DNA from: Syntrophaceae bacterium
GTDB lineage: Bacteria; Desulfobacterota; BSN033; UBA1163
Length of the DNA stretch: 49,714 nucleotides
NCBI GenBank assembly: GCA_013388635.1
Contig: JACAEX010000101.1
Coordinates: forward strand, 1-49,714
Reading direction: 5' to 3'
Translations under genes and position numbers: made by a program
In this document: positions 1 through 49,714 of the stretch, one piece after another
Numbering within the stretch: the stretch's first letter is position 1
Layout: each line of letters begins with the position of its first letter
The notes under the pieces: model-generated
Databases searched by the model: none
Told to the model about the DNA's origin: nothing
What the model saw: only the letters and a program-made list of their open reading frames with translations

Positions 1-242
1 CAATAAGCCTCAACGTTGGTTCTCGGGCTTCTCTCGTCGTGAGGAAGGGACGGGACGTACTTAAAAAAGTTAAATAAGTTGATCTTATTCAGGCGGAAGA
101 GGAAATACCGAGTTTCCGTAACCTGACCCCATGACTCCGGAATCTATCGGCAGGGATTGAGAAGATCAAAGAACGATTGCGGTCAAGTCAAGGATAAAGA
201 TTTGACCCCAGGGCAGGATGGCGTGAAATCTGCCCCGGGGAT
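1..242. other. Non-coding left edge
   Basis: I see no supportable gene here. At 207-242 an imperfect hairpin (GGGCAG pairing with CTGCCC, extended by four more C:G pairs across one mismatch) lies directly after the mntA stop and may end that transcript, but no T-run follows on the minus strand. A shorter inverted pair, GGTCAA/TTGACC, lies at about 180-216. A frame open to the left edge ends near base 64; it is too short to identify. Confidence 0.4.
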
Positions 243-647
243 TTATGCCCTGGACAACCCTTTCTCAGCTTTCATCTGCCTGTTTAAGAAATATTGCCAG
301 TCATAGTACTGCCTTAAGATGCGATTTTCAAAATTGATTCTCAGGTTTTCATCCCTATCGAGAAGGAGAAGGCCGTGTTTCAATATCTCAAAACCGAAGA
401 CAGGAGAGAGATCGCTATTCAAAACAACGACCTGAACTGTCTCGCCCATTCCTCTCGAAAGTTCGGCCTCGAGTTCGAATGCCAACCAACGGCTTACCTT
501 TTCGGGAGGCTCTGAGAAAAAGACTGCGACATCCCAATCACTATTCTTATTGGTGGCCCCGCTTGTCCTCGACCCGAAAAGATAGGCGAATGCGAGATGG
601 GGCCGTTTCTTAAGCATGTCAATCAATAGCTTCAGTTTCTTCTTCAT
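243..647 (-). CDS. mntA: MntA-type nucleotidyltransferase antitoxin
   Basis: A 134-residue minimal nucleotidyltransferase. The signature GS-X10-DXD is complete: GS at about residues 25-26 and DWD at about 38-40, and that is the metal and nucleotide site. In characterised HepT-MntA systems this enzyme adds AMP to a tyrosine of the HEPN toxin and so neutralises it. Its ATG overlaps the stop of the upstream HEPN gene by four bases (ATGA), so the two are translationally coupled, toxin first. Family assignment is firm; function as an antitoxin here is inferred from the pairing. Confidence 0.88.
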   Translation of the reverse strand: MKKKLKLLIDMLKKRPHLAFAYLFGSRTSGATNKNSDWDVAVFFSEPPEKVSRWLAFELEAELSRGMGETVQVVVLNSDLSPVFGFEILKHGLLLLDRDENLRINFENRILRQYYDWQYFLNRQMKAEKGLSRA

Positions 648-1051
648 AAGAATGATTCAATTGCTTTTATAAAACTCACCATATCCTTCAGACCGTATCT
701 CAAGAATTTTTCTAACATAGGGACCGTACTTTTCTGATAATCGTGGGCCAAGAAATTTCTGAGCCCTGCAATATATACAAATTGGTGGGCAAATTTTCTG
801 GGGATAAAACCGTAGTCTCCGAGTTTATAAATAGAATCACTATACGAAGACGGCTTGGGATATTTTTTCTTAGCGATCAGGAGATCGGCAATATCAAGTA
901 CAATCTCTGTACACAGATAGACAGAGCGTTCAGCAATTTTCTTTGTCTCAACAGAAGATTCTAATGTCCGAAGGAACTTGGATCTGTTATCCTTGATGTA
1001 CTTGACCTCCTCTTTCAATCTCTGAAGTTTATTGAATAGAACTTCGTTCAT
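644..1051 (-). CDS. hepT: HepT-type HEPN toxin (ribonuclease)
   Basis: A 135-residue all-helical HEPN domain protein. Near residue 97 it carries RNFLAHDY, which fits the RX4H ribonuclease motif followed by the tyrosine (RX4HXY) that MntA modifies in known systems. The N-terminus is basic and coiled. It is followed by mntA with a four-base overlap. The start at 1051 has no strong ribosome binding site, and the gene lies only 53 bases behind the 3' end of tRNA-Leu on the same strand, with a hairpin between them. Role as a toxin is inferred from the family. Confidence 0.88.
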   Translation of the reverse strand: MNEVLFNKLQRLKEEVKYIKDNRSKFLRTLESSVETKKIAERSVYLCTEIVLDIADLLIAKKKYPKPSSYSDSIYKLGDYGFIPRKFAHQFVYIAGLRNFLAHDYQKSTVPMLEKFLRYGLKDMVSFIKAIESFL

Positions 1052-1064
1052 CGCGGCTCTAACA

Positions 1065-1097
1065 GAAGGGGGTTGGAAGATGTCCCCTACCCCCTTC
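1065..1097 (-). terminator. Hairpin between tRNA-Leu and hepT
   Basis: A perfect 9-bp stem (GAAGGGGGT pairing with ACCCCCTTC) with a 15-base loop lies just behind the tRNA-Leu 3' end. It lacks a clear T-run, so it may be a weak terminator, an attenuator for hepT or a processing signal. Confidence 0.45.
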
Positions 1098-1104
1098 GAT
1101 TTAT

Positions 1105-1192
1105 TGGTGCCTAGGGCCGGAGTTGAACCGGCACGGTCGAATCGACCGAGGGATTTTAAGTCCCTTGCGTCTACCTATTCCGCCACCCAGGC
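1105..1192 (-). tRNA. tRNA-Leu (anticodon TAA)
   Basis: Full cloverleaf with the long variable arm of class II tRNAs. The 7-bp acceptor stem pairs GCCTGGG with CCTAGGC (one G:U). The anticodon loop CTTAAAA gives TAA, reading UUA. The T-loop is GTTCAACTC-like and CCA is encoded at 1105-1107. The tRNA lies just upstream of the hepT-mntA pair. Confidence 0.95.
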
Positions 1193-1232
1193 AATCGTCG
1201 TAATTGGTGATGCGTGAATCACCCATTCTTCA

Positions 1233-1259
1233 TTTATACTCTTTGACGAATTTTGTCAA
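1233..1259 (-). promoter_or_regulatory. Promoter of tRNA-Leu
   Basis: On the minus strand TTGACA (1254-1259) is followed after 15 bases by TATAAA (1233-1238), predicting a start near 1226, about 35 bases before the mature tRNA 5' end. The spacer is a little short, but both boxes are strong. Confidence 0.6.
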
Positions 1260-1330
1260 GATATGTTATGAGTTTAAATTGATATCTCAAACACGAGACT
1301 CGGACACGTTGATTGAGGAAGGAGAGACTC

Positions 1331-2989
1331 ATGCGATCGGACATGATGAAGAAAGGACTTGAAAGGGCTCCACACCGTTCCCTGTTTAAGGCGCTGGGGC
1401 TGACCGACGAAGAGATTGAGCAGCCCATGATCGGAATCGCCAACTCCGCCAATGAAGTCATTCCAGGCCACCTCCATCTCCATCAGATCTCCGAAGCCGT
1501 AAAAGCAGGAGTTCGCATGGCAGGAGGAACGCCGCTCGAGTTCTTCACCATAGGAGTCTGCGATGGTATTGTCATGGGGCATGAGGGCATGAAATATTCT
1601 CTGAGTTCGAGGGAGTTGATCGCAGATTCGGTCGAATCGATGGCCATGGCCTACCCTTTCGATGGCCTGGTCCTGATCCCGAACTGCGACAAGATCATTC
1701 CCGGGATGCTGATGGCAGCAGCCAGGCTTGACATCCCGGCTATTCTCATAAGCGGCGGCCCCATGCTCACCGGTGACTTCCAGGGAAAAGCATTCGATGT
1801 GATCAAAGTCTTTGAGTGCGTGGGCAGGGTGAAGGTCGGAGAGATGACCCTGGAGGATCTCAAAGAGGTGGAGAGCTGTGCATGCCCTGGAGTGGGTTCG
1901 TGCGCTGGGATGTTCACGGCAAACTCGATGAACTGTCTCTCTGAGGTGCTCGGGCTCGCCCTTCCCTACAATGGCACGATCCCTGCTGTCTTCGCCGAGC
2001 GAATCCGACTGGCCAAACAGTCCGGAACCCGAATCATGGACCTGATCAAGCAGGACCTCCGACCCTCTAAGATCCTTACAAAGAAGGCCTTTGAAAATGC
2101 GGTGAGTGTGGATATGGCCTTCGGAGGATCGACCAATACCACCCTTCACCTTCCTGCCATCGCAAGGGAAGCGGGCATTAACCTCTCTCTTCAAACGTTT
2201 AACGAATTCGCAGAAAAGGTCCCCCACCTTTGCAATATGGCGCCCGGCGGTCCTCACCACCTCCAGCAGCTCCATCAGGCCGGAGGCATTCCAGGCCTCA
2301 TGGTCGAATTGAGCAGGCGGAATCTGATCCATCTGGATGCGATGACCGTAACCGGAAAGACGGTCGGAGATAATCTGAAGGGAAAGAAGAACAGGGATCC
2401 GGAGATCATCCGGCCCATTGAAAACCCTTACCACACCACCGGAGGGCTGGCTGTGCTCTTCGGAAACCTGGCGCCCCAGGGCGCGGTGGTCAAGAGATCA
2501 GCTGTTGATGATGCGATGCTCAAACATAAAGGGCCTGCCAGGGTGTTCGATTCCGAAGAAGAGGCGCTCCGGATGATCCTGGACGGAAAGATTCAGAAGG
2601 GTGAGGTGGTCGTCATCCGCTACGAAGGCCCAAAAGGAGGGCCGGGGATGAGGGAGATGTTAGCTCCGACCTCTGCTATCGCGGGCGTGGGGAGAGATCG
2701 CGACGTCGCACTCCTCACCGATGGCCGTTTTTCAGGAGGGAGCCGAGGGGCTGCGATCGGCCATATCTCTCCCGAGGCCGCAGAAGGGGGGCCGATTGCA
2801 GCGGTTCAAAACGGAGACATGATCGAGATCGATATCCCTGGAAAGAAACTCAATCTCCTTATCCCGGAGGAGGAGCTGAAGAAGAGATTGTCCCGGTGGA
2901 AGCCGCCCAAAAAGGATTTGAAAGGCTATCTGAAGAGATATGCCAAACTGGTTCAGTCCGCAAATACAGGAGCTACCTTTGAGCAATGA
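1331..2989 (+). CDS. ilvD: Dihydroxy-acid dehydratase
   Basis: IlvD removes water from 2,3-dihydroxy-3-methylbutanoate or -pentanoate to give the keto acids for valine, isoleucine and leucine, in the cytoplasm. The 552 residues align end to end with the IlvD/Edd family. Cysteines of the FeS site are in NCDKIIPGM (about Cys119) and [10 protein letters not shown] (about Cys185 and Cys191). The near-N-terminal cysteine seen in some members is missing: the segment reads ANEVIPGH, as in E. coli-type enzymes. I chose ATG 1331 because AGGAAGGAGA sits six bases before it; an in-frame TTG at 1313 lies upstream of that site. It is monocistronic and convergent with the next gene. Confidence 0.95.
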
Positions 2990-3061
2990 TGGAATGGGGG
3001 AATAAGGAGATGAAGAGATAAGGAGATTGAAGCTTCCTAAATTCCCTAACTCCCAAACTCC
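2990..3061. terminator. Convergent gene end with AAGGAGATAAGG-type repeats
   Basis: The gap between the convergent ilvD and larA genes is purine-rich on one half (repeats of GGAGATAAGG type) and has the complementary CTCCCTAA pattern on the other half. The two halves can fold back on each other and could end both transcripts. Similar GGAGATAAGG tracts recur near 6190 and 44950. Confidence 0.35.
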
Positions 3062-4492
3062 CTAATTCTTTTCAAGGACAGGTACGGCATAGGGGCCTTC
3101 CCGGATGAAGGCCATGGTGGGGTCGATCCCCTTTTCACGGTATCGGTTCACTGCAAAGAGAACCGCCTTCTGCACCATCTCCTGAGCTCTTTCAAGGGAG
3201 GGCTTGATCCTTTTGCCTTTCATAAAGTCGAGGCCACAGACCCCTGGAAGGATGCAGTAATTCTCCTTCTCAATTTCGAGGGAGCAGTAGATCAATCCAT
3301 CCTCTCCCACCTTTCTCAACACCTTCCCCCAGACTTCAGGCTCCCATTGATCCTTTGTAAATTTCCAGCTCGGACTTTTGAGCAAGGCCAGATAGCCATC
3401 CGGTCCCTGCAATTTGAGCAGATGGATCAGGCTTCTATATTCTGGAGAACCGATCGGGTTGATCAGATCGCGGTTATTCGCAGCGATGATGATGATGCCA
3501 CCCTCTTTGACAGCCGGCAGGGCACCGACCCCAGCCTTTGCAGTCTGGTAGTGGTCTCTTCCGACATATCCACTGTGAGTCAGGACGATGTCAAACTCCT
3601 CCTTTAAGGGAATCTCTGCATAGCCTTTGATCATTTCAAAGGCCTTGAGATTGGCCTCGATCATATCCCCGGCGAAGACCCGGACGAGCCGGAGGTCCTT
3701 ATCGAGGTTGACATTCACAACAAAGTCGACCCCCACGGTCTGGGCCACTTCCAGGGCCTCTTCATGGCACGGATTACCTTCGAGGATGAGGTTGGTCGCA
3801 TGAGGATCCTCCAGATAGTGGGGACCGTGAAATTTCTGGATGGTCTTGACGTCCACCAATCCAGGACAGACGGACTTCCTCCCTCCGGAAATCCCGGTGA
3901 AGAAGTGGCTTTCGACCAGCCCTGTGGCAATCTTGAGATCGGCAAAATAAAAATCACGATTGACATAGACATGGGTGTCTCTTCTCGTCTTCCCGATGCT
4001 CTCCAAGAGATCGTTATTCTCGCAATCGTGGTCCAAGATGGTGTATTGTTCAACCACTTCCTTCCCATACATTTCTATCTTTTCTTCTTCCGTACTCGGT
4101 CGATGCATTCCCGTTGCCACGATGATCTTGATCTTCTCTTTCTTGATCCCTGAAGACTCCAGGCGCCTCAGCAGAGGGGTGAGGATGCCGCTTTCCCCTT
4201 TATAAGGAACAGGCCTGGTGATATCGGAAACCGCAATGGCCACAGAGATCTCTGCCGCAGGCTTTCCCTTTTTCCGGATGATCTCTTCTAAGGGGGGGCT
4301 GCTGATCGGATTTGAGAAGGCCTCCTCGATCGCTTTTTGAGGATCTGGCAGAACAGGGACATCCCCCATGGTCAGCTCCACGCAGTTCGGAGGCACCAGA
4401 ACCTCGATCGCACTTCTGCCAAATTCGACCGAAACTTTCTTCCATTCCTTCGTATCGATTTTCTTGATTGCCTTTGTTATGTCGGGGCGCAT
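3062..4492 (-). CDS. larA: LarA-family nickel-dependent racemase (DUF2088)
   Basis: This 476-residue protein belongs to the lactate racemase family, which racemises or epimerises 2-hydroxy acids with a nickel pincer nucleotide. The key residues of the Lactobacillus plantarum enzyme (His108, His174, Lys184, His200) all appear here at a constant offset of 22: His130 in ATGMH, His196 in ESHFF, Lys206 in GGRK, His222 in KFHG. It is therefore probably active and cofactor-linked. The actual substrate is not decided by sequence, since many family members are not lactate racemases. No larB, larC or larE lies in the window. An iron alcohol dehydrogenase gene lies just upstream on the same strand. Confidence 0.85.
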   Translation of the reverse strand: MRPDITKAIKKIDTKEWKKVSVEFGRSAIEVLVPPNCVELTMGDVPVLPDPQKAIEEAFSNPISSPPLEEIIRKKGKPAAEISVAIAVSDITRPVPYKGESGILTPLLRRLESSGIKKEKIKIIVATGMHRPSTEEEKIEMYGKEVVEQYTILDHDCENNDLLESIGKTRRDTHVYVNRDFYFADLKIATGLVESHFFTGISGGRKSVCPGLVDVKTIQKFHGPHYLEDPHATNLILEGNPCHEEALEVAQTVGVDFVVNVNLDKDLRLVRVFAGDMIEANLKAFEMIKGYAEIPLKEEFDIVLTHSGYVGRDHYQTAKAGVGALPAVKEGGIIIIAANNRDLINPIGSPEYRSLIHLLKLQGPDGYLALLKSPSWKFTKDQWEPEVWGKVLRKVGEDGLIYCSLEIEKENYCILPGVCGLDFMKGKRIKPSLERAQEMVQKAVLFAVNRYREKGIDPTMAFIREGPYAVPVLEKN

Positions 4493-4526
4493 CTTCCCTC
4501 CTGGAATAGTGCGGGGTGATTAGTAT

Positions 4527-5840
4527 TTATGGAATCAAACTCAAATTGCCTGTGAAGGCTGCCTCCAGAACCGGCCTCATCAGCCTGTCCACATCCCCTT
4601 TCTCCGGATCCATCGGGGTCGGCATATTCTGGAGTTTCGTCTTCAGTTGAGGGTTCTTTGCAGCGGTGAGCATCCTCTCGATATGCGCCCTGGTAGCCCC
4701 TGCCTCCTTCAAGGTGGTTGGAAAATTCATATCCTTCGCAAAGGCGATCATTCCCCTGGCCACAGCCAGCCCCAGATCTCTTCCGCTCAGATTCCGCATC
4801 TCTCCCTTGATGTATCCTGCCTCCTTAAAGATCGCACCGACAACCCTGAGCTGTTCCTGGATCACCGGCGCAAAGAGGACCGTATAGTATGGATTTAATA
4901 AGGCGCAGGCCCTCCCATGGGTCAGGATGTCAATCAGAGAGAAACTTCCAAGATGGGGACCGCTCGTTCCTCCGATCATGATCGAATACCCGCCCAGATC
5001 GGTTCCGAGGCCCAGGGCTGTTCTTCCTTCAAGATCCTTTGCATCCTTCTTAACCCTCTGAAGGCCGTAGACGAGCAGCTGGATGCACAACTGAGCCACT
5101 TCCTTCACCTTCTCATAAGAAGAGCCCTTTGCGCCCATGAAGGTCTCCCAGGCGTGGGCAATTCCATCAAGAGCGCCGTCCAGGGTCAGGCTGATCGGAG
5201 AGTCGATCGTAATCTTGTAGTCGAAAACAGCGGCGGGTGGAACGATCGCCTCGTCCACGATCAGTTTCTTCTGCCCGTTGACCGGATCCGTAATATTCGA
5301 ATACTTTGTCAGATGTGCCCCTGAGCTGGCAGCGGTCTGGACAGCGACCACAGGCATCACCTCTCTGCCCGTCTTCTCCTTCATCCTGGTCACGGTATCG
5401 CTTCCGAAATAGGGCTCGATCGAATCTGCATCCCCTATGCCGGCGCCTAAAATTGTTCTCACCTCTTCAGGAGAATAGGTATTGAGCACGGCTGCAGCCT
5501 TAGCCGCATCAATGGTGCTCCCTCCTCCGAGCGCAACGATCACCTCCGATTTAAACCGGGCCACCTGAAGGCTGATCCGGTAGACATCCTCCCGGGGGGC
5601 ATTCGGCCTTGCGCCATTGACCGTCTCAAAGATCACGCCCTTGGCCTTTAAGCTTGCTTTTACTCGCTCGAGAGGCTGCTCAATCCATGCCTGACCTAAC
5701 TCAGTGACGGCAAGGGTCACCTTACCGCCGTACCGCCGAACGTAATTTCCTGTCACCTCGAGCACATCCTCTCCGAAAGTGTAGGAATCTCCTTTCCAGT
5801 CCTTTAGGACCTTCCTTGCCCGATCGATGGCCTCCTTCAT
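4527..5840 (-). CDS. Iron-containing alcohol dehydrogenase
   Basis: An NAD(P)-dependent group III (iron) alcohol dehydrogenase of 437 residues. It has the nucleotide loop GGGS (about 105-108) and the metal ligands Asp225, His229, His296 and His308 (in DGIAH, GPHLGS and THGRA). It would interconvert an alcohol or hydroxy acid with the aldehyde or keto compound. I chose ATG 5840 because AGGAGG lies seven bases before it; GTG 5858 and ATG 5846 are too near or upstream of that site. It precedes larA by about 34 bases, so both may act on the same hydroxy acid; this is inference. It is somewhat longer than the usual 380-400 residues. Confidence 0.85.
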   Translation of the reverse strand: MKEAIDRARKVLKDWKGDSYTFGEDVLEVTGNYVRRYGGKVTLAVTELGQAWIEQPLERVKASLKAKGVIFETVNGARPNAPREDVYRISLQVARFKSEVIVALGGGSTIDAAKAAAVLNTYSPEEVRTILGAGIGDADSIEPYFGSDTVTRMKEKTGREVMPVVAVQTAASSGAHLTKYSNITDPVNGQKKLIVDEAIVPPAAVFDYKITIDSPISLTLDGALDGIAHAWETFMGAKGSSYEKVKEVAQLCIQLLVYGLQRVKKDAKDLEGRTALGLGTDLGGYSIMIGGTSGPHLGSFSLIDILTHGRACALLNPYYTVLFAPVIQEQLRVVGAIFKEAGYIKGEMRNLSGRDLGLAVARGMIAFAKDMNFPTTLKEAGATRAHIERMLTAAKNPQLKTKLQNMPTPMDPEKGDVDRLMRPVLEAAFTGNLSLIP

Positions 5841-5918
5841 CGTCATCCCTCCTGACACCCTCTTTGCTTAAACAGATATAATATACAATGAACTCAATTC
5901 GATTTCACCCCTAAACCG

Positions 5919-5950
5919 AAAAAAGGGATCAGACGATATCGCCTGATCCC
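5919..5950 (-). terminator. Rho-independent terminator of the tRNA-Gly/tRNA-Cys unit
   Basis: On the minus strand GGGATCAG pairs with CTGATCCC around an inner self-complementary CGATATCG, giving a very long stem followed directly by TTTTTT. It sits 12 bases behind the tRNA-Cys 3' end. Confidence 0.85.
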
Positions 5951-5961
5951 CGGATGGTCTC

Positions 5962-6036
5962 TGGAGGCGGCAACCGGATTTGAACCGGTGAGTAGCGGTT
6001 TTGCAGACCGCCGCCTTACCACTTGGCTATGCCGCC
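5962..6036 (-). tRNA. tRNA-Cys (anticodon GCA)
   Basis: A 75-base tRNA including the encoded CCA (5962-5964). The acceptor stem pairs GGCGGCA with TGCCGCC, the discriminator is U, and the anticodon loop CTGCAAA gives GCA. It follows tRNA-Gly by two bases in one transcript. Confidence 0.96.
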
Positions 6037-6038
6037 GC

Positions 6039-6113
<75 letters not shown>

Positions 6114-6135
6114 ATCCTTCTCTTCAAACAAAAAA

Positions 6136-6164
6136 AGGTTACAAGATTTGAAAGAGCTTGTCAA
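6136..6164 (-). promoter_or_regulatory. Promoter of tRNA-Gly/tRNA-Cys
   Basis: TTGACA (6159-6164, minus strand) with a 17-base spacer and TAACCT (6136-6141) as the -10. The -10 is weak, with TGTAAC overlapping it as an alternative. The start falls about 15 bases before the tRNA-Gly 5' end. Confidence 0.55.
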
Positions 6165-6229
6165 GCCTTCCAAGCGACAGCGGAAGCTGGGGAGATAAGG
6201 AAATAAGGAGATCGGGAGAAATGATAAAA

Positions 6230-6793
6230 TTAGATGACGATCTCCTTCAAAAACTTCTTGAAATAGTCCACGCCTGAGATCACAGCGAATGCCATGGCGA
6301 ACCAGAGGAGTCCCATTCCGACCCAATAGAAGTCAACGGAAAAATACCTTCGGCCGAGAATGAGAAGGGTGATCGAAGCCACTTCGAAGACCGTCTTATA
6401 CTTCCCTAATCGAGAGGCTGAGATGACGATGCCCTGTGAGGCGGCAATCCCCCTCAGCCCTGTCACGGAGATCTCCCTTCCGACAATCACAATCACCATC
6501 CAGGCAGGTATCCCTCTCGCCGGGATGAGGGCGATCAGAGCGGCCACGATGAGAAGTTTGTCAGCGAGCGGGTCAAGAAACTTTCCAAGCGTGGTCACCA
6601 TTCCCCGGCGCCTGGCGAGGTACCCGTCCAGTGTATCGGTCACGGCGACGCAGAGAAAGAAGAGAGCAGTGATCACAGGATAGACGGGCTCAGAATAAAA
6701 GACCAGGATGAGAATGATGGGGATGGCCAGGATCCGGATGATCGTCAGCCCGTTCGGAAGGCTCAAGATCTGATGACGACTGAGTTTTTCCAT
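6230..6793 (-). CDS. pgsA: CDP-diacylglycerol-glycerol-3-phosphate 3-phosphatidyltransferase
   Basis: A 187-residue inner-membrane enzyme that transfers phosphatidyl from CDP-diacylglycerol to glycerol-3-phosphate, the committed step to phosphatidylglycerol and cardiolipin. The CDP-alcohol phosphotransferase motif D-X2-D-G-X2-A-R ... G-X3-D-X3-D is complete with Asp53, Asp56, Asp74 and Asp78. Several hydrophobic membrane segments surround it, and a short hydrophobic N-terminal stretch (TIIRILAIPIILIL) is typical of PgsA. It lies 67 bases behind the lytic transglycosylase gene on the same strand. Confidence 0.93.
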   Translation of the reverse strand: MEKLSRHQILSLPNGLTIIRILAIPIILILVFYSEPVYPVITALFFLCVAVTDTLDGYLARRRGMVTTLGKFLDPLADKLLIVAALIALIPARGIPAWMVIVIVGREISVTGLRGIAASQGIVISASRLGKYKTVFEVASITLLILGRRYFSVDFYWVGMGLLWFAMAFAVISGVDYFKKFLKEIVI

Positions 6794-6860
6794 GAAGTGT
6801 CTCTACCATCTGACCGTCATTCCTTACAGGAGACAGAAGGCAGGAAGTCTTTGCTCTAAA

Positions 6861-7454
6861 TCAATGCCTATAGGACTGATAATAGTGCAATACCTTTCGG
6901 ACATAATCGATCGTCTCACGATAAGGAGGGATCGAACGCAACTCCGAAACGATGCTCTCGCCCGCATTGTAGGCAGCCAGTGAGAGCCGGAGGTCATTGT
7001 TAAACAGCGAGAGGAGATACTTGAAATATCGCACCCCTCCCTCAATATTCTCCTTCGGATTGAAAACGTTCAGCACATTCATCCTGTTAGCCGTCTCCGG
7101 CATCAGTTGCATCAACCCCTTTGCTCCCTTCCTCGAAACCGCACGGGGGTTGAATCCTGACTCCGCCCGAATCATCGCCTTGATCAGAGCAAAATCGATC
7201 CGGTATTTCCGGGAATACTCAAAGATCAACGAATCATAAAAGTTTGAGTCCTTGGCGTAATAAACCGAAACGCCTCGTGTCTCATCTGGATCATCCTTGC
7301 TTTCCCGGAGATAGAGTTTAAACCTGTGGTCCTTTGGACAATTGGTAAAATGGACCACACCTCTCTCGTCTACGTAGCGGTAAATCCCGGCCGAACAGGG
7401 CCTTGCCAATAATAGCAGGGGCAAGAAAAGGATCAAGCCGATCAGATACTTCAT
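6861..7454 (-). CDS. Lytic transglycosylase (SLT domain) with signal peptide
   Basis: This protein cleaves the glycan strands of peptidoglycan in the periplasm. The 197 residues begin with a signal peptide (MKYLIG, a leucine-rich core, then PCSAG). A short DUF4124-like stretch (IYRYVDERGVVHFTN) follows, then a C-terminal SLT domain. The catalytic Glu is in AESGFNP, with the family motifs KGLMQLMP and AAYNAGE. I prefer ATG 7454 with GGGGACAG before it, because it gives a proper signal peptide; an in-frame ATG at 7532 adds a second hydrophobic stretch and lacks a ribosome binding site. Confidence 0.88.
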   Translation of the reverse strand: MKYLIGLILFLPLLLLARPCSAGIYRYVDERGVVHFTNCPKDHRFKLYLRESKDDPDETRGVSVYYAKDSNFYDSLIFEYSRKYRIDFALIKAMIRAESGFNPRAVSRKGAKGLMQLMPETANRMNVLNVFNPKENIEGGVRYFKYLLSLFNNDLRLSLAAYNAGESIVSELRSIPPYRETIDYVRKVLHYYQSYRH

Positions 7455-7550
7455 GAGGGTCTGTCCCCTACGACCAGACGGCCCCAGTAAAATTAGTAAA
7501 ACTAAGGACAAAATTGGTAAAAGAATTACCATAATTTGTCACTCCTGTCA

Positions 7551-7574
7551 ACGAAATTCTCGGGGCCGAGAATT
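7551..7574 (-). terminator. Hairpin behind the RND pump gene
   Basis: A perfect 9-bp stem (AATTCTCGG with CCGAGAATT, two-base loop) followed on the minus strand by a short T-rich stretch (TTTCGTT). It lies 90 bases behind the stop of the efflux pump gene and before the transglycosylase gene, so it likely ends the efflux operon transcript. Confidence 0.5.
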
Positions 7575-7663
7575 GAGCTAACTGAAAAGCCCCTTAAAAT
7601 CAGAGAAGTTTTGGTAAATTACGGATAATAATCCACGGTAGGATACTGCAATCTCTGTGCCGC

Positions 7664-10600
7664 TTATTCTTTTCCTATCTTTTTCTTTCCAAAGAGATTG
7701 CTCATCTTTCTCTGAAGATCGTCGAGGAGGGTGTAGGCCACTGGAATAACGAAGAGGGTGAGAAGCGTCGAGGCGAACATGCCACCGAATGTGGCTCGCC
7801 CCATCCCTGCCCTGGCCTCTCCACCTGCACTGTATCCCAAGGCTACAGGAAGGACACCGAGAATAGTGGTGACAGCGGTCATCAAGATGGGTCGAAGCCT
7901 CACCGGAGAGGCCTGGAGCACGGCCTCATTTCTCGCCATCCCCTTCTCTCTCAATGTATTGGTATAATCGACCAGAAGAATGGAGTTCTTGACGACCAGT
8001 GCAGTCAGCGTAATCATGCCGATCATGCTCATAATGGAAATGGTATCCCGGGTGAGATAGATCGCACCAAACGCCCCCACCGTGCTCAAAGGCAGAGCAA
8101 GCATGACTGTAAGGGGATGGAGGAAGCTGTTGAACTGCATGGCCAGAACCATGTAGATGATGATGATCGCCTGAATCAGGGCCATGATCAAGTACTGAAA
8201 GGCTTCTTTGAAGGCCTCTGCCTGGCCTCCAAAGCTGTGGGAATAACCCGAGGGGAGATATTTCTGGGCCAGGGCCTCGACCTCTGCAATCGCTTCTCCC
8301 AGGACTTTGCCGCCAGCCGTGTCCGCATAGATCGTGGCGCTCCTCTGGCGGTCCTTCCGATTGACCAGATTGGGTCCGATCCCTTCCTCGATCCTGACCA
8401 CCTGGGCCAATTTAATCAACCCACCTTTGGGCGTCCGGATGGCAATCTGGGAGATATCCTCCGGATTCATGCGTTGATCCCTGATCAGACGGATCCTGAC
8501 GTCGTAACGCTTGGCTCGCTCGATATCTTTAAACTTTGAGACCTCCTGGCCTCCAACGAGCTGCTGGACCGCTGAGGAGATCTCCCGCACATCCACGCCA
8601 ACATCCGCAGCCTTATTTCGATCGACGAGGACCCTCACTTCAGGCTTGGTCAGCTCAAGGTCAGAACTGACATCGACCATCCCCGGACTCTTCGCCATCT
8701 CCCCCACGATCTGATTGGAGATCTTCTCCAGCTTATCCATCTCAGGACCCTTGATATCGAACTGGAGCGGTGCCCCTCTCCTCCCTCCAGTCGCAACCGG
8801 AGAGAGATCCTCGACATAGGCCTTGATCCCCGGGATACCCCTCAACTGTCTGCGCATATCAGCCATGATCTGGTGCTGGGTCCGCTTCCGCAGCTTTCGA
8901 TCCTTCAGTGTCACCACGGCAATACCCTTGTTCACCTCCTGCCGGGCACCGATCCCGATGGCGACAAAGAGCCGGTCGGCCTCAGGCATGGCCAGAATCA
9001 TCTCTTCGACCTTCCTCAATTTTTCATCCGTATAATGAAGCGTTGATCCGGTTGGGGCCTCCAATCGGATGATAAATCGCCCCTCATCCGATTTTGGCAC
9101 GAACTCCCTCTTCAGGTTCGCCAGGATGGCGATGCTTAAAAAGAACATCCCAATGGCGATCAAGACGACCAACCAGCGATGTCCCAGGCAGAAGGCAAGC
9201 GCCTTTCTGTATCGGCCTTCGAGCCTCTCATAGGATCGATCGAAGAACCGGTGAACCCTGCCGTGCTTCGACTCGAGCCTCAAAAACTTTGAACAGAGCA
9301 TCGGGATCAGAACCAGGGCGACCACCAGGGAGGCGATGACCGAAGCAGCAACCGTCACCCCAAACTGGAAGAAGAATCGACCGATCATCCCTCCCATAAA
9401 GGCCACGGGCAGGAAGACGGCAACGATCGAGAACGTGGCCGCCATAGCGGCAAAGGCAATCTCCGAAGCCCCTTCCCTTGCGGCAGTGACCGGCTCCGCA
9501 CCTTCCTCCATATGCCGGTAGATATTCTCAAGGACAATGATCGCATCGTCACAGACCACGCCCACCATCATTGAAAGGGCGAGCATGGTCATATAGTTCA
9601 TGGTGAAACCCATGAAATGCATGATGCCGAAACTGGTGATGAGAGAGGTCGGGATGGAAACCGCGGTGATGATCGTGCTCCGAACGCTGAGCAGGAAGAT
9701 GAACATGATGACCGCAGCCAGCAGCCCTCCGATGAAGACATCTTCGGTAACGCCGCCGATGGCCTTCTCAATAAAGGTCGACATATCGTTGGAGATATGA
9801 ACCTCCACTCCAGGAGGGAGGGTCTTTCTGATCTCCGAGAGCTTTGCTCTCACCGCCCTCGCCACCTCCACCACATTGGCCCCGGACCGGGGGATGACCC
9901 CCATTCCAACCGCAGGGGTTCGGTTATGCCGGGCGATCGTTCGAACAGGCTCTGTTCCATCTTCTGCCCATCCCACATCCTTCAAACGAACCGGGGCCCC
10001 GTTCTGGTAGGTGATGATCAGATCGTTAAACTCCTTTATATCTCTGAGCTCACCCAGATTTCGGACCGTGAACTCCCGGTCGATGCTTTCGATAATCCCA
10101 CCAGGCAATTCGACATTCTTGGCGAGCAGGGCCCTCGAAATATCGGTCGAGGCCAGCCGGTGAGCCTCCAGCTTCTTCCTGTCAAGCCATAACCGGATCT
10201 CCCTCTTGGCATAGCCGCCCAGCATCACATTCCCCACGCCTTTGATCGACTCGATCTGGGGCCTCAGCACCTCATCCGCCAGCATTCCCAGCTTCTGATA
10301 GGGCTGGTTACCGGTTACCGAAAGCCAGAGGACAGGTCTCGCATTGATATCGAGTTTGTCAATGATCGGTGGGTCGATATCCGTGGGCAATTTCTTCTTG
10401 GCCACATCGACCTTGGCCCTGACATCCTGGACCGCCGAGTCAATATCCCGATAGAGTTCAAACTCCACGGTGATCTGGGAAAAGCCGTAGCCACTGGTGG
10501 AGGTGATGTGTTTCACCCCTTCGATCGTATTGACCTGCTCTTCAATGGCATCGGTGACATCGGTATCCATCACCTCAGGCGCAGCTCCAAAGAGTGTGGT

Positions 10601-10744
10601 GGTGATGGTCACCATCGGAAAATCGACCTGCGGGTATAGATCGATCCCCACACGCTGAAAGCCCAGGATCCCGAAGAAGACGAGGGCCAGCGTGATCGTC
10701 GTTGCAACGACTGGCCGTTTCACAGACATATCGGAAAGGAACAT
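7664..10744 (-). CDS. RND multidrug efflux permease (HAE-1/AcrB type)
   Basis: A 1026-residue inner-membrane proton-driven transporter, the usual length for the hydrophobe/amphiphile efflux family. It starts with SVKRPVVA and the first membrane helix, then a large periplasmic loop with IDLYPQVDFP and VQDVRAKVD. The block of helices carries the paired acidic residues used in proton relay (MVGVVCDDAI), and a second periplasmic loop and the final helix bundle (SILLVDYTN, RLRPILMTA) follow. It is the last gene of a tetR-tolC-adaptor-pump operon on the minus strand, 37 bases behind the adaptor. The exported substrate cannot be told from sequence. Confidence 0.94.
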   Translation of the reverse strand: MFLSDMSVKRPVVATTITLALVFFGILGFQRVGIDLYPQVDFPMVTITTTLFGAAPEVMDTDVTDAIEEQVNTIEGVKHITSTSGYGFSQITVEFELYRDIDSAVQDVRAKVDVAKKKLPTDIDPPIIDKLDINARPVLWLSVTGNQPYQKLGMLADEVLRPQIESIKGVGNVMLGGYAKREIRLWLDRKKLEAHRLASTDISRALLAKNVELPGGIIESIDREFTVRNLGELRDIKEFNDLIITYQNGAPVRLKDVGWAEDGTEPVRTIARHNRTPAVGMGVIPRSGANVVEVARAVRAKLSEIRKTLPPGVEVHISNDMSTFIEKAIGGVTEDVFIGGLLAAVIMFIFLLSVRSTIITAVSIPTSLITSFGIMHFMGFTMNYMTMLALSMMVGVVCDDAIIVLENIYRHMEEGAEPVTAAREGASEIAFAAMAATFSIVAVFLPVAFMGGMIGRFFFQFGVTVAASVIASLVVALVLIPMLCSKFLRLESKHGRVHRFFDRSYERLEGRYRKALAFCLGHRWLVVLIAIGMFFLSIAILANLKREFVPKSDEGRFIIRLEAPTGSTLHYTDEKLRKVEEMILAMPEADRLFVAIGIGARQEVNKGIAVVTLKDRKLRKRTQHQIMADMRRQLRGIPGIKAYVEDLSPVATGGRRGAPLQFDIKGPEMDKLEKISNQIVGEMAKSPGMVDVSSDLELTKPEVRVLVDRNKAADVGVDVREISSAVQQLVGGQEVSKFKDIERAKRYDVRIRLIRDQRMNPEDISQIAIRTPKGGLIKLAQVVRIEEGIGPNLVNRKDRQRSATIYADTAGGKVLGEAIAEVEALAQKYLPSGYSHSFGGQAEAFKEAFQYLIMALIQAIIIIYMVLAMQFNSFLHPLTVMLALPLSTVGAFGAIYLTRDTISIMSMIGMITLTALVVKNSILLVDYTNTLREKGMARNEAVLQASPVRLRPILMTAVTTILGVLPVALGYSAGGEARAGMGRATFGGMFASTLLTLFVIPVAYTLLDDLQRKMSNLFGKKKIGKE

Positions 10745-10781
10745 AAATCTCTCCAGGAAATAATCTTTTTACCTTTGGAAT

Positions 10782-11912
10782 TCATTTGGGATTTGGTGCT
10801 TGGACATGGGTGCTGATCCTGACTCTTGTGCCCTCGCTCAGCTGTTCGTGGCCTGTGACCACCACCTGTTCTCCCTTCTCTATCCCCTTGAGGATCTCCA
10901 CCCTGCCATCGAATCGAAGGCCAGTTTCAACCTCCCGGCGGTGAGCCACCCCATCGCGGACCACAAAGCTGAAGAATTTCCCCTCCTGACTGACAAGGGC
11001 AGATTCCGGGATAACGATCGCATTGGGGTTCCCGCCGGTCCGCACGGAGACCTCTGCAAAAAATCCTGGCTTCAGTCGATGGTGAGGATTGGGAACGACC
11101 GCCTTCATTCGTACGTTCCGGGTGGAGGGGTCGGCCGTGGGGCTGATGAATTGGATCGTGGCACTGAACCTCTCTTCAGAAAATGCCCTCACAGAGAAAT
11201 GGACCTTTTCACCTAACCGGATCTTCCCCACCCAGTTCTCCGGCACATAGAACTCAAGATCGAGCGGATCCATCTGGACGATCTTCAATATCTCGTCCTT
11301 TGGTGCAACATTGACATGCTCGCCCAGAGAAGCAATTTTTAGATTGATGATCCCATCAATCGGAGAGAAGATCTGGCGATCTGAAAGATTCTGCCTGGCC
11401 TGATTCAGCTCTGTCCTGGCCAGGGCCAATCTCGCCTCGTCCAGCGCCACCTTCAGGACAAGGTCGTCGTAGGTCTGCTGTGGAATCACTTTCGATTCCA
11501 GAAGCCTCTGGTACCGGGACAGGGTCCTGCGATCGGTCTCCAGCGATGCCTCTGCTTCCTTCACCTTGGCCTCTGCCCTCTCGACCTCGAGCCTGGCATC
11601 GATATCATCCAGTTGAACCAGGACCTGCCCCTTTCTGACGCGATCGCCCTCTTTGACAAGGATCTTTTCGATGATCCCTGCCTTCTTGGGGCTGATGGTC
11701 ACCTCCTCAGGACTCTTGAGGCTTCCCACGGCAGAAAGGGTGTAGGAGATCGGTTGCGAAACCACCTCCACCGCATCGACCAACCTCTCCTCTGAAACCG
11801 AGGCCTGAGATTTCGAGGGGGTGTTGACGCTCGCGGACTCTTTCGAACCGCATCCTTCTGCCAATGGAAAAGTGATAAGCAAACAGAATGTCAGGTATTT
11901 CATCAATTTCAT
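10782..11912 (-). CDS. Periplasmic adaptor (membrane fusion protein) of the RND pump
   Basis: A 376-residue adaptor that bridges the inner-membrane pump and the TolC-like channel. An N-terminal signal ends with LAEGC; a lipidated cysteine at this site is plausible, though the lipobox is not canonical. The order is the split lipoyl domain (VKEGDRVRKGQVLVQLDD), a helical hairpin (about residues 105-170), the second lipoyl half (PIDGIINLKIASLGEHV), and the beta-barrel and membrane-proximal domains (HHRLKPGFFAEV, GLRFDGRVEILKGI). It is flanked by the tolC-like and pump genes in one operon. Confidence 0.92.
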   Translation of the reverse strand: MKLMKYLTFCLLITFPLAEGCGSKESASVNTPSKSQASVSEERLVDAVEVVSQPISYTLSAVGSLKSPEEVTISPKKAGIIEKILVKEGDRVRKGQVLVQLDDIDARLEVERAEAKVKEAEASLETDRRTLSRYQRLLESKVIPQQTYDDLVLKVALDEARLALARTELNQARQNLSDRQIFSPIDGIINLKIASLGEHVNVAPKDEILKIVQMDPLDLEFYVPENWVGKIRLGEKVHFSVRAFSEERFSATIQFISPTADPSTRNVRMKAVVPNPHHRLKPGFFAEVSVRTGGNPNAIVIPESALVSQEGKFFSFVVRDGVAHRREVETGLRFDGRVEILKGIEKGEQVVVTGHEQLSEGTRVRISTHVQAPNPK

Positions 11913-11964
11913 TATTCACTCCTTTACGCTATGCGCAGAGCGCTAAGCGCAAAGCGTTTCTATT

Positions 11965-13272
11965 TCACGGATACATCCTTCCCATGGCTCGTTCCAATCG
12001 GGCCCTGGCAATATTGAAATCGCTCAAGGCGCCATAGTAATTCACCCTCGCCTGAGCCAGCAGGGTGACGGCATCCAGGACATCGGTCGCGGTCGCCACC
12101 TGGTATTTGTACCGCTCTTCGTTCATCCTCAGATTCTCCTCTGCCTGCTCAATCGCCTTTTGTGCCACTTCGATATTCTTTTCCGCCTGGATCATATTCA
12201 AATAGTCCTGCTTCACCTCTAAGACGATCTCATCGATCAACTGTCTCTTCGTATCCTCGGCCTGGGTCACCTTGACCTTGCTCTCCCCCACTTTATAGGC
12301 TGTCTTTCCCCATTCCCATAGGGTGAGCGTGGCCAGGGCCTGGACCGTCCACCTTTCGCTTCGGTAATCGCCCATCAGCCCGGGCTCTTCGGAAAGACGG
12401 TTATAGCCGCCGGTAAGACTGACCGTCGGAAAGTATCCGCTTCTCGCAATATTGACGCTCTCCTTTGCCTGGCCAATACTGAGATCGGCTGCCTGAATTT
12501 CCGGTCTCTTCTGCAATGCCTCCTCCATGCACTCTTCGAGGCGAAGGCCGAAAGGCTTATACTCGAGGATATCGGCCACGCTCAAGGGAGCGTTGATCTC
12601 TCTTCTGAGCAAGGTGTTGAACGATGACTTGGCCAGAGCCAGTCCGTTTTCAGCCCTGATCAGATCCTGCCTTGCCTGGGCCAGTCGTACCTCAGCCTGA
12701 AGGACATCGTTTTTTGGAACGATCCCCACTTCGAAGAAGGCCTTGGTCACTTCGAGCTGGGCCTTAAACTGTTTGACCGTCTGCGCGGCCACCTCCACCA
12801 GTTTCTGGGAGTTCAGGATATTGAAGTAGCCCTCTCTCACTGCGAGAACGATATCTCTCCTCACCACCTCTACATTGGTCTTCGACAGATCGACGCCCAG
12901 CTTTTCGAGGCGATAATTGCTTGTGATCAATCCTCCGGCAAAGAGGGACTGTTGAACAGAGGTATTGAGATTGTGGACATCCCGGCTCAGCCCACCGATG
13001 TCGCTTCCGAAGAATCCGATAGTAGTCGGTTTATTGTACCGGGTATAGCTATACTGTCCGGTCCACTTCGGAAAGAAATCGGCCCTTGCCGCCTTCCGCC
13101 TGAATTCGGAACCGAGAATGCCCTCTGTGGCAGAATGGAGCTTGAGGCTTCGCTCCAGGGCGATCTTGACGCTCTCTTCGAGGGTGAAGAAGTCTTTGGT
13201 CTCTTGGGCTGATCCCGATCCAGCGAAGAGAAGAATCGACAGGATAAGCCCGATCGTCCATCCTATTCTCAT
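11965..13272 (-). CDS. tolC: TolC-family outer membrane efflux protein
   Basis: A 435-residue outer-membrane channel of the OEP/TolC family. The N-terminal signal peptide is about 22 residues, cut near GSAQE. Two OEP repeats follow, each with a long coiled-coil pair (about residues 35-215 and 240-430). The first repeat opens with FTLEESVKIALERS, as is usual for the family. It is the first structural gene of the efflux operon and begins four bases behind the stop of the tetR-type regulator, implying co-transcription with it. Confidence 0.92.
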   Translation of the reverse strand: MRIGWTIGLILSILLFAGSGSAQETKDFFTLEESVKIALERSLKLHSATEGILGSEFRRKAARADFFPKWTGQYSYTRYNKPTTIGFFGSDIGGLSRDVHNLNTSVQQSLFAGGLITSNYRLEKLGVDLSKTNVEVVRRDIVLAVREGYFNILNSQKLVEVAAQTVKQFKAQLEVTKAFFEVGIVPKNDVLQAEVRLAQARQDLIRAENGLALAKSSFNTLLRREINAPLSVADILEYKPFGLRLEECMEEALQKRPEIQAADLSIGQAKESVNIARSGYFPTVSLTGGYNRLSEEPGLMGDYRSERWTVQALATLTLWEWGKTAYKVGESKVKVTQAEDTKRQLIDEIVLEVKQDYLNMIQAEKNIEVAQKAIEQAEENLRMNEERYKYQVATATDVLDAVTLLAQARVNYYGALSDFNIARARLERAMGRMYP

Positions 13273-13276
13273 TGAT

Positions 13277-13909
13277 CTACCTCCTCCTTTCCATCCGTTC
13301 TGCTCCCCTTAAGAAGATCTTTAAAACGGTATCCGTTTTTGAAACGAGTGGGTAGGGCCTGGGACTGATCAACCACTCGAAGACAAAGGAGTTGACCATA
13401 CCGACCAGCGCATGGGCAAGATCCACAGGGTCCAGGGCCTCTAACTCCCCTTCCCCGATCCCCTGCTTCATCACCAGTGATAACGCCTCGATATAGCTGA
13501 CCATCTTTTCGTGAATTCCCTTGCCCAGGTCGTCCTTGACCGTCCATTCGAAGCGGCTTCTCTCCGAGATATAGATCCTGAAGAAGTCTCGATTCTGCTC
13601 GATAAATTCGAACTGAAGCCGGAGGACATTCTTAATCCTTTCCAAAGGAGAGTTCTTTTTGTCAAGCTCGGCCTTGACCAGCCGGTTGATCTCCTCCACC
13701 TTCTCATCGATCAGGGAAAAATAAAGATCCTCCTTTGATTTGAAGTATTTATACAAAGTCCCTGTGCCAAACTCTGCCTCGCGGGCGATCTCACTCATGG
13801 TCGTCGGGAAGAATCCCTTTGCGGCAAACACCCTCTCGGCTGCTGAAAGGATCTCTCTCCGCCGGGCCAAAAATTCCCTCTCCTTTCGCTTCATCCCTGC
13901 CGTCTCCAT
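13277..13909 (-). CDS. TetR/AcrR-family transcriptional regulator
   Basis: A 210-residue repressor-type protein. The N-terminal helix-turn-helix shows the TetR pattern: ILSAAERVFAAKGF, TTMSEIAREAEFG and TGTLYKYFKSKEDL (about residues 15-65). A ligand-binding helical domain follows. I chose ATG 13909 because AAGGGGG lies just before it; a TTG at 13933 would place the start before that site. It heads the efflux operon, whose promoter region contains three TTCAT/ATGAA half-sites, so autoregulation and control of efflux are likely but inferred. Confidence 0.9.
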   Translation of the reverse strand: METAGMKRKEREFLARRREILSAAERVFAAKGFFPTTMSEIAREAEFGTGTLYKYFKSKEDLYFSLIDEKVEEINRLVKAELDKKNSPLERIKNVLRLQFEFIEQNRDFFRIYISERSRFEWTVKDDLGKGIHEKMVSYIEALSLVMKQGIGEGELEALDPVDLAHALVGMVNSFVFEWLISPRPYPLVSKTDTVLKIFLRGAERMERRR

Positions 13910-13955
13910 AAATCCCCCTTTTCTTCTAAGCAAGGAACGTTCGAGTGAGAATGTT

Positions 13956-13984
13956 AATTCATTTTATGAACGATAATTCATTTT
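13956..13984. promoter_or_regulatory. Candidate TetR operator
   Basis: Three alternating half-sites: TTCAT (13958-13962), ATGAA (13966-13970) and TTCAT (13977-13981). The repeat AATTCATTTT occurs twice, 19 bases apart. They lie just downstream of the predicted -10 box of the tetR-efflux operon, where a repressor would block transcription. A perfect palindrome GAACGTTC lies further on, at 13935-13942. Confidence 0.55.
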
Positions 13985-14010
13985 CTAAAACAAAAAAAAT
14001 GGGTTGTCAA
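13982..14010 (-). promoter_or_regulatory. Promoter of the tetR-efflux operon
   Basis: TTGACA (14005-14010, minus strand), a 17-base spacer and TAGAAA (13982-13987). The -35 box overlaps the end of the upstream DUF488 gene. Confidence 0.6.
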
Positions 14011-14447
14011 CCCAATCCTTCTCTATCCGGGATCCAGACCCTTCCCCTTTCAATAATGTGGATGACCTTCCATCCCCTCTGCATCAGTTTCGCCGCGACC
14101 CAACGCCGATGACATCTCCACGGAAATTTTTCAGCGCAGAAGAAGGCGCTCCTCTTCTCCCTTCCCACCTCCTCCAGTCGTTTCAGCCCAATTCGGAAAG
14201 ACTCGCTTTCCATATAGGCGAGATACCCTCCCTTCCGAAAGCCTCCTAACTCCTTCCCCAGATAGAAGTACTGGATACCTTCGGATTCAAGTCTCCTCTG
14301 GAGATATTCCTTCTTGAAATGCGGGAATCGACTGGTTGGAAAACTCCGGATATCCACTCCGGCTTGGATCTCGTGCTCTTTTAGAAGGGCCAGAAACTCG
14401 TCGAAGGATCGGCCGCTGGTTCCCAGGGTATAGATCATGGACCCCAT
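14007..14447 (-). CDS. DUF488 family protein
   Basis: A 146-residue DUF488 protein, a small cytoplasmic family of unknown function. Family marks are the opening IYTLGTSGRSFDEF, the segment DIRSFPTSRFPHF, the LGKELGG stretch, and the conserved cysteine/histidine motif CAEKFPWRCHRRW near residue 105. It follows the PhoU-like gene by one base, so the two are co-transcribed. The start may be the second methionine (MIYTLG). No reaction can be assigned. Confidence 0.85.
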   Translation of the reverse strand: MGSMIYTLGTSGRSFDEFLALLKEHEIQAGVDIRSFPTSRFPHFKKEYLQRRLESEGIQYFYLGKELGGFRKGGYLAYMESESFRIGLKRLEEVGREKRSAFFCAEKFPWRCHRRWVAAKLMQRGWKVIHIIERGRVWIPDREGLG

Positions 14448-14448
14448 C

Positions 14449-15063
14449 TCAAGGGCTGGACGAAAGGCTGAGGATCTTGGCGCTCACCTCCAGGGCATGG
14501 CCAATGATCCCCCTCAGGCACTCCAGGATCCCCAAATAGATCGGTCCTGATTTGGGCACACAAACCCCCTGGATCAACCGTTCTTCATGCGCTTCAGCAT
14601 ATCGACTGATCATCCTGAATGCGGACCTTCCCTTCTCCTCGATCCTCTGGGCAAGGAGTTTGTCCTGGGTGAGGAAGAGGCCCAGGAGGTTTTCCAAAAT
14701 TTCCATCACCTCGTGGAAGAGATCGTACACCTCCTTGACCCCTCGTTCGCTGAAGAGGATATGGTTCTCGGCCTTGCTTTTCAGCCGATCCACAATCCCT
14801 TCGATATTGAAAGTCATTCGATCGAAGCACGAGGCAATGGAGAGGTAGGGTTTTGCCCACTCTCTCCCTTCTTCGCTTGAGGAACTCTTTGAGATCAGGA
14901 AGCCTGTCAATTCAGTGGAATATTTTCGAACCGTATTCATCGCCTCTTCCACCTCTCTGAAGGACTCCATCGTGGGTCTCCGGAAGCCCTCGAAGACCAT
15001 CTCGATCATCTCGCTCACACTCCTGCAAACCTGCGTCATCTTCTCACCCGCCTGCTTATCCAT
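14449..15063 (-). CDS. PhoU-like helical protein
   Basis: A 204-residue, almost wholly helical cytoplasmic protein. The repeated pattern of about 90 residues and segments such as MESFREVEEAMNTV and GIVDRLKSKAENH resemble PhoU-type proteins, which sense or signal in phosphate uptake. There is no pst or pho gene next to it, so a phosphate role is unsupported here. It sits between DUF72 and DUF488 genes in a close-packed minus-strand run. Confidence 0.6.
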   Translation of the reverse strand: MDKQAGEKMTQVCRSVSEMIEMVFEGFRRPTMESFREVEEAMNTVRKYSTELTGFLISKSSSSEEGREWAKPYLSIASCFDRMTFNIEGIVDRLKSKAENHILFSERGVKEVYDLFHEVMEILENLLGLFLTQDKLLAQRIEEKGRSAFRMISRYAEAHEERLIQGVCVPKSGPIYLGILECLRGIIGHALEVSAKILSLSSSP

Positions 15064-15096
15064 CCCTCTCCTCCTGGCTCATGGCCAATTCTCCAT

Positions 15097-15813
15097 CTAA
15101 CCCTCTTGCTCCAGCAACTCTTTTAAACGACGGCCGTCTTCGTACATATGGACGTGGTTGAACATCAGGTAGGCATTTGGGTACTTCTCTCCTGTCCGGA
15201 TCAACTCCTTCATCTCCTCTTCTGAGTAGCGATACCGGTAGCCCGTTCTCCCGTGCAGCCGGGCATAAAGCAGGTCGCCTCGAACGGAAGTTCCTCCGAA
15301 AGGGTCAAGGCAGGGGATGATGCCCAGGCTGGTGCAAATCTTCTCCACTTCTGGTCTCTCCCATTGCCCCCTCGGTTCCCAGATGTAGGTGAAAGGAAGG
15401 TTCCCAATTCTTTTAAAGAACTGCTTGAGATTTCTGATATGCTCCTCTGAAGGATAAAAACTCGCAGGAGATTGGAACAGAATCTTCTTTGCACTGAGGG
15501 CCGTGGCGAATTCCGCGGTCCTGGCCCATGCAGCCTCAACCTCCTCTGTCCCTTTGAAAAAACCATAATCCTTTCTCTTCTTCTCCGGGATCTCCGTCCC
15601 CAACCTTCTGTAAGTTGGGCTGGAAGGCTCGTGGGTGATCAGCTGCCAGGCCTTCATCGTAAATTCGAAATCCGGAGGGGCCTCCTCGCGCCATGCCCTC
15701 GCTGTAGAGATCCGGGGAAGCTTGTAAAAGGTCTGCTGGACCTCGACAACCCGAAAGGTCTGATAGTAAATCTCCCTCCTGACTGGAAACCCGCAACAAC
15801 CCACCTTGATCAT
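15097..15813 (-). CDS. DUF72 (YecE-type) protein
   Basis: A 238-residue DUF72 protein with a predicted TIM-barrel fold and no settled function. It opens with IKVGCCGFP in place of the common GTSGW-type start, has EVQQTFYKLP (the conserved E-x-N/Q-x-T/S-F segment) and WEPRGQWERPEV, and ends with a YLMFNHVHMYEDGRRLKEL segment, the usual F-N-N/H region. It is downstream of an endonuclease Q gene. Confidence 0.85.
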   Translation of the reverse strand: MIKVGCCGFPVRREIYYQTFRVVEVQQTFYKLPRISTARAWREEAPPDFEFTMKAWQLITHEPSSPTYRRLGTEIPEKKRKDYGFFKGTEEVEAAWARTAEFATALSAKKILFQSPASFYPSEEHIRNLKQFFKRIGNLPFTYIWEPRGQWERPEVEKICTSLGIIPCLDPFGGTSVRGDLLYARLHGRTGYRYRYSEEEMKELIRTGEKYPNAYLMFNHVHMYEDGRRLKELLEQEG

Positions 15814-15869
15814 ATGAAAAGCCCGGGTTGAGGTCTTTAGTTTTCGAAATTCTTAACCTTAATCTCAAC

Positions 15870-17120
15870 CTAAAATAGTTTTAGCTGCTCCTTTGCCTTC
15901 TCCTCTTCCTTTCTCTCTGGAAATAGGGAGATCTTTCCATAGACGCCGTCATGGCCGGGGATAATGGAGACCTTTCCCTGTCTCATCCGGACGATCCCTT
16001 CCAAAATCTTCGGAGGGACAAAGGAGGCCAGCTCATCCGGGGTTGCCTCGAGAAGAATCCGAAATTCCGATCCTCCCCTCTCCGTCAACCTCTCGTACTC
16101 TGCCTCCACCGCCTTCGTCCCAACCCGGTAGCCCATCCCCTCTGCGATCACCTCCTCCAGAGGGATCAGATGAATCGAAGGGATGGCATTCTTTGGAATA
16201 AAACCCTCGGGCCGGTCGGAAAGCTCTTCAACGCGGTGCATCACCCCGACGGTCAGTTTCTTATGACAGGTCGGACAGAGATAAGAGCTGGCCTTCGTCT
16301 GAGAAGGAGAAAAGATGACGCCGCATTGCCGGTGGCCGTCGTAGTGATACTTTCCTTCCTCGGGAAAGAATTCGATGGTGAAGAGAAGTCTCTTCCGATC
16401 CTTGGTCTGAAGGGTCTGAACGATCTCTCTATAATCCAATTCACAATCGAAGGCATTGGCCTCCCTTCCCAACCGGTTGGGCGAATGGGCATCAGAATTG
16501 GAAATCAGTGTGATGGAGTCAAGAGCCGAGAGCCTCCAGTTCATCTCCGGGTCGGAGGAGAGACCTGTCTCAATCGCACGGATGTAGCGCGACATCTCTC
16601 CAAAACACTCTTCGATGGAGTCGAAACCCGAATTGGCACCGAAGATCGAGAACCAGGGCGTCCAGGCATGCGCCGGGATGACCATACAATCCGTTGAGAT
16701 ATCCAGGATCATCTTTACCAGCTCTTTCGCACTAAAACTAAAAATGGGCCTCCCATCCGAGGAGAGCTTCCCCAGGTTCCCCAATCTCGAGGCGATGGCC
16801 TCGGCCACTTCAAAACTCGGGACAAAGATGAGATTATGGATCCGCCTGACCTTCCCATCCTGGGTGTAGATATTGCTCACCTCCGTGGTCAAGATGAATT
16901 TCACCCCCTTCTCACCCTTCTTCAATTCAAATAGCCCATTGCCCATCGGCACCAATTTCGATCTCAACTCCGCAAAATAGGTGGGATGGGTGAAGTCTCC
17001 CGTGCCGAGAAGGGAGATCCCTTTTCTCTTTGCCCACCGGGCGAGGCTCTCCACCTCCATATCCTTACTGGTCGCCCGACTGAACTTTGAATGGAGATGA
17101 AAATCAGCAATAAACCGCAT
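15870..17120 (-). CDS. Endonuclease Q (PHP domain, deaminated-DNA repair)
   Basis: A 416-residue protein matching the EndoQ family, which nicks DNA 5' to hypoxanthine, uracil or similar lesions. The PHP domain begins with ADFHLHSKFSR (His8 and His10 metal ligands) and continues with GTGDFTHP, VIPAHAWTP and ISNSDAHSPNRLGREAN. A zinc site with cysteines in RQCGVIF and YLCPTCHKK follows at about residues 262-285. The helical C-terminus ends in a basic/acidic tail with KEQLKLF, which resembles a PCNA/beta-clamp binding peptide (QLxLF). EndoQ is best known in archaea and a few bacteria, so its presence is notable. Confidence 0.85.
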   Translation of the reverse strand: MRFIADFHLHSKFSRATSKDMEVESLARWAKRKGISLLGTGDFTHPTYFAELRSKLVPMGNGLFELKKGEKGVKFILTTEVSNIYTQDGKVRRIHNLIFVPSFEVAEAIASRLGNLGKLSSDGRPIFSFSAKELVKMILDISTDCMVIPAHAWTPWFSIFGANSGFDSIEECFGEMSRYIRAIETGLSSDPEMNWRLSALDSITLISNSDAHSPNRLGREANAFDCELDYREIVQTLQTKDRKRLLFTIEFFPEEGKYHYDGHRQCGVIFSPSQTKASSYLCPTCHKKLTVGVMHRVEELSDRPEGFIPKNAIPSIHLIPLEEVIAEGMGYRVGTKAVEAEYERLTERGGSEFRILLEATPDELASFVPPKILEGIVRMRQGKVSIIPGHDGVYGKISLFPERKEEEKAKEQLKLF

Positions 17121-17140
17121 ACGCCTGATCCGTCAAATCC

Positions 17141-17239
17141 GAAGCATGAAATCCGAAAGAATTCCAAAATCCTAAATCCAAATGTCCAAAATTTGGCTTG
17201 AATTTTGGTCAGTTAAAATTGGAATCTGTTTCGTGCTTC
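17141..17239. repeat. Long imperfect inverted repeat
   Basis: GAAGCATGAAA (17141-17151) pairs with TTTCGTGCTTC (17229-17239) with one mismatch, and GAATTCCAA pairs with TTGGAATC further in. The AT-rich interior has further partial pairing. It fills the gap between the DUF763 and endoQ genes and resembles a dispersed non-coding repeat more than a terminator. Confidence 0.5.
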
Positions 17240-17272
17240 GATATTCGAACTTCGAATTTGTCTTCGCAAATA

Positions 17273-18352
17273 TTACGACACAACTTTTGAAAATGCTGCT
17301 AAGCGTTTTATAGCCCCCACTTTTTCTTTATCTCCTACCCTGGCCTTCTCAATGGCAGACTTCAATACCTCAATCGTCTGATCGTAAACTTTTCGATCGA
17401 CCGGATAGGGATGGCCATCCTTTCCTCCATGGGCAAAACTGAACCGGGCCGGATCCCTGAAACTGGGCCTGGCCCCGTAGATCAGTTCTGAGATCAGGCT
17501 CAGGGCCCGAAGGCTTCGGGGACCCACTCCCTGAAGTCCGAGAAGCTGCTCAAAATTCTCTGGAGAGCGGCTGCAGATCTGGGCAAAAATCTTCTCCACC
17601 CTCTCCAGACGGATCCCTTCCGATGGAACCGGATGGGCTTCTGAAAGGTAAAGCTCATTCACTTTCTTCCCCTCTGACATCAAGAATTCCGGCTTCTCAT
17701 GGGAAAGTTCTGTGATCGCCTGTCTGGTCTTCTCACTCTCCAGCGCGACCAGGTTCAACCCTCCATCTCTTTGATCGCAACAGACCGCCCAGTGGGGTTC
17801 ACAGACAAAATCCTTCACCCCCTGGCTCAGCCAATGATACCTTCTGGCATATCGTGTCTCCTCGTTCATCCCCTGCTGGATCACCACCCAGGACCCATCT
17901 TCCGTAAAAAAGAAACTGTGTTGGTAGATCTGATACCCATCCTGGACAGCTGCGCTGTCCACCTTTGCAGACATCCGACTTGCGTAGATGAGACGAGTAC
18001 CATCGATCGAACGTCGATCGCAGATCTCCTCGATCTCCTGGGGCGTCTTCCTTGACGCCTTCCCTTTGCCGCCTGCGATATAGAACCCGATCTCGTGCTC
18101 CATCCCCCTGATCCCTTCCTTCATCGCGCCGCAGACCGTTGTGGTCACCCCGCTCGAGTGCCAATCAAAGCCTAATGCACACCCGAAGGCCTGAAACCAA
18201 TAGGGATCTGAAAGCCGCAGGAGCATCTCCTGCGCACCGTAATGATCGATGATGAAGAGGACGACCTCTCTCGATAAGCTCTTCATCCTCTGAAAAAGCC
18301 ATGGCGGAGCCTTCCCATCATGAAGCGGCAGATGCGCGACACCGGTTCTCAT
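17273..18352 (-). CDS. DUF763 protein with helix-hairpin-helix
   Basis: A 359-residue member of the DUF763 family, which has no settled function. It opens with the family signature RTGVAHLPLHDGKAP-WLFQRM. A helix-hairpin-helix-like stretch near residue 265 (LLGLQGVGPRSLRALSL) suggests DNA binding. The central region carries conserved YHWLSQGVKDFVCEPH. It is upstream of endonuclease Q and downstream of a radical SAM gene; the neighbourhood suggests a role in nucleic acid processing, but this is inference. Confidence 0.82.
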   Translation of the reverse strand: MRTGVAHLPLHDGKAPPWLFQRMKSLSREVVLFIIDHYGAQEMLLRLSDPYWFQAFGCALGFDWHSSGVTTTVCGAMKEGIRGMEHEIGFYIAGGKGKASRKTPQEIEEICDRRSIDGTRLIYASRMSAKVDSAAVQDGYQIYQHSFFFTEDGSWVVIQQGMNEETRYARRYHWLSQGVKDFVCEPHWAVCCDQRDGGLNLVALESEKTRQAITELSHEKPEFLMSEGKKVNELYLSEAHPVPSEGIRLERVEKIFAQICSRSPENFEQLLGLQGVGPRSLRALSLISELIYGARPSFRDPARFSFAHGGKDGHPYPVDRKVYDQTIEVLKSAIEKARVGDKEKVGAIKRLAAFSKVVS

Positions 18353-18382
18353 CGTTCGATTCTTCTCTCGAGACCCTTCGGC

Positions 18383-19504
18383 TTAGAGCAGATGCAAATT
18401 CCCGATCCTCACATTCCGGAGACCTGACTCCTCAGCCACCTCTTTGCAGCGAAACGCCAGAGCCCTCGGAGTCACAGGAAGATCCTCAAAAAAGAACTGA
18501 GGGTGGAAGGCCAGGAGGGCATAAGGGATCTCCGGGTCTAAGGAGGCGATCCACCTTGAGATCTCTTTGATTTCTCTCTCATCGATATACCCTGGAACGA
18601 GAAGCGTGCTGGCGATCAAAAGAGGCGGTGTGCGCCTCTTTCCGATCGATCGAGCCGCCCGCTCAAAATTCTCTTTCGTCCTTTGGTTCGAGACGCCGCA
18701 AAGGGCTCTATGAAGGGAATCATCCCAGGCCTTGATGTCAAACTTGATGCATCCTCCTGATTCCAAAGAGAGGTTCAGTATCTCATCCAGTAAGACTGGA
18801 TTCATGGAGCCATTGGTCTCCCAGCAGATTCTCAGAATCCTTCCCCGAGCTCTCTCCAGGGCCTTTTGGGAGACCTCGATGGAATGGGGAAGTTGAGGAG
18901 TGGGATCACCGCCGAAGTAACAGATGCAGCTCGTGCGATCATCCACGGCCCGGGCCAGATCTTCGGGTCTGACCCGCTTCTTCTCCCAAACCCTCTCCCG
19001 GTGCGTCCAGTTCTGGCAGAAGAGACAGTCGAAAGAACAGCCATGGTAGAAGACCGCGAGGTTTTTAAAACCCTGCTCTGGACCGTCACGGTAAGCATAT
19101 CGAGGATATCCCGCACCCGTCCCTCCCGGACAGACCCAATCGGCTACACAGTTGGTCGGGAGCCCATCATAATACCAGCTGACATTTCCCTCCTCCGGAG
19201 AGACGCCTCTGAGAACACCCCCTTTTTGACTCCTCAGCCCGCAATAGCCCCGCCCATCTTCTGGGATTTGACACCGGTTGAAGCAGATCTGACATAGGGT
19301 GCCGTTGGAATCCCGCGGAGGCACAGGCACCAACTGAAACGCTGTTCGTGAACGGCGATGAGCTTCTTCAATGAAGGGCTTGACCGCTTCCTTTCCCGAT
19401 CGAAGACAGCCTATACATACCGGAAGGATCTTTGAGAGCTTCTCCTTCATCCCTCCACAGATGCGGCACCCCTCCTCCAGGACCTCAGAATTCTCGAAGC
19501 CCAA
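18383..19504 (-). CDS. Radical SAM protein (pyruvate formate-lyase activase-like)
   Basis: A 373-residue radical SAM enzyme. The SAM-binding [4Fe-4S] motif CX3CX2C is in HGCSFDCLFCQNW (about residue 155). The N-terminus has extra cysteine pairs (CRICGG, CIGC, CQICFNRC, GYCG) that could bind zinc or a further cluster, as in uncharacterised PflA-related families. The start is TTG 19504 with GGAGTGA just before it, four bases behind the stop of the small EF-Tu-like gene, so the two are co-translated. The substrate is unknown. Confidence 0.85.
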   Translation of the reverse strand: MGFENSEVLEEGCRICGGMKEKLSKILPVCIGCLRSGKEAVKPFIEEAHRRSRTAFQLVPVPPRDSNGTLCQICFNRCQIPEDGRGYCGLRSQKGGVLRGVSPEEGNVSWYYDGLPTNCVADWVCPGGTGAGYPRYAYRDGPEQGFKNLAVFYHGCSFDCLFCQNWTHRERVWEKKRVRPEDLARAVDDRTSCICYFGGDPTPQLPHSIEVSQKALERARGRILRICWETNGSMNPVLLDEILNLSLESGGCIKFDIKAWDDSLHRALCGVSNQRTKENFERAARSIGKRRTPPLLIASTLLVPGYIDEREIKEISRWIASLDPEIPYALLAFHPQFFFEDLPVTPRALAFRCKEVAEESGLRNVRIGNLHLL

Positions 19505-19508
19505 TTTC

Positions 19509-19766
19509 TCACTCCACGACTTTATAGACGACGTCGTGCTCCCTCACGCGATCCTTCACCTTGATCCCGATATCCGCACCCGGTCCGGCCTCCTGAACAT
19601 TCTTATTCTCAATCTGCATCGAATCGATCGCCTGGGTAAAGTCAGTCGTATGGCCGACGACACGGATGGTATCCCCGACCTTCAATGACCCCTCTGTCAG
19701 CCGGATGGCTGCGACCCCGATCTTCCCAAAGAATTTGATCACCTCACCTACTCTCTTCTCTTCCAT
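19509..19766 (-). CDS. Small EF-Tu domain 2-like protein
   Basis: An 85-residue beta-barrel protein resembling the second domain of translation GTPases (segments GEVIKFFGKIGVAAIRL, LKVGDTIRVVGH and IGIKVKDRVREHDVVYKV). It has no GTPase domain, so it is not a translation factor by itself; it could be an RNA or nucleotide-binding accessory. ATG 19766 has GGGGGTGGAGAG immediately before it. It lies between GT9 and the radical SAM gene in one operon. Confidence 0.75.
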   Translation of the reverse strand: MEEKRVGEVIKFFGKIGVAAIRLTEGSLKVGDTIRVVGHTTDFTQAIDSMQIENKNVQEAGPGADIGIKVKDRVREHDVVYKVVE

Positions 19767-19789
19767 CTCTCCACCCCCTTTCCAGAGAC

Positions 19790-20878
19790 TTAGGTTCCAA
19801 TCCCTATCTTCTCCAACCCTTCTAAAACCTGATCTATTCCGATTCCTCTCAGACAATCTATTCCGGTACATTGCAGAAACCTATCACGGCTGCAGGGTGA
19901 ACAGGGTGTTCCATTGCGAACGACCCAGACCCTCTCGCCCCTTGGGGCCCAGACCTCAGGATCTGTCGGGCCAAAGATGGTGATCGTGGGAATTCCAAGG
20001 GCAGAGGCCAGATGCGAAATGCCAGAATCGTTGCCGATAAAGACCCGAGACCCCTCCATCAGCGAGGCAACCTGAAGGAGAGAGAGTCCCTTGACCGGAA
20101 TAAAGGTCTGGGGGTCCATCTCTTCAAAGACTCTCTCTGCCTCTCCCTCTTCAGCCGGGCCGAGGACGACCAGAATCTTCGATCTTAGACGCTCCTGAAG
20201 GATCTCGGCAAGCCTCTGAAACCGCTCCAAAGGCCAGACCTTTCCCTTGCTTCCGCTTCCAGGATGAAGAACAACCATCTCTGACCTCTCCTTCAGGCTC
20301 AGGCCCCTTCTTCTCCAGAACTCTTCTGCCCAATTCCGATCCGATTCCCTTAGATAGAGCTTAGGATTCGACCCGGAGATCAGAAGTCCGTAATAAGAAA
20401 GTTGTTTGAGAAGATGATCGGTCAGATGGACCCTTTGATCCGATGGCGGGAAAGGACGAAGGTGGAGGACCCGTCCTCGAGAGACACGTCCAAGATTCTG
20501 CACGAGCGTCCCATCTCGATCCTGTGCGATCAGAGCCAAAAGATCGAACTGGCCAAAGAGCCGAGAAAGAGAAAGGTCAAGAGGTCCTCCATGGACGAAG
20601 AAAGAGGCCATCCCTCTCTGGTCAATGGACAGGATCCCCTCGGCGTAGAAACGTCGATCCACCAATTCAAGAATCCTTGGGTAACCCATGATCATCAACT
20701 TCGCCCGGGGAAATGCCTGTCGAAGGCTTTCCAGGGCCGGCAGGCCGAGGATGAAATCACCCAGCGCGCCCTGGTGGATCACCAGTATCGATTCAACCCC
20801 ATGGCCTTCCCAAAGCGCAAGAGGGGACTGACGCATTCTCGCTTGATCAAGAGATTCTTTCCAAACGCCTTCGAACAT
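19790..20878 (-). CDS. Glycosyltransferase family 9 (heptosyltransferase type)
   Basis: A 362-residue GT-B enzyme of the ADP-heptose:LPS heptosyltransferase family. Marks are the N-terminal IHQGALGDFILGLPAL, the sugar-nucleotide domain start VVLHPGSGSKGKVWP, and GNDSGISHLASALGIPTITIFGPTDPEVWAP near residue 290. It would add a heptose-like sugar to lipid A-core in the inner membrane cytoplasmic face. The ATG at 20878 gives a 32-base overlap with the preceding TPR gene; a second ATG at 20836 (residue 15) would remove it. No strong ribosome binding site decides between them. Confidence 0.88.
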   Translation of the reverse strand: MFEGVWKESLDQARMRQSPLALWEGHGVESILVIHQGALGDFILGLPALESLRQAFPRAKLMIMGYPRILELVDRRFYAEGILSIDQRGMASFFVHGGPLDLSLSRLFGQFDLLALIAQDRDGTLVQNLGRVSRGRVLHLRPFPPSDQRVHLTDHLLKQLSYYGLLISGSNPKLYLRESDRNWAEEFWRRRGLSLKERSEMVVLHPGSGSKGKVWPLERFQRLAEILQERLRSKILVVLGPAEEGEAERVFEEMDPQTFIPVKGLSLLQVASLMEGSRVFIGNDSGISHLASALGIPTITIFGPTDPEVWAPRGERVWVVRNGTPCSPCSRDRFLQCTGIDCLRGIGIDQVLEGLEKIGIGT

Positions 20879-21911
20879 CTTCGTTGTCCGGTGTGACTTG
20901 AAGGATCTTCCGGTACTCCCTCCTTGCCTCCCTCCACTTCTTCTCTTCCTCGTAAAGGATCCCTAAATTGATTCTCGCAAAGAGGTAGTTCGGGTTGATG
21001 CGAAGGGCCTTCTTCAATTCGGAAATGGCTTTCGGATATTGTCTGCGATCGCTGTAGAGGAGAGCGAGATTGTAGTGCAGGTCCGCGTAACGCGGATTCA
21101 TACGAACCGCCTTCTCCATGTATCGAAGGGCCTCCCGTGTCCGTTTCATCAGCCCATAAACATAGCTGAGGTTCGCATATCCCATGCCGTAGCGAGGATT
21201 GATCTTCAGGGCCTGTTCGTACTCTCGAATCGCCTTTGCATAAGATCCGTGGTAGTAGTAGACCATGCCGAGATTCGAATGGAACAGGAATTCATCTGGC
21301 CTCAGTCTTGAAGCCCATTTGAGTTCCTGGATGGCCTGGGACGACCTGCCCTGCTTGGCAAGATAGAGGCCGACGAAGTTATGGAACTGAGCGTAAGGGT
21401 AATCCCGGTGAGCCTCCTGGAGAACCTTTTTTGCCCTTTCGCCAAGTTGAACCTTCCCTTTTCGCCAGATGCCCTTCTTTTCATAATAGTCCCGATAGTA
21501 AGGGTGGCACCCGATGGCCTTGCGAATCCGAAGTGACGCCTCTTCGGACCTGTCCATCTGCAGGTAGAGAAGTCCCAAGGCGTGATGAAGCAGGCCATCT
21601 TTCGGATGCCTCTTTAACTCCGAAAGGAAGAACGCCTCAGCCTCTCTGTCGCGTCTCATCTCAATTCGCAGAAAGCCCAAATTGAGCGCTGCCTCTCTGT
21701 ACCTCGGATTAAGGGAGAGGGCCTCTGAGAAATGGGACTCTGCTCCTTCGAAGTCTCCCACCGCCATCAAGAGGAGGCCCATTTGATTCCGGAGGTCCGC
21801 ATAATTGGGATGGATCTGGATCTCCTTCTCGATCTCGGTCAGGATCTTCCGGTAGAGTTTAAGCTGCCCCTCTTTTGATCGACTTACTCCTTTTTTTCCG
21901 TCGGTGTCCAT
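20847..21911 (-). CDS. Tetratricopeptide repeat protein
   Basis: A 354-residue protein built of about nine tandem TPR units (for example YADLRNQMGLLLMAVGDFEG, LHYNLALLYSDRRQYPKAIS, and LFARINLGILYEEEKKWREA). No signal peptide is seen, so it is probably cytoplasmic, a scaffold for protein contacts. AAGGGACA lies just before ATG 21911, and the gene overlaps the upstream BON-like gene by 28 bases. Position before a heptosyltransferase-type gene suggests an envelope-related role, but that is inference. Confidence 0.88.
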   Translation of the reverse strand: MDTDGKKGVSRSKEGQLKLYRKILTEIEKEIQIHPNYADLRNQMGLLLMAVGDFEGAESHFSEALSLNPRYREAALNLGFLRIEMRRDREAEAFFLSELKRHPKDGLLHHALGLLYLQMDRSEEASLRIRKAIGCHPYYRDYYEKKGIWRKGKVQLGERAKKVLQEAHRDYPYAQFHNFVGLYLAKQGRSSQAIQELKWASRLRPDEFLFHSNLGMVYYYHGSYAKAIREYEQALKINPRYGMGYANLSYVYGLMKRTREALRYMEKAVRMNPRYADLHYNLALLYSDRRQYPKAISELKKALRINPNYLFARINLGILYEEEKKWREARREYRKILQVTPDNEDVRRRLERIS

Positions 21912-22186
21912 TGTCCCTTTTCCTTTTTCCAGTTGACCAGCTGAAATTTGATGTCGACCACACCGGGGATGCCTCTGATCTTCAATTCTAACGAACGAAG
22001 GGTCCTGGCTCCCAGTTCCTCATCCTCAATCGAAGCCCCATGCGAATAGGCGCCCAGTATTTTCAACCTTCCCTGGAGGTAGACCACGCCTCTCACCGTC
22101 CCAAAAGTGAGCTCTGAATAGTCGATGTGGCTGCGTACCAGAATCCGGCGAACATTTGACTGGATAAAAAAATCTTCCCTTAACAT
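21884..22186 (-). CDS. BON-like domain protein
   Basis: A 100-residue protein with a pattern of BON domains: an initial helix (SNVRRILVRSHIDYSELTFGTVRGVVYLQGRL), a central helix with charged residues, and a final strand (IPGVVDIKFQLVNW). BON domains often bind membranes or lipids; here no signal peptide is visible. It overlaps the TPR gene by 28 bases in a different frame. Confidence 0.6.
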   Translation of the reverse strand: MLREDFFIQSNVRRILVRSHIDYSELTFGTVRGVVYLQGRLKILGAYSHGASIEDEELGARTLRSLELKIRGIPGVVDIKFQLVNWKKEKGQWTPTEKKE

Positions 22187-22222
22187 CTCTTTTTCTTTAC
22201 CGGGACGTCAGATCCGATCCCC

Positions 22223-22621
22223 TCATCCGGTCTTAGTAACAGGGGGCTTCGTCTCCAGTGCCCTCCTCACCGCATCGAGCAGCTCCTCGGGATCGTATGG
22301 CTTCTTGATGTAAAAACGGGCACCCACCTGCATGGCCCTCTTCTCTTCATCCTTCTCCGGACTCCCCGTCAGGATGATCACTGGGATCGAGTGGGTCCGA
22401 TCCGACTCCTTGAGTTTCTCTGCCACCCCGAACCCGTCCCCTGCTGCCATCCGGATATCGAGAAGGATCAAATCCGGCATCTCTTTGTTCGCCATAAAAA
22501 GGGCCTGAGCGCCGTCAAAGGCTGCCACCACTTCATAACCGCTCGACCTTAACCGAATCGTCAACACCCTGACAATATCCCGTTCATCATCCACAATTAG
22601 AATCTTCTTTTTCCGGACCAT
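22223..22621 (-). CDS. Stand-alone response regulator receiver (CheY-like)
   Basis: A 132-residue receiver domain with no output domain. The acidic pocket Asp11-Asp12, the phosphoacceptor Asp55 (LLDIRM), Thr85 (ILTG) and Lys106 (IKKPY) are all present. It would be phosphorylated by a histidine kinase, and none lies in the window. The stop is 36 bases before the BON-like gene start. Confidence 0.93.
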   Translation of the reverse strand: MVRKKKILIVDDERDIVRVLTIRLRSSGYEVVAAFDGAQALFMANKEMPDLILLDIRMAAGDGFGVAEKLKESDRTHSIPVIILTGSPEKDEEKRAMQVGARFYIKKPYDPEELLDAVRRALETKPPVTKTG

Positions 22622-22709
22622 CCCCTAAATCTCCCGGACGAGGCCCCGCAGGCCAGAGCCCGATTCTTCCCGGGCCAAAGCCTTTGGCCTTGTCCGAAGG
22701 TGGATAATG

Positions 22710-24035
22710 TTACAGTCCGCGGAGCATTCCTGTGGTCGCCTCCACCTTCCTATGAAAAGGGGTCTCCCCCTGAAGCCATGAGATCATCTCCTCCCTTCTC
22801 TTTTGAAACCTCTCCACCTCCTCCTTCCGGATAGGCAGACCCGCTGGGAAAGTCTCCTTCAGAGGATTTCTGGGCCGGCCATCCCTGGTCAGTCGATAAT
22901 CGAGGTGGGGTCCTGTTGAGAGCCCGGTGGAGCCCACATATCCGATGATCTGTTTCTGCTTCACGCGAACTCCCTTTCTAATCCCGCGGCCAAAACCGGA
23001 GAGGTGACCGTAGTAGCTGGTGTATCCGTTGGGATGCCGGATGACCACCTGCTTCCCAAACCCTCCGTTCCAGCCGCATGAGAGAACCGTACCATCCGCA
23101 ACTGCCCGGATCGGTGTTCCGATCGGAGCCGCATAATCGACGCCGAAATGGGGCCGAACTCCGCCTAAGATGGGATGTCTTCTTGCCCGGCTGAACCTCG
23201 AACTGATCCGGGTGAATTGAAGGGGCGCCTTCAGAAAGGCCTTCTTCAGAGAATGCCCGTCCTCGTTATAGAACTCACCCTGGTACCCGATCCCCCTGAT
23301 CGTCCTCTCTCCCCTCTGGTATTCTACCGCATGAATTGCTCCGTATCGAATGAACTGGTCTCCTTTGTAGACCTTTTCCACCACCACCTTGAACCGGTCC
23401 CCCTCCCTCACATCCTTATAAAAATCGACCTCCCAGGCCAGGATTTCAGCAAAAGCGACCACCAGCCCATCTCCCTCCCCAATCGCTTCCATCGCCTCAA
23501 AGAGAGACGAACCGATCTCTCCCACGATCTTCGCCAGGTAAGTCTCGAGGAGGATCTCCTTCCTCCCGGCCGTATATCCTCCTTCCGAATCCCTCACAAT
23601 CTCGTAAACCTCGGCTGGGCCTGTCTCGAAGACAAATTTGACCAGCTCCCCTTTTATATCACTGATAAAACGGTATGTCCCTCCCTTGATCTTTTTGAAA
23701 TCTACATGGGGTCTCAATTTTGAAACGATGAGATCGATCCATTGAAGAGGAATGCGGTTTTCCTTTAAGGATTGATAAAACGTGCTCCTCTCCTTGACCT
23801 TCCCCTCGATCACCTGCTGTTGAGGCTCCTGAGGCCGAGACCCTGCCCCAGGGCCGCTCATCGGTTCGGTCGGACCTCCTGGGGCCTTAAAAGGCCTGGG
23901 AAAGAATGTGAAAAGATAGATCACCAAGAGCATCGCCGTGAATAGCGCTCCCAGGAAGATCGTCCGGCCTCTGCTTCTTTTTCGGCTTTCCTCATTTCGG
24001 GGACTGTAAAACGTGATTCGGGATTCACTATTCAT
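22710..24035 (-). CDS. M23 family peptidoglycan endopeptidase
   Basis: A 441-residue membrane-anchored protein with one N-terminal transmembrane segment (about residues 24-43), a Pro-rich stretch, an OapA/LysM-like middle domain (about residues 70-290) and a C-terminal lysostaphin-type peptidase. Metal ligands appear as HFGVDYAAP and GPHLDYRL, with YYGHLSGF between. It probably cuts peptide cross-links in the periplasm (MepM/DipM-like). I start at ATG 24035 (MNSESR); an upstream in-frame start at 24128 would overlap galT by about 70 bases. Confidence 0.88.
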   Translation of the reverse strand: MNSESRITFYSPRNEESRKRSRGRTIFLGALFTAMLLVIYLFTFFPRPFKAPGGPTEPMSGPGAGSRPQEPQQQVIEGKVKERSTFYQSLKENRIPLQWIDLIVSKLRPHVDFKKIKGGTYRFISDIKGELVKFVFETGPAEVYEIVRDSEGGYTAGRKEILLETYLAKIVGEIGSSLFEAMEAIGEGDGLVVAFAEILAWEVDFYKDVREGDRFKVVVEKVYKGDQFIRYGAIHAVEYQRGERTIRGIGYQGEFYNEDGHSLKKAFLKAPLQFTRISSRFSRARRHPILGGVRPHFGVDYAAPIGTPIRAVADGTVLSCGWNGGFGKQVVIRHPNGYTSYYGHLSGFGRGIRKGVRVKQKQIIGYVGSTGLSTGPHLDYRLTRDGRPRNPLKETFPAGLPIRKEEVERFQKRREEMISWLQGETPFHRKVEATTGMLRGL

Positions 24036-24055
24036 CGCTCGCCATCCCTGATCCT

Positions 24056-25042
24056 CTATTCCACCTCCCTTAAATAGAGAGCCGCAGCCTCTGGAGGTGT
24101 GGGGTTGACGAAGAAGCCAGTACCCCACTCGAACCCCTCCCTCAACCCGATGCGTAACCGGATCTCGATATGCCAGTGGTATTCCGGACGATGGAATCGG
24201 CTCTGAACGGGCGAGGTATGAAACGTGAGGCTGTAGGGCGGATCGGAAAGCAATTTATAGTAACGGAGAAAGAGGGATTGCATCACGATGGAAAGGTCTT
24301 CCATCTCCTCTTCCTGAATGGAGTGAAAATCAGAGGAGTGAACCTTTGGAATGATCCAGGTCTCAAAGGGGTATCGCGACGCAAAGGGCGAGAAGGTCAA
24401 AAAATGGGAGGTCTCCAAAACAACCCTCCTCTTCACGGATGTCTCTTCCTTGATGATGTCGCAGAAGATGCAACGCTCCTTGCGCTGATAATAATCCAAT
24501 ACCCCCCAGATCTCCTCGTCAATCCTTCTCGGGATGACGGGCATGGCCATGATATGGGAGTGGGGATGGCGGTTAAAAATCCCCGGGTAATTCTTCAAAA
24601 TGAGAAACTGCTGGAACCTTCGATCCCGCTCCAAGTCGATCAGCCTCTCCCGATAGGCAAACAGGATCTTCTGGATCTGAGAGGGCTCCAGGGTGGCGAG
24701 GTTTTGATGATGATCCGGCGACTCCACGGCAATCTCATGGGCCCCGATGGCCTCCATCACGTCGTACATCCCCTCGGGCCTTCGGTCAAAGTCTCCCTCA
24801 ATATGGAAAAAGGGGAACTTATTGGGAACGACGCGAACAGACCATCCTCCGCCCTCCCCACGGAGAGAAAAGGTCTCTTTAGGGGTCATCGCCTCATTCC
24901 CGGGACAGAACGGACAGACCCCCGTCGCCGCCTGTGGTTGATAAGGGGGTTTAAAAGGAAGGTAATCGGACGGACCCTTGGGATGGTCGGCCGTGATGAC
25001 CACCCACATCCTTGTGATCGGCTCTCTCCGAAGCTCTGCCAA
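24056..25042 (-). CDS. galT: Galactose-1-phosphate uridylyltransferase homologue
   Basis: A 328-residue GalT-type protein of the HIT superfamily. Zinc-type cysteines are CPFC (43-46) and CIFC, and the nucleophile motif lies at HPHSHI (159-164). His161 would carry the UMP. The following residue pattern is H-P-H-S-H, not H-P-H-x-Q as in classical GalT; the missing glutamine might change substrate or rate. The second HIT-like half (HWHIEIRLR) is present. It lies nine bases behind the STAS-like gene and 20 bases before the M23 gene. Confidence 0.85.
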   Translation of the reverse strand: MAELRREPITRMWVVITADHPKGPSDYLPFKPPYQPQAATGVCPFCPGNEAMTPKETFSLRGEGGGWSVRVVPNKFPFFHIEGDFDRRPEGMYDVMEAIGAHEIAVESPDHHQNLATLEPSQIQKILFAYRERLIDLERDRRFQQFLILKNYPGIFNRHPHSHIMAMPVIPRRIDEEIWGVLDYYQRKERCIFCDIIKEETSVKRRVVLETSHFLTFSPFASRYPFETWIIPKVHSSDFHSIQEEEMEDLSIVMQSLFLRYYKLLSDPPYSLTFHTSPVQSRFHRPEYHWHIEIRLRIGLREGFEWGTGFFVNPTPPEAAALYLREVE

Positions 25043-25051
25043 TGGATCCTC

Positions 25052-25639
25052 CTACACGGAAAGGGGCTGATAGATGAACTGCCTTCCACGAGGGAGATCG
25101 TTCTTGCCCGCCAAAGAGCCCTCTACTCTTGCCACGAGCCTTTTCCTGTAAAGGTTGAGGAGTCTTGTCCCGCTTGTGTTCATCCCGATGCCTTCTTCCT
25201 CTGACAGTTCTCTCAGCGTGATCTGCCCCTTCTTCATCACCTGTTCCAGGGTGTGAGTTAAATAGTTGTTGAGAGACCCGACGATCCTCCATCCCTCCGA
25301 GCCTGTAGCCAGGGCCGCCAGCCTCTTCCTTTCCAAGGCCACCCCGATATTCTCGATGTGAGAAGCGTTGAGCCCCTTCAAGACAAGAAATTTCTCGCCG
25401 TACTCGCCGCTCCACAAACGCGAGATGATTTTCGCGACCACCTCATCGGCCCATGAGAAATCGATGGATCCGGCTCCGCTGAAATCGAGGACCAGAAGAA
25501 GCGCCCCTTCCTCCCCTCTTAAAATCCTTTCAATAAACTCGCGGACTTTTGCGCCCCGGGACCGGCCGATCACGCCCTTCGATCCGTTTCTCAGGATGCC
25601 TGAGGTCAATTTTTTTAAGGAGACGACCCGCTTCCTCAT
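25052..25639 (-). CDS. STAS-like (DUF4325) domain plus winged-helix protein
   Basis: A 195-residue protein. The first part (to about residue 120) looks like the STAS-like DUF4325 domain (segment LLVLDFSGAGSIDFSWADEV). The last 75 residues resemble a winged helix (QITLRELSEEEGIGMNTSG, then a basic wing RGRQFIYQP). I choose ATG 25639 because a strong promoter at 25680-25709 puts the RNA start near 25673, after the in-frame upstream codon at 25699. It heads the galT-M23 run. The role is unknown, perhaps a regulator. Confidence 0.6.
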   Translation of the reverse strand: MRKRVVSLKKLTSGILRNGSKGVIGRSRGAKVREFIERILRGEEGALLLVLDFSGAGSIDFSWADEVVAKIISRLWSGEYGEKFLVLKGLNASHIENIGVALERKRLAALATGSEGWRIVGSLNNYLTHTLEQVMKKGQITLRELSEEEGIGMNTSGTRLLNLYRKRLVARVEGSLAGKNDLPRGRQFIYQPLSV

Positions 25640-25679
25640 CTTTTCATCTTCTATTGATTCAATTGATTCAGTTGAAACA

Positions 25680-25709
25680 ATTAAAACAGCAAACCCCACC
25701 CTTTGTCAA
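25680..25709 (-). promoter_or_regulatory. Promoter of the STAS-like/galT unit
   Basis: TTGACA (25704-25709, minus) with an 18-base spacer and TTTAAT (25680-25685), near-consensus. It decides the start of the downstream gene. Confidence 0.65.
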
Positions 25710-25940
25710 GAAATATTTTTGCGGGATGGTAATCCTTCATTCGTCCGTGGAGACTTCCCAGGATCGGACGGGGATGCCGGAGAAAATCTTATAGCTGCCT
25801 GCAGGCAGGGAGATATTCCCACCCGATGGCAGCGTTTCTCCATACCTCAGTAAAGATGTGGCCGTGCGACCCAAAAAGGTCTCGAAGGACTGACTGGTTG
25901 TCGAAAACGGTGAGCGATTCTTTTCTTGAAAATCCGTGGT

Positions 25941-26942
25941 TTAAGCGGATAGCAGCTCTTTTAATTTTGCGGTCAGAGCAGGCAGGACTTCTTTATAATC
26001 CGCCACAATCCCAAAGTGGGCTACGTTGAAGATGTTAGCCTCTTTATCCTTATTGATCGCCACAATATATTTTGATCCCAGACAGCCAGCGATATGGGAC
26101 ATGGCGCCGGAGAGGGCTACGGCTATGTATAATTTAGGGCTGACCACCTTTCCACTTTGACCCACTTGGGCTGAGGCCGGCACCCACCCCTCATCACAGG
26201 CAGGCCGGGTACCACCCACCGCACCACCCAGAACACGGGCTAACTCCCGGAGCATCCCAAAATTCTGAGCGCTCCCTATACCACGACCACCGCTGACCAC
26301 CACCTCAGCATCTTCCAGTTTTACCCCTTCCACTTCCTCTTTTATCCGATCGACAACCTTCACCTTAATCGCCGATGGGTCGAGCTTGTCCTCCACGGGA
26401 ATCACCTCACCCTGACGGGACTCATTCCGAACGGCTGGCGGCACTATCTTCGGCCTTATCGTAGCCATCTGAGGACGGGCAGATCTGGACACCACTGTGG
26501 CGTGGGCGTTACCACCAAAGACAGGCCTGGTAGCGAGTAAAAGTTGGGTGGTCGGGTCAATGGATAATGACAAGCAATCCATTGAAAGTCCACCTCCTAA
26601 GCGACCGTTGAGTCTCGGAGCTAAATCGCACCCGATATCCGTATGACCAAGAAGCATGATGGAAGGAAGCACTTTCAGACAAAGGTTTGCGGCCACCTGA
26701 GTATAGGCATCGGAATTATAATGATCCAGGAGACCGTCCTCAGCCACATAGACTTTGTCAGCCCCATAGGCGATTGCCTCCTGCCCCAGGCTACCCGTTT
26801 TACTACCCATCAATAAAATACTTAAGGTCTCCCCCAGCTGGTCAGAGAGCTTTCTTCCGATCCCAAGAAGTTCTATCGTGATGGGCGCTAATCTCCCTTC
26901 AGCCATCTCTCCACAAACCAAAACACCCTTGTGAGTATCCAT
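25941..26942 (-). CDS. etfA: Electron-transfer flavoprotein alpha subunit
   Basis: The 333-residue FAD-binding subunit of ETF. The C-terminal FAD domain shows QVGQSGKVVSPKLYIA, ALSGAMSHIAG and SKYIVAINKDKEANIF. ETF carries electrons between acyl-CoA dehydrogenase-like or other flavoenzymes and a quinone-linked oxidoreductase. It is the last gene of the minus-strand run starting with bamB, 57 bases behind etfB, and just downstream of the EMO-type gene, so its partner is likely that membrane protein. Sequence alone does not show whether this ETF bifurcates electrons. Confidence 0.93.
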   Translation of the reverse strand: MDTHKGVLVCGEMAEGRLAPITIELLGIGRKLSDQLGETLSILLMGSKTGSLGQEAIAYGADKVYVAEDGLLDHYNSDAYTQVAANLCLKVLPSIMLLGHTDIGCDLAPRLNGRLGGGLSMDCLSLSIDPTTQLLLATRPVFGGNAHATVVSRSARPQMATIRPKIVPPAVRNESRQGEVIPVEDKLDPSAIKVKVVDRIKEEVEGVKLEDAEVVVSGGRGIGSAQNFGMLRELARVLGGAVGGTRPACDEGWVPASAQVGQSGKVVSPKLYIAVALSGAMSHIAGCLGSKYIVAINKDKEANIFNVAHFGIVADYKEVLPALTAKLKELLSA

Positions 26943-26999
26943 TGATTACCCTCCATTCATCCTTACCCTCACCTTTACACAAAACCTTTTTTTAAGCAA

Positions 27000-27794
27000 T
27001 CATATCAGCTTGCTAAGCTTTAAAGCCAAATTGACAGCAGCCTCATTCGGAGTATTCCCGGTGACGATCTCGCACTCCGTCTTTCTCGTCGGCACGGAGA
27101 GACCGGTGATCTCGGTATGGGCCTTAGTCCTGTCCAGTTCCGAGAGGTCGGCCCCAATATCCTTTGCCTTCCAGACAGGAATCTGCTTTTTTCGAGCAAG
27201 CATGAGGCTCATGCCAGCAGGAAGCCGGGGAAGCCCGATCTCACTGCTCACAGTGACCACGCTTGGCATGGGGGCCTCCAACACCTCATAGCCGTCCTTC
27301 ACGATCCTCTTCACCCTGATGTTCTTCTCAACCACCTCGATCCCACAGGCAAGGGTAATGACAGGGATGCCAAGCATTTCAGCCAAGATGGAGCCAACCT
27401 GGCCAGCACCCCAGTCAGCGGCCTGTCGTCCACACAGAACCAAATCATACCCGCCAATTTTTTGTATGGCTTTCCCCAAGACATAAGCCGTACCAAAGCT
27501 ATCCAAGTTTTCAAAGGCCTCATCCTCGAGAACAAATCCTTCATCAGCGCCCATCGATAGGGCATGTCTCACCACGTCGGAAACTTTTCCTGTACCCATG
27601 CTGATCACGGTTATCTTCCCTTTGTGCTTATCTTTGAGCCGGCAGGCAGCCTCAACAGCTCTTTCATCATAGACGCTGATCACAGGCGGCACCCCAGGGG
27701 GAGGAATAACCTTTTTCGCTTCGGGGTCGATCTTAAATTTGGCTGGTGGTATCTCGGGGTCAGGTACTTGTTTCACACAGACAATCGTATGCAT
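27000..27794 (-). CDS. etfB: Electron-transfer flavoprotein beta subunit
   Basis: The 264-residue ETF beta subunit, which forms the heterodimer with EtfA and holds the second nucleotide (AMP or flavin). It has the opening VCVKQVPDPE, the recognition-loop region IQKIGGYDLVLCGRQAADWGAGQVG, and LPRLPAGMSLMLARKK. I start at ATG 27794, preceded at suitable distance by GAGAGGAG; the in-frame upstream codon at 27839 lies before that site. It is separated from the EMO-type gene by a large hairpin. Confidence 0.93.
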   Translation of the reverse strand: MHTIVCVKQVPDPEIPPAKFKIDPEAKKVIPPPGVPPVISVYDERAVEAACRLKDKHKGKITVISMGTGKVSDVVRHALSMGADEGFVLEDEAFENLDSFGTAYVLGKAIQKIGGYDLVLCGRQAADWGAGQVGSILAEMLGIPVITLACGIEVVEKNIRVKRIVKDGYEVLEAPMPSVVTVSSEIGLPRLPAGMSLMLARKKQIPVWKAKDIGADLSELDRTKAHTEITGLSVPTRKTECEIVTGNTPNEAAVNLALKLSKLI

Positions 27795-27856
27795 AAGCCT
27801 TACTCCTCTCTTAATTGATGCTCCGTGTCCATACGGCACCGAACCACGAAAATCGA

Positions 27857-27909
27857 TAACCCCCCTCTTTATCCCCCTTAATTTATTAAGGGGGGACGAA
27901 GGGGGGTTA
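27857..27909. repeat. Hairpin repeat between the EMO gene and etfB
   Basis: Outer arms TAACCCCCCT / AGGGGGGTTA and inner arms CCCCCTTAA / TTAAGGGGG, spanning 53 bases and including the EMO stop codon. The same layout recurs at 34437-34486. Confidence 0.8.
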
Positions 27910-29922
27910 AGATTGCTTCATAGCTGCTTCCACTACTTCAATAAGATCTCTTGCCTTCACCGAATCCTGAATACCTTTATGCTCAATCCCCTCCTCGAAC
28001 ATCTGCAAACAATACGGGCAGGCAGTCACTACCGTGTCTGCTTGTGTCTTGAGAACGTCTTCAATTCGCATAAAATTAATCTTGGTTGTTCCAGGCTGCT
28101 CCTCGATCCACATGTGTCCGCCGCCGCCTCCGCAACAGAAGCTCATATTTCGAGAACGTTCCATCTCCCTAAGCCTTGTCTTTGGAATTGCTTGCAACAC
28201 CTGGCGTGGTTCCCTATATATTCCATTATAACGGCCCAGATAGCAAGGGTCTTGATAGGTGATGATCGAACTAAGCTCATGGGTCAGTTTCAACCTCCCC
28301 TGTCCGATCAGATCAGCAATGAGCTGGGTATAGTGAAGCACCTTGAAGTCACCGCCGTACTTCGGGTACTCATTCTTGATGGTATGATAGCAGTGGGGAC
28401 AGGAGGTAATGATCTCTTGAACGTTGTGGCTTTTGAACATTTCGATATTCTGCTCTGCCATGATCTGAAATTGAAACTCATACCCTGCTCTTCTGGCCGG
28501 GTCGCCGCAACAGGTCTCGGCTTCACCCAACACCCCGAAGTCGATCCCAGCCGTTTTCATCACCCTCGTCATGGAAAGAGTGGCCTTCACATTGCGTTCC
28601 ACAAGGGCACCGGTGCAACCCACCCAGAACAGAGTATTCACACTCTCCCCTTCAGCTAATATTTTAAGATCCTGGCCACTGGTCCAGTCTCCCCTCAATC
28701 TCAGCGACTGGAGTCCGGCCCACGGGTGCCCTCTTGACTGCATATTTCTGAGCATCAGCTGGGCAGTTTCTGGCATCCTGCTCTGGGCCATCACCAGGTG
28801 ACGCCTGAGGTCAATGATCTTTACAATATGTTCCACATAGACAGGGCATGTCTCCTGACAAGCGCCACAGGTAGTGCACGACCAGATTTCAGATTCGCCT
28901 GGTGCTTCACCGACCAGGGGGGGAGTGCTCTCGGGTTGATTGGATGGGTTGTCAGCTGCTCTTAGCATATGGGCTTTAAGGTCCTGCACGACTTTCCTCG
29001 GCGAAAGAGGTTTACCGGTCGCCCATGCCGGGCAGGCGTCCTCACAGCGACCACAATTGGTGCAAGCGTCCAGATCGAGGAGTTGTTTCCAGGTAAAATC
29101 CCTAACACTTCCAACTCCAAGTGTCTCAGCCTTTTCGATGTCAATGGGCGCAGGGGTTCCTACTGGTCCCAGCGAGCGGAAAAAGATATTCAGGGGCGAA
29201 ACAATAATATGCTGGAGTTTAGAGAAGGCCAGACCAGAATAGAGGATAGCACCAATCGTTAAGGCAGAATGGAACCACCATAAAAATTTATGCCAGAGCC
29301 GAAGACCCTCCTGGCCCATTTCAATAAAAATTTTGGCGAAGACCCATCCCCCCGGGGACCATACAGCCCAATCTGGATGAGGTTTTATTTCAGTTACTGC
29401 CTGCCTTAGCCCTTCAACCATGTAACCCGTAATCAGTATCACTACCAGTGACGTCAGCACAATACCGTCGTCAAGGATGGTACTCAACCCTTTGGGTCTC
29501 AGAACGTAACGCCGGTAGATCGCCATGATTAGCCCGATCAGAATTAGGATACCGCCAAGATCGACGATGAGTGAGAACCAGAGGTAGGGAGTCCCGATGA
29601 GATGAAGGCCGCTGTAATAAGATACAGCATCAATCGCCGAGGCCAAAAGGAGGACGACAAAACCCCAGAAGATCGTAAGATGCATGATCCCGGAAAAGGG
29701 GTTGCGAAGAAACTTCCGGTGGAAAAAAACATCTACGATCGTGGTACGGATGAAAATCCCTATTCTCTTTCGAATCTCTTGCGACCGCTCATCTGGTCTC
29801 CCCTGTCGCCAAAGTTGATAGCGCCTATAAAAACTGAACAACCAGATGGCTATCGCCAGACCTGCTAATAGGTAAACCACGTAACCGTAAGATATATTCC
29901 AGAATACCTCTCGCGATGCCAA
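27907..29922 (-). CDS. EMO-type membrane FeS oxidoreductase (ETF:quinone oxidoreductase)
   Basis: A 671-residue fusion. The N-terminus has about five or six transmembrane helices like the heme b subunit of nitrate reductase (NarI), then two [4Fe-4S] motifs (CTNCGRCEDACP, CTTCGACQETCP at about residues 290-400). Two cysteine-rich CCG domains like heterodisulfide reductase HdrD follow (GCTG..CCGDPARR and DPCYLGRYNGIY..FCCGGGGGHMW). In syntrophic bacteria this architecture next to etfAB is the ETF:menaquinone oxidoreductase EMO. It lies between a DUF3795 gene and etfB, so it probably passes electrons between the quinone pool and ETF. A second paralogue is at 40364. Confidence 0.85.
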   Translation of the reverse strand: MASREVFWNISYGYVVYLLAGLAIAIWLFSFYRRYQLWRQGRPDERSQEIRKRIGIFIRTTIVDVFFHRKFLRNPFSGIMHLTIFWGFVVLLLASAIDAVSYYSGLHLIGTPYLWFSLIVDLGGILILIGLIMAIYRRYVLRPKGLSTILDDGIVLTSLVVILITGYMVEGLRQAVTEIKPHPDWAVWSPGGWVFAKIFIEMGQEGLRLWHKFLWWFHSALTIGAILYSGLAFSKLQHIIVSPLNIFFRSLGPVGTPAPIDIEKAETLGVGSVRDFTWKQLLDLDACTNCGRCEDACPAWATGKPLSPRKVVQDLKAHMLRAADNPSNQPESTPPLVGEAPGESEIWSCTTCGACQETCPVYVEHIVKIIDLRRHLVMAQSRMPETAQLMLRNMQSRGHPWAGLQSLRLRGDWTSGQDLKILAEGESVNTLFWVGCTGALVERNVKATLSMTRVMKTAGIDFGVLGEAETCCGDPARRAGYEFQFQIMAEQNIEMFKSHNVQEIITSCPHCYHTIKNEYPKYGGDFKVLHYTQLIADLIGQGRLKLTHELSSIITYQDPCYLGRYNGIYREPRQVLQAIPKTRLREMERSRNMSFCCGGGGGHMWIEEQPGTTKINFMRIEDVLKTQADTVVTACPYCLQMFEEGIEHKGIQDSVKARDLIEVVEAAMKQS

Positions 29923-29953
29923 AGGTTACTCTCCTTGTTTTATTAAGTCAAAT

Positions 29954-30445
29954 CTAATCCAAATCTACTTCTATCTTACATTGATTACATCTCACCGCGC
30001 CTCTAAAAAGTTTATTCCCACAATTAGGACAGATATAGCGTGCCTCTTCATCCTGAATCCATTTCTCAGCACCAAACTTTCGCCGGTAAGGAATCGCCCG
30101 CAAAATAACCTTTTTAGCGACAGCCATTGGAAAATTCTCAATGTACTGGCAAGGAAATTCATCGCATTGATGGCACCCTTCATAGCCCCTTTCTCTTGTG
30201 CACCTCCTGATCTCACACTGCTGGCAATGCATGAAGGGCTCATCCGATAAACAGCCCTTGCACTTAATATCTTCGATGGAAAGCCTTTCCGCGCTAGGAA
30301 GTTTACCTTTTCCGGGGGCTCCTCCCTTGTAAAGATCCAGTAACTTTTCCTTAAGTTTGAGATTATGATCACGGTGGGCGATATAAATCGCACAGACTCC
30401 ACAATAAAGACCACAGGGCGCAATAAAATCCGGATTGATCTTCAT
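29954..30445 (-). CDS. DUF3795 cysteine-rich protein
   Basis: A 163-residue DUF3795 protein of unknown function with many cysteines: CGLYCGVCAIY at the N-terminus, CKGC, CQQCEIRRC, GCHQCDEFPC, and a C-terminal zinc-ribbon type CPNCG and CNQCK pair. It is probably zinc-binding and cytoplasmic. It starts four bases behind bamF and 31 bases before the EMO gene, so it belongs to the operon. It could be an assembly factor or a small adaptor in electron transfer; nothing in the sequence decides. Confidence 0.8.
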   Translation of the reverse strand: MKINPDFIAPCGLYCGVCAIYIAHRDHNLKLKEKLLDLYKGGAPGKGKLPSAERLSIEDIKCKGCLSDEPFMHCQQCEIRRCTRERGYEGCHQCDEFPCQYIENFPMAVAKKVILRAIPYRRKFGAEKWIQDEEARYICPNCGNKLFRGAVRCNQCKIEVDLD

Positions 30446-30449
30446 AGGT

Positions 30450-31298
30450 TTAATTCTGCTTAGAGGATCCTTCTTCTCTTCCCTTTCTCACGATCTTTCT
30501 TTTCTCTTCAGGAATAGGAGGTGGAGGAGCCTCACCCATAAGCTTTAGGACTGCACTAAATCGAGGGGGACAAACCTCCAAACAGGTCCCGCATTTGATA
30601 CATTTCTCCTGGTCGATAATATGGATCAGGTTTTTACCGCTCAAAATAGCATCTGCAGGACATCTCCTCGCGCAGGTCATACAGGCCTGACACTTTTCCG
30701 GATCGATATAATAGGAGGGGACTTCACGTAATAATGTCTCTACCTCATCTCTGGTGAAGAGCTTGCTCCACTCTTTCGGATCCTTCAGTCGTGAGGATAG
30801 CTTATCTCTTTTGGCTATCTTCATATATGGGACCAACTTCATCATTTCATCCAGTTTGGCCCTTAACTCATTTTCATCTATTCCTTCACCTTTTCCGAAG
30901 GGTCCTATAGTCCTAACCTTGTTCACTAAGTCATTCACGGTATCGGCAAAGCGGCCTCCCTCACTGGAGGACATGAATTCGATCCTTAGTCTTTCTGGGT
31001 TCAGCCCTATGTGCTCCATTATTCTTTTACCTAAGAGCACCATGTTGAGCGCATGGTAGTTCCCATGGGTCGTATATTTGCATTCGTCAAGATAGCAACC
31101 CCCTATCAAAACCCCGTCCATTCCATTATGGAAGGCTCGAAGTATGAAGGCGAGGTCCACCCTTCCACTGCACATCACACGGATCAGCCTGATTTCATTT
31201 GAATATTGCAGTCTGGAAACTCCAGCCATATCCGCAGCGCCGTATCCTCACCAATTGCATACGAAACCTATGATTCTCGGCTTAAACTTAGGTGCCAC
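30450..31298 (-). CDS. bamF: BamF-like MvhD-type FeS subunit, selenoprotein (Sec17)
   Basis: A 282-residue protein if the in-frame TGA at 31248-31250 is read as selenocysteine. The family motif CNWCSYAGAD appears as CNW-U-GYGAAD, so U replaces the conserved cysteine at residue 17. The MvhD [2Fe-2S] domain runs on with VMCSGRVD and GGCYLDECKY, then two C-terminal [4Fe-4S] motifs (CQACMTCARRCP, CIKCGTCLEVCP). Start GTG 31298 overlaps the bamE stop by 11 bases; TTG 31304 fits the AAGGAGG site better in spacing and adds two residues. A SECIS-like hairpin lies 22 bases behind the TGA. Role by analogy: hands electrons to the HdrA-like BamE. Confidence 0.85.
31213..31225 (-). other. SECIS-like hairpin of bamF
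   Basis: On the minus strand CTGGA-GTT-TCCAG, a 5-bp perfect stem with a G-starting loop, begins 22 bases after the TGA. That position and the G in the apical loop match bacterial SECIS elements bound by SelB. Confidence 0.65.
31248..31250 (-). other. Selenocysteine codon (TGA) in bamF
   Basis: In-frame TGA between CNW and GYGAAD at the position of the second cysteine of the MvhD CNWC motif; see the bamF entry. Confidence 0.85.
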
Positions 31299-34200
31299 AC
31301 CCAATCTTTTTCACCTCCTTCGGCTCCCACCTATCTCCAACCGTTGCATCAATCTGGGCGATCAACTGTTCATCGGTAAAGTGTTTCAGTTGGATAGCCC
31401 CTGTCGGGCATTTTGTATTACAGAGACCGTCCCCTTTGCAGAGGACAGGGTTAATCTTTGCCTTTTCACCCTGGCGTGTCTCATAAAGTTCTAAGGCCCC
31501 ATAAGTACAGGCCTCGACACAGGCTCCACATCCCATGCACTTCTTCTCATCTACGATACAAACAGAGCCTGAAGCCACAACCGTATCATGGGAGAGAAGG
31601 GTGAGCACCCTGCCTGCAGCCCCATAGGCCTGGTTCACTGCCTCCGGTATATGCTTGGGATAGTGAGCCATCCCACAGAGGTAAACGCCATCTTCAACAA
31701 AATCGACCGGTCTTAATTTGACATGGGCTTCCTTGAAAAAATCGTCCGGTCCCAAAGAGGCCTTGAATAACTGAGATATCTGTTTGTTTCCCGAAGGGGA
31801 AACGGTGGCAGCAGCTAAGGCAAGCATATCGGCATCGATCTCGACCCTCTTGCCCAAAATAGGATCAGTGACGGTCACCCTTAAGATCTGCCGACCGCTC
31901 TCTTCAACGGCTTCCACCTGTGGCTTATCCCCCGGCTCATAGCGGATGAATTTGACATCCTTATCGGCCGCTTCCCGGTAATAATCCTCCTTGAAACCAT
32001 AGGTTCTTATGTCACGGAAGAGAATGTAGATATCCATCTTGGGATTGATCTCTTTTAGCTTCAGGGCGTTTTTGATAGACTCGCTACAACATATCCTGGA
32101 GCAGTAATTCCTCTCCTCATTTCTACTGCCCACGCATTGGATCATTACAAGAGTTTCTGCGGTGACGACCTTTTCATCTCTCCTCGCAATTCTCTCTTCC
32201 AGTTCCAGATTGGTCATCACCCTATCATCTTTTCCATAAAGATATTCAGTGGGTTTATATTCATCCGCACCTACCGCAATCACGGTTGCACCGTGTTTTA
32301 TCTCTGTGATCACTCCTTCCGACTTCACTTTGGTTACAAAATTCCCAACATAACCTTTGGCCTCAAGGATGGTGGCATCAGGATATACGCGGATGAGGGG
32401 GTGCCGAAATACTTTATACATCAGATCTTGCAAGTAGGCTTGGACATCCAGCCCCTCCAAAGTATAGTAAATTCTTCTCGCCATTCCACCGAGCTCTTTT
32501 TCCCTTTCTATCAGGTGGACCTCATGCCCCTGGTTGGCTATGGAGAGGGCACAGTTCATGCCAGCCAGGCCACCTCCAACCACTAAGGCCGCCTTGTTGA
32601 CCGAAAGCTCAAACTCCTGTAATGGCTCCAGCCGCAGAGCTCTGGCTACGGACAACCGGGTGATCTCTTTTGCCTTCTCCGTTGCCTCCTCCTTCTCTCG
32701 AGAATGGACCCAGGAACAATGCTCCCGGATGTTGGCCATGTCGAAGAAATATTGATTGAGTCCTCCTTCCCGAAGTGAGTCCCTAAAGGTGGGCTCATGG
32801 GTCTTAGGGGTGCATGCGGCAACCACTACTCGATTGAGCCCTTTTTCCTTGATTGCCTCTGTAATCTGTTTGGCTGAATCCGTAGAACAGGAGAAGAGCT
32901 GTTTGTCGACATGAACGACATGGGGGAGTTTCGAGGCATATTCAACCACAGATGGGACATCAACCACCCTTCCAATATTGGCTCCGCAATAACAGACAAA
33001 TACACCGACTTTGGGTTCTTCCTGTGAAACATCCTTTTCCGCTGGATAGACCCTTTCTGTGGTCAGTTTGTCTCGCCGATAGTCGAGCAGTTGACCGCAC
33101 TGGGAACCAGCTCCACTTGCAGTAAAAACCGATTCAGGGATATCCATCGGCCCCTGAAAGACCCCGCTTACAAAGATTCCTGGCCGAGCGGTCTCTATAG
33201 GATTGGAAGGATTGGTTTTACAGAATCCATGGGGATCGAGCTCGATGCCGAATTTCCTTGCCAGATCCTTTCCATCCGAGGGAGGGTTCAGCCCGATGGA
33301 TAATACCACCATATCGAATTCTTCCTCTTTTACCCCATCTTCAGGAGTCGAATACCGGATGGTCACATTCTTGCTCTTGGGATCCTCCCTCACTACTGAC
33401 ACATAGCTTCTGATAAATCGAACCCCGGGAAGTCTCTCCGTCCTTTCGTAGAATCGCTCAAAATCCTTTCCGAAGGAACGGATATCGTTATGGAAGACCG
33501 TGCACTCTGCTTCTAAGTCATGGTCTTTTGTCAAAATGACCTGCTTCTGGGTATAGGTGCAACAGACCGTCGAACAATAACTGTTTCCACCGGGAAGAAC
33601 CTGTCTCGATCCGACACATTGAATCCAGGCTATCTTCTTGGGATGCTTCAAATCAGAAGTCCGCCTGATCTCGCCTTCATAGGGTCCGGTAGAGCTCAAC
33701 AGCCGTTCATAGTCCATACTGGTGATCACGTTCTCAAACTTCCCGTACCCATATTCATCCCTGACCTTAGGATCAAATGGCTCAAAGCCTGGAGCGAGGA
33801 TGATCGCCCCCACATTGACTTTTACCTTCTCTGGAGTTTGAGTAAAGTCGATCGCCTTTTTCTCACATACGGCTTCACAGATACGACACTTCTTCTCTTT
33901 CAGGTAAAGACAGCTTTCATCGATATAGGTGATCAGGGGGATCGCCTGGGAAAAATGGATATGGATGGCTTTGTTCTTTGATATCTCTTGATTAAATGGG
34001 TCTGGAATCTTCACAGGGCAGTACTCTACGCAAGTAGCACAACCCGTACATCTGCTCTCTATGACATATCTGGGCTTTTTAACCAGCGTAACCTCAAAGT
34101 CCCCTGGTTCCCCAGTGACATTGTCGATCTCGGTGTAAGTCAGAAGCTCAATATTGGGATGCCGGCCGACCTCGACCAGTTTGGGCGACAGTATTCAGAT

Positions 34201-34410
34201 CGAGCATTCGTTGGTGGGAAAAGTCTTATCAAGCTGAGCCATATGGCCACCAATCGACGGCCCTCTGTCAACCAGGTAAACCCTAAAACCTGCGTTGCCA
34301 AGATCAAGGCCAGCTTGAATACCACTGATCCCGCCACCCACAACCATGACATCTCCAAAATGACTGTCTGTCAGAAATTTACAAAGTTGTTCAATTTGCT
34401 CTTTTTCCAC
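31288..34410 (-). CDS. bamE: BamE-like tandem HdrA flavoprotein, selenoprotein (Sec72)
   Basis: A 1040-residue protein read through an in-frame TGA (34195-34197). Upstream of it lies [14 protein letters not shown] and [18 protein letters not shown]; downstream the reading frame continues [18 protein letters not shown], the classic HdrA segment, so U72 sits at the conserved cysteine. The architecture has two HdrA units in series (second FAD motif [14 protein letters not shown] near residue 600), FeS motifs [12 protein letters not shown], then C-terminal [14 protein letters not shown] and [12 protein letters not shown]. The second unit has no FPTNEC motif. It is the flavin centre that would link BamDBC to BamF. 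Without Sec reading it would appear as two fragments (ends 34195 and 34014). Confidence 0.85.
34162..34179 (-). other. SECIS-like hairpin of bamE
   Basis: On the minus strand CTGGTC pairs with GGCCGG (two G:U pairs) around the loop GAGGTC. It starts 15 bases behind the TGA, and the G-rich loop begins 21 bases after it, as in bacterial SECIS elements. Confidence 0.6.
34195..34197 (-). other. Selenocysteine codon (TGA) in bamE
   Basis: In-frame TGA between NECSI and [11 protein letters not shown]; HdrA homologues have cysteine here and some methanogen HdrA proteins have selenocysteine. Confidence 0.85.
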
Positions 34411-34436
34411 TTTCCCCCGTCCTTATCTTGAATCCT

Positions 34437-34486
34437 TAACCCCAACCTCGCCTCCCCTTAAATTAAGGGGAGGAAGGGAGGGGTTA
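34437..34486. repeat. Hairpin repeat between bamD and bamE
   Basis: Outer arms TAACCCC / GGGGTTA and inner arms CCTCCCCTTAA / TTAAGGGGAGG with a one-base loop. Same layout as the repeat at 27857-27909, so probably copies of one dispersed element. In the minus-strand transcript it lies before the bamE start. Confidence 0.8.
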
Positions 34487-34521
34487 TTTTTAAAGGCTGA
34501 ATTTTGGGTTTGCTGTTTCCC

Positions 34522-35679
34522 CTATATTACCTCCTGTAAGACTTCTGTGATGTCTTTAATCTGGACGGCCCCACTATCCTTCAGACTTAACCGGCTATCC
34601 TCAAATTGACTGATGCAATAGGGGCAAGAAGTGACCAGCTCTTCGGCCCCCACCCCAATCGCCTGTTCTAACCTGATGTTGGAGAATCTCTCGGCCTTCG
34701 GGGTTTCCATCCAAATCCTGCCTCCTCCCATTCCGCAACAGAGGCTGTTTTCCCTCGAATCGGCCATCTCAACCAGTTCTAAACCGGGTATCCTCTTTAA
34801 CACCTCCCGGGGTTGATCATAGATCCCGTTATGCCGACCTAAGTAACAGGGGTCATGATAGGTCACTTTCTTCGCATACTCCTTGACAGGCTGGACCCTT
34901 CCCTCGTTCAGGAGCTCCAACAAATACTGGGAGACGTGGACCACTTCAAAGTTGGCCTTGAATTCGGGATACTCGTTTTTAAAAGTGTGATAGCAATGAG
35001 GGGAGGATACAAGGATCCTCTTCACCCCATGATCGACAAAGGTTTTGATGTTTTCCCTGGCCAGGCGTTTGAATAAATCCTCATTGCCCACTTTGCGGAC
35101 GCTCTCTCCGCAGCAATTCTCCTTGGAACCGAGTATCCCAAAATCGACCCCTGCCTTCAGGAGGATATTGGCCGTGGCTTGAGAGACCTTCTTCAACCTC
35201 GGTTCATAGCTGGGATAGCAGCAGGGGAAATAGAGCAACTCAGTCCCCTCGCTGAACTCCTTCACCTCCAGGCCCTTAGCCCAATTTGCCCGGTTCTCCG
35301 GCTCCTGTCCCCAGGGATTCCCTACACTGGCAATGCTTGTCATCACACCCCGAAGATTGGGGATGCTGGCGGGAACGACACCATCCGGTACCAGCAGCCT
35401 GCGCATCGCCCTCACAATGTCGATGGTCGCTACCCCTCTGGGGCATCGCTCGATACAGCTGCGGCAGGTGGCACATAGCCATAAGTCCTCCGATTCAAAA
35501 GGGACAGCGCCTAATTGTGCTTCATGGATCATTCTGCGGACAAGAAATCTTCTGACGCGATTCCACGGACATACCGTATCACATTTTCCGCATTGATAGC
35601 ATAATTTAAAGGCTTCTCCACCTGACTCTTTGATTCCGTCGATGACCACTTTCAAAGGAACGAGGGATATCGTCTCCAT
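34522..35679 (-). CDS. bamD: BamD-like HdrCB fusion FeS protein
   Basis: A 385-residue soluble protein. The N-terminal third has two [4Fe-4S] motifs (CYQCGKCDTVCP, CATCRSCIERCP at about residues 27-80). Two CCG domains follow, typical of HdrB/HdrD: FPCCYPSYE with ENCCGES and SPHCYHTFKNEYP, then HDPCYLGRHNGIY with LCCGMGGGRIW and SCPYCISQFED. It is expected to pass electrons from the flavin-containing BamE to BamC and BamB. It lies 35 bases behind bamC and about 110 bases before bamE, with a hairpin repeat in that gap. Confidence 0.88.
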   Translation of the reverse strand: METISLVPLKVVIDGIKESGGEAFKLCYQCGKCDTVCPWNRVRRFLVRRMIHEAQLGAVPFESEDLWLCATCRSCIERCPRGVATIDIVRAMRRLLVPDGVVPASIPNLRGVMTSIASVGNPWGQEPENRANWAKGLEVKEFSEGTELLYFPCCYPSYEPRLKKVSQATANILLKAGVDFGILGSKENCCGESVRKVGNEDLFKRLARENIKTFVDHGVKRILVSSPHCYHTFKNEYPEFKANFEVVHVSQYLLELLNEGRVQPVKEYAKKVTYHDPCYLGRHNGIYDQPREVLKRIPGLELVEMADSRENSLCCGMGGGRIWMETPKAERFSNIRLEQAIGVGAEELVTSCPYCISQFEDSRLSLKDSGAVQIKDITEVLQEVI

Positions 35680-35714
35680 AATCTCTTTGGATCCTTCTCT
35701 TTTGCCTCGATGTT

Positions 35715-36254
35715 TCAGCTTTTCTTCGACATTCGGACAACGGTATCGATTACCTTCTGCAATCCATATCTCTCCACCAGTGACTCCAATCCGATCTCCA
35801 TCTCGTCCAGCTTCACTTCTTCTTCTACTTCCTCTTCCCTCTCTTCATAGGTCAGGGCATCATCGATACACCACTGCACACACAAGGGCTTTTCCTGTGG
35901 GGGGTCATCCTCACACATATCGCATTTTAAAGGAAGACTGGAATCGGGTTCTTTGAAAAGCTCTCTCGATGGGCAGGAGGCGCCGCAGAAGCTACATTCG
36001 TCATGCTCCACTTGGTCCAGTATGTAGGTGTTTCTGCCCGCACATTCGGCTGGGGTATAGTGGCTGGCCAACACCGGAACATAAATATTTCTCAATGGGT
36101 CAAAATGTACCCTTATCCTGGACCTCCCCGGGTTATTGCTGCTATATTTGGGGTTGGCGTGAAAGGCTGAGCAAATTACCTCGCACGCCCGGCAACCATT
36201 GCACTTCTCGACATCAATCTTGATCACTTTCACCTTTTTCTTCTTCTTTTCCAT
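35715..36254 (-). CDS. bamC: BamC-like ferredoxin subunit
   Basis: A 179-residue electron-transfer subunit with three cysteine-rich blocks: CNGCRACEVICSAFH (about residues 18-35), CSFCGASCPSREL and CDMCEDDPPQEKPLCVQWC (about 88-135). The spacing fits several [4Fe-4S] clusters. The C-terminus is acidic, then helical. ATG 36254 begins one base behind the bamB stop, with GAGAGGGAT before it; the in-frame codon at 36293 would lie inside bamB. It feeds the tungsten subunit in class II benzoyl-CoA reductase. Confidence 0.88.
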   Translation of the reverse strand: MEKKKKKVKVIKIDVEKCNGCRACEVICSAFHANPKYSSNNPGRSRIRVHFDPLRNIYVPVLASHYTPAECAGRNTYILDQVEHDECSFCGASCPSRELFKEPDSSLPLKCDMCEDDPPQEKPLCVQWCIDDALTYEEREEEVEEEVKLDEMEIGLESLVERYGLQKVIDTVVRMSKKS

Positions 36255-36255
36255 T

Positions 36256-38217
36256 TTATAAAATCCCTCTCCGTTCCAGATCTTCGCCAACATAATCCAA
36301 ACCCAACTGGTTCAATGTCTCTTTTGTGGGAACACCTTCGCTATTCCATCCCTTAAATTTATAATATTCATCTTGCAACTTGGCCTCATACTCTGGAAAC
36401 CTTTTCTTCCAATGGTCCTCCGGTGGACGCTCATCCTTTCTCTTCAAACCCCTTCTGATATTATTGACCCTGACCAAGTTTCGATTCCTCTTGGCTATTT
36501 TCCATAGTTCAGCTTCATCGATATCCAAGCCTGTTGCAGCCGAGATGATATGTGGGTAATTATTGATGTGGTACGGAGGCTTTATCGGAAATGATGACAG
36601 ACCAGCGCAGACCCCGGTGACGTCATCGATGTAGTGCATCGTCTCTTGCCATTCGACCAATTTACAAATTACATCAATGGGGGGGTAGAATGGGAATGCG
36701 TATTCTCCACGCGGCTCCCACTTAAGAATAAATTCCTTAAATTCCTTCTCATTGGCACGAGGCACCTGGATCCAATCCCTGACAAACTCTTCCCTCACAT
36801 CTTCCGGAAGAGGGGCCTGAGGGATCTGTCCTTCAATTTGGGTAATGTTCAATTTCTCTCCGGTGCCGTACATGAGATAATATAAAGGATTGAGCATCCC
36901 TAATTTAATGACCATCTGTTCATGCCTCTTGGTCGTGTTATGATCGTATGCCTCTGCCCCTTTTCCAATCTGACGAGCTGCCCAATAGACCCCATTGGCC
37001 AAGACATCTCCTATTCCTTCTCTCCGGACAATTTTCTCGAGTAGATAGAAGAATCTCTCCTCGTTATTGGAAGGAAATCCTGGCATGTCCTGGTCAGTCA
37101 AAATGCCAGCTTCGTAAAGTTCAACCGCAAAGGCCATCACCTGAGGTGTGGTAAATCCGTCTACTCCATACTCCTGAGCACGACCAACGATCTTAAAACC
37201 AAAAGCCAGGTCATCCGCCATGGCGGCCATGATATAGGTAAGCTTCGAATAGCATTTCATCATGTATCTATCCAGTTCTGGGTGGCGGATGATTCCTCCA
37301 CATCTCATCGGACAGTTATAGCAACTGATTAACCGTTCAACCGATTTATCTTGAACCTCTTCCCACCTCTTCTCTATCTCCGGCTTCCAAAAATCTGGCC
37401 TTCTTTGGCGGGCATTTCCCCATGAGAAGCTGGTCGTGTGCCAATTCTCATCTTTGACTGCCATCTCCTGTGGCGACCCGAGGGTGGCCAGGATGGGCGG
37501 TACTCCCTTAATAGGTTTCTCCCTCCGCCATTCTATGTATTTTAGAATTTCGTTGCAAAGCCCTATAAATTCTTCCGGCCGGGCAACATTGATATCCTTG
37601 GTTCCGCGAACGGCTATCGCCTTTAGGCCTTTGTCTCCCATCACAGCGCCCAACCCTAATCGGCTGGCACTTCTCATCATGTGCTCAATAGACGCAAAAT
37701 AGACTTTATGCTCACCGGCCAGGCCGATGGCCGCCACCTGGGCTTTCGGCTCCTTCAACTCCTGTCGGATAAGCTCGGCGGTTTCAAGAGCACCTTTACC
37801 CTGGAGATGACTGGCATCCCTGATTTCCACTTTGTCATTGTTTATCCACAGGTAAACCAGTTTGGGTGATCTCCCGCGGATGATCACCTTATCATAACCG
37901 GCATACTTCAATTCGGGTGCAAAAAACCCACCCATCATTGAATAGGCCATCAGCTGTGTCTGAGGAGAAAAGCTTGAAACAATGGTACGGTTGGCACCAG
38001 GAGCAGGTGTCCCGCATAAGAGACCGGTGCTGAATATGAGTAGATTATCAGGAGAAAAAGGCTCGATCTCAGGCGGAACCCTGTCCCATAATATCTTGGC
38101 ATTAGTACCCAAACCTCCGAGATGAAGTTCGGTTAACCTGGGGTCAGTCTCCACCCTTTCAATATTCCCCCGGGACAGATCAATTTCCAAATTATACCCT
38201 GTCTCTGCATACCTCAT
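36256..38217 (-). CDS. bamB: BamB-like tungsten aldehyde-oxidoreductase-family reductase
   Basis: A 653-residue tungsten-bis-pyranopterin enzyme of the aldehyde:ferredoxin oxidoreductase family, and closest in my recall to class II benzoyl-CoA reductase BamB. It matches from the first residues (MRYAETGYNLEIDLSRG) to the end (HWKKRFPEYE, VPTKETLNQLGLDYVGE). It has the [4Fe-4S] motif CYNCPMRCGG with a downstream VCAGLSSFP cysteine, the segment YMMKCYSKLTY (the tungsten-ligand cysteine region) and ENWHTTSFSWGNARQRR with a candidate proton-donor histidine. BamB reduces benzoyl-CoA to the cyclic diene; a paralogue acting on another acyl-CoA or aldehyde is possible. It is the first gene of the operon, with its own promoter. 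Confidence 0.85.
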   Translation of the reverse strand: MRYAETGYNLEIDLSRGNIERVETDPRLTELHLGGLGTNAKILWDRVPPEIEPFSPDNLLIFSTGLLCGTPAPGANRTIVSSFSPQTQLMAYSMMGGFFAPELKYAGYDKVIIRGRSPKLVYLWINNDKVEIRDASHLQGKGALETAELIRQELKEPKAQVAAIGLAGEHKVYFASIEHMMRSASRLGLGAVMGDKGLKAIAVRGTKDINVARPEEFIGLCNEILKYIEWRREKPIKGVPPILATLGSPQEMAVKDENWHTTSFSWGNARQRRPDFWKPEIEKRWEEVQDKSVERLISCYNCPMRCGGIIRHPELDRYMMKCYSKLTYIMAAMADDLAFGFKIVGRAQEYGVDGFTTPQVMAFAVELYEAGILTDQDMPGFPSNNEERFFYLLEKIVRREGIGDVLANGVYWAARQIGKGAEAYDHNTTKRHEQMVIKLGMLNPLYYLMYGTGEKLNITQIEGQIPQAPLPEDVREEFVRDWIQVPRANEKEFKEFILKWEPRGEYAFPFYPPIDVICKLVEWQETMHYIDDVTGVCAGLSSFPIKPPYHINNYPHIISAATGLDIDEAELWKIAKRNRNLVRVNNIRRGLKRKDERPPEDHWKKRFPEYEAKLQDEYYKFKGWNSEGVPTKETLNQLGLDYVGEDLERRGIL

Positions 38218-38253
38218 TTTTGTCCCCTCTAAATATCAGCTTGTTAATATTTT

Positions 38254-38293
38254 CACGTGTTCTCTTATACCAAAATTCTGATGCTTACATCAA
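38254..38293 (-). promoter_or_regulatory. bamB: Promoter and leader palindromes of the bam operon
   Basis: TTGATG (38288-38293, minus), an 18-base spacer and TATAAG (38264-38269), predicting a start near 38257. The -35 is inside the palindrome GATG-TAAG-CATC (38280-38291), and CACGTG (38254-38259) lies at the start point. Both are candidate regulator sites. AGAGGGG lies just before the bamB ATG. Confidence 0.6.
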
Positions 38294-38394
38294 GCGAAAA
38301 ACTTCTTTCTCGAATGTTTTCTTCCTACTCATACTATTTTATGTTTGTAAAAATCTAAACCTCTACCGATACCAATCCATTAATTCAGAAGGGC

Positions 38395-38835
38395 TCAATC
38401 CAGATGTTTACTGAGATTGATGAATGGGGAGCGGTCAAAACCGATCGCCTTGAAGAAAGAAAGCATGTCGCCGGCATCCCACCGAACAGAGGTATGGATG
38501 TCCCGGATCCCCTCCTTTTTAAAGAATGAAAAAAGGGTTTCAGCCAGGATTCGACCGATTCCGACTCCCATATGCCGTGGATGTACCCCTACCACTTCGA
38601 TCCAGCCGCTTTGTTCGAGACCGAAACCTTCTCTTTTGATCTCCCCGATGATAAAACCCACCACCTGACCGCCCTTTAGAGCAACAAAACCGATCCCATC
38701 TTGCTTCTTGAGACGATCCTCTACCGTCTGAACCCACTTCTTCGATACCTTTTTCTTCAATATGGATTCCTGGATGGCAACGATCTCAGAAACATCCTCC
38801 ACCCTGATCTTTCGGATTTTGGTCCCTTTCTCCAT
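38395..38835 (-). CDS. GNAT family N-acetyltransferase
   Basis: A 146-residue GNAT enzyme that would transfer an acetyl group from acetyl-CoA to an unidentified amine or lysine. The acetyl-CoA loop reads VHPRHMGVGIGR (about residue 94) and the N-terminal strand is IRKIRVEDV. I start at ATG 38835; the longer TTG start at 38850 would overlap the upstream DUF2080 gene by eight bases and remains possible. It may act in protein acetylation balanced by the sirtuin near the right end, which is speculation. Confidence 0.85.
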   Translation of the reverse strand: MEKGTKIRKIRVEDVSEIVAIQESILKKKVSKKWVQTVEDRLKKQDGIGFVALKGGQVVGFIIGEIKREGFGLEQSGWIEVVGVHPRHMGVGIGRILAETLFSFFKKEGIRDIHTSVRWDAGDMLSFFKAIGFDRSPFINLSKHLD

Positions 38836-38842
38836 CTTCTTC

Positions 38843-39040
38843 TCAATCAATCCGGATAATTTTTACGCGTCTCCCCACCCATTCCGGAGGAAGATAAACC
38901 CGACCGCTATTTCCGCTCTGCTTCACTTCCTTTTCGATCATCTCCTCACCGTAGATCTCAAACTTGGTTTTCCTGATGAACTGAGGTTCCCCGACCAGGG
39001 AGGAGGGGTCCGGATTCTTCTCTCTTTTTCTTGCCGTCAT
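38843..39040 (-). CDS. DUF2080-type small protein
   Basis: A 65-residue protein. The end (SGNSGRVYLPPEWVGRRVKII) matches the DUF2080 family, small proteins often annotated as transposon-encoded, with an AbrB/SpoVT-like beta fold that may bind DNA. ATG 39040 and GTG 39070 are both possible starts. It lies just upstream of the GNAT gene, whose start may overlap it, and is served by a consensus promoter. Confidence 0.65.
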   Translation of the reverse strand: MTARKREKNPDPSSLVGEPQFIRKTKFEIYGEEMIEKEVKQSGNSGRVYLPPEWVGRRVKIIRID

Positions 39041-39098
39041 TTCCACAATCCAACGGAGGCTAACATTCACAATTTAGTTACTATTTAGCTGTAATGTA

Positions 39099-39127
39099 TT
39101 TATAAATCGGGAGAAAAGATTTGTCAA
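39099..39127 (-). promoter_or_regulatory. Promoter of the DUF2080-GNAT unit
   Basis: TTGACA (39122-39127, minus), a 17-base spacer and TATAAA (39099-39104): near-perfect consensus, start near 39092. Confidence 0.8.
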
Positions 39128-39167
39128 GAAAAAAAAGTGAAGCATGGCTCAGACGACCATTTTTCGA

Positions 39168-39196
39168 TTGACGAGTCTAAGATTCTCTGATATGAG
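39168..39196 (+). promoter_or_regulatory. Promoter of the Bug-type gene
   Basis: TTGACG (39168-39173), a 17-base spacer and TATGAG (39191-39196). It is divergent from the DUF2080 promoter, about 40 bases away. Confidence 0.6.
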
Positions 39197-39268
39197 AAAT
39201 AGCATCGGAGCCCTTGGCTTTAGAGAAATCTAGCATCAGGAACTGTTTTAAAGAACGGAGGTTCTGAC

Positions 39269-40333
39269 ATGATGACCAGGAAAGAATTTCTCGAGGAAGT
39301 CATGAAGATGGCCAACCTCAAGGATTTAAAACAGGCTGATGATGCCGCGCGGGCTGTGATCTCACTTACAAAGTTGATCATCGGGCCAAAATTGTCAAAA
39401 AAGATCGCCAAGATCTCGCCGCCTGATCTTCGTGAAGGATGGGAATCGATCAAACCTGCTTTTCCCAAGAAACCGATTAAGATTATTACAGGTCCGGGGG
39501 GTGAGGATGCGGATGTCCGGAAAATTGCACCTTACGTTCAAAAATACCTCGGGGTGGATGTCCTAATTGAAAACATTATGGGTTTCTGGGGAAAGACCGC
39601 CTTCGAAAAATTTCAAACGATGGAGCCAGATGGTTATACCTTAATCAGCTATACCTTTCCGAGGAGCATCGTGATCGAAAACATGTCTCAAGCCAATTTT
39701 AGAACCAAGGATTTCACGCCGATCTTCGCCTGGTCCGCCGGGGAGCAGCTTCTGGTCGTTCCTCCCGACACTTATAAAACCTTTGATGAATTTCTGAGGG
39801 ATGCTAAGATCAAGACTATGACAGGAGCCATTCCGGTAAGAGGCGGAAATAGCCATCTCGCGGGACTTCTGTTGGCCGACGGTCTGGGGATTCATGTCAA
39901 CTGGATGCCCTATGAAGGTTCGGCTTCGAGCCTTGCCGCCCTGGCTCGAAGAGATGTTGATTTTACTATCTCCCTCGCTAATGCGCTCCCCTCCTGGATT
40001 AAGGCAGGAAAGATAAGGGTGCTCGCCATGCTTGCTGAGAGGCGTGGCCCTCTTGACCCCTCTTTTCAGAATATTCCAACCCTTAAAGAACTGGGGTATG
40101 ACATAGATTATGTAATGGTCAGACATGTGGTTGAAGCTCCGCCTAACACCCCAGCCCATATCGTAAGGATATTAGAGGATGCCTTTAACAAGGCGGCTAA
40201 CGAACCCGCCTATGTTGAATGGGCCAGGAAGAACAGCTTCTTCGTCGATCCTTTGAATGCCCAGGAATTATCTAAGGAGGTGGCAGAGGTTTATCCCAAG
40301 ATAGAAAAGTTCAAGGAGATTCTTAAGAAATGA
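39269..40333 (+). CDS. Bug/TctC-type binding protein with N-terminal DUF2267-like domain, no signal peptide
   Basis: A 354-residue protein. Residues from about 68 to the end match Bug (TctC) solute-binding proteins of tripartite tricarboxylate transport: KPIKIITGPGGEDADV, PDGYTLISYT, FTPIFAW, GGNSHLAGLLLA, and ALPSWIKAGKIRVLAM. Normally these are secreted and bind carboxylates, but here the first 60 residues (MTRKEFLEEVMKMANLKD, then ISPPDLREGW) lack any signal and resemble a DUF2267 domain. GGAGG lies seven bases before ATG 39269. It is monocistronic with its own promoter and opposite to the bam and respiratory operons. A cytoplasmic ligand sensor is my guess. Confidence 0.85.
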   Translation: MMTRKEFLEEVMKMANLKDLKQADDAARAVISLTKLIIGPKLSKKIAKISPPDLREGWESIKPAFPKKPIKIITGPGGEDADVRKIAPYVQKYLGVDVLIENIMGFWGKTAFEKFQTMEPDGYTLISYTFPRSIVIENMSQANFRTKDFTPIFAWSAGEQLLVVPPDTYKTFDEFLRDAKIKTMTGAIPVRGGNSHLAGLLLADGLGIHVNWMPYEGSASSLAALARRDVDFTISLANALPSWIKAGKIRVLAMLAERRGPLDPSFQNIPTLKELGYDIDYVMVRHVVEAPPNTPAHIVRILEDAFNKAANEPAYVEWARKNSFFVDPLNAQELSKEVAEVYPKIEKFKEILKK

Positions 40334-40363
40334 TATAATCTTTGATCTGAACGGAGGCTCAAC

Positions 40364-42427
40364 TCAAGAGCTCTTGGTTTGACCGTCCATCGACCTCTCG
40401 ATGAGTTCTGCAATGTCGTAGACCTTTACGGAGTCATCCTTTCCCCTCGCCTTGAGGCCATCTTCAAGCATGGTCAGACAGTAGGGGCAGGCCGTGGCAA
40501 TCACATTCGGCCCAAGGGCAAGGGCCTGATCCACCCGCATCTCGTTGATCCGTCTTCCCTGATGTTCCTCCATCCACATCCTTCCGCCTCCGCCGCCGCA
40601 GCAGAAGCTCCGGTCATGGGAGCGCTCCATCTCTTTTAAGGTCACACCAGGGATCGCCTTCAAGATGTGCCGCTGGGGCTCATAGATTTGATTATAGCGG
40701 CCCAGGTAACATGAATCGTGGTAGGTAACGATGAGACGGGATCCGTTGTGGAGGGTGATCTTTCTTTGATCCAATAAGGCTTTGAGGAGTTCTGTCTGGT
40801 GAATCACTTCGAAATTGCCGCCAAACTGGGGATATTCATTCTTCAACGTGTTATAACAGTGGGGGCAGGTGGTGAGGATCTTCTTGATCCGATACCGCTC
40901 AAAGGTCTCGATGTTCTTCTCGACAAGCATAGAATAAAGGTACTCGTTTCCCATCCGCCTGGCAGGATCACCACAACACCCTTCTTCCGGGCCGAGGATA
41001 CCGAAGGAAAGCCCCACCCGCTGAAGGATCTTCACCACTGCGATGGCGACCTTTTTATTCCGGTCATCAAATCCCTTAAAACATCCCGGAAAATACAGCC
41101 ATTCCACTTCAGGATTCTCGGCCAGGGTCTTTACTCCGAGGGCAGCGGCCCAGTCAGCTCTCTGAGATTTTTCAACTCCCCAAGGGTTGCTCTTTCTCTC
41201 CATCGCCCGAAAGACTTCCTTGAGTTCACCAGGGAACCGACTCTCCATCAGAACGCTGCTCCGCCTCATATCAATGATCTTGTCGAAGCCTGAGATAAAG
41301 ACCGGACACTGTTCATAACAGTTCAGACAGGCCGTGCAGGACCAGAGAGTATCCTCTGAAATCACCCCTCCCACCAGTGGAGATGGCTCAGCGGGAGGTA
41401 TCTGCTCTGTCGGAATGAGGGCCCCTCCCTGGGTGAGGAGATGGGCCTTGAGGTCCTGTATCAACTTCTTTGGATTGAGCGGCTTTTCACTCAGATGGGC
41501 CGGGCAGTTATCCTGGCACCTTCCGCATCGTGTGCAAGCCTCGAGATCAAGCAACTGTTTCCAGGTAAACTCCTTGATCTCTGAAACGCCGTAGGTTTCC
41601 GCTTCTTCAAAATTTGGGATGGGTCGCACAGCTCCCTTCGGTTTCAAGGATCGATAAAAAACATTGAGGGCAGAGAGATAGATGTGCTCGAGAGAGGAAC
41701 GGCTGACCACAATATATCCGAAGAAAGCAATCGCAGGGATGGCATGGATCAAAATCCTATGCCAGACCAGAAGTTCGTTCAATGGCTCGGAAGGCAGAAC
41801 GAGCATAAAACGAGGTAAGGCAGAACTGATTGGTGCCCATAGGAACGAATCGGGTGGAAGCCCTTCATTGCTCAGAGCAAACCGATAGCCCTTGACCAGG
41901 TAACCCGTGAGGAGAATGACCAGGACCCAGAGATATTTCAGGTGGTCATCGGGTTTCGAATCGAGCCGTGCCGGTTTAATAATAAAACGCCGGGTGACAG
42001 CCATCAGTCCCCCTAAGATTATCATACCTCCTCCAATCTCTGAGACAGACGAAGCAAAGAGGTAAATGCTCTGAGCCGGAGCGGTCAAACCGGTCAAGGG
42101 AGAGAAGACCCGAATCCCTTTCCCAAGAAAGAGGAGAAACGTCCCCCAGAAGATCAGAAAATGCATCGTCCCAGGATATCCTTCTCTCCAGAAACGTGCA
42201 TGGCCAAAGACTACAGAGAAAAAGGTCTTCAGTCTTTCAGAAATCCGGTCGGAACAATCTTCCTCCTTTCCAAGGCGCCATAAACGGTAATGCTGCTGTC
42301 GGAAGGTATAGACGAAAAGCCCGGCCAGTCCGATCAGGATGATGAGAGAGCCAATGCTGACCGGGTAGATCACATTCAGGAGATAAGCATTCTGTTTTGC
42401 CCAAAAGCTCAGATAGGTTGGATCCAC
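40364..42427 (-). CDS. Second EMO-type membrane FeS oxidoreductase
   Basis: A 687-residue paralogue of the protein at 27907-29922. It has NarI-like membrane helices (first 270 residues), the paired [4Fe-4S] motifs CTRCGRCQDNCP and CTACLNCYEQCP, then two CCG domains (FPGCFKGFDD..CCGDPARR, and HDSCYLGRYNQIY..FCCGGGGGRMW). The start is uncertain: GTG 42427 has GAGGGA at good distance, while a TTG at 42475 adds 16 residues. It is the last gene of the operon beginning with the molybdopterin protein, so it may pass quinol electrons to or from that complex. No etf gene lies next to it. Confidence 0.85.
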   Translation of the reverse strand: MDPTYLSFWAKQNAYLLNVIYPVSIGSLIILIGLAGLFVYTFRQQHYRLWRLGKEEDCSDRISERLKTFFSVVFGHARFWREGYPGTMHFLIFWGTFLLFLGKGIRVFSPLTGLTAPAQSIYLFASSVSEIGGGMIILGGLMAVTRRFIIKPARLDSKPDDHLKYLWVLVILLTGYLVKGYRFALSNEGLPPDSFLWAPISSALPRFMLVLPSEPLNELLVWHRILIHAIPAIAFFGYIVVSRSSLEHIYLSALNVFYRSLKPKGAVRPIPNFEEAETYGVSEIKEFTWKQLLDLEACTRCGRCQDNCPAHLSEKPLNPKKLIQDLKAHLLTQGGALIPTEQIPPAEPSPLVGGVISEDTLWSCTACLNCYEQCPVFISGFDKIIDMRRSSVLMESRFPGELKEVFRAMERKSNPWGVEKSQRADWAAALGVKTLAENPEVEWLYFPGCFKGFDDRNKKVAIAVVKILQRVGLSFGILGPEEGCCGDPARRMGNEYLYSMLVEKNIETFERYRIKKILTTCPHCYNTLKNEYPQFGGNFEVIHQTELLKALLDQRKITLHNGSRLIVTYHDSCYLGRYNQIYEPQRHILKAIPGVTLKEMERSHDRSFCCGGGGGRMWMEEHQGRRINEMRVDQALALGPNVIATACPYCLTMLEDGLKARGKDDSVKVYDIAELIERSMDGQTKSS

Positions 42428-42523
42428 GTCAATCCCTCGAACCGGAAATAAGAGAATTCTAAAAACCCATCTCAATGCTCTCTTGAGAAGAGATATCTGG
42501 GCATTTTCAGATATCCGCTGCTA

Positions 42524-42742
42524 CTAAGGTGATAAAGGTAAAAGTTTGGGGTAAAACAGGGTCAAATGGGCAACGAAGAATGCCGTCAACACAACCCCTA
42601 CAACCCCAAGCGCCCACCTCACGAACCGGTCATATTTTGGACGAAATCCCACATCCAAAATCGTCAGTCTAACAGCCAGGAAAAGGCAATAAATCACCCC
42701 CATCAGAATCAACACTTCAATCACAATGGCGATCGCCCTCAC
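42524..42742 (-). CDS. Small two-helix membrane protein
   Basis: A 72-residue protein with two transmembrane segments (about residues 2-23 and 39-63), the loop FRPKYDRFVRW between, and a short C-terminal tail. GTG 42742 is chosen because GGAGG lies seven bases before it; GTG 42763 is an alternative. It sits between the NrfD-type gene and the second EMO gene, so it may be an accessory subunit. I do not recognise the family. Confidence 0.6.
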   Translation of the reverse strand: MRAIAIVIEVLILMGVIYCLFLAVRLTILDVGFRPKYDRFVRWALGVVGVVLTAFFVAHLTLFYPKLLPLSP

Positions 42743-42804
42743 TCTTCTCCCTCCGTATCGCACCTCCCGATCTTCTTGAGGGAACCTCTAATAATTCCCG
42801 ATCC

Positions 42805-42897
42805 GTCACTCCCGCCCCGTATTAAGTACGGGGTAAACTCCGGCGGGAGTCCAGTCATTTCAAAACCCTCTGGATTCCTGCTTTCGCAGGAATGACC
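42805..42897. repeat. Compound dispersed repeat
   Basis: Two adjoining hairpins: ACTCCCGCC / GGCGGGAGT with an inner CCCCGTA / TACGGGG, then TTCCTGC-TTTC-GCAGGAA (42875-42892). The last is a form widely seen as an intergenic repeat. It fills most of the gap between the small membrane gene and the NrfD gene and could weaken readthrough. Confidence 0.65.
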
Positions 42898-42973
42898 ATT
42901 TTAGAGGTAGCCTTGAATCTTAACACGGTCTCATCGTCGTTCATCTCTGGTCAACTCATCATCTGTCAGCTGA

Positions 42974-44182
42974 TCAGGGTCCCGCCCCACCAACCGTCCC
43001 CGGACTTGCTGAAGGCGTCTCACCAGCCCTCGCGGGCAGAATTTCAAGATATCTGAGACCAAGAACAAACAGGAGTACCACAATGAAGACAATGCTCAGG
43101 CTGAGCAGGGTCTCCCAGGGAGTGATCGGAAAGATCCCTGGCTCTCCCCATGGCCCTTCGACTCTGCCCGGAAAAAATGGCTGAGGGTGAGCTGTTCCCG
43201 GTATGACCAAGGCCGCCCTCTCTCCAAAGACCCCTATGACCACGGAGGCCGCAGCGCAAACCACCCCCCTCAGGGTCTTCTTCGTCCTCGGATGAGTAAG
43301 GAGGATCAAGGGTAAAGCGATCCCCATGCCAATTTGAAAGATCCAGAAAATCCACCAGTAGTCTCCGGTGAAAAGATAAACGGTCGCCTCCCGGTTTGGA
43401 AAGTAGAGATGGGTCAATTTATCAGTAAAGACCATCACCAGGAGGATCACAATGATACTGGCCAAAAGCCTTCCGAGCGAAAAGATCAATTCGTCCTGAA
43501 AGGCTCTCCGGGTCAGCTTGAAGGTGACCACGGCCGTCAGGATGATCAACGATGTCCCTGAGGTAAGAGCTGCGGTCAGAAACTCAAATGGTTTGATGGG
43601 TGAGAAATAAATCTCCCTGTTCCCGATCAGCCCGAAGATGGCCCCTGTTCCCATATGGACAGCAACTGCCCAGAAGACATCGACGGTTCCAACGATAGAG
43701 GCCAACCGTTTCTTCCCTTCGAAGATCAACCAGAGATAGACCAGCATGAGCGTAATGTATCCCGTGTAAAAAATGGAGTTGATGGCAAAGAGGGAGGTCA
43801 TGTTGTTGAGGTAGAAGTACATGAAGAGGCGCCATGCCTTCTCAGGCCTGCCCAGATCTACCATCACAAATAACATGGCTCCCACCATGAGCAGGATTCC
43901 CATGAAGACGGCCATTCTGCCGATGGGCTCGTAGATCTCGCGTTTGAACACGTAACTGAGGGATGAGATGATGATCGCGCCAGCGCTGAGGCCAATGAAG
44001 TAGATGTAGAACGTGATGAGCTGCCCCCACGGGATGATGTTGCTGACCCCCCAAACCTGTTGGCCCTGGAGGTAGGCCACCAGGAAACTCATGATGAAGA
44101 CCGCGACCATCACGCCCAACAGGACGACGAGAATCTTATAGCCCTTGGATGTCCCTTCAATCGTTGAATAGTTCTGTACCAT
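42974..44182 (-). CDS. NrfD/PsrC-type quinone-reactive membrane subunit
   Basis: A 402-residue integral membrane protein with about ten helices, the length and pattern of NrfD/PsrC/QrcD subunits (segments WGQLITFYIYFIGLSAGAI and DLGRPEKAWRLF). It binds quinol without heme and connects to an FeS subunit. It lies directly behind the FeS gene (11 bases). The C-terminal tail is rich in Gly, Pro and Ala. Confidence 0.9.
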   Translation of the reverse strand: MVQNYSTIEGTSKGYKILVVLLGVMVAVFIMSFLVAYLQGQQVWGVSNIIPWGQLITFYIYFIGLSAGAIIISSLSYVFKREIYEPIGRMAVFMGILLMVGAMLFVMVDLGRPEKAWRLFMYFYLNNMTSLFAINSIFYTGYITLMLVYLWLIFEGKKRLASIVGTVDVFWAVAVHMGTGAIFGLIGNREIYFSPIKPFEFLTAALTSGTSLIILTAVVTFKLTRRAFQDELIFSLGRLLASIIVILLVMVFTDKLTHLYFPNREATVYLFTGDYWWIFWIFQIGMGIALPLILLTHPRTKKTLRGVVCAAASVVIGVFGERAALVIPGTAHPQPFFPGRVEGPWGEPGIFPITPWETLLSLSIVFIVVLLFVLGLRYLEILPARAGETPSASPGTVGGAGP

Positions 44183-44193
44183 CTTTCAGCTCT

Positions 44194-44880
44194 CTACCGG
44201 GAGAGATAAAACACCTTCGGCTTTGTGGCCAACTCTTCCCGAAGCCGGAAGGAGGAACGTGACGCTAAAAGTTGTACCACCGGACTCTGAGGATCATCCA
44301 GGTCGCCGAAAACCCTTGCCTGAGAGGGGCAGGCCTCGACGCAGGCCGGCACGACCTCTGTTCCGATCTTCCTCCCCTCCTTCAGCCCCCGGTCGATCCG
44401 GTGGAAACAGAAGGTACATTTTTCCACCACACCCTGGGTTCTTACAGGAAAAGGCCATGGGGCCCAGGACTTCCGGTCCGGAGGCTCGTCCTGGTGATGA
44501 TATGCCTTGGCCTCTTGCGCCTTAAAATTAAAACTCCTCGCACCGTAAGGACAGGCGACCATGCAATATTTGCAGCCGATGCACCTACGAAAATACTGAA
44601 CGATGATCCCATCTTCCCGTTTGAAGGTCGCCTTTGCCGGGCAGACCGTGACGCAGGGAGGATGATCGCATTGCATGCAGGGCATCGGGATGATCTCTGT
44701 TCGGACATTGGGATATTTCCCGTTTGTCACGGCGATCATCTTGTGCCAATAGATCTCCCTCCTTGATTTCTGTTCCTCCGGTGAGCCATGGGGAACGTTA
44801 TTCTCCTCCTTGCAGGCGACCACGCACGCCTGGCATCCCACACATTTATCTAAATCGATCACCATACCCCATCTGCTCAT
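44194..44880 (-). CDS. Four-cluster ferredoxin subunit (PsrB/NrfC/QrcC type)
   Basis: A 228-residue FeS protein with the usual four [4Fe-4S] blocks: CVGCQACVVACKEEN, CMQCDHPPCVTVCP, CIGCKYCMVACPYGARSF and CTFCFHRI..CVEACP. It connects the molybdopterin subunit with the NrfD subunit. It lies between these two genes in the same order as in polysulfide reductase and Qrc complexes. It has no signal peptide and may be carried across by the TAT signal of its partner. Confidence 0.92.
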   Translation of the reverse strand: MSRWGMVIDLDKCVGCQACVVACKEENNVPHGSPEEQKSRREIYWHKMIAVTNGKYPNVRTEIIPMPCMQCDHPPCVTVCPAKATFKREDGIIVQYFRRCIGCKYCMVACPYGARSFNFKAQEAKAYHHQDEPPDRKSWAPWPFPVRTQGVVEKCTFCFHRIDRGLKEGRKIGTEVVPACVEACPSQARVFGDLDDPQSPVVQLLASRSSFRLREELATKPKVFYLSR

Positions 44881-45003
44881 GCTAACCTCTATCCTAATTC
44901 TTTGCAGAGTCTTTCTTGCCGCGGTAGATGGATCCCTCTTTCATTAGGGAGGTAGGGCGATAAGGAGGTAAGGAGAAATCTCCCTATCACCTCATCAGCC
45001 ACT

Positions 45004-47292
45004 TCATGCCTTATAGACTCTGACCCTTGTATTAAAAAATGTGGACTGCCCGCTCAGAAGATCAAAATCCACTCCGATCACCTCGTTCGGATTGCACCCG
45101 ATCCCCTTCTGCCACTTCCCGTAAGAGGTGTGGCCCTGTCCGAAGGGTATACAAACCGTTCCGGGATGGACCCCTTCGGAGACCTTGACGCGTGTCCGGA
45201 TCTTACCGAATGGAGATTCAATCCAGACCTCGTCCCGATCCTTCAGATTCAGGATCCTGGCCGTCTCGCTGTTGATCTCTGCAGGGCTTGCCCATCCCAC
45301 CCCTTGCATCGGCAGGAATATCTCCTGCGCCCAGGGGTAATTCTGACTTCCGTTCTCAAAAGTGAGAAGGGGCTGGTAAGGGAAAAGGATCAGGGGATAT
45401 TGTTCTTCTTTCCCCAGCCATTTCGCATCCGAATAATGAGGGACATAGGCGACCCCTTCTCCCAGACCTCTTGCCTTCCTTTTATGAAGTGCCTGGAGGT
45501 TCCCGGAGACGAACTCAAACTTCTTGGAAGGGGTGTTGAAGATCCGGGAATATTTTCGGTATTGATAGGCTGGGCCTCTCCAGACCCCCTTTTTCAGAAA
45601 CTCCTCCCATGGAAGCAGAGAGGACGTTCGATACCGAACAAACCCTTCTCCTGAGCCTCCAATATTCTCAAATGCCCTTGTCACCCCTCCTGGAACTCTT
45701 TTGGCGAGATGGAAGAGGATGTCTCCAACCGATTTTGAATCTCCGATCGGCTTGACCACGGGTTGTTTAATCCTGACTTCAGCGAAGCCTGCCCCCGGGG
45801 AAGAGTGATCATATCCCCACTCCTCAAAAAACGTGGTCGAAGGCAGAACGAGATCGGCAAAATCAGCCATCTCACTGATGAATGGGGCAACATGAACATA
45901 AAACGGGATCTTCTTGAGCGCCTCCTCCCACTGGCCCGTGCCTGGCGCGGTCATGTTGAAATTGCTGTTGAACCCGATTGCCATTTCAATCGGATAAGGC
46001 TTTCCCTCCAGTATGGACCGCGGGACCTGATTTGTGACAACTCGAGCGGCTGGAAACCCTTCAGTTCCATGAAGATCTATAGAAGGCTGTTCGAGCCCTC
46101 TTTTTGCGATCTCATCGCAGGCGACATTCGGAATCGGCCGGTACCCTGGTGATTCTTGATAGAAAATACCGCCCGGCACATCAATGCTTCCGACCAATGC
46201 GTTCAAGCAATGGATCGCGTAGCTGGTGTAGCACCCTCCAGGCCAAGCAGTAGCTCCCTTGCCCGCAATCGCTATGGCTGGTCGGATTTGTGCAAACTCT
46301 CTGGCGATCCTGTAGATCGTTTCAGCCGCAATCCCTGTGATCCTCGAAACGGCCTCGGGCGCATAATGCTGAAGAGCTACTTGCCGGTACCGATCAAAAC
46401 CCATGGTCCACTCTTTGATAAATCCATGATCAAAAAGCTCCTCTTTGATGACGACATGGGCAATGGCCATGGCGAGAGCGGCGTCGGTCCCCGGTTTGAT
46501 CGGAATCCACTCATCCGACTTTGAAGCGGTCACCGAATAACGAGGTTGAATGCTCACGATCCTGGTTCGGACGGTCTTTTCACGACGCAGCCTACCCCAC
46601 TTTCTAAGCCACCGGGCAACCGGCGGAGTCGATTCAAGAAGATCCGCACCGAAAGAGAGCAGATAATTGGTCTGGTCGAGATCATAGGCACAGGCATCAA
46701 AATGGCCATCTGCCATCCAGTTCCCTGTCTTTTCTGCCTCACGGTCCAGGCCCTCTCCGGTGACCAGGTTCGGCGTTCCGAACGCCTCTGCAAACCGAGA
46801 AAGCAGATCTTCGTGGCTCCTCGAGTTCAATCCGGATAGGAGCAAAAGGTGGTGAGGCCGAAAGGTATCACGAAGAGTTCTGAGCTTCCCAACAACCTCT
46901 TCTATGGCTTGATCCCAGGAGATAGGTTTCCATTGAGGAGCAATCCCTTTACCCTTTTTCGGCTGGGACCTCTTTAAAGGGGAAATGATTCTTTCTGGAT
47001 CATACAGGACCTGAAGGCCGATGTGACCGCGAGGACAGATCTGCCCTTCCGAAATGAGAGAGGAACGATTCCCCTTGATTTGAACCGCCCTCCCACCGGC
47101 CACCTTCACAGTGATTCCGCAGCGAGCAGGACAATTCAAACAAGATGTAGGAATCCATCTTCCCCTAAGAGCGCGCTCCGTAATGGGCTGACCAGAGGGG
47201 AGGGAATGCGAGCGCCTATGGATTCCAATCGCGCCAGCAGAAAACCCTGCCACTGCTGTCAGTTTCAAGAACTTTCTACGACTCAGCCCCAA
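45004..47292 (-). CDS. Molybdopterin oxidoreductase-like subunit (PsrA/QrcB type) with TAT signal
   Basis: A 762-residue protein of the DMSO-reductase superfamily. It starts with a twin-arginine signal (SRRKFLKLTAVAG), so it is periplasmic. The N-terminal [4Fe-4S] motif is CLNCPARCG..ICPRGH. The usual molybdenum ligand (Cys or Ser, after FGTPN) is not seen: the segment reads LVTGEGLDREAEK, so Asp or no ligand is likely, as in QrcB-type proteins, which carry no metal cofactor. The C-terminal domain (FGKIRTRVKVSEGVHPGTVCIPFGQGH) is complete. It heads a unit of FeS, NrfD, small membrane and EMO genes. A respiratory or quinone-reducing role is inferred; the substrate is not. Confidence 0.88.
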   Translation of the reverse strand: MGLSRRKFLKLTAVAGFSAGAIGIHRRSHSLPSGQPITERALRGRWIPTSCLNCPARCGITVKVAGGRAVQIKGNRSSLISEGQICPRGHIGLQVLYDPERIISPLKRSQPKKGKGIAPQWKPISWDQAIEEVVGKLRTLRDTFRPHHLLLLSGLNSRSHEDLLSRFAEAFGTPNLVTGEGLDREAEKTGNWMADGHFDACAYDLDQTNYLLSFGADLLESTPPVARWLRKWGRLRREKTVRTRIVSIQPRYSVTASKSDEWIPIKPGTDAALAMAIAHVVIKEELFDHGFIKEWTMGFDRYRQVALQHYAPEAVSRITGIAAETIYRIAREFAQIRPAIAIAGKGATAWPGGCYTSYAIHCLNALVGSIDVPGGIFYQESPGYRPIPNVACDEIAKRGLEQPSIDLHGTEGFPAARVVTNQVPRSILEGKPYPIEMAIGFNSNFNMTAPGTGQWEEALKKIPFYVHVAPFISEMADFADLVLPSTTFFEEWGYDHSSPGAGFAEVRIKQPVVKPIGDSKSVGDILFHLAKRVPGGVTRAFENIGGSGEGFVRYRTSSLLPWEEFLKKGVWRGPAYQYRKYSRIFNTPSKKFEFVSGNLQALHKRKARGLGEGVAYVPHYSDAKWLGKEEQYPLILFPYQPLLTFENGSQNYPWAQEIFLPMQGVGWASPAEINSETARILNLKDRDEVWIESPFGKIRTRVKVSEGVHPGTVCIPFGQGHTSYGKWQKGIGCNPNEVIGVDFDLLSGQSTFFNTRVRVYKA

Positions 47293-47686
47293 ATTACGAC
47301 TACCCCCTTTTCTCAGCCTCTGAAAGATGATCGTCCGTATCGTGGATCGGTCAAGTCATTCGTTTTAAGAACTTTACCACATCCGGCCGAAAGATCCGTG
47401 ATTGATCATAGGAATGAACGCCCCCTGTTCAAAGAAGACCCTGACCCTATGATGCTAAACGAAACTGGCCTCGTACGCACCCGGGACTTCTGTTCAATAT
47501 TTGTTCATATTTTCACATGGGTTTAACAAAACTGTGAGCTCTTGTCAAGAGGTAAGATCTGGATATGTGGTCAGAGGATTGGGAAGGTGTTGGAGAAGAT
47601 CAGTATAGAAAGGTATTTTCACCAGGGCTTATCGATAACGACCTGTAACTTCTTCGATGAGGGAAATTGTCTCTGTGGTATGTTCG

Positions 47687-47833
47687 TTAACCGGGATTTT
47701 CGGGCTCGTTCTCTATCTCTGCCACCTGCTTCTCCAGGTTCTTGAGAAAATCCTTATCGCCCTCATTCAATTCACGGGGGGCTTCGGCATCATCGTCACC
47801 CTCTACGAACAGATCCTCATCCAGGAGCTTCAT
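47687..47833 (-). CDS. Possible short acidic protein or gene remnant
   Basis: A 48-codon frame from ATG 47833 encodes a very acidic peptide (EGDDDAEAPRELNEGDKDF, then KNLEKQVAEIENEPEN). The frame continues upstream for a few codons without a stop, and no ribosome binding site is clear. It may be the tail of a decayed gene. I do not recognise it. Confidence 0.25.
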   Translation of the reverse strand: MKLLDEDLFVEGDDDAEAPRELNEGDKDFLKNLEKQVAEIENEPENPG

Positions 47834-48048
47834 ATCTGCTTGAATAGCAATTTCAATGCCAAACCCAATAAGCTAAAATTACAAGCTTTTTCTCGTATCA
47901 GGAATGGGCTGGAATGGCCGTATATGCAAGCAACTGACAAGAATTGTAACTTTAGCCTGGAAAGAAATTCATGGCGCCAGCTAAGCTCTGAGGAACCATT
48001 TGCGACTTGAAGAGACTTTTTATCCTTTTCTATCCTCATTGAAAACGG

Positions 48049-48077
48049 TTGACACTTTTTCCCCTTCTTTGATAAGA
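48049..48077 (+). promoter_or_regulatory. Promoter of the nitroreductase gene
   Basis: TTGACA (48049-48054) with a 16-17 base spacer and GATAAG/ATAAGA (48071-48077). The start of transcription falls near 48083, only a few bases before GTG 48090. Confidence 0.5.
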
Positions 48078-48089
48078 TTTCAAGCCGAA

Positions 48090-48722
48090 GTGGACACCCT
48101 GAACCTATTAAAATCCCGGCGGTCCATTCGTATCTACCAAGACATACCTGTTCCACAAGATCTTATCCTTCAGATCCTTGAAGCGGGAAGGTGGGCTCCC
48201 ACTGGCGCCAACCTCCAGCCCTGGCACTTCATCGTGGTCAAAGACCCAGAGACAAGAAAAAGGATCGGCGAGGTGGCCCGGTTCTTCTTCATCAAATCTC
48301 CGCACGTCGAAAAAGCCCCAGTCCTTCTTGTCCTCGGTTTTGATACCAGAAAGGGAAAATACGGAAGATATGACGTAACCCTGGCAGGCGGAAATATGAT
48401 GACCATGGCTCAAAGCCTCGGCCTCGGAACCTGCTGGATCGGCGCCTTTGATGCAAGAAGGGTGAAAGAGATTCTCGAGATCCCCGAACACATCGAGGTG
48501 ATCGCTCTTCTCACATTGGGCTATCCCGGAGAGAAGCCTGAAACACCTCCGAGGGTAGAACTGGAGAAGATCGTTCACTGGGAGTCCTGGTCGAATGTGA
48601 GGAGAAGAAGTTTTGGAGATGGGATGATCCGATCGGGTCCATTTTCGCTCATCAAAAAGTTTTTGAAAAAACGAGCAAAAGCACCCAATAACAGGCACCC
48701 AATTGCAGAGAAACCCCGATGA
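48090..48722 (+). CDS. Nitroreductase family protein
   Basis: A 210-residue FMN-dependent nitroreductase-type oxidoreductase. It opens with LLKSRRSIRIYQD, the FMN phosphate-binding segment, followed by EAGRWAPTGANLQPWHF, and later GLGTCWIGAFD and TLGYPGE. It would reduce quinones, nitro compounds or similar with NAD(P)H. GTG 48090 is chosen because the domain starts right after it and the promoter lies just before; longer in-frame extension to 48000 has no family match. The C-terminus is basic (KKFLKKRAKAPNN). Confidence 0.88.
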   Translation: MDTLNLLKSRRSIRIYQDIPVPQDLILQILEAGRWAPTGANLQPWHFIVVKDPETRKRIGEVARFFFIKSPHVEKAPVLLVLGFDTRKGKYGRYDVTLAGGNMMTMAQSLGLGTCWIGAFDARRVKEILEIPEHIEVIALLTLGYPGEKPETPPRVELEKIVHWESWSNVRRRSFGDGMIRSGPFSLIKKFLKKRAKAPNNRHPIAEKPR

Positions 48723-48829
48723 GCAAAATTCAAAATTTCAAACAGAATATTTTTGATCGTTGAAAATTTGTGCATTGAATTTATTTGGATTTGAGATTTG
48801 GAACTTGGGATTTGAAAGGGGATCAGGAC

Positions 48830-49594
48830 ATGGATCATCAGTTGATTGAGAGGGCGGCGAAGGACATTCTGCAATCGAAAAAGACGATTGCCTTTACCGG
48901 CGCGGGCATCTCTGTGGAGAGCGGCATTCCCGATTTCAGGAGCGCTCAGGGGCTCTGGCAGAAATACGACCCTGAAGAGTATGCTCACATCCATGCCTTT
49001 TACGCAAACCCGGATAAGGTCTGGCTGATGCTCAAGGATATGTTTTCGCTCATCATATCGGCAAGACCCAACCCTGCCCATATCGGGCTGGCCGAATTGG
49101 AAAGGATGGGCCTTCTCTCTTCTGTGATTACGCAGAATGTGGACGGTCTCCACCAGGCAGCTGGCAGCAGCAAGGTGATCGAATTCCACGGGAGCCATCG
49201 TACCCTTACGTGTCTGAAATGCTCTAACAGGGTCGACGGCACCACCCTCACCCTGGACGACCTTCCTGCCCGATGCCCTCGCTGTTCCTCTCTCCTTAAG
49301 CCTGATGTGGTCTTTTTCGGGGAGCCCATTCCCTGGGATGCCCAGATCGCTTCATTTGAAGAGTCTCAATCCTGCACTGCCGTGCTCGTAATCGGAACCT
49401 CCGCAGTCGTCTATCCTGCGGCAAGCATCCCTTTCACAGCAAAGGAAAGGGGTGCTACGGTCATCGAAATCAATACAGAACCCACCCCTCTGACCGGCCA
49501 GATCTCGGACTATCTGATCTGTGGTCCTGCAGGCAAAATCATCCCTGCCATCGTTGATGAGGTGAAGAAGATGAGAGGGAGCGAAAAGAGCTAA
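48830..49594 (+). CDS. cobB: Sir2-family NAD-dependent protein deacylase
   Basis: A 254-residue sirtuin that removes acyl groups from lysines with NAD+. It has GAGISVESGIPDFRS, TQNVDGLH, FHGSH with the catalytic histidine (about residue 120), the zinc cysteines CLKC and CPRC, and VVFFGEPIP. It would balance lysine acylation, often relevant in acyl-CoA-rich metabolism. ATG 48830 is preceded by AAAGGGG and CAGGA; a longer in-frame start at 48785 lacks a site. Confidence 0.92.
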   Translation: MDHQLIERAAKDILQSKKTIAFTGAGISVESGIPDFRSAQGLWQKYDPEEYAHIHAFYANPDKVWLMLKDMFSLIISARPNPAHIGLAELERMGLLSSVITQNVDGLHQAAGSSKVIEFHGSHRTLTCLKCSNRVDGTTLTLDDLPARCPRCSSLLKPDVVFFGEPIPWDAQIASFEESQSCTAVLVIGTSAVVYPAASIPFTAKERGATVIEINTEPTPLTGQISDYLICGPAGKIIPAIVDEVKKMRGSEKS

Positions 49595-49633
49595 GAGGTG
49601 TTAGCTAAAATTTAAAAGTGCACACTTTAAGTT
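49595..49633. repeat. Direct repeats at a possible insertion-sequence end
   Basis: AAAAGTGCACAC occurs at 49614-49625 and again from 49636, with AAGTTTT between. The second copy overlaps the stop of the partial transposase frame. Such short GTGCACAC repeats beside a transposase tail look like terminal repeats of an insertion sequence. Confidence 0.5.
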
Positions 49634-49714
49634 TTAAAAGTGCACACCTTTGAGGTCGGTATTTTTAATGCGTTGCACATCGATCAGTTTTCCCTCGCAC
49701 CAGAATCTGATTTC
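49634..49714 (-). pseudogene. C-terminal fragment of a transposase, cut by the window edge
   Basis: The last 26 codons of a minus-strand frame (EIRFWCEGKLIDVQ, then NTDLKGVHF, stop at 49634). This tail, with F-W and LKGVHF, resembles the end of DDE-type integrase/transposase proteins in insertion sequences. Because the gene runs off the edge I cannot tell whether it is whole or broken. Confidence 0.45.

Follow-up and report, generated by a model that had tools for sequence, protein, structure and literature searches.

The window, by which we mean the whole 49,714-nucleotide stretch analyzed here, contains an open reading frame that joins a small helical N-terminal domain (N-domain) to a substrate-binding domain of the TctC/Bug family (Table 1). 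TctC proteins are extracytoplasmic receptors that are normally exported to catch nutrients outside the cell. A preliminary description had read this one as a cytoplasmic protein whose signal peptide was replaced by a helical domain resembling DUF2267, without tctAB transport genes and next to an aromatic reduction operon. The identity of that operon stands, as the divergently oriented bamB gene encodes a class II benzoyl-CoA reductase subunit (1051.7 bits to 4z3w), and beyond it lie HdrB-, HdrA-, FlpD-, and Etf-like electron transfer genes. No tctAB genes were found near the fusion in the window, again as described, although the window's own genome (G000) contains 10 TctA genes; a TctA gene is found near 10 of the 14 TctC matches there but not near the fusion. 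Many TctC genes are orphans (PMC5994714), so the absence of TctA and TctB is a weak criterion against membership in the family. The neighboring genes examined included no identifiable regulator or kinase.

Table 1. Coordinates of the fusion gene, its neighbors, and related riboswitch loci in other contigs
Feature	Position	Strand	Remarks
BamB	36256..38217	-	class II benzoyl-CoA reductase
GNAT acetyltransferase	38395-38850	-	divergent neighbor
DUF2080 protein	38843-39070	-	divergent neighbor; overlaps GNAT gene
Promoter TTGACG-N17-TATGAG	39168..39196	+	found by leader comparison
Short leader	39197..39268	+	no detectable riboswitch aptamer; GGAGG ribosome site at 39257-39261
Fusion ORF	39269-40333	+	354 aa, ATG start
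N-domain, residues 1-64	39269..39460	+	half-DUF2267-like; predicted helices 4-15, 20-49, 52-60
TctC/Bug domain, residues 65-354	39461..40330	+	no signal peptide
Residues 75-82, GPGGEDAD	39491..39514	+	shortened substitute for pincer P-F-x-A-G-G-x-x-D (motif from PMC5812351, PMC8556258)
Residues 105-109, GFWGK	39581..39595	+	aromatic substitute for glycine-rich loop; conserved in fusions only
Residues 186-197, GAIPVRGGNSHL	39824..39859	+	remodeled second pincer region
HdrD-like membrane Fe-S protein	40364..42475	-	convergent neighbor
Fluoride riboswitches directly before free-standing genes	L048:4166-4235; L052:4149-4220; L053:3766-3837; L049:186-267		L048 paired with 3848-4147 (G000:C60)
RF03167 aptamers, two free-standing genes and one fusion copy	L050:3650-3733; L051:280-359; L055:321-400		54-59 bits, just under cut-off

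DUF2080 proteins are transposon-associated, and the GNAT and DUF2080 pair adjoins bamB. In one benzene-degrading member of the Desulfobacterota, a GNAT gene and a transposase-associated gene are described as a pair beside bamQ (PMC13101534); the pair in the window is perhaps the same module.

The case for a cytosolic location was built on hydropathy and start analysis, contrasted with the paralogs. The reading frame upstream of the ATG at 39269 is open for 15 codons only, which leaves no room for an alternative start that would add a signal peptide. Such a start, together with the lack of a significant DUF2267 match, was what the preliminary description had named as overturning its reading. 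Ahead of the TctC domain the window protein has a peak 11-residue hydropathy of KD 1.94 (0.91 over 19 residues), and this protein and the fusions from G002 and G011 (L013) span KD 1.94 to 1.97 over that region. All other TctC paralogs with a readable start, from the same genome and its relatives, have an 11-residue stretch of KD 2.25 to 3.5, which ends directly before the same mature start, (A)xFPxKPI. No export signal was seen before the mature TctC chain of the fusion by these analyses. Since the paralogs have a signal-type stretch where the fusions have the N-domain, the signal has been swapped at the mature-chain boundary, with a helical domain in its place as originally proposed, and the protein is probably cytosolic. 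A survey of Rhodoplanes predicted a signal in 82% of 434 TctC proteins (PMC5994714), so signal-less members may exist elsewhere; a literature search found no description of a cytosolic or fused TctC.

When the N-terminus was scanned alone, residues 5 to 60 matched DUF2267 (Pfam, PF10025) with an E-value of 9.5e-5 and 23.1 bits, below the curated cut-off of 29.8 bits. Weak as this match is alone, it is not due to chance: DUF2267 is hit at E ≤ 0.1 by each of the 16 N-domain family members aligned, and a free-standing one reaches 30.9 bits, above the cut-off; the DUF2267 assignment is therefore right as a remote homology to about the first half of the domain, although the window protein by itself does not reach the curated threshold. 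Across the family the match covers approximately the first 55 to 88 of 122 positions, and in the fusion positions 2 to 57; the N-domain is thus about half the length of the full domain and not a complete copy. The residues common to the wider N-domain family are T3, R4, K5, F7, L8, A23, D24, I31, L33, K35, G39, S43, D53, G57, and W58. A structural model of the N-domain consists of three helices (pLDDT 73) and had no match among PDB structures; a profile search of PDB sequences likewise found nothing, and an NCBIfam search assigned no family. The AlphaFold model of the whole fusion, built from few sequences, had a pLDDT of 36.5 and was not used.

The closest relatives of this N-domain are free-standing proteins of 85 to 108 amino acids that are approximately 80% identical over residues 1 to 64 and have an acidic DDYERDExLFExGEVxE tail where the fusion has TctC. 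The N-domain is present in 13 of the 395 phylum genomes drawn, and the window's own genome has one free-standing copy (G000:C60:115865-116119). Six of seven free-standing genes lie behind a riboswitch, four of the fluoride type and two of the c-di-GMP-I type. The fluoride riboswitches (RF01734) are 38 to 69 bases before the genes of G000, G001, G005-C132, and G012 and score 50.4, 39.4, 45.3, and 32.2 bits, of which the G012 value falls slightly short of the cut-off of 34; measured to the METRK start, the distance in G001 is about 111 bases. The one in G000 is the sole fluoride riboswitch found in that genome, with enolase, FTHFS, and FolD genes nearby. The leaders of the G009 and G005-C172 genes contain c-di-GMP-I-GGC aptamers (RF03167) of 54.4 and 56.3 bits against a cut-off of 59. 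That the half-DUF2267 gene is so often the first behind a fluoride or c-di-GMP-I-type riboswitch in this bacterial family suggests a role in stress or signaling. Our literature search found no described link between half-DUF2267 proteins and riboswitches, with DUF2267 itself scarcely mentioned, and the trail left by the fusion gives a handle on this protein family.

The leader of the fusion gene points to the same small-protein genes. A comparison of leaders revealed a promoter, TTGAC[GA]-N17-TAYRRA, which a generic promoter scan had not listed, before all 5 fusion copies and before the free-standing gene of G009; in the window, TTGACG-N17-TATGAR has a single exact occurrence versus 0.01 expected. 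Fusion leaders in G011 and G005 are 79% to 87% identical over 108 to 154 bases to the free-standing leaders of G009 and G005-C172, and that of the window matches G009 over 37 bases around the promoter only. An RF03167 aptamer of 58.9 bits, marginally below the cut-off of 59, precedes one G005 fusion copy, and the G011 fusion and the other G005 copy have the first part of the aptamer left (17.4 and 12.8 bits, not significant alone). No riboswitch aptamer was detectable in the fusion leaders of the window and G002, and a search of the divergent intergenic region for a regulator-like inverted repeat gave weak short repeats only. Most simply, the fusion can be read as a small-protein gene under riboswitch control that acquired a TctC domain, with the riboswitch later lost from most of the fused copies.

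Among the 395 phylum genomes, fusion copies were detected only in the bacterial family to which the window belongs. The fusion is full length in G000 and G002, with 65% identity between the two; in G011 it is split by an assembly gap (the same sequence as record UBA2208), and in G005 it is truncated at contig ends, as in record UBA2188. G005 seems to hold two copies (C63, C171, C5; L055, L056, L058), at contig ends and with unrelated upstream genes, which suggests duplication to new sites. The fused N-domains form one clade with an SH-like support of 0.94; a second clade, on a long branch and with a support of 1.0, unites the TctC portions of the two full-length fusions. Together these clades argue for one fusion event. 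Between fusions, dN/dS is 0.07 for the N-domain and 0.12 and 0.29 for two TctC pieces in comparison with G011, and 0.14 for TctC in comparison with G002, where synonymous sites of the N-domain are saturated. Both halves of the fusion are under purifying selection. We hold this account of its anatomy and origin with high confidence; the direction of evolution, from small-protein gene to fusion, is inferred.

The TctC half is whole, with residues 84 to 344 matching the Pfam family (PF03401) at an E-value of 3.7e-34 and 118.9 bits, far over the cut-off of 27, as in the binding proteins TphC (7ndr), BugD (2f5x), and the terephthalate-binding 8hkb. It differs from such proteins of tripartite tricarboxylate transporters not only in its missing signal, its additional N-terminal domain, and the lack of tctAB but also in the loops that grip the ligand. 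In the family, the ligand carboxylate is bound through two waters held by the backbone of a P-F-x-A-G-G-x-x-D pincer (PMC5812351; PMC8556258). A strict P-x3-G-[GS]-x2-[DE] motif occurs in 27 of the 33 exported paralogs compared, whereas all 3 fusions compared have GPG(G/N)EDxD in its place, with three residues deleted. Their glycine loop reads GFWG(K/R), with such an aromatic in 0 of the 33 paralogs, IPV(R/K) stands in their second pincer region, and an additional loop occurs near residue 260. Because these loops are remodeled, the ligand cannot be guessed from the family, and a carboxylate is not established. The earlier proposal of a sensor or chaperone for an aromatic or carboxylate ligand is weakened accordingly, both by the lost carboxylate signature and by the occurrence of cluster and fusion apart from each other, as described below.

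Our preferred reading, to which we assign a probability of roughly 40%, is that the protein is a cytosolic ligand-responsive adaptor or sensor in which the TctC half puts under ligand control a contact that the N-domain has in common with the free-standing protein. It would have arisen by an old, single gene fusion, as suggested by the conserved junction, the single clade of fused N-domains, and their identity of approximately 80% to the free-standing proteins. The promoter, ribosome site, and first 64 or so codons would derive from a small half-DUF2267 gene of the c-di-GMP-I-type riboswitch kind, since promoter and leader are common to the fusion and free-standing genes and one fusion copy has an RF03167 aptamer. 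The remainder would come from the mature chain of a TctC/Bug protein with the signal peptide left behind, yielding a cytosolic two-domain protein. The N-domain may retain the contact of the free-standing protein, whether self-assembly or a partner, and the remodeled Venus-flytrap half may couple that contact to a cytosolic ligand. Ligand binding, interaction through the N-domain, and a regulatory output are conjecture, and the loss of the family's ligand-binding pincer counts against this reading, as do the N-domain's lack of a structural match and the absence of an identifiable regulator or kinase among the neighbors examined. That a TctC protein can have a regulatory function is known from BctC of Bordetella pertussis, which acts in signaling (PMC5812351), but BctC is periplasmic and part of a transporter, whereas the window protein is an orphan and predicted to be cytosolic. 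A bolder and rather doubtful version is that a family of small proteins expressed behind fluoride and c-di-GMP-I-type riboswitches captured a binding-protein fold, and that the resulting intracellular Venus-flytrap sensor replaced the family's own riboswitch; if true, an RNA-sensed response would have been turned into a protein-sensed one. A conserved, signal-less TctC protein with another front domain and under purifying selection is in any case a testable example of how a transport receptor may come to work in the cytosol.

The strongest alternative, still unlikely, is a cytosolic carrier or assembly chaperone for the adjacent benzoyl-CoA reductase or Mo/HdrD/NrfD complex with an aromatic acid, a CoA ester, or a cofactor precursor as its cargo. 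The fusion adjoins an HdrD-like gene in all 3 genomes readable on that side, as part of a convergent HdrD-like/NrfD/Fe-S/molybdopterin operon in G000 and G002 and as the HdrD-like gene seen in G011, and it adjoins bamB in G000 and G011. However, it has a promoter of its own on the opposite strand, and in G004 the whole bam and electron transfer cluster, with its gene order unchanged, lacks a fusion and has two Etf-like genes at that position. In G002 the fusion is beside a different Mo/HdrD operon copy without bamB, and another Mo/HdrD copy of that genome is without a fusion, while the two truncated G005 copies have unrelated upstream genes. An obligate subunit of either cluster is ruled out by this synteny; the fusion is a frequent neighbor of the cluster and not a required part of it.

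Somewhat less probable still is a cytosolic role for the binding-protein fold other than reversible ligand binding, either enzymatic or purely structural. The rebuilt pincer loops, conserved among the fusions, and the long branch would fit such a role, and some proteins that match substrate-binding protein families are cytosolic, consist of one domain, and have other functions (PMC9602780), but no recognizable catalytic motif was found in the fusion, and the overall similarity to TctC is still strong. We consider it improbable that the gene is a relic drifting toward loss: its presence is patchy and the aptamer is half-deleted or undetectable in 4 of 5 fusion copies, but the dN/dS values of 0.07 to 0.29, the intact frames in G000 and G002, and the conserved promoter and ribosome site speak for maintenance. 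A normal orphan TctC receptor for which the N-domain supplies the export route would fit the otherwise complete TctC domain and the many orphan TctC genes, yet it is very improbable given the lack of a signal-type hydrophobic stretch and the presence of the same N-domain in free-standing proteins without a signal. An assembly or prediction artifact, which some G005 and G011 copies broken at contig ends or gaps might suggest, is extremely unlikely, because the separate genomes G000, G002, and G011 have the same junction (G005 as far as residue 69) and differ at synonymous sites on both sides of it.

The two riboswitch classes also occur in other settings in this bacterial family. RF03167 aptamers are found in 15 of 17 family genomes (L104-L133), frequently upstream of genes for small Cys-rich proteins and in one case of a prepilin-like protein gene, and none was found in the window's own genome. 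A cNMP-binding-domain protein is encoded near the free-standing genes with c-di-GMP-I-GGC aptamers. Fluoride riboswitches of G003, G004, and G005 also precede a gene for a prenyltransferase/cyclase-like repeat protein, and in G012 one precedes a cation antiporter-like gene (loci L138, L139, L144, and L134, the G012 case included).
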